Origin: a virus | Direction: 5' to 3' (one strand) | Virus record (IMG/VR): IMGVR_UViG_3300022745_000145 | Span: 1 to 23,189 of that record | DNA: 23,189 nucleotides | Shown here: positions 1-23,189 of the stretch, in pieces | How the letters are laid out: every line of letters begins with the position of its first letter | Position numbering within the stretch: the first letter of the stretch is position 1 | Notes under the pieces: generated by a model | The model's input: the letters and a program-made list of their open reading frames with translations, nothing else | Told to the model about the DNA's origin: nothing | Databases searched by the model: none | Position numbers and translations under genes: made by a program

Positions 1-1
1 C

Positions 2-1237
2 CTGCCCGGCCTGGCCGCTGGCCTGATCCGCTCTGGCCGCAGCCTGGACGAGGCCCGTGGCACCGTGCTGGACGAGCTGGCCCGCCGTGACGCCGCTGCC
101 GGTGGCCACACCAACGTGCGCGTGGAAACCGTGCGCGATGAGCTGGAGACCCGCATGGCGGGCATTGGCGAGGCCATGCTGGCCCGCGTGGATGCCAGCG
201 CCAAGCTGACCGACAACGGCCGCCAGTACCGTGGCATGTCTCTGCTGGAGGTGGGCCGCGACATGCTGGCCGCCGCCGGCGTGAACACCCGTGGCATGGA
301 CAAGATGACCCTTGCCACGCGCATGCTGACCTTCCGCAGCGGTGGCTTGAACACGGTGAGCGATTTCTCGTCGCTCATGTCCAACGTGGCCAACAAGCGC
401 CTGCGCATGGGCTACGAAGAAAACCCGGGCACCTACACCCGCTGGGCCCGCCGCGCGCCCAACGCGCCCGACTTCAAGAGCATCAGCGTGGTGCAGATGT
501 CGGCCATGCCTGACCTGCTGCAGACCAACGAGCACGGCGAGTTCAAGTACGGCACGCTGAAGGATGGCGCTGAAACCTATCAGCTGCTGACCTATGGCCG
601 CATCGTGTCGCTGTCTCGCCAGGCGGTGATCAACGATGACCTGCGCGCCTTTGACCGCATGGTGACTGGCTTTGGCGGCGCTTCTGCCCGCCTGGAAAAC
701 CGCATGGTCTACGCCCAGCTGACGGCCAACGCCGCCCTGGCCGATGGCACCGCGCTGTTCCACGCATCGCACGGCAACCTGGGCACCGGCGCTGGCTCTG
801 CCCTGCAGTTCTCGGCGCTGAGCGATGGCCGCAAGGCGATGCGCAAGCAGAAGGGCCTGCAGTCTGAAGAGCTGAACCTGGCCCCGGCCTTCCTGATCGT
901 GCCGACCGATCTGGAGCAGACCGCCTACCAGCTGACCAGCTCGCAGTACGTGCCCGCCACCAAGGCCGAGGTGAACGAGTTCCGCGCTGGTGGCCGCACC
1001 GCGCTGGAGCCCATCGTGGAGCCGGTGCTGGATGGCTCCAGCGTTGCGCAGTGGTACCTGGCCGCCAACAGCAGCCAGGTGGACACGGTGGAGTACTGCT
1101 ACCTCGACGGCGCCGAAGGCCCGGTCATCGAGAGCGAAGTGGGCTTTGAAGTGGACGGCCTGAGCTTCAAGTGCCGCGAAGACTTCGCGACCAAGGTCAT
1201 CGACCACCGTGGCCTGTACCGCTCCAACGGCTCCTGA
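2..1237 (+). CDS. Prohead protease / major capsid fusion protein, C-terminal part (5' end outside window)
   Basis: The frame is open from base 2, so the gene starts before the window and 411 residues are visible. The first residues (LPGLAAGLIRSGRSLDEAR then VLDELARRD) look like the linker that follows a ClpP/S14-type prohead protease domain in fused protease-capsid proteins. The remaining ~330 residues read as a Mu gpT/HK97-type major head protein, with a central LSRQAVINDD segment and a C-terminus ending RGLYRSNGS. A GTG at 65 is an internal codon, not a convincing start. In this family the protease part matures the shell and the C-terminal part builds it. The position before a DUF2190 gene and the tail genes supports the call. 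The protease active site is not in view. Confidence 0.85.
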   Translation: MPGLAAGLIRSGRSLDEARGTVLDELARRDAAAGGHTNVRVETVRDELETRMAGIGEAMLARVDASAKLTDNGRQYRGMSLLEVGRDMLAAAGVNTRGMDKMTLATRMLTFRSGGLNTVSDFSSLMSNVANKRLRMGYEENPGTYTRWARRAPNAPDFKSISVVQMSAMPDLLQTNEHGEFKYGTLKDGAETYQLLTYGRIVSLSRQAVINDDLRAFDRMVTGFGGASARLENRMVYAQLTANAALADGTALFHASHGNLGTGAGSALQFSALSDGRKAMRKQKGLQSEELNLAPAFLIVPTDLEQTAYQLTSSQYVPATKAEVNEFRAGGRTALEPIVEPVLDGSSVAQWYLAANSSQVDTVEYCYLDGAEGPVIESEVGFEVDGLSFKCREDFATKVIDHRGLYRSNGS

Positions 1238-1305
1238 TCGTGATGGCCCGGCTGCAGTGATGCGGCTGGGCTGAACCGCAACCACCAACCACACACAGAG
1301 GTTGT

Positions 1306-1638
1306 ATGAAGAATTTCGTGAACGAGGGTGAAACCGTCACCCTGACGGCGCCTTACGCCGTTTCGTCTGGTGGCGGCCTGCTGGTGGGCTCCATCTTTGG
1401 CGTTGCTGCATTCGATGCTGCCAACGGCGCCCAGGTTGAAGCCAAGCCCGAGGGCGTGTTTGACCTGACCGCGCTGAGCACCGATGTGGCCACCCAGGGT
1501 GCCAAGGCCTACTGGGACAACACCAACAAGCGCGTGACGGTGACCGCCACCAGCAACACGCTGATCGGCGTGTTCCTGGCTGCCAAGGCCAACGGTGACA
1601 CCACCGGCCGCATCTACGTGGACGGCGTGATCCGCTGA
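1306..1638 (+). CDS. DUF2190-family capsid decoration (cement) protein
   Basis: This is a 110-residue protein with the DUF2190 pattern: an N-terminal NEGETVTLTAPYAVSSGG segment, a middle FGVAA and VEAKPEGVFDL, and a C-terminal TLIGVFLAAKANGD ending in a short hydrophobic tail. DUF2190 proteins sit next to major capsid genes in many siphophages and are thought to decorate or cement the capsid. The gene lies 68 bases after the capsid gene. An AGAGG motif stands just before the ATG (1295-1299). Nothing suggests truncation. The family call is by pattern recognition, and the cementing role is known for the family, not shown here. Confidence 0.8.
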   Translation: MKNFVNEGETVTLTAPYAVSSGGGLLVGSIFGVAAFDAANGAQVEAKPEGVFDLTALSTDVATQGAKAYWDNTNKRVTVTATSNTLIGVFLAAKANGDTTGRIYVDGVIR

Positions 1639-1646
1639 TCTGCACC

Positions 1647-1979
1647 ATGGGCCTGATCTCCGTCCCCACCGACAGCTTTGCCGCCATTGGCGCGCGCATG
1701 GGCCAGGCCGTGATGCGGCGCATGGCCAATGCCGTGGCCACGGTGCAAGGCGTGCCGGACCTGGCGGTGCACTTCAGTGAGCACCCGAGCCGGGAGGTGG
1801 TGGGCGGGGTGTTGGCCCAGACGCATGCCGTCATGGTGACCATGCTGGCCGCCGACATGCCTGCAGCCACTGACCAGGGCAGCCCTGTGCAGATTGGCGC
1901 CCATGCCTGGGTGGTGGCCACGCAGCCCGAGCTGGACGCCCGCACGGGCCTGGTGAGCTTTGCGCTGGAGGTGGCCTGA
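1647..1979 (+). CDS. Putative head-tail joining protein
   Basis: This 110-residue protein follows the DUF2190 gene after 8 bases. It has no signal peptide or membrane segment. Its second half (VVGGVLAQTHAVMVTML, then IGAHAWVVATQPELDARTGLVSFAL) suggests a small beta-rich domain like lambda gpFII or other neck proteins, and the position between capsid and tail-terminator genes is where such proteins are found. The function therefore rests mainly on order. The stop overlaps the next start (TGATG at 1977-1981), so the two are probably translationally coupled. Confidence 0.55.
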   Translation: MGLISVPTDSFAAIGARMGQAVMRRMANAVATVQGVPDLAVHFSEHPSREVVGGVLAQTHAVMVTMLAADMPAATDQGSPVQIGAHAWVVATQPELDARTGLVSFALEVA

Positions 1980-2419
1980 TGTTGGCCCACACCGCGCTGC
2001 TGGCCGCCCTGGAAGCGGCGCTGCTGGCCGCCCCGGCGGTGGCTGGGGGTGAGGTGGCCCGCTCGCGCTCAGCGCCCGTGAAGGCCACGGCCGCCCAGGC
2101 TGTGCGCCTGCGTTTGCTGGCTGCTGACCCTGAGCCGCTGAGTGGCTACCTGGCCCCGGCCGACTGCACCACCCGCGTGGCCGTGGAGTGCCTGGGTCGC
2201 GTGGACTCAACCGGTGATGCCGATGAGGCCGCCGGCCAAGTGCTGCAGGCCGTGCACACGCGCCTGGCGGCCAATGCCGCTGCGCTGGAGGCGGCCGGAT
2301 TTTCTCTGCAGCTGTACCCGCAGCTGCGCTGGGACCAAGAAGACGCCGATGAGCGCATTGGCGTCGTGATCGCGATCTACACGGTGACCCACCGTGTGCA
2401 CACGGAAGACCTGTCATGA
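1979..2419 (+). CDS. Putative tail terminator / minor tail protein
   Basis: This 146-residue protein overlaps both neighbours (TGATG at its start, ATGA at its end). Its layout is an Ala/Leu-rich N-terminal helix, a VRLRLLAADPEPLSGYLAP segment, a central strand (TTRVAVECLGRVDS), a helical stretch and a final strand series (GVVIAIYTVTHRVHTEDLS). This order of secondary structure and the position before the tube gene resemble lambda gpU or gpZ-like tail completion proteins, which cap the tail and join it to the head. No decisive motif is visible, so the specific role is inferred from context. Confidence 0.5.
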   Translation: MLAHTALLAALEAALLAAPAVAGGEVARSRSAPVKATAAQAVRLRLLAADPEPLSGYLAPADCTTRVAVECLGRVDSTGDADEAAGQVLQAVHTRLAANAAALEAAGFSLQLYPQLRWDQEDADERIGVVIAIYTVTHRVHTEDLS

Positions 2420-2664
2420 CCACCAAACCCACCCGGATCCTGCCCGATGCAGACGGCCACGAACCCACGCCCCCTGCTGGTGGCCGCTGGGTTCGTGACC
2501 TCGATGGCGGCCTGACCCCTGCTGACGCGCAGACGGCCCATGCCGCCGGCCTGGCCTGGGGCGATGAAGCCAATGAGGCCCAGGCCGATGCCGCCGCGCC
2601 CGCTGCCACCGCAGTGGGCACCCCCGCCGACACCAGCGCCGAAGGCGCGCAACCGCAGGAGTGA
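2416..2664 (+). CDS. Small phage protein of unknown function
   Basis: This 82-residue protein starts inside the stop of the upstream gene (ATGA). It is low in complexity, with an acidic Ala/Pro-rich C-terminal half and a central GGRWVRDLDGGLTPAD segment. It could be a tail-assembly accessory or a cleaved spacer protein, but I do not recognise it. Codon use matches its neighbours, and the next gene begins three bases after its stop with an AGGAG motif overlapping its end, which supports co-translation with the tail genes. Confidence 0.6.
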   Translation: MTTKPTRILPDADGHEPTPPAGGRWVRDLDGGLTPADAQTAHAAGLAWGDEANEAQADAAAPAATAVGTPADTSAEGAQPQE

Positions 2665-2667
2665 GCC

Positions 2668-3633
2668 ATGTCCGGTTCGATTGACAACACCGTCATCCTG
2701 GCCAAGATCGAGACCACCTCTGGCACCGATGCGGCCCCCACGAACACCGCCGACGCGGTGGCCATTCGCGTGGCCAACCTGAGCGTGAAGTACGTGCAGA
2801 ACTTCGCCGAGCGCGACGTGATGACCGGCACCTTCTCTGCGCCCGACAAGCTGCCGTTCAGCCGCCGTGGCCAGATCTCGTTCAGCGTGGAGCTGTCTGC
2901 CTCTGGCACGGCTGGCACCGCCCCGCAGTGGGGCGACCTGGTGATGGCTTGCGGCATGGCCGAGACCATCACGGCGGGCTCTCGCGTGGAGTACACGCCG
3001 GTGAGCACCGGCTTCAAGACGCTGACCATGTGGGCCTACATCAACGGCCGCCTGGAGCAGTACAACTTCGCCATGGGCACCTGCAAGCTGAGCATGAAGA
3101 CGGGCGGCGTGCCGAGCCTGGACTTCAGCTTCCAGGCCCTGGTGACCAGCGTGGGCGTGAGCGCCCCGCCTGTGCCCACTCTGACCGCCTGGAAGCGCGG
3201 CCAGGCCGTGGGCACAGCTGCCACCTCCAAGCTGAGCGTGGGCGCGGTGACCTACTCGGCGGGCGCGCTGTCTGGTGGCACCCAGTACAGCTTCGACAGC
3301 CTGGACATCGACTTCGCCAACGATGTGCAAGACCTGGCCCTGGTGGGGCAGGAATCCATCGGCATCTACGGCCGCAACCCCACCGGCAAGCTGGTGGTGG
3401 ACGCCACGGCCACGCAGCACGCCCAGTTCGTGACCGACATGGCCGCCGGCACCACCAGCGCCTTCGGCCTGGTGCACGGCACCACGGCAGGCAGCAAGGT
3501 GCTGCTGTACGCACCGGTGGGCGTGCTCACCTCTGCCGAAGACCAGATCAACGGCAAGGTGATGATCTCCAGTCTGGGTATGACGCTGCGTCCCTCTGCT
3601 GGCAACGATGACCTGCGGATCGTGTGCCTGTGA
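2668..3633 (+). CDS. Phage tail tube (major tail) protein
   Basis: This 321-residue protein has the pattern of large siphophage tube proteins: an N-terminal IDNTVILAKIETTSGTDAAP segment, AVAIRVANLSV, then a series of strands (LTMWAYINGRLEQYNFAMGTC) and a C-terminal VMISSLGMTLRPSAGNDDL. Tube proteins stack as rings around the tape measure and carry DNA during ejection. The length is at the long end for the family, perhaps with an inserted second domain around residues 160-300. Start: ATG 2668, preceded by CAGGAG at 2656-2661. The stop overlaps the start of the chaperone gene (TGATG). Confidence 0.8.
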   Translation: MSGSIDNTVILAKIETTSGTDAAPTNTADAVAIRVANLSVKYVQNFAERDVMTGTFSAPDKLPFSRRGQISFSVELSASGTAGTAPQWGDLVMACGMAETITAGSRVEYTPVSTGFKTLTMWAYINGRLEQYNFAMGTCKLSMKTGGVPSLDFSFQALVTSVGVSAPPVPTLTAWKRGQAVGTAATSKLSVGAVTYSAGALSGGTQYSFDSLDIDFANDVQDLALVGQESIGIYGRNPTGKLVVDATATQHAQFVTDMAAGTTSAFGLVHGTTAGSKVLLYAPVGVLTSAEDQINGKVMISSLGMTLRPSAGNDDLRIVCL

Positions 3634-3965
3634 TGATCAGCCTCAACCCCGCCCCCACCTTCCCGGCTGACGTGGACATCACCGAGCCGGGCGCCACCGA
3701 CACGCTCAAGGTGGCCTTTGTGTTCAAGCACAAGGGCCGCAAAGAGCTGGATGAGTTCATCAGCCGGCCCGCCAAGGCCAAAGAAGCCGGGCAGGAGCTC
3801 AAAGACCCTGAGTACCTGGGCGAGATCGTTGTGGCCTGGCCGGGCGTGGACGCGCCCTTCACGCCCGAGAACTTCGCCACCTTCCTGGAGCAGCGCCCGG
3901 CATCGGGCCATGAGATCTACCGCGCGTACCTGCGGGCGCTGACGGAGTCGCGCGTAAAAAACTGA
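3633..3965 (+). CDS. Tail assembly chaperone (gpG-like), zero-frame product
   Basis: A 110-residue protein between the tube and tape measure genes, where siphophages carry the tail assembly chaperone. I chose ATG 3633, which overlaps the tube stop (TGATG), over the GTG at 3624. Recognisable features are a beta-rich N-terminus (KVAFVFKHKGRKELDEFISRPAK) and a C-terminal helical part (FTPENFATFLEQ..YRAYLRALTESRVKN). The chaperone coats the tape measure during tail assembly. The last codons contain the slippery heptamer A AAA AAC (3956-3962) just before the TGA, so a fraction of ribosomes should shift -1 into the next frame and make a longer gpGT-like fusion of about 225 residues. Confidence 0.8.
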   Translation: MISLNPAPTFPADVDITEPGATDTLKVAFVFKHKGRKELDEFISRPAKAKEAGQELKDPEYLGEIVVAWPGVDAPFTPENFATFLEQRPASGHEIYRAYLRALTESRVKN

Positions 3966-4004
3966 GGCGCGTGGCCCGGGCGCTGATGGGGCGCCCGCCA
4001 CGCG
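3956..4004 (+). promoter_or_regulatory. Programmed -1 ribosomal frameshift signal
   Basis: A canonical X XXY YYZ heptamer, A AAA AAC, occupies 3956-3962 in the right phase (GTA AAA AAC TGA). After a 5-base spacer (3963-3967) a long hairpin follows: CGCGTGG (3968-3974) pairs with CCACGCG (3998-4004), a two-base bulge CC (3975-3976), then CGGGCGC (3977-3983) pairs with GCGCCCG (3991-3997) around a 7-base loop. All 14 pairs are Watson-Crick. Heptamer, spacing and stem match textbook -1 frameshift sites, and the position between tail chaperone frames matches the known conservation of such shifts in dsDNA phages. Confidence 0.9.
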
Positions 4005-4309
4005 ACGAAACGCACGAAGCGGCCCTGGCCTTTGGCCTGGCGCTGCCAGAGAGCGAAGCGGCCAAGCCGGCGCCCATCCAGTACTGGCCCGGCGATGAAG
4101 ACGCGGTGATGTTGTTTCAGGCCATGCGCACGCAGTGGCGCACCAGCATGGCCGGCTACGTGGGCCTGGACTACGGCGTGGTGCAGCTGGTGGCAGACCA
4201 ACTGGGCATAGGCCGCAAGCGACTGAAGCAGGCCTTTGGCCCGCTGCGGGTGATGGAAGACGAGGCGCTGGTCATGTTCGATGAGCAGGCCAAGCGCAGC
4301 AAGGACTGA
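3962..4309 (+). CDS. DUF1799-like C-terminal extension of the tail assembly chaperone (-1 frame)
   Basis: This frame is open from the slippery site onward. A GTG at 3971 could start it alone, but a -1 shift at 3956-3962 joins it in frame to the chaperone. The domain (YWPGDEDAVMLFQAMRTQWR, GLDYGVVQLVADQLGI, then DEALVMFDEQAK) looks like DUF1799, which commonly follows tail chaperones and plays the role of lambda gpT by binding the tape measure or tube. It ends three bases before the tape measure ATG. Start 3962 marks the first -1 frame codon after slippage, not an initiation codon. Confidence 0.75.
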   Translation: MRRVARALMGRPPRDETHEAALAFGLALPESEAAKPAPIQYWPGDEDAVMLFQAMRTQWRTSMAGYVGLDYGVVQLVADQLGIGRKRLKQAFGPLRVMEDEALVMFDEQAKRSKD

Positions 4310-4312
4310 GCA

Positions 4313-7300
4313 ATGGACACGACCGACATCCGCTACAAGATCTCCCTGGAGCCTGGCAACGCGCCGGCCAACGCCAAGGTGGTGGCGGATTCGGTGCGGC
4401 AGATCGGCCAGGCTGGCCAGGCCAGCGCGGCCCAGACGGCCGCCGCCATGCGTTCGCTGCCTGCGCAGTTCACCGACGTGGTGACCCAGCTGCAGGGCGG
4501 CGCCAGCCCCATGACGATCCTGTTTCAGCAGGGTGGGCAGATCAAAGACCAGTTCGGTGGTGTGCAGGCGGCGCTGGGTGGCGTGGCGAAGTACATGGCC
4601 GGCCTGGTGAACCCGGCCACCGTGGCTGCGGCCAGCGTCACTGCTGTGGCCGCCGCCTTCGTGCTGGGCCGGCAGGAGGCAGACAACTACCGCGCCGTGC
4701 TGGCGAAGACCGGCAACGCGGCGGGCCTGACCACGGATCAGCTGGCCAGCATGGCCAAGTCGGTGTCGGAGTCTGGTGGCACGCAGGGCAAGGCCGCTGA
4801 GGTGCTGACGCAGCTGGTGGAAACCGGCCGCGTGTCCAAAGAGGTGATGGCGCAGAGTGCGGCCGGGATCATCGCGTTTTCGAAGACATCGGGCGTGGCG
4901 GTTGACCAGCTGGTCAAGGACATGGCCGAGCTGGGCAAGGCGCCTGCAGACAGCCTGCTGAAGCTCAATGACAGCTACCACTTTCTGACCGCGTCGACCT
5001 ATGCGCACGTGGTGGCGCTGGAACAGCAGGGCCGCGCCGATGAGGCCGCCCGCGTGGCGCAGCAGGCGTACAGCGACATGCTGACGCAGCGTGGCAGTGC
5101 CATGGTGGGCAACCTGGGCCTGGTGGAGCGTGCCTGGGCGGGTGTCTCTGGCACAGCAAAGAGCGCATGGGATGCGATGCTCGGCGTGGGGCGTGAAAAG
5201 ACGCTGGATAAGAAGCTGGCTGAGGCACGCGACCGGCTGGCGTCCATGCAGCGCATGCGCGCCTTCAACACGGCGCTGTTTGGTTCGTCTGCGAAGTCGG
5301 TGCCGGAACAGAGCACAGAGCGCGAGATTGCGGGTCTTGAGCGGCTGAAGCTGTCAGGCCCGGCTCAAGCTGCCAGCCTGGCGGCCTATCAGCGCGTGCA
5401 GGAAGAAGCGGCAGCGGGTGAGAAGTACCTGGTGAACCTACGCGCCCAGTACGATGCCAAAACCCGCCTGAAGAATGCAACCGATGCCTACCTTACGGTG
5501 GTGCAGAAGCTGCAGTGGGCTGGCATCCAGGTGAGCCAGGAAGAGCAGCAGCGCGATCTGGAGCACATCCGCAAGGCCAACCTGGACAAGGACGCCAAGG
5601 CTGAAGAAGAGGCCATGCTGGCCGCCGGCCTGGCCACCAGCCGCGCCGCCAGCGCGGCCCGCATCTCCCTTGCTGAGACCGAGGCCCGGCAGCTGGAGCT
5701 CAAGCGCGCAAAGGGCCTGCTGAGCATTCAGGACTATGAGGCCCAGCGCGAGAAGATCGAGGGCGAGAAGATCCGCGCGCGCATCGCGCTGATCGATGCC
5801 GAGATTGCCGCTGAAGCCAAGCGCAAGCCCGACGACAAGGCGGGCGAGATCACCCAGCAGGCGAAGCTGACGGACCTGCGCGGCCAGCGCGCCTCAGCAG
5901 TGGCTGACCTGGGCCGCCTGCCGCTGTCCACGCAGGCTGCGGCAGAGGCGCGCGCTTTGGCTCAGTCTCAGGCCGATGCCAAAGAGTGGGCGGCCACCTG
6001 GCAGCAGGCCAATCAGTTCTCGCAGCAGCTGGCAGACAGCACGGCCACCAGCATGGCTCAGCTCATCACCAACCCGCTGGCCCGGGCCCGCGCTGAGGCT
6101 GAGGTGAGCGTGCAGCAACTGGAGCGCAGCAGCGTGGCCATCCGCACGCAGCTGCAAAACCAGATCGACATGCTGCGTGGCCAGGGCCAGGCGGAGATGG
6201 CCAACACGCTGCAGCGCCAGCTGGATGACATCGACAAGCGCATGGAGGCGGCCAAGGCCGGCATCCGCGACAAGGCGGGCTCGGGCGTGGTGCAGAACTA
6301 CCTGAGCAGCAGCATTGGCACCGACCTGTCGGCCGGCTTCGACAAGGCCAGCCAGAGCCTGGGCACTTTCGTGCAGGGCTTCAGCAAGCTGGTGGATGAG
6401 CAGGTGGCCTATGGCGATGCGAAGAAGGCCGCTGCAGGCGATGCTGCCAAGCTGGCCCAGATCGAAGACCACCATGCGCGGGCGCAGCTCAACAGCTACG
6501 CCGCGCTGGCCGGCGCCGCCCGGGGCTTCATGGGTGAGCGCACCGCCGGGTACAAGCTGCTGACCGAAGCCGAGCGTGCATTCCGGCTGTTTGAGCTGGG
6601 CCAGGCGGTGGCCTCTGCAGCCACGAAGATCGGCCTGCAGGAAGCTGAGGTGGGTGCCAAGGTGGCCGGTGACGGTGCCAAGGCGGCCAGTGAGTCTGGC
6701 TACACCTTGCTGTCTCTGGCGCAATCTGGCGCGCGCACGGCGGCGTCTGCTGTGGAGGCCGCAGTGTCCAGCATGGCTGGCTTGCCCTTCCCTCTCAACC
6801 TGGCGGCGCTGGCGGCCACTGTGGCCGCGCTGGGCGCCCTGGGCGTGTCGGTGTTTGGTGGCGGTGGTGGCAGCGGTGGCTTCGCGGCCACGAACTCGGG
6901 CACGGGCACGGTGCTGGGCGATTCGGGCAAGGCCAGCGAATCCATTGCCAAGGGCATTGAGGCGCTGAAGCAGGTGGATACCGCCACCATGCGGTACTCG
7001 GCGCAGATGCTGGTCAGCCTACAGAGCATTGACAGTGGCATCGCGTCCATGGCGGCCGGGCTGGTGCAGTCGGGTGCGTTGAGCGCGGCCACGGCGGGTG
7101 TGTCCACGGGCTACCGCAGCAGCGACCTGGGCGGGGCCTTGGGCTGGGCTGCCCGTGGGGCCATGGGCTCGCTCATGCCGTTTGGCTTCAGTGAGCTGAC
7201 GGGCTTGGGTGGCGTGATCCAGGGTCTGGTCGGCGGGCTGTTCGGCTCGAAGACGTCGATTCAAGGCCAAGGCATCTCAGCTGGCGGGCAATCGGTGGCG

Positions 7301-8734
7301 CAGATCTTGGCCGGTGGGTTCGATGCCAACTACTACGCCGACATCGAGACCAAGAAGAAGTTTTTGGGCGTCACGACGTCGACCGACCGATACACCCAGT
7401 ACACGGCGGCAGATGCCGGTTTTGAGAGCCAGGTCACCAAGCTGGTGGCCAACTACGCCCAGGTGCTCAAAAGCGCCGCAGGGCCTCTGGGCGTGGGTCT
7501 GCAGACGGTGACCGATCGGGTCAGTCAGTTCGTGGTGGACATCGGCCGCGTGGATCTGCAAGGCCTGAGCGGTGACCAGATCAAGGAAAAGCTGTCCGGC
7601 GTGTTCTCTGCGGTGGGTGACCAGCTGGCTGCATCGGCCCTGGGCGGCTTTACCGACTTCCAGCGCGTGGGGGAGGGTTACCTTGAGACCGTGGTGCGCG
7701 TGGCCTCGGGCACGGAGGAGGCGCAGTCGGCGCTGCGCCACCTGGGCGTCACGGCAGTGAGCCTGGCCAGCCTGGTGGACAAGCAGGCCGATGTGGGTGC
7801 TGAGCAGGTCAAGGCTTCGCTGTTGGCTGCCGAGGCTGCATCAGCTGGCATGACCTCGATCATCAGCACGCTGACCGGATCTGCTACCGAGCTGGCGCAG
7901 ACCTACCAATCTCTGACCGATGTGCGCACCTCCCTGCGATTGCTGGGCCTGGACGGCCAGGCGGTGAGCTTTGCTCTGGTGGATGGGGCCGGCAGCTTGC
8001 AGACGCTGTCCGACGGCCTGGCGGCGTTCGTGGGTGGCTTCCTGAGCGACTCTGACCAGATCAAGTACAAGGCCGGCCAGATGTCGGCTGAGTTCGCCAA
8101 GCTGGGCCTGGCGTTGCCCGCCACAGCGGCGGACTACGTGAATTTGGTGAACGGCATCGACACCAGCACGGAAGCCGGTCAGCGGCTGCTGGGTGGTGTG
8201 CTGAGCCTGTCGCAGGGGTTCTCTGACCTGGTGAGCTCAATCTCTGCAGTGGGCTCTGGCATCGAGGACGAGATCAAGCGCATTCAGGGCTTGTCGGTGA
8301 CCAGTGGCAGCTATGCCGAGATCGCGGCGCAATTTGCCACCAGCACGGCTCAGGCCCGGGCTGGTGATGCGCAGGCTGCCAAGGATCTGCCGTCGATCAG
8401 CCAGGCCCTGCTCAAGGCCGCGCAGGACAACTCAAGCACCCTGGCCGATTACCAGTCTGTGCAGTTCCAGACCCTGAGCAGTTTGAAGGACACCCTGGCG
8501 CTGCTGAACCAGACGGGCCTCTATACCGGGTCCACATCGACCAAGAGTGATGTGGTCACCTCTGCGGAGAAAACCACCTCCTCCGTGGATGAAATGAAGG
8601 CGGCCGTGGTGGCAGCCATCAATTCTCAAACTGTGTCGGTGAATGACACAGTGGCAGTTTTGAAGAAATTGACAAACTTGCTTTCGAGCGTATCGAACGA
8701 AGGCGACTCAATGAATGTGAGGGTACTGGTATGA
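4313..8734 (+). CDS. Tail tape measure protein
   Basis: At 1473 residues this is the longest gene. It follows the chaperone pair by three bases. The N-terminal region (about residues 45-105: SLPAQFTDVVTQLQGGASPMTILFQQGGQ and GLVNPATVAAASVTAVAAAFVLG) is typical of lambda gpH/TMP_2-type tape measures. The middle is long Ala/Gln/Lys-rich helix, probable coiled coil (roughly 350-680). Hydrophobic segments occur near residues 815-855, with a Gly-rich break (GGGGGSGG) just after. The tape measure sets tail length and leaves with DNA at injection. Base composition drops in the last ~40 codons (from about 8610), where the C-terminus (NDTVAVLKKLTNLLSSV) looks joined to the AT-rich neighbour. Its stop overlaps the next start (ATGA). 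Confidence 0.9.
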   Translation: MDTTDIRYKISLEPGNAPANAKVVADSVRQIGQAGQASAAQTAAAMRSLPAQFTDVVTQLQGGASPMTILFQQGGQIKDQFGGVQAALGGVAKYMAGLVNPATVAAASVTAVAAAFVLGRQEADNYRAVLAKTGNAAGLTTDQLASMAKSVSESGGTQGKAAEVLTQLVETGRVSKEVMAQSAAGIIAFSKTSGVAVDQLVKDMAELGKAPADSLLKLNDSYHFLTASTYAHVVALEQQGRADEAARVAQQAYSDMLTQRGSAMVGNLGLVERAWAGVSGTAKSAWDAMLGVGREKTLDKKLAEARDRLASMQRMRAFNTALFGSSAKSVPEQSTEREIAGLERLKLSGPAQAASLAAYQRVQEEAAAGEKYLVNLRAQYDAKTRLKNATDAYLTVVQKLQWAGIQVSQEEQQRDLEHIRKANLDKDAKAEEEAMLAAGLATSRAASAARISLAETEARQLELKRAKGLLSIQDYEAQREKIEGEKIRARIALIDAEIAAEAKRKPDDKAGEITQQAKLTDLRGQRASAVADLGRLPLSTQAAAEARALAQSQADAKEWAATWQQANQFSQQLADSTATSMAQLITNPLARARAEAEVSVQQLERSSVAIRTQLQNQIDMLRGQGQAEMANTLQRQLDDIDKRMEAAKAGIRDKAGSGVVQNYLSSSIGTDLSAGFDKASQSLGTFVQGFSKLVDEQVAYGDAKKAAAGDAAKLAQIEDHHARAQLNSYAALAGAARGFMGERTAGYKLLTEAERAFRLFELGQAVASAATKIGLQEAEVGAKVAGDGAKAASESGYTLLSLAQSGARTAASAVEAAVSSMAGLPFPLNLAALAATVAALGALGVSVFGGGGGSGGFAATNSGTGTVLGDSGKASESIAKGIEALKQVDTATMRYSAQMLVSLQSIDSGIASMAAGLVQSGALSAATAGVSTGYRSSDLGGALGWAARGAMGSLMPFGFSELTGLGGVIQGLVGGLFGSKTSIQGQGISAGGQSVAQILAGGFDANYYADIETKKKFLGVTTSTDRYTQYTAADAGFESQVTKLVANYAQVLKSAAGPLGVGLQTVTDRVSQFVVDIGRVDLQGLSGDQIKEKLSGVFSAVGDQLAASALGGFTDFQRVGEGYLETVVRVASGTEEAQSALRHLGVTAVSLASLVDKQADVGAEQVKASLLAAEAASAGMTSIISTLTGSATELAQTYQSLTDVRTSLRLLGLDGQAVSFALVDGAGSLQTLSDGLAAFVGGFLSDSDQIKYKAGQMSAEFAKLGLALPATAADYVNLVNGIDTSTEAGQRLLGGVLSLSQGFSDLVSSISAVGSGIEDEIKRIQGLSVTSGSYAEIAAQFATSTAQARAGDAQAAKDLPSISQALLKAAQDNSSTLADYQSVQFQTLSSLKDTLALLNQTGLYTGSTSTKSDVVTSAEKTTSSVDEMKAAVVAAINSQTVSVNDTVAVLKKLTNLLSSVSNEGDSMNVRVLV

Positions 8735-9699
8735 GGGCTATTGTTCCTGTTGACGTGTTTGATGGTTCGCTCACTTCTTCAAGTGGGCTAATGCGCGCGT
8801 TTCTGCAGAGCTCAACCTATGCAGATAATCGCCTGTACTCTGACCCTTATGGGACAACATATGCGTATTTCAGTTCCAGCACTGCATACACAGCGGGGCA
8901 GATGGTTGTAGGGACTGGCCGTAAAGGCATATACAAGAAGCTGACCGCATCTGGGGCGTCTGCAACAGCACCTGAATCTGACCCTGTGAATTGGCAATTC
9001 GTCGGGAGTACATATCGATGGGCAGTATTTGACCGATCCACATCCAGAAGCAACTTGGACTCTGGAAATATTGTCATCGGGCCATTCAACACTTCTGGCG
9101 TGATGAATAGGGTCATGATATTGGACTCAACTCATGATTCCATAAAGATTGAGGGAGTCCGGGTTACTGTGCCTGGCGGTGTCGCAACTGTGCTGTGGAC
9201 GGTCAATGTGGCGGCCGCCAGTAGTGGAGCCGTATTCAACTCAGATGGCGGGCTGCGTTCGCAAATCATCACAATACCAAATGTAGGGTACACATTCGAT
9301 GCCCTTGGATATCGTGATTGCGTGAAAATAACATTCAACTCGGCCGGCGCAATATCAGAGATATTGATGGGTTATGAACTGGACTTTGGCAAAACAAAGA
9401 AGGGTTACGACACATCAATAACTGATTACTCAAAGAAAACTGTTGACGATTATGGTCAGGTGACTGTCGTAAAGCGCGGATTTTCGTCAAAGATGAATAT
9501 ATCAACATATCTTGACACGGATGCTCAGGCTGAGTTGTGCGTCAAGAATTTGAAGCTTTTCAGGTCGCAGTTGTTGGGATGGTCTGGTGATGATTCCAGA
9601 CCTTCAACACACGTTCTGGGGTATTGCAAAGACTGGACCTGCCGGACCGATGATGCCGGTCAGAACTTGCTGCAAATGAGCATTGAAGGGGTGGTGTGA
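8731..9699 (+). CDS. AT-rich putative distal tail protein
   Basis: A 322-residue protein, coupled by ATGA to the tape measure. A segment around residues 50-95 (STAYTAGQMVVGTGRKGIYKK, then VNWQFVGSTYRWAVFD) resembles a CBM5/12-like module followed by the TNRWAMFD-type motif of phage proteins found just after tape measures, so a distal tail or host-contact role is plausible. The DNA is much richer in A+T than its surroundings: three sampled 60-base rows are about 52, 47 and 37% GC against the mid-60s on either side, and codon use shifts accordingly (ATA, TCA, AAA are common). This suggests recent exchange. No Dit, gpL/gpK or gpJ-like gene accompanies it. Confidence 0.6.
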   Translation: MRAIVPVDVFDGSLTSSSGLMRAFLQSSTYADNRLYSDPYGTTYAYFSSSTAYTAGQMVVGTGRKGIYKKLTASGASATAPESDPVNWQFVGSTYRWAVFDRSTSRSNLDSGNIVIGPFNTSGVMNRVMILDSTHDSIKIEGVRVTVPGGVATVLWTVNVAAASSGAVFNSDGGLRSQIITIPNVGYTFDALGYRDCVKITFNSAGAISEILMGYELDFGKTKKGYDTSITDYSKKTVDDYGQVTVVKRGFSSKMNISTYLDTDAQAELCVKNLKLFRSQLLGWSGDDSRPSTHVLGYCKDWTCRTDDAGQNLLQMSIEGVV

Positions 9700-10052
9700 T
9701 GGATTCCCCTGGTAAATCAGGGGTGGCTGCTGCCTTGCTGGCCGTGGCGTCATCCCTGGCGGACCAGTACGGCGCGGTGATCTTCTTCGCGCTGGCTGGT
9801 TCCATGTGCGCGCTGGCCAGCGCCAACACGCCCACCCGCTGGGACGGCGCCAAGCTGCTGGCCCGGTTGGTGGTCACGGCGGCCGCGCTCACCGGCGTGG
9901 TGGCCTGGCTGCTGGAGCAGCACGCGGGGTTGCCTGCGTCGAAGGGTGCGGTCCCGGTGGCCTTCCTGATCGGCTACGTGGGGGATCGTTGGAGCGAGAT
10001 CCGCGATGCAGTGGTGAAGCGGTGTGTCTCGATCATCGGAGGTGGGCAGTGA
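9699..10052 (+). CDS. Putative holin
   Basis: This 117-residue membrane protein begins at ATG 9699, overlapping the preceding stop (TGATG); a GTG at 9696 is less likely. Three hydrophobic stretches are visible: about residues 8-42 (VAAALLAVASSL..AVIFFALAGSMCALASA, possibly two short helices), 50-68 (LLARLVVTAAALTGVVAWLL) and 83-92 (VPVAFLIGYV), followed by a charged tail. Size, topology and position before the endolysin fit a phage holin that permeabilises the inner membrane. Composition returns abruptly to high GC here. The exact holin class cannot be fixed from sequence alone. Confidence 0.6.
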   Translation: MDSPGKSGVAAALLAVASSLADQYGAVIFFALAGSMCALASANTPTRWDGAKLLARLVVTAAALTGVVAWLLEQHAGLPASKGAVPVAFLIGYVGDRWSEIRDAVVKRCVSIIGGGQ

Positions 10053-10354
10053 TCAGCGTGTACGTCAATTTCGTGTTGTGCGGGGCCTTGTTCTGGACCT
10101 GCTTTTGCCGTGTGGTGCGCACCAATGGGGACACCCATCTGCCGGTGCGCACCGCGTTTGTGGTGCTGGCCATGGTGGCCATTGCCGTGGCCGTGGGGCC
10201 GTTTGGCTGGCTGGCGCCATGCATGCCGGTGCAGCGGCCCAGCGCGGGCCAGCTGGCCCTGGAGGGCGCCATGCTGCTGGTGCAGGGCCTGACGGCCAGG
10301 TACTGGAAGGATGGGGTGCCATGCCACTTTCAACGCCAAGGGGAGCGAGCATGA
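10049..10354 (+). CDS. Small membrane protein of the lysis module
   Basis: A 101-residue protein. I chose GTG 10049, which overlaps the holin stop (GTGA), because the longer frame upstream would lie wholly inside the holin gene. It has two or three hydrophobic segments (VYVNFVLCGALFWTCF near the N-terminus, AFVVLAMVAIAVAVGPFGWLAP in the middle, and a weaker one near residues 66-80). Genes of this kind often sit between holin and endolysin in proteobacterial phages, perhaps as second holin or antiholin. No specific motif is known to me. It ends in an ATGA overlap with the next gene. Confidence 0.6.
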   Translation: MISVYVNFVLCGALFWTCFCRVVRTNGDTHLPVRTAFVVLAMVAIAVAVGPFGWLAPCMPVQRPSAGQLALEGAMLLVQGLTARYWKDGVPCHFQRQGERA

Positions 10355-10818
10355 TCGGTGGGCTGATTTCGTTGTTCGGGGGCACGGCATTTCGCTGGCT
10401 CATGGGTGAGGCGCTGGGCCTGTTCAAGGCTCACCAGGACCACAGTCACGAGATGGCCATGGTGCGCCTCAACATGGAGATGGAGCAGCAGCGCTCAGAG
10501 CTGCGCAAGGCTGAGGTGCAAGCCGCAGCCGACGCTGGCATCAAGATCGTGGAGGCGCAGGCCGAGGCGGCGCACCAGGGCTTGATGGATCAGGCCTGGC
10601 TGTCTGCGGTGCAGGGCATCGACAAGCCCAGCGGCATCGGGTGGATCGATGGCTTCAACAAGCTGATCCGGCCGGAGCTGGCGCAGGTGTCCATCCTGCT
10701 GCTGGCCGGGCATGCCATCTGGCCGAACGTCGTGCACCTGGAAGGCGTCGTGCTGGAGGTGGTCTGCGGCGTGCTGGGTCTGTTCATCGGCGGGCGCATC
10801 CAGTCGACGGGGCGGTGA
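10351..10818 (+). CDS. 3-TM holin-like protein with coiled-coil middle
   Basis: This 155-residue protein starts at ATG 10351 within the previous stop. It has a hydrophobic N-terminus (IGGLISLFGGTAFRWLM), a charged helical middle (residues about 30-75, HEMAMVRLNMEMEQQ..AADAGIKIVEAQAEA), then GFNKLIRPELAQ and two C-terminal membrane segments. The C-terminal pattern with a conserved N-x-L-x-RP before the helices resembles the 'holin of 3TMs, for gene-transfer release' group. A spanin-like role is an alternative, but no lipobox or embedded Rz1 was seen. Its stop overlaps the endolysin start (TGATG). Confidence 0.55.
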   Translation: MIGGLISLFGGTAFRWLMGEALGLFKAHQDHSHEMAMVRLNMEMEQQRSELRKAEVQAAADAGIKIVEAQAEAAHQGLMDQAWLSAVQGIDKPSGIGWIDGFNKLIRPELAQVSILLLAGHAIWPNVVHLEGVVLEVVCGVLGLFIGGRIQSTGR

Positions 10819-11279
10819 TGCTTTCAGCGGCGCAAATCGACCGCGCGGTGCAGCTGGTGCTGCTCATGCTGGAGCACTTCGAGGGCCTGCGCCTGCGGCC
10901 TTACCTTTGCCCTGCCGGCGTGTGGACCATCGGGCTGGGCACCACCCGGTACCCGGACGGGCGCCGCGTGCGGCCCACGGACCGCGCCATCACGCGTGAT
11001 GAGGCTTACGTGATCGCCCGGTGGCAAGTGCGCCGGGATTACCTGCCAGCGGCGCTGGCCGCATGTCCCGGCATCGATGGGCCTGGCCGCCTGGCTGCCG
11101 TGGTGGACTTTGCCTACAACCTGGGCGCGGCCGCGCTGCGTGGATCCACGATGCGCCGCCGCATCAACGCAGGGCGGTGGGACCAGGTGCCGGCCGAGAT
11201 GATGAGGTGGACGCGCGCCGGTGGCGTAGTGCTGCGTGGCCTGGTGCGGCGCCGTGCCGCTGAGGTGGCGTTGCTGTAG
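10818..11279 (+). CDS. Endolysin, glycoside hydrolase family 24 lysozyme (P21/T4 type)
   Basis: A 153-residue muramidase that cuts peptidoglycan at lysis. The active-site block is complete: Glu22 in HFEGLRLRPY, eight residues later Cys31, five residues later Thr37 in GVWTIGLGTT. This E-8-C-5-T spacing is the P21-type catalytic triad, with Cys in place of the T4 Asp. Downstream, AAVVDFAYNLGAAALRGSTM and the C-terminal GLVRRRAAEVALL match the family. The N-terminus has no signal peptide or clear SAR helix, so release should depend on a holin. It is the last gene of the rightward late operon, with an intrinsic terminator about 40 bases downstream. Confidence 0.9.
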   Translation: MLSAAQIDRAVQLVLLMLEHFEGLRLRPYLCPAGVWTIGLGTTRYPDGRRVRPTDRAITRDEAYVIARWQVRRDYLPAALAACPGIDGPGRLAAVVDFAYNLGAAALRGSTMRRRINAGRWDQVPAEMMRWTRAGGVVLRGLVRRRAAEVALL

Positions 11280-11319
11280 TTGCTGAGTTGCTTGTGAGCG
11301 GGGTGGCCTTCGGGCCATT

Positions 11320-11355
11320 GGCCCCACCTGGTGTGAGTCCGGTGGGGCCTTTTTT
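11320..11355 (+). terminator. Intrinsic terminator after the lysis operon
   Basis: GGCCCCACC (11320-11328) pairs perfectly with GGTGGGGCC (11341-11349) around a 12-base loop and is followed directly by six T (11350-11355). It lies between the endolysin stop and the end of the convergent minus-strand gene. On the minus strand no U-tract follows the stem, so it should act mainly on rightward late transcription. Confidence 0.9.
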
Positions 11356-11360
11356 GGGCG

Positions 11361-11675
11361 CTACTCGCCGGCCGGGATCAGCACCCAGGATTGGGCGAAC
11401 TGCTGCCCGCCGCTGACCGGGTTGGGGCACTCATAGCCGCCCATTACCCAGTAGCCATGGCGCGCGTGGAGCAGCACCGCATCGAGCAGCGGGGCCAGGC
11501 CCGGCACCTCCTGGCCATCCTCCTTCAGGAGGCGTGCTGTACGCACATGGCGGTTGAGGTTGGCGTGGAACTCATCGCGCACCTCGAGGTGGCCGGTGAA
11601 AACGCCATGGGCCTGGACGGCGTGGCGCATCAGCTGGCGGCCTTCGCGGCGGGTTCTGGTGACTTCGAACAGCAT
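11361..11675 (-). CDS. Conserved small protein under a LexA-like operator
   Basis: A 104-residue protein read leftward, convergent with the lysis operon. I preferred it to the plus-strand frame on the same DNA because its C-terminus (YWVMGGYECPN..FAQSWVLIPAGE) and body (LMRHAVQAHGVFTGHLEVRDEFHANLNRHV and GLAPLLDAVLLHAR) look like a folded protein I associate with Burkholderiales prophages near the integrase. The ATG follows AAAGGCGG. A LexA-type palindrome lies 11-30 bases upstream of the ATG, so expression after DNA damage is likely. No signal peptide or membrane helix. The molecular function is unknown to me. Confidence 0.6.
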   Translation of the reverse strand: MLFEVTRTRREGRQLMRHAVQAHGVFTGHLEVRDEFHANLNRHVRTARLLKEDGQEVPGLAPLLDAVLLHARHGYWVMGGYECPNPVSGGQQFAQSWVLIPAGE

Positions 11676-11685
11676 GCCGCCTTTG

Positions 11686-11705
11686 TACTGGATAAATCAA
11701 CAGTA
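11686..11705. promoter_or_regulatory. LexA (SOS) box
   Basis: TACTGGATAAATCAACAGTA fits TACTG-N10-CAGTA with a perfect outer palindrome and an AT-rich middle. The stricter consensus CTGT-N8-ACAG has one mismatch (CTGG). It sits right upstream of the minus-strand gene ending at 11361, overlapping its expected promoter, and 23 bases from the first arm-type repeat of the putative attP. Confidence 0.7.
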
Positions 11706-11838
11706 GAAAAGCGGAATCGGGCCGCTGGCGTAGCTTTTTCGGCGTGGCTTCCTGCGTAGGTTTCAGGAATCAGCCACCGTCATGCTAGGGAAACAGCCCG
11801 ATGCATCATCGGGGTATGGTTGGAAATGGCAGCTTGCG

Positions 11839-11851
11839 CAAGCTGTTGATT
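11839..11851 (-). promoter_or_regulatory. IHF-like site in the putative attP
   Basis: On the minus strand AATCAACAGCTTG matches the IHF consensus WATCAANNNNTTR at every defined position. It overlaps the right half of the 16-bp palindrome at 11830-11845. IHF bends attP in lambda-type recombination. Confidence 0.55.
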
Positions 11852-11881
11852 TTCCATGGCTGAGCCGCTTTTTTCCTTTGA

Positions 11882-11894
11882 CATCAATCACTTG
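11882..11894 (+). promoter_or_regulatory. Second IHF-like site in the putative attP
   Basis: CATCAATCACTTG matches WATCAANNNNTTR except for the first base. It lies between the inner palindrome and the right-hand arm repeats, where an IHF bend would bring the arm sites to the core. Confidence 0.45.
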
Positions 11895-12044
11895 CAGTTG
11901 TGTGGCCGCTGCGCTTGCTTGGCGTTTGCATTCGCGTGCATTCACCTGCTTTTGGGGTTTTGGCGTAGGATTTGCACCCTGCCAGTTTGAAAACCTACGC
12001 AGCCCACCGCGACACCAGGGGCCGCGCTCAGAAAGCTACGCTGC

Positions 12045-13349
12045 ATGTTCGACGCTCGCAAAGCCAAGCTGCTACAGCCGGGGCAGCACCTTACCATCGA
12101 TGAGGCGCCTGGCCTGCGCCTGGAGGCCTCCCAGACCGTCAGGGCCTGGATCTACCGATACCGGTCCCCGGTGGATGGCCGGATGCGTCAGGTGCGCATT
12201 GGGCGGTGGCCAGCGCTGGGCTATCAAGCCGCATGGGTGGCCTGGAATGAGCTGCGTGAGCGGCGTGACCGTGGTGAAGATCCGGCCCAGCAGAAGCGGC
12301 AAGCACGGCAGGCTGAGGTGGCCGTGTTGGTCCAGGCCAAGGCGGAGGCCAAGGCGGCCGCCTACCTGGTGCGCCATCTCTGTGCAGACTACGTGGGCAG
12401 CCTCCAGCACCGGCGCAAGGCCAAGGGCTGGAAGGAGGTGGAGCGCATCTTTGACACCATGCTGGGCGATCTGGCCGACATGCAGCCCACGGCCGTGACG
12501 CGTGCCGTGGCCTATGCCGCCATCGAGGCGCACGCTGCCACGCCGGTGCAGGCGTCCAAGCTGCGCCTGGAGCTGGGCGGGGCCTGGGACTATGGCCTGG
12601 ACAGCGGCAAGCTGCCAGAGGACACGCCGAACTGGTGGCGGCAGATCTTGCGTGGCAAGCTGCGGACCAAGGGCAAGACCATCGTGGGCAAGCCTGCGCC
12701 GATCAAGCGCGTGCTGTCGGCGCATGAGCTGGGGCAGCTGGTGGCGTGGCTGCCGAACTTCCCGCGCATGACGGGTGACGCGGTGACGCTGTACCTCTGG
12801 ACGATGACCCGGGGCGCTGAGATCGTGGCCATGCATGCCAGCGAGATCCATGACGAGGGTCCTGCAGGGCTGTGGTGGCAGATCCCCAAGGCGAAGACGA
12901 AGAATGCCCGCATTGAGCAGGCCACCGACCTGCGGGTGCCGCTGGTGGGGCGTGCCGCTGAGGTGGTGCGGCGGCGCCTGGCTGCTCCTGGGCCTGATGG
13001 GCACCTGTTCCACTCGGCCCGCGCTGCCAAGGGCTACATGGACCAGAAGGCCGTTGGGGTCTCAGTGTGGTCCCGCATGCCCTATTCGGAGACGCAGCCC
13101 GAGTACATCCGTGCGCGGTTGCCGGTGACGCATTGGGCGCCGCATGACCTGAGGCGCTCTTGTCGCACGCTGCTGGCCTCGATGGGCTGCCCGTCAGAGG
13201 TTGGTGAGGCGTTGCTGGGGCACGTGCAGCCTGGCATTGAGGCGGTCTACAACCTGCACAGCTACGATGCTGAGCGGCTGGTCTGGCTCACGAAGCTCAG
13301 CGCGAAGCTGGAGGAGTTGGCGGCAGGTAGTACGGGCACTCAAACGTGA
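12045..13349 (+). CDS. int: Tyrosine site-specific integrase (P4-type)
   Basis: A 434-residue tyrosine recombinase that would integrate and excise the phage. The N-terminal ~85 residues carry the DUF4102-like arm-binding domain (LTIDEAPGLRLE, WIYRYR, RIGRWPALGY). The core-binding part spans about 105-210 and the catalytic domain about 222-415. Catalytic residues are visible: Arg256 (MTRGAEI), Lys near 282 (IPKAKTKN), His367-x-x-Arg370 (PHDLRRS), His393 (LLGHVQPG) and Tyr402 nine residues later, the spacing of lambda Int. ATG 12045 lies three bases after an arm-type repeat, so the enzyme may repress its own gene. The 3' end overlaps a convergent minus-strand gene by 53 bases. It looks intact. 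Confidence 0.92.
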   Translation: MFDARKAKLLQPGQHLTIDEAPGLRLEASQTVRAWIYRYRSPVDGRMRQVRIGRWPALGYQAAWVAWNELRERRDRGEDPAQQKRQARQAEVAVLVQAKAEAKAAAYLVRHLCADYVGSLQHRRKAKGWKEVERIFDTMLGDLADMQPTAVTRAVAYAAIEAHAATPVQASKLRLELGGAWDYGLDSGKLPEDTPNWWRQILRGKLRTKGKTIVGKPAPIKRVLSAHELGQLVAWLPNFPRMTGDAVTLYLWTMTRGAEIVAMHASEIHDEGPAGLWWQIPKAKTKNARIEQATDLRVPLVGRAAEVVRRRLAAPGPDGHLFHSARAAKGYMDQKAVGVSVWSRMPYSETQPEYIRARLPVTHWAPHDLRRSCRTLLASMGCPSEVGEALLGHVQPGIEAVYNLHSYDAERLVWLTKLSAKLEELAAGSTGTQT

Positions 13350-13518
13350 TGATCACTGGCGGGGCCATGTGGCTCACGCCTGGGTGATTCGTGGCCGGTG
13401 CGGTGCGGCGCAGGCAGTCTTCGCAGCCCTCGCGCCAGCCTTCGGCGTCAGATCCTGAGCCAGCGCAGCGGGTGATGTCGGCAGGCAGTGGTGTGGGTGC
13501 TTGGACCGGCATGCTCAT
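13297..13518 (-). CDS. Small Cys-containing phage protein
   Basis: A 73-residue protein, last gene of the leftward operon. The start at 13518 overlaps the previous stop (ATGA). It contains CAGSGSDAEGWREGCEDCLRR and FECPYYLPP, with four Cys that could bind a metal. I recall similar short proteins (GxGSxxEGWxEGCExCLRR, IxFECxYY) in beta- and gammaproteobacterial phages, always without known function. Its 3' end runs 53 bases into the convergent integrase gene, so the two transcripts are complementary there. Confidence 0.65.
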   Translation of the reverse strand: MSMPVQAPTPLPADITRCAGSGSDAEGWREGCEDCLRRTAPATNHPGVSHMAPPVIITFECPYYLPPTPPASR

Positions 13519-13700
13519 TCTTTCGGGGGTTTCAGCTTGTGCGCCTTGATCAGCGCCGCTTCGATGGTTTCGCCCTTGCCTTCCGGCTGAGCTTCCAGCC
13601 AGTCGACCAGCCAGCGCGGCAACCGGAAATTGCACTGCTCGCGCTTTAGGTGGTCGGGGGTCGCTGGGCGCCCCCGCTTCTGCTCGGGGGCTGCGCTCAT
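13515..13700 (-). CDS. Putative ribbon-helix-helix DNA-binding protein
   Basis: A 61-residue basic protein. The C-terminal 45 residues (REQCNFRLPRWLVDWLEAQ, then GETIEAALIKAHKLKPPKE) have the strand-helix-helix pattern of Arc/MetJ-like regulators: a short strand with alternating residues, then two amphipathic helices. Start ATG 13700 overlaps the preceding stop and its own stop overlaps the next start. It may regulate phage genes as a dimer. The DNA target is unknown; the AT-rich repeats upstream of its operon segment (14001-14059) are one candidate. Confidence 0.65.
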   Translation of the reverse strand: MSAAPEQKRGRPATPDHLKREQCNFRLPRWLVDWLEAQPEGKGETIEAALIKAHKLKPPKE

Positions 13701-13948
13701 TCCTCGTCGGCCTCTTCGGTCACGGTGAAGTCGCCTTCGTCCAGGAAGATCACCGAAGGGTTGCCGCTGTTGGTGTATTGGCCGCGCAGCTCGTAGTGCG
13801 GGCTGGTGCCTTCGGCCACGCCGTCTTCGAAAGAGCGCAGGGCTTCCAGCGTCACGGCGGTCAGGTCGATGTTGCTGCGGGCCGTGGCGCTGAACCAGGC
13901 GTTGAACTTGGCGGTGCCTTGGTCGGTCAGTTCGAAGTTGGTGATCAT
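13697..13948 (-). CDS. Small acidic phage protein
   Basis: An 83-residue protein. I chose ATG 13948 over the longer frame because AAGGAGAG precedes it at good spacing. It is acidic, with a FELTDQGTAKFNAWFSATARSN N-terminal helix region and a C-terminal VIFLDEGDFTVTEEADEE strand region. No family recognised. It is first of three coupled genes (stop and next start share ATGA) and lies downstream of a possible promoter at 13998-14026. Confidence 0.6.
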   Translation of the reverse strand: MITNFELTDQGTAKFNAWFSATARSNIDLTAVTLEALRSFEDGVAEGTSPHYELRGQYTNSGNPSVIFLDEGDFTVTEEADEE

Positions 13949-13997
13949 GGTGCTCTCCTTGGTTGCTGGCTTCGCGTTGTGCGCCGCCGATGGAATA

Positions 13998-14026
13998 AAT
14001 GTAAAACAACAAAGCAAGCAGCACAA
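13998..14026 (-). promoter_or_regulatory. Possible sigma70-type promoter for the three small genes at 13.3-13.9 kb
   Basis: Read on the minus strand: TTGTGC (14021-14026) as -35, a 17-base spacer and TACATT (13998-14003) as -10. It lies in an AT-rich gap about 50 bases before ATG 13948. The match is moderate, and the spacer/-10 region is covered by one of two direct repeats that could be operators. Confidence 0.35.
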
Positions 14027-14059
14027 GGGGTTCTGCAAGATTTATTCGTAAAACAACAA
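14001..14059. repeat. Pair of 12-bp direct repeats GTAAAACAACAA, possible operators
   Basis: GTAAAACAACAA occurs at 14001-14012 and 14048-14059, 47 bp apart. The 8 bases before each copy are reverse complements of one another (GAATAAAT at 13993-14000, ATTTATTC at 14040-14047). The left copy overlaps the possible promoter. This AT-rich block contrasts with the GC-rich surroundings. Confidence 0.6.
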
Positions 14060-14062
14060 TCC

Positions 14063-14118
14063 GCCTAACTCGTTGGTCAAGCGGACGCCTTCGGCGCCGC
14101 TTGCCGCCAGGGTTAGGC
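14063..14118 (+). other. attC: attC-like integron recombination site (59-base-element type)
   Basis: The 56-bp element begins GCCTAAC (14063-14069, fits R'' RYYYAAC) and ends GTTAGGC (14112-14118, fits R' GTTRRRY). Inside, CAAGCGG (14078-14084) pairs with CCGCTTG (14097-14103), and CGCC (14086-14089) with GGCG (14093-14096) around a TTC loop. A single unpaired A at 14085 (T on the bottom strand) matches the extrahelical base known from attC sites of the aadA type, which share the TCAAGC-GAC-TTCG layout. The predicted crossover is G/TTAGGC at the right end. It lies two bases past the stop of the minus-strand gene ending at 14120. An ordinary imperfect palindrome is the alternative, but box and bulge match together. 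Confidence 0.7.
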
Positions 14119-14119
14119 C

Positions 14120-14395
14120 TCAGACGCGCGCCGGGTCACGTGGGCGGGCTGGAGCATCGCGCGGGCCGCCTGTCTGCTTTGAGCCCACAGGCTGCAACTT
14201 CGGCTTCGTCACTTCCAGCTGGAAGTCGTCAAACGTCTGCGTCTCCTGTGGTTTGCCGTCTTTGTCCAGCGCCTTCGGCTGCAGCGTCATGCGCCAGCAC
14301 CCGTTCAGCCACTCAGTTCGTGCCACGCAGACACCTGTGAAGCCGCTCACTGTGTCGCGGGCTTCGTCGCCGAGTTGCACATTCACTTTGGTCAT
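14120..14395 (-). CDS. Small conserved phage protein
   Basis: A 91-residue protein. ATG 14395 is better spaced from the AGGAG at about 14404-14408 than the in-frame ATG at 14401. The body (VQLGDEARDTVSGFTGVCVARTEWLNGC, WRMTLQPKALDKDGKP, FDDFQLEVTKP) matches a beta-rich family common in tailed phages, where the block G-x-x-G-V-x-x-x-R-T-E-W-L-x-G-C recurs; function unknown. The tail is Pro/Arg-rich. The stop codon stands two bases from the attC-like element, an arrangement like a gene and its attC in a cassette. Confidence 0.65.
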   Translation of the reverse strand: MTKVNVQLGDEARDTVSGFTGVCVARTEWLNGCWRMTLQPKALDKDGKPQETQTFDDFQLEVTKPKLQPVGSKQTGGPRDAPARPRDPARV

Positions 14396-14441
14396 CGTCA
14401 TTCTCCTGTTGTGCCCCTTGGGGCGGTTGGTTGTGTGTTGG

Positions 14442-14804
14442 TCATGGCTGGTCGGGCGGTGAAAACTCCCACGGGCACGGCGGCAGGCCCTGGCCTGTGG
14501 CCTCTTCCAGGCGGCGCGTCAGCACGCGCAGGGCGAACCAGCCGTGGCAGATATCGCGCTGGCCTGGCAGATTCTTGTGGCAGATAAACGGCACGCCCTC
14601 GCTGACGGCCTTGAGCACATCGCTTTGGGTCTGCGCACATCCATTCGGGACGGTGCCCAGGCGGAAGGCGCAGCTCTTGCACTTGGTGTCGGGCTCACCC
14701 TCGGCGGCCAGGCTGGCGCACATGCGGTCGGCCAGCTTGGCCATGGTGGCGCCCATCTGCTTGCCCAGCGGGCTCACGCGGCGGTGGTCTTTGGTGGGGT
14801 CCAT
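14442..14804 (-). CDS. Cys-rich phage protein, possible metal-binding
   Basis: A 120-residue protein starting at ATG 14804, 7 bases after the phosphoesterase stop. It carries CKSCAFRLGTVPNGCAQT in the middle, then FICHKNLPGQRDICHGWFAL, giving a C-x2-C...C...C-H...C-H set that could bind zinc or an iron-sulphur cluster. Short proteins with a CxxCAFRxGTxPN block are common in phage early regions; no function is established that I know of. Between this gene and the next (14396-14441) only a small GCCCC-TT-GGGGC hairpin is seen. Confidence 0.65.
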   Translation of the reverse strand: MDPTKDHRRVSPLGKQMGATMAKLADRMCASLAAEGEPDTKCKSCAFRLGTVPNGCAQTQSDVLKAVSEGVPFICHKNLPGQRDICHGWFALRVLTRRLEEATGQGLPPCPWEFSPPDQP

Positions 14805-14811
14805 GATGACG

Positions 14812-15642
14812 TCAGGCGGTAGCCAGTTCGTGGTTGCGGGGCACGCGGAAGCCTGCCGCCCGTGCGTGCCCTCCCCCACCATACTGCGCGGCGATCTCGG
14901 ACACATCCAGCCCTTCATCCGCTGACCGCAGGCTGAACACACGGTGCTCTGCCGTGTCCCAGTAGCAGGCGGCGAACGGCTCGCCCTGGGCCATCAGGGC
15001 GCCTGCATCGCTGGACATGGTGTAGGGCAGGCTTGCCGCCGGCACGTCATGCCCGCCAATGACCAGGCGGCGCTTGCACACCGTCACCAGCTCGGCCACG
15101 TCCTTGTGGTGCTTGCGCTCGATGGCGGCGCCAGCTGCGGTCATCTGCAGCAGCTGCACTTGGTCAGCGGACATCAGCTTGTCCCACTTCTCAAAGGTGT
15201 AGGCGTGCGAGAAGACAAAGGCCTGGATCTCGCGGGTGCCGGGCAGCTTGAAGCGCCACAGGTCGCGGTCTTCCACGTGGCCCAGCAGCAGCGGGCGGGG
15301 CTGATCAGGAAAAAGGAAGTCCCAGGCCAGGGTGGCGCCGCTGCGGTTGAGGTCCGTCAGCATGCTGAACTTGTCGCTGGTCACGCTGGCCAGGTCTTCG
15401 ATGGACGTCTTGTGGTGGTCGATCAGCACGATGTGCGCGGCGGTGTCCAGCATCTTCAGCACGGTGTCGCGCTTGTAGCTGAAGTCCACCAGGTAGACGC
15501 AGCGGCCGGTCACGTCAGGCGGCTCCTGGCCATAGACGCCGGGATGGAAGTCGCAGGCGTGGCCGTATTTGTGCCAGAAGCACCAGGCGGCGCTGAAGCC
15601 ATCGGCGCAGTTGGCGTGGTAGATCACCAGGGGTTTGCTCAT
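14812..15642 (-). CDS. DHH/DHHA1-family phosphoesterase
   Basis: A 276-residue protein. Motif 1 is IYHANCADGFSAAW (8-20), Asp53 lies in LVDFSY, the DHH motif is LIDHHKT (DHH 75-77), and the DHHA1 domain ends with GGGGHARAAGF (about 255-265). These residues bind the two metals and substrate in NrnA-like oligoribonucleases and related exonucleases. Phage versions with HANCADG are familiar. The start at 15642 overlaps the stop of the reverse transcriptase (ATGA), so the two are translated together. A role in degrading short RNA or in DGR function is possible but not shown. Confidence 0.85.
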   Translation of the reverse strand: MSKPLVIYHANCADGFSAAWCFWHKYGHACDFHPGVYGQEPPDVTGRCVYLVDFSYKRDTVLKMLDTAAHIVLIDHHKTSIEDLASVTSDKFSMLTDLNRSGATLAWDFLFPDQPRPLLLGHVEDRDLWRFKLPGTREIQAFVFSHAYTFEKWDKLMSADQVQLLQMTAAGAAIERKHHKDVAELVTVCKRRLVIGGHDVPAASLPYTMSSDAGALMAQGEPFAACYWDTAEHRVFSLRSADEGLDVSEIAAQYGGGGHARAAGFRVPRNHELATA

Positions 15643-17012
15643 GTCGGGGTCTTTCTGAAGGCTTTGGTGAAGGTGGCGTTGACGCAGTGCCCACGGGCCA
15701 GCAAGGCCTGGGCGATCTGCACCTGCGCGGTGTGGCTGTGTGAGGCTTGCCGCACCAGGCCCAGGTAGCTGTTGCCGGCGGCAAAGACGTCCTCGGCTGG
15801 CATGTCGGCCAGGCGGCGCAGCGCGGTGCGCAGGGTGCGTGGCCTGGTGGTGCGGCGCCAGGGCTTGAGCACGTGGCCCACGAAGTCGATGCCGTGATCG
15901 ACCCGCTGCAGGATGGTCTTGCTGGGGTTGAGCTGCAGCCCCAGCCTGGCGGGCAGCATGGCGGTGATGTCGGCCAGGGCATGGTTGAGCCACTGGGGTG
16001 ACTGGTGCACCAGCACAAAGTCGTCGACGTAGCGCACGTAATGCGGGGCGCGCAACCGGTGTTTGACGTGCTGGTCCAGCACGTCCAGCAGCACGTTGGC
16101 AAAGAACTGACTGGACAGGTTGCCGATGGGCAGGCCCTGGTCGGCCGGCGCGTTGAACAGGCTCTTGTGCGGCGGCACCAGGCTCAGCAGGTCTGTGCGG
16201 CCGCGCACCTCTACGTCGTGGCGCGGGTCGTGCATCAGCACGCGCTCGGTGAGGTCCAGCCACCAGGGCTCGGTCACGCGCTTGGCCAGCAGCTGCAGCA
16301 CCACCGGCTTGCGGATGCTGACGAAGAAATTGGCCAGGTCGCACTTGAGGTAGTGGGCGGGCTGGCTCCAGTTCTGGGTGGCGCTGCGCACCTGGTGCTC
16401 CAGGCGCTTGGCGGCGTAAAGCGTGCCACGGCCTGGAATGCATGCGCAGCTGTCGGCGGTGAAGCTGGCATAGAACCTGGGCGAGATGTGCCGGTACAGC
16501 AGGTGGTGCACGATGCGGTCGCGGAATTCAGCGGCCCAGACCTCGCGGGGCTTGGGCCTGGTGATCACAAAGCAGATCGAGCGGCCAGGGCTGTAGATGC
16601 CGCTGGCCAGCTCGTCGTGCAGGTCGCACAGGTTGCGCTCCAGGTTGGCCTCGAAGGCCAGGGCGCTGGCGCTGTTGCGCTTGGTGCGGCGGCAGTCCAG
16701 GTAGGCTGCCACCAGTTCTTCGAACAGGGTTGAATCTGCGGACGGCTCGGGCGCGGAGCTCAGCGCTCTTGTTGTTGTTGTTCTGGTTGCCGTTGTTGAA
16801 GTTCTGATACCAGGCGTTGTTGTCCGAGTACTGCGTCGGTGCGCGCTTTCTACGTCGCCCTGGCGAAGGCCGTGGCCGATCACCGGGGAAACTGCACCAG
16901 GCCGGGCCCGGACGTGGCCGGCGGTCTCTGTGGCGTGCATGTCGGTGCCCTCGTGAGGCAGCGGCGCGACCAGATTCAAGATAGGCGCGGGCATGAGAGC
17001 CTTGACTGTCAT
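15639..17012 (-). CDS. DGR-type reverse transcriptase
   Basis: The RT copies the TR RNA into mutagenised cDNA. The conserved domain runs from about residue 95 of 457: TRPKPREVWAAEFRDRIVHH (block 1), YLKCDLANFF with Asp225 (motif A), GLPIGNLSSQFF at 293-304 (motif B, with the IGxxxSQ form typical of DGR enzymes instead of QGxxxSP), YVRYVDD at 325-331 (motif C), LGLQLNPSKT and IDFVGHVLKP (motifs D, E). The start is uncertain. ATG 17012 overlaps the avd stop (ATGA), ATG 16940 has a GAGG eight bases before it, and a GTG lies at codon 101. With either ATG, the template repeat falls inside the coding frame (residues about 59-94, read as Thr-rich sequence). The 3' end overlaps the phosphoesterase gene. 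Confidence 0.9.
   Translation of the reverse strand: MTVKALMPAPILNLVAPLPHEGTDMHATETAGHVRARPGAVSPVIGHGLRQGDVESAHRRSTRTTTPGIRTSTTATRTTTTRALSSAPEPSADSTLFEELVAAYLDCRRTKRNSASALAFEANLERNLCDLHDELASGIYSPGRSICFVITRPKPREVWAAEFRDRIVHHLLYRHISPRFYASFTADSCACIPGRGTLYAAKRLEHQVRSATQNWSQPAHYLKCDLANFFVSIRKPVVLQLLAKRVTEPWWLDLTERVLMHDPRHDVEVRGRTDLLSLVPPHKSLFNAPADQGLPIGNLSSQFFANVLLDVLDQHVKHRLRAPHYVRYVDDFVLVHQSPQWLNHALADITAMLPARLGLQLNPSKTILQRVDHGIDFVGHVLKPWRRTTRPRTLRTALRRLADMPAEDVFAAGNSYLGLVRQASHSHTAQVQIAQALLARGHCVNATFTKAFRKTPT
16732..16836 (-). repeat. TR: DGR template repeat (TR)
   Basis: Read on the minus strand in the frame of the targets, it encodes a run of AAC codons: SDNNAWYQNFNNGNQNNNNK followed by SAELRARAVRRF. 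The GC-rich end (16732-16771) is nearly identical in both variable repeats and would be the initiation of mutagenic homology. The stretch 16772-16836 differs from VR1 and VR2 only at template adenines. Similarity stops at 16834-16836. It lies between avd and the conserved RT domain, the usual DGR position. Confidence 0.95.
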
Positions 17013-17374
17013 GCTGCAGGCCCCGTGTTCGTGGTCTTCCTGATCCATCCATTGGCCTGCTTGCCGATGCTGTCCAGCAGCTGCGTGGCCTTGGCCCACA
17101 GCGCCATGGAGATGTCGCGGCGGTCAAAGCACACCCGCAGCAGCACCTGCACGGCGCGCTGGTGTGTGAGCAGCTGGCGGATGTGCTTGGCGCGCTCTTC
17201 GGCCTTGGTCGCGTTGGCCAGGGCCATCAGGTCAAGCATCTCGACGCAGTGGGTGGCAACCTTGTCGCCCATGGTGCGCTTGACGCCGCGTGGCATGTTC
17301 ATCTGCGCGTCGACGGCGAGCGACATCAGCTGGACGCCGGTGCGGTAGATGGGCAGGTCAGTGTGGATGGCCAT
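17009..17374 (-). CDS. avd: Avd, accessory variability determinant
   Basis: A 121-residue, mostly helical basic protein with the Avd/S23 four-helix-bundle pattern: DLPIYRTGVQLMSLAVDAQMNMPRG (helix 1 after LPIYR), VKRTMGDKVATHCVEMLDLMALAN (helix 2), AKHIRQLLTHQRAVQVLLRVCFD (helix 3) and ALWAKATQLLDSIGKQANGWIRK (helix 4). In DGRs, Avd forms a pentamer that binds the RT and TR RNA and is needed for mutagenic cDNA synthesis. It starts 19 bases after the first target gene and ends in an ATGA overlap with the possible RT start at 17012. Its position between target and TR equals that in Bordetella phage BPP-1. Confidence 0.9.
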   Translation of the reverse strand: MAIHTDLPIYRTGVQLMSLAVDAQMNMPRGVKRTMGDKVATHCVEMLDLMALANATKAEERAKHIRQLLTHQRAVQVLLRVCFDRRDISMALWAKATQLLDSIGKQANGWIRKTTNTGPAA

Positions 17375-17379
17375 GTTTC

Positions 17380-17400
17380 AAAGGATCAAAGGATCAAGCG
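17380..17400 (-). repeat. 21-bp element at the end of VR1, repeated after VR2
   Basis: The 21 bases here and those at 17895-17915 agree at 18 of 21 positions. Both overlap the stop of their target gene and contain AAGGATCAAGCG plus a second GGATY copy 9 bp away (plus strand). It could help target recognition, as post-VR elements do in other DGRs, or mark the extent of a duplication. Confidence 0.7.
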
Positions 17401-17876
17401 GCGAATCTGCGGACGGCTCGGGCGCGGAGCTCAGCGCTCTTGTCGTAGCCGTGCTGGCAGCCGTAGCGGAAGTTCTGATACCAGGCGTCGTCGTCCGAGG
17501 ACTGCTCACTCGACCAGTAGCCGCGGGCCTCGAAGGAGCCCTTGAGGTTGGCGAACAGCAGCGCCTGCTCGCGGCGGGTGGGCAGTTCGCCGCCAGCCTT
17601 CGAAGCCCACTCGATGGCGTCGGGCCAGTCGATGTCTTCGGCCTGGCCGGGCAACAGCACCAGGTGGTGGCTCGGCGTGCCGTCTTCATTCAGGACCAGG
17701 CCCGCGTAGCGCTCACCCTTGGCTAGGGTGAGGTCAAAGCCCGTCAGGCTGTAGGTGGTGGGCAGGTCTGCCTCCAGCTTGCTGATCAGCTCGCCCAGCT
17801 TGGCGTGCAGGTCACGCGCAGCAGGCAGGGCCAAACTGTTAACGCTCAGGGGGATGGTTATGTCTTCGGCGGGCAT
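17394..17876 (-). CDS. DGR variable protein 1, DUF1566/C-type-lectin-like
   Basis: A 160-residue protein. ATG 17876 has GGAG eight bases upstream; an in-frame TTG at 17912 is less likely. N-terminal ~55 residues are helical (LPAARDLHAKLGELISKLEAD); then comes a DUF1566 domain with YAGLVLNEDGTPSHHLVLLPG, ELPTRREQALLFANLKG and YWSSEQ. The variable repeat covers residues about 125-158 and turns the template DNNAWYQNFNNGNQNNNN into DDDAWYQNFRYGCQHGYD, then SAELRARAVRRFAA. Such proteins display the diversified residues on a lectin fold. Similar DUF1566 proteins without a DGR are frequent in phage early regions; their job is unknown. No signal peptide or tail-fibre domain. Confidence 0.88.
   Translation of the reverse strand: MPAEDITIPLSVNSLALPAARDLHAKLGELISKLEADLPTTYSLTGFDLTLAKGERYAGLVLNEDGTPSHHLVLLPGQAEDIDWPDAIEWASKAGGELPTRREQALLFANLKGSFEARGYWSSEQSSDDDAWYQNFRYGCQHGYDKSAELRARAVRRFAA
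17403..17505 (-). repeat. VR: Variable repeat 1 (VR1)
   Basis: Aligned without gaps to TR. The first 40 bases (17403-17442) are identical to TR. In the next 63 positions there are 13 substitutions, all where the TR coding strand has A. It ends seven bases before the stop of variable protein 1. Confidence 0.95.
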
Positions 17877-17894
17877 GTGCGTCGCTCCAGGGTT

Positions 17895-17915
17895 GAAGGA
17901 TTGAAGGATCAAGCG
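17895..17915 (-). repeat. 21-bp element at the end of VR2 (second copy)
   Basis: Second copy of the element at 17380-17400, with three mismatches (positions 1, 8 and 9 of the 21). It spans the stop codon of variable protein 2 and the start of the 32-base gap before ATG 17876. Confidence 0.7.
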
Positions 17916-18514
17916 TCGATCTGAATCAAGCGGACGGCTCGGGCGCGGAGCTCAGCGCTCTTGCCGCCGTAGTCCTGGCTGCCGTAGCAGAAGTTCAGAT
18001 ACCAGGCGTTGACGTCCGAGTACTGCGTGCTCGACCAGTACAGGCTGTCTTCGAACGCTTCGGCGTTGCCCGCCTGGAAGGCCTCGGCCGTCGTCTGCAG
18101 CACGGGCTGGATGGCGTAGGGGAAACCGGCCGGCACGCTGCTGGGGTTGTCGCCGTCGCGGAAGTAGCCGCCGGTTTCCTCGGTGGTGGGCTTGAGATGG
18201 CGATAGGCCAGCTCCAGCACGTCACGGGCGGGCAGCACCCAGTCGGTGAAGCCGCCGATGGTCAGGCCCGTGGCCCACTTGGCCAGTTCGCTGCCAGCCT
18301 CGGCCATGGCCAGGGTGTTGGTCACGCTGTCAAAGGTGATGCGGGCGGCAGGCACATCGGTGTAGGTGGGCAGCCAGGCGCCCTTCGTCTCGCCTTCGGC
18401 CTTCGGGGCCCAGATGACAGCCAGCAGCGCGGCGCCGTGGCGGATCACGCCGCCGAAGTGGCCGCCATGTTCAGGCAGGTGGGTGCCGATGCTCGGGGTG
18501 TTGTTCAGGTTCAT
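17909..18514 (-). CDS. DGR variable protein 2, DUF1566/C-type-lectin-like
   Basis: A 201-residue protein starting at ATG 18514 (weak Shine-Dalgarno). N-terminal half: GGHFGGVIRHGAALLAVIWAPKAEGE and ITFDSVTNTLAMAEAGSELAKWA. The DUF1566 core follows with GFTDWVLPARDVLELAYRHLKP, GGYFRDGDNPSSVPAGFPY and YWSSTQ. The variable repeat covers residues about 163-195 and reads DVNAWYLNFCYGSQDYGG, then SAELRARAVRLIQ. Its N-terminus is unrelated to that of variable protein 1, so this is not a simple whole-gene duplication; only the VR and the DNA just after it are shared. It is first of the DGR genes; the 75-base gap upstream shows no clear promoter. Confidence 0.88.
   Translation of the reverse strand: MNLNNTPSIGTHLPEHGGHFGGVIRHGAALLAVIWAPKAEGETKGAWLPTYTDVPAARITFDSVTNTLAMAEAGSELAKWATGLTIGGFTDWVLPARDVLELAYRHLKPTTEETGGYFRDGDNPSSVPAGFPYAIQPVLQTTAEAFQAGNAEAFEDSLYWSSTQYSDVNAWYLNFCYGSQDYGGKSAELRARAVRLIQIDA
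17930..18028 (-). repeat. VR: Variable repeat 2 (VR2)
   Basis: Aligned without gaps to TR. Its first 34 bases (17930-17963) equal the TR end. The following 65 positions carry 13 substitutions, all at adenines of the TR coding strand. Eight of the altered positions are not changed to the same base, or not changed at all, in VR1, so the two targets diversified separately. Confidence 0.95.
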
Positions 18515-18589
18515 GGTGATGATGAATGTGATGTGCGGCCAGTGGTGCGGGTGGCCGCGCCCCGCAAGGTGTCTTGGTTGGTCGGTTGA

Positions 18590-19015
18590 TCAGGCCGCCG
18601 CAGTCACGCGGCCCGACTGCACGGCGCTGTGGATGAACGATGGCGCCGAAGCCTCGAAGCGGGTCTTGAAGCCCGGGCAGGCCGTGAACTTCGTCTGCGG
18701 CGTGAACACCACTTCAGCGTCTTTGCGGAAGGCCTGCGCCTTGTTGGCGGCCCTGGCTGCCGGCGGCTGCTCCACCTTGCGGTTGCGGTCGTAGCCGGAC
18801 TCGGCCTGGGCGCGCTCGGCGGCGGCCCGGTCGGTGAAGTAGCGTGTGTGCTTGTGCGCCAGCTGGGCGCGGAACAGCAGGCCCTCACCCATCAGGTCAT
18901 GACAGCGGGCGGCGAAATAGGCGCTCTTGAACTCGGGCAGGTCTGACGAATGCGCGCCTTTGGCGCGGGCGGCAAGCTCCAGGATCTGGGTGCGGGCGGT
19001 CACGTGCTTGGTCAT
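18590..19015 (-). CDS. Phage protein with possible winged-helix N-terminus
   Basis: A 141-residue protein. ATG 19015 overlaps the previous stop (ATGA) and has AGAGGA upstream. Residues 1-60 (ARTQILELAARAKGAHSSDLPE, AAARCHDLMGEGLLFRAQLAH, HTRYFT) look like a small winged-helix fold with a TRYFT-type wing strand, seen in several phage proteins. The C-terminal half is basic and Ala-rich, ending PSFIHSAVQSGRV. It may bind DNA and regulate; not demonstrated. It immediately precedes the DGR target genes. Confidence 0.6.
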   Translation of the reverse strand: MTKHVTARTQILELAARAKGAHSSDLPEFKSAYFAARCHDLMGEGLLFRAQLAHKHTRYFTDRAAAERAQAESGYDRNRKVEQPPAARAANKAQAFRKDAEVVFTPQTKFTACPGFKTRFEASAPSFIHSAVQSGRVTAAA

Positions 19016-19248
19016 GGTTGGTCCTCTGTGGTTGCTGGTGCGCGGAGATCCACGCCTTGGGGCTTGTCGGCCCATGCGGTCACGGGCCAGCTGAAGGGGG
19101 CGCCACGGGTGTCGTCAATCCAGTGCTGGCCGTCCCAGTGGCCGTCCCACACTTCCAGGCTGCCCTCCACGTCGATACTCACCAGCACGCTGGTGTCGGC
19201 GTCGGGGTGTTGGCCCGGTGGGTTGAAGTTGAGGGTGATGGTGGTCAT
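19012..19248 (-). CDS. Small phage protein, DUF551-like
   Basis: A 78-residue acidic protein, coupled on both sides by ATGA overlaps. The core VEGSLEVWDGHWDGQHWIDD followed by FSWPVTAWADKPQGV recalls DUF551-type phage proteins, with aromatic-rich turns and a final V-x-A-W-A-x-x-P. N-terminal TTITLNFNPPGQ is a strand region. Function unknown. The family call is tentative. Confidence 0.6.
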   Translation of the reverse strand: MTTITLNFNPPGQHPDADTSVLVSIDVEGSLEVWDGHWDGQHWIDDTRGAPFSWPVTAWADKPQGVDLRAPATTEDQP

Positions 19249-19466
19249 GGCTGGCGGTGGTGCAGGTGGTTGAACATGCGGCGCACGGCGTAGCCACGGG
19301 CGATGCTGGCCACCGTGAAGATCACGGTGATGCCGGCGTTCTGGCCCAGGGTGAAGCTGTGCCCAAACAGCGGGTAGACGGCCAGAGACAGCAGCACGGA
19401 GAGCACGAAGCCGATGGCTGTGCCCACGCAGGTCTCGATCAGGGAATGACGGCGGGTCTGGCTCAT
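19245..19466 (-). CDS. Small phage membrane protein (DUF7220-like)
   Basis: A 73-residue protein. ATG 19466 overlaps the stop of the preceding gene. The pattern SQTRRHSLIETCVGTAIGF, a hydrophobic VLSVLLSLAVYPLFG, then LGQNAGITVIFTVASIARGYAVRR and a final FNHL fits a family seen in many phage early regions (SLIE...IGF...PLFG...LGQN...R). Two membrane helices are likely, with a basic N-terminus. Role unknown. I recall the family as DUF7220, but the number should be checked. Confidence 0.65.
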   Translation of the reverse strand: MSQTRRHSLIETCVGTAIGFVLSVLLSLAVYPLFGHSFTLGQNAGITVIFTVASIARGYAVRRMFNHLHHRQP

Positions 19467-19696
19467 GCGAACAGGCTCAGCTGGTTGATCTGGGGTGATG
19501 CTTTGGGAGCGGGCTGCCCGCTTCTGTCCGTGGCGGTGAAGTGCTTGAAGGGCTGGCCGGATGGGTTGCACAGGTTGAACTGCACGCCGGGTGCCTCCCA
19601 CCAGTTGGCGTAGCGGCCGCACTGTTCACGCCGCGCGCACACGGCGTTCAGGTGGCTGGACTCCAGGCCGGCGCAGAGTGCGGGCTTGGTGCTCAC
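19463..19696 (-). CDS. Small Cys-containing phage protein
   Basis: A 77-residue protein. I take GTG 19696, which overlaps the methyltransferase stop (GTGA); a longer frame to 19780 lies inside that gene. It has LESSHLNAVCARREQCGRYANWWE and FNLCNPSGQPFKHF, with four Cys, and ends QINQLSLFA. The C-x5-C-x-x-Y pattern recurs in small phage proteins next to methyltransferases, but no function is known to me. Confidence 0.6.
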   Translation of the reverse strand: MSTKPALCAGLESSHLNAVCARREQCGRYANWWEAPGVQFNLCNPSGQPFKHFTATDRSGQPAPKASPQINQLSLFA

Positions 19697-21378
19697 GCTG
19701 CAACCTCCAGCGCCTGGCGCTCGTCGTAGTTGGCTGCAGCTATGGCGCGGGCCATCGGTGGTGGCACGCTGTTGCCGCACATCCGCACCTGGGCCGTCTT
19801 GGTCATCGGGCGGCCATCGGCGCCGCGGTCGATGATGTAGCTGTCAGGGAAGCCCTGGGCCCGGTAGAGCTCGCGCGGGGCCAGCATGCGCAGGCCGATG
19901 TCCACGATGGCGTAGGCCTCGCCCTTGACCATCACCAGGCCGAATCGGTCCTTGGTGGTGATGGTGTGCAGCGGGCCCAGCAGCTGCGGGTCTTGGTCGC
20001 TGCCGTAGTACTTGATCAGGAAGGCGCGCACCTCGGCGTGGTGCAGGCCCTGCGCGCTCACCGTGTGCACTGGCTCATTGCTGCCGCTGCCCACGTTGTC
20101 GCCGCGCAGCTTGACCAGGTTGCTGGTCACCAGGCCGGCCGGCACACCGCTGGCCGTGATGGTGTTGATCGGTTGGGCCACGTCGCGGATGCCGTGGCTG
20201 AAGCGGGCCTTGCCGTCCTTGCCTTCCCCATGGCCCATGTGCACCAGGTTGGCGGTGACCAGGCTGTGATGGTCGACCGTGGTCACGGTGCCGGTGGGCT
20301 TGTCGATCGCCTGGCCCACAACGCCGCCGTAGTGCTTGGCCAGCATGGCGGTCACCAGGGCGTGCTTCTGGCCGCCCACCACGGTGCCCAGGGGCTTGTC
20401 CAGGCCGGGCGCGCGCGGGGCCTGCCCTGGGCGCTCGCCATAGCCGGTTTGCACCAGCGTGGGTGAGCACAGCGCGAAGCTGCCGCCCTCGGGCGTGGCC
20501 GTGACGGTGCGCAGCGGCTTGCCCAGGGGGTCCAGGCCATCGCGTGAGCGGTTGGCGAACTCCACGATGAAGGGCTCGGCCGCGTCGATCACATAGCGCT
20601 GGATACCCTTGGCGATGCGGCGCATGGTGGCCTCTGCCAGGGGGCGCTCGCGCTCGAAAATGCTGGGCGCCGGGATGCTCCAGTCAATGCAATCCGCAGC
20701 GGTGCGCCAGGGCTGCAGCTTGCGCTGCTTCACGGGCAGGCTGTCAGGGGCGCCATGGGTGGGCGTGGGCCAGACGATGGGCAGGCCGTCGCGGCGGGCC
20801 ACCAGAAACAGGCGCTTGCGGATTGTGGGCGTGCCGTAGTCGCAGGCGCGCAGCTCGCGCCACTCGACGGCATAGCCCAGGTTGCGCAGCTGGGCCACCC
20901 AGCGGCGGAAGGTGGCGCCCTTGCGCTCTGGGCACGGCTGGCCGTCTTCGTTGAGCGGGCCCCAGTGCTGGAACTCTTCGACGTTTTCCAGGCAGATCAC
21001 CCGGGGCTGCACCTCGCGGGCCCAGCGGCACACCACCCAGGCCAGGCCACGGCGGCGGCGGGCCTTGTTGCGGTCGCGGTAGGGCTTGCCGCCCCGGGCC
21101 TTGCTGTGGAAGGTGCAGTCCGGGCTGGCCCACAGCAGGCCCACGGGCTGGCCGCCGGTCACGGTCACCGGGTCCACCTCGAAGACGTCAGACACGAAGT
21201 GCTGGGTTTGAGGGTGGTTGGCCTGGTGCAGGCTCACTGCCTCGGGGTCATGGTTGACGGCGATGTCAACGTGGCGGCCAATGGCTTGCTCGATGCCAGT
21301 GCTGGCGCCACCGCCGCCGGCGAACAGGTCCACCACCAGTTCGTGGGCGATGGGCAGAAGGAATTGGGGCTGCAGCAT
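19693..21378 (-). CDS. C5 cytosine DNA methyltransferase (Dcm family)
   Basis: A 561-residue enzyme that would methylate cytosines in phage DNA, probably against host restriction. Motif I is DLFAGGGGASTG (17-28), the catalytic Cys88 is in WASPDCTFHS (motif IV), ENV at 131-133 (motif VI), TIRKRLFLVARR (motif VIII), and near the end CGNSVPPPMARAI (motifs IX/X). Between VIII and IX the target-recognition region holds about six ~33-residue repeats beginning with P-x-x-T-[IV]-[TS] (for example KPTGTVTTVDHHSLVTANLV and QPINTITASGVPAGLVTSNLV). The family is common in betaproteobacterial phages. ATG 21378 starts one base after the previous stop. No restriction endonuclease is nearby, so it is an orphan enzyme. 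Confidence 0.9.
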   Translation of the reverse strand: MLQPQFLLPIAHELVVDLFAGGGGASTGIEQAIGRHVDIAVNHDPEAVSLHQANHPQTQHFVSDVFEVDPVTVTGGQPVGLLWASPDCTFHSKARGGKPYRDRNKARRRRGLAWVVCRWAREVQPRVICLENVEEFQHWGPLNEDGQPCPERKGATFRRWVAQLRNLGYAVEWRELRACDYGTPTIRKRLFLVARRDGLPIVWPTPTHGAPDSLPVKQRKLQPWRTAADCIDWSIPAPSIFERERPLAEATMRRIAKGIQRYVIDAAEPFIVEFANRSRDGLDPLGKPLRTVTATPEGGSFALCSPTLVQTGYGERPGQAPRAPGLDKPLGTVVGGQKHALVTAMLAKHYGGVVGQAIDKPTGTVTTVDHHSLVTANLVHMGHGEGKDGKARFSHGIRDVAQPINTITASGVPAGLVTSNLVKLRGDNVGSGSNEPVHTVSAQGLHHAEVRAFLIKYYGSDQDPQLLGPLHTITTKDRFGLVMVKGEAYAIVDIGLRMLAPRELYRAQGFPDSYIIDRGADGRPMTKTAQVRMCGNSVPPPMARAIAAANYDERQALEVAA

Positions 21379-21379
21379 G

Positions 21380-21883
21380 TCAAAACTCCCACATGAGGTG
21401 AATGCCGCCAGCCCGGTGGTGTTGTGCTGGGAATGCCGCCACGCGCAACCCACCTGGCAGGCCGATGGATGGCACGGCGATGGGCTGCGGCTTGCCGTAG
21501 CCGGTGGCCACGGCGGTGGTGATATCCACCGGGCCCACGCTCACCGTGTAGCCGGCATAGACGGTGGGGCGGCTCTCGCTGTTGAGGTAGGTGCCGGCGG
21601 TGTAGCCGCTGCAATTGGCCCAGGCGCCAGGGTTGACGCTTCGCAGGTGCTTCTTGGTGCGCTGCACTGGGGGTGCCGCCGGCGGCCCTTCAGCGATCAC
21701 CATGTACACCTGAAAGCTGTTGACAAGGTCGCGCCACTGCGGGTGCTCAGGTGGCCGGGGCGCGTCCTCATAGCTGTTGCCCATGTGGTGCGTGGCCAGG
21801 TGCAGGCCGAAGCTGCAGGCCTGGGCCGGCTCCATGGCTGCCGTGAACATGGCGGCGAACAGGGCCATGGCGATACGCGTCAT
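21380..21883 (-). CDS. Exported phage protein, possible beta-barrel
   Basis: A 167-residue protein starting at ATG 21883 in an ATGA overlap. The N-terminus MTRIAMALFAAMFTAAMEPAQA looks like a signal peptide with cleavage after AQA. The mature part contains NCSGYTAGTYLNSESRP, TVYAGYTVSVGPVDITTAVATG and a final IHLMWEF ending in Phe, as outer-membrane proteins do. Phage proteins with the pattern YxNSExRxSVYAGY...GxVTGY are familiar from early regions; the function is unknown, perhaps cell-surface change during infection or lysogeny. Confidence 0.65.
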   Translation of the reverse strand: MTRIAMALFAAMFTAAMEPAQACSFGLHLATHHMGNSYEDAPRPPEHPQWRDLVNSFQVYMVIAEGPPAAPPVQRTKKHLRSVNPGAWANCSGYTAGTYLNSESRPTVYAGYTVSVGPVDITTAVATGYGKPQPIAVPSIGLPGGLRVAAFPAQHHRAGGIHLMWEF

Positions 21884-22191
21884 GCCTTGACCCTCCAGCC
21901 CCACAGGATGGTGTTGCCACCGCTGCGGCTGTCGTCGTAGCGGTCAATCGGGCGCCAGCCGCAGGCCTCCAGCACGGCGTGCTGGCGCCGGTTGTCGCCG
22001 GCAGTGGTGCACTGGGCGTAGTTGTAGCCAAGCTCGGCCAGGATGCGGTTTTGCTCCTGCTTGAGCTTCTTAGCAAAGCCCTGGCCGCGCATGTGCGCGT
22101 GGACGAAAAACGAATGGCAGTGCGCAACCTGAGGCTGATTTGGTATGGCCTCGATGCAGAAGGCGCCGAAGGGGAATGCGAAGCGGCTCAC
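21880..22191 (-). CDS. GNAT-like acetyltransferase
   Basis: A 103-residue protein. I chose GTG 22191, preceded by GGAGGC and overlapping the previous stop (GTGA). HSFFVHAHMRGQGFAKKLKQEQ has the R-G-x-G-x-A acetyl-CoA loop followed by a helix, and LGYNYAQCTTAGDNRRQHAVLEACGWRP resembles the C-terminal N-x-x-x-x-x-x-L-x-x-x-G-W part of GNAT folds. It is short for the family (usually ~140 or more) and lacks a long N-terminal part, as many phage GNAT proteins do. Substrate unknown. Confidence 0.65.
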   Translation of the reverse strand: MSRFAFPFGAFCIEAIPNQPQVAHCHSFFVHAHMRGQGFAKKLKQEQNRILAELGYNYAQCTTAGDNRRQHAVLEACGWRPIDRYDDSRSGGNTILWGWRVKA

Positions 22192-22502
22192 GCTGCCTCC
22201 GTGGTTGTGTTGCAGTTGGCGGCGCCAGCGCGGGCTGCGCGGCGGGCGCGGGCCTCGGCGGTGCCGCCCTTGCCTGCGTTGGGTGGTGGCGGCAGGTCGG
22301 CCACCGGCCGCGACTCGCACCACTCGTTGATCTCGCGCCGAAGCCAGCGGCTGCTGGCCTTCGACACCTGCCGTGGGCGCGGCGCATCGCCTGCATTGAT
22401 CAGGGCCCACCAGGTGGTCAGGCCCAGCTGCACGGCGTGCAGTACCTGCTCGGTGTCCATGTAGATCGATGGTTCGTGAATGCGTGGTGAGGTGCCGGCC
22501 AT
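22188..22502 (-). CDS. AlpA-like helix-turn-helix regulator / excisionase candidate
   Basis: A 104-residue protein. ATG 22502 is taken as start; ATG 22460 is also possible. Residues about 15-60 (MDTEQVLHAVQLGLTTWWALINAGDAPRPRQVSKASSRWLRREINEWC) follow the AlpA/MerR-type winged-helix pattern: helix, turn, recognition helix ending INAG-x-x-P-x-P, strand and a W-L-x-x-E-I-x-x-W helix. The tail is Ala/Arg-rich. AlpA proteins activate or act as excisionase near P4-type integrases. Here it opens the packed part of the early operon, 53 bases after the DUF2303 gene. Confidence 0.7.
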   Translation of the reverse strand: MAGTSPRIHEPSIYMDTEQVLHAVQLGLTTWWALINAGDAPRPRQVSKASSRWLRREINEWCESRPVADLPPPPNAGKGGTAEARARRAARAGAANCNTTTEAA

Positions 22503-22555
22503 GACGGTGCTCAACAGATCAAGGGTGGTGCGGTGCGGGTATGGGTGGCGCGTGA

Positions 22556-23188
22556 TCAGCGGCAGGCGCCGGTCAGCAGGGGCATGCCGCCAATGCCTTC
22601 GCGCACCTTCTGGATCAGCTCCTTCGCTGCGGCTTCGTGAGAGCGATCCGGGCGGATCAGCTCGTACCAGAAGCTCACCTTGCCCTGGCTGGTGCGGTAC
22701 TTCAGGCGGGCGTCGATGACGTAGCCTGGGCCGGCCCAAAACACAGGGATGCCGATCGTGAAGCGCTCAAACAGCCGCATGTGCTGGATGGTCTTCTCGT
22801 CTTCGGCCTCGATGTATTCCAGGCGCACGCTGCCGTCTTGCAGGCGCTGGGTGCTGCGCATGCGCTTCTCACTGCTGCTCTCGAAGTTGGCCGCCATCTG
22901 CATCATGTCGCTGCTGCTGGGGCGGCCTTCCTTGGCTGTGATGTCCAGTTCCTGGCGCTCCAGGAAGGCGGCAAAGTCCAGCTGGGGCATGGTCTTGGTG
23001 TCGTTGCCCGTCCAGATCTTCCATTCGTTGCTGGCGCGCGGCACGAACACGGCCTGGTGGCGGCGCCAGCCTGCCGTGCCCTTCACGTGCTCATCGAACA
23101 CGGCGCGGAAGCCCAGCTTGAAGGTGGCCGGGTCGAAGTCGCACCAGACCACGGTGCCGTCGGTGGTGTGCCGCGCCACGTAGCTCAG
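22556..23188 (-). CDS. DUF2303 (YfdQ-like) protein, 5' end outside window
   Basis: The frame is open to the window edge (in-frame LSY precedes the GTG at 23179), so the start is missing; about 210 residues are visible. The sequence (SYVARHTTDGTVVWCDFDPATF, FRAVFDEHV.GTAGWRRHQAVFVP, MPQLDFAAFLERQ, MMQMAANFESSSEKRMRS and FWAGPGYVIDARLKYR) matches DUF2303 proteins, found next to recombination and single-strand-binding genes in phage early regions. Function unknown. The 53-base gap after its stop has no clear terminator. Confidence 0.85.
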   Translation of the reverse strand: MSYVARHTTDGTVVWCDFDPATFKLGFRAVFDEHVKGTAGWRRHQAVFVPRASNEWKIWTGNDTKTMPQLDFAAFLERQELDITAKEGRPSSSDMMQMAANFESSSEKRMRSTQRLQDGSVRLEYIEAEDEKTIQHMRLFERFTIGIPVFWAGPGYVIDARLKYRTSQGKVSFWYELIRPDRSHEAAAKELIQKVREGIGGMPLLTGACR

Positions 23189-23189
23189 G

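Follow-up and report, generated by a model that had tools for sequence, protein, structure and literature searches.

Organization of the locus

The window, which is the whole stretch of DNA analysed here, is an IMG/VR virus record with a length of 23,189 bases. Genes on its plus strand have family matches to a head decoration protein, tail terminator, minor tail protein, tape-measure protein, and endolysin. Judged from the decoration, tape-measure, and tail genes together with the endolysin and an integrase, the window is part of a tailed temperate phage. Past the integrase gene, an operon oriented leftward contains a diversity-generating retroelement, a gene for a DHH phosphoesterase, and a gene encoding a 93-residue protein (Table 1). 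A hairpin-forming sequence is positioned between the 93-residue gene and the start of an 83-residue gene at position 13948. No family match was found for the 83-residue gene, and the left end of a cassette was not found. The AT-rich gap between the hairpin and the 83-residue gene contains an exact direct repeat, GTAAAACAACAA, at 14001–14012 and 14048–14059, 47 bases apart, which may be an operator.

The retroelement extends over positions 15639–18514 and includes a reverse transcriptase, bAvd, an RNA matching Rfam family RT-15, and two Lcl_C variable proteins. A 126-nucleotide repeat occurs in the region three times, at 16738, 17409, and 17930. The RT-15 match at the retroelement is the only Rfam match across the window, with none at the hairpin.

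Table 1 Features surrounding the hairpin, in window coordinates.
Feature	Position	Strand	Basis
Arm-binding phage tyrosine integrase, distinct from IntI	12045–13349	+	
83-residue gene left of the site; 5′ region runs into R″	13697–13948	−	
attC site of 56 bp with canonical polarity (R″ left, R′ right)	14063–14118	+	Covariance model R1, DNA fold
R″ box GCCTAAC	14063–14069	+	Sequence; in search pattern, conserved across 52 aligned viral sites
L″ box TCAAGCGG	14077–14084	+	Sequence, alignments
Extrahelical A setting attC polarity	14085	+	Alignments of bacterial and viral sites
L′ box CCGCTTG (other sites CCGCTTA; departure at 14103)	14097–14103	+	Alignment
R′ box G^TTAGGC, predicted crossover 14112/14113	14112–14118	+	End of 93-residue gene similarity, sister-phage junctions
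93-residue gene (phrog_16275), antisense to attC	14120–14401	−	

The attC site

The first-pass annotation had identified the hairpin as an integron attC site, and all the parts that it named are located where it placed them. The outer boxes of attC sites follow the patterns RYYYAAC and GTTRRRY and are mutually complementary, as are GCCTAAC and GTTAGGC in the window. The second characteristic of attC sites, an L″/L′ stem in which one arm carries extrahelical bases, is also present, with A14085 as an extrahelical base. The tip stem has the sequence CGCC/GGCG. The DNA hairpin has a predicted folding energy of −20.4 kcal/mol (z −4.1), and none of 200 shuffled sequences is as stable. Related phages have likewise conserved R boxes, which removes the objection that the hairpin might recur without them. 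The window is the only one of 52 aligned viral sites with a G at position 14103 (CTTG), nearly all others having CTTA; the second extrahelical base is therefore displaced by one.

The covariance model R1 was built from 42 aligned attC sites of bacterial genomes, with the window left out, because an identity test free of circularity was wanted. In an unfiltered scan of the window, the site scores 52.4 bits (E 8e-12) on the plus strand and 24.1 bits on the minus strand, whereas nothing else in the window rises above chance level (best other score 9.5 bits, E 1.1). The model check that could have refuted the annotation thus returned a clear match, and the sequence evidence confirms that positions 14063–14118 are a genuine integron attC site.

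The annotation had also noted a minus-strand stop codon close behind R′. The stop codon (TCA, 14120–14122) does adjoin the box; however, the gap is one base rather than two. The polarity of the site is that indicated by the extrahelical base, and the right-hand gene does abut R′, as its spacing had suggested. The apparent conflict between these two signs of orientation is the rule in phages, because the cassette genes of phages are antisense to attC.

The window contains neither a complete integron nor an array. Its record, a 23-kb fragment, has no TIGR02249 match, so that the intI gene required of a complete integron is missing. The single site falls short of a CALIN, which is defined by at least two attC sites close together without intI. 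No attI motif is present in the window, and no phage in INPHARED has DNA similarity to positions 13900–14450. Without an intI gene in the window, the site would be usable only by an IntI acting in trans, from another prophage or the host.

The site may accordingly be regarded as an orphan attC that is possibly decayed, with a recombination activity of its own that is only inferred. One reading of these absences is that the integron has been lost and the site persists as a dead fossil that no longer recombines. The attC site upstream of the 93-residue cassette is missing from the window as well, and the unusual change of L′ at 14103 would fit the same history. By contrast, the R boxes, the polarity-setting base, and the stem are all intact, and the R1 score falls inside the range of sites from arrays with cassette turnover. 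The loss of function is a real possibility, albeit with the odds against it.

Relatives of the 93-residue gene

The 93-residue protein is encoded at eight viral loci. In L002, L003, L006, L007, and L008, attC sites are located on the strand opposite to the gene, and in L003 the gene forms a cassette flanked by attC on both sides. The similarity of the window gene to those of L002, L003, and L007 stops at position 14112, the predicted crossover. An integron integrase scoring above the TIGR02249 cut-off is encoded in the records of both L003 and L006, and that of L006 matches the IntI4 structure 2A3V with an E value of 1.5e-80. The L006 record is clearly a tailed phage. Its phage integrase shares 57% identity with the integrase of the window phage, and the record has intI with an adjacent attC array. 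In L006, intI separates the cassettes from the phage integrase; the arrangement of the window is alike, except that intI is missing. No attC was found within the examined stretches of Acidovorax phage Aval, which is near the window phage by its integrase.

In L003, a cassette with its attC site is duplicated in tandem at positions 2206–3384, with identical open reading frames at 2262–2594 and 3337–3669.

Cassette turnover

Near-identical phages (94–99.99% identity) were compared. The difference between L013 and L078, which are 94–98% identical, consists of one cassette between two attC sites. Three segments (442, 551, and 684 bases) distinguish L176 from L177 (98.6–99.9% identical), and two distinguish L189 from L190. 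In L189, GGGGCACAAC and TTAAATTCAACGACACC, the latter from attI, adjoin one another; L190 has a segment of 336 bases precisely at this joint. Where junctions were read base by base, each follows the AAC of an R box, corresponding to G^TT. The sequences thus show that related phages gain and lose whole cassettes with exact joins, with IntI inferred to be the catalyst. This agrees with the annotation's suggestion that a phage carrying attC could collect cassettes; the delivery of cassettes to bacteria, which it also suggested, is conjectural.

The exact junctions at R boxes bear on the idea that the hairpin serves mainly as an RNA element, a terminator or mRNA stabilizer of the leftward operon, with an incidental likeness to attC. 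The hairpin is indeed located one base behind a stop codon, and the minus strand contains a weak terminator-like match whose tail is rich in T; nevertheless, the match to the bacterial attC model, the cassette junctions of the relatives, and the presence of intI beside such arrays make this explanation very improbable. An intrinsic terminator, with a GC-rich stem and U tract beyond chance expectation, was rejected, since the two terminator-like matches found are no excess over the mean of 1.4 in shuffled sequences.

Orientation of genes relative to attC

A strict attC pattern yielded 68 viral stretches, and a narrower version of it 56 bacterial stretches. Genes flanking the sites were assigned to a strand from codon usage in 210-bp flanks; homology supports these calls but does not replace them. 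Both flanks are antisense to attC at 46 sites of viral contigs and both are sense at none, whereas the corresponding numbers for bacterial genomes are 1 and 23 (Fisher p 1e-17, with the reservation that sites from related phages are not fully independent). At attC sites of intI loci with both flanks called, 87 have antisense genes on both sides and none has sense genes on both. The sense-strand open reading frames of cassettes match Pfam families. Only 1 of the 91 longest open reading frames of the antisense control does so, which provides independent support for the strand calls. By these calls, antisense genes are the rule at viral attC sites, and the 93-residue gene of the window conforms to it.

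Integron integrases of phages

An alignment search for IntI returned 228 viral stretches with relatives, of which 80 were kept. Most of these data are metagenomic viral contigs. Matches to attC are present at 47 of the 58 loci that have at least 1.5 kb upstream of intI. After the removal of duplicates, 134 of 141 attC sites are upstream of intI and on the opposite strand, in arrays of up to eight sites. A conserved motif upstream of intI, YAAC-TTGAATTCGACCGC-spacer-GCGTAAC, is read as attI. The defining parts of an integron, IntI, attI, and an attC array, are therefore represented in the related phages by integrases above the family cut-off, the attI-like motif, and the arrays. The cassettes of typical integrons have genes that are sense to attC and read away from intI; those of the related phages do not, and instead read towards intI and end at the attI-like motif, usually near the phage integrase. 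A second integrase is encoded at most 3.2 kb from intI, on either strand, in 32 of 44 records (family search with a hand count). An earlier homology search with three integrases for an opposed integrase had found only six loci and dropped overlaps such as that in L148.

The distinct viral IntI analysed number 69, of which 57 form a phage-only clade apart from all the sampled bacterial IntI, with a support of 99/95 in one tree and an SH-aLRT of 95 in another. The other 12, including that of L200, group with bacterial integrases. It is hardly credible that the contigs are bacterial integrons of the usual kind, or host flanks, wrongly classed as viral: bacterial-type IntI do occur in some viral records, such as L071 and the class 1-like L170, L171, and L175; however, terminase large subunit matches are found in a good part of the intI records, many of which are fragments, a single 43-kb record (G002) combines terminase, portal, tail fibre J, integrase, and intI, and both the phage-only clade and the gene polarity set these loci apart from bacterial integrons.

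Some individual records are of separate interest. The IntI of L170, L171, and L175 are near-identical and group with a copy from a bacterial genome (L265). The viral record L200 has a bacterial-type IntI and yet an inverse cassette array, which suggests replacement of the integrase. No isolated phage in INPHARED was found to have a close IntI of the phage-only clade; only nine of its records have IntI relatives, including the phages of Qi et al. 2023, two fragments, and Virus Rctr41k. All neighbours of the gene for the distant IntI of Virus Rctr41k (L281, KX853513) share its strand, and R1 finds no attC match in this record.

Comparison with known integrons

Bacterial chromosomal integrons of Burkholderiales and Xanthomonadales have the same attC boxes and hairpin type as the phage sites, and the covariance model crosses over between them at a high score; however, their genes are sense to attC, unlike those of phage cassettes. 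In bacterial chromosomal integrons, intI is divergent from the cassettes. Shewanella phage vB_SspM_M16-3 carries a phage integron with intI, like the present phages, but with the bacterial layout of an intI diverging from the cassettes and a LexA box. In the reverse integron of Treponema, intI is oriented unlike that of class 1 integrons, and intI itself is the turned part. In the present phages, by contrast, the turned parts are the genes, which are inverted with respect to attC and read in the direction of intI.

Integrons or attC sites were described from 21 phages by Qi et al. 2023 (PMC9892861); when six of the phage attC sites were tested, IntI1 recombined five of them with attI1. Those phages, like the present ones, are tailed phages with attC sites and cassettes. 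Their arrays are mostly of typical polarity, with intI captured from host integrons, whereas the present phages have a phage-only IntI clade, an attI-like motif, and a consistently inverse polarity. This study was the sole relevant find in the literature on phage-encoded or inverse integrons, and no earlier description of a phage integron lineage with inverse polarity, or of a phage IntI clade with inverse cassettes, was found; preprints and most subscription papers were outside the search. The presence of attC in phages is thus already known, while a phage IntI lineage with inverse cassettes is apparently unreported.

Proposed mechanism and implications

The preferred reading, to which we assign a probability of about 0.86, is that the window contains a genuine but orphan attC site in a temperate phage, whose relatives have complete “inverse” integrons operating as follows. 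The proposal starts from what can be read in the sequences, namely the identity and polarity of the site, gene orientation, the IntI family, the attI-like motif, and turnover with exact junctions. In an inverse integron, the cassette array forms the 3′ end of an operon; its genes are antisense to attC and point towards intI, which is immediately preceded by an attI-like site, and a phage integrase is usually nearby. The phage IntI, as the inferred catalyst, would act on the folded bottom strand of attC, which is here the mRNA-like strand, and join sites at G^TT, resulting in the insertion and removal of cassettes. Expression of the array is inferred to depend on a phage promoter upstream of the array, away from intI, rather than on an integron Pc promoter. 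Such expression would select for genes pointing at intI, although this selection, like any activity of the window site, is an inference.

Integrons are known as a gene-gathering device of bacteria, and attC sites in phages have so far been read as occasional captures. A phage-only IntI clade with attI, arrays, opposite polarity, and strain-level turnover would imply that the device is operated by the phages themselves. The cause of the inverted polarity becomes a testable prediction. We tentatively suggest, at somewhat less than even odds, that polarity keeps the phage integron lineage apart from the bacterial cassette pool and that anti-restriction and counter-defence genes are over-represented in the phage pool. 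If so, any cassette that passed from a phage integron to a bacterial one, or back, would land antisense and be silent, and the phage pool would mirror bacterial integrons, which store defence genes.

Phage integrons would also offer a concrete route by which phages could quickly exchange small genes, including several for DNA modification, which can protect against restriction. Among 109 sense-strand cassette open reading frames, Pfam matches include C5 methyltransferases (five), PAPS reductase-like proteins (four), Mom (three), N6/N4 methyltransferases (two), Dam (two), and one weak match to the Acb2/Tad1 hairpin domain.
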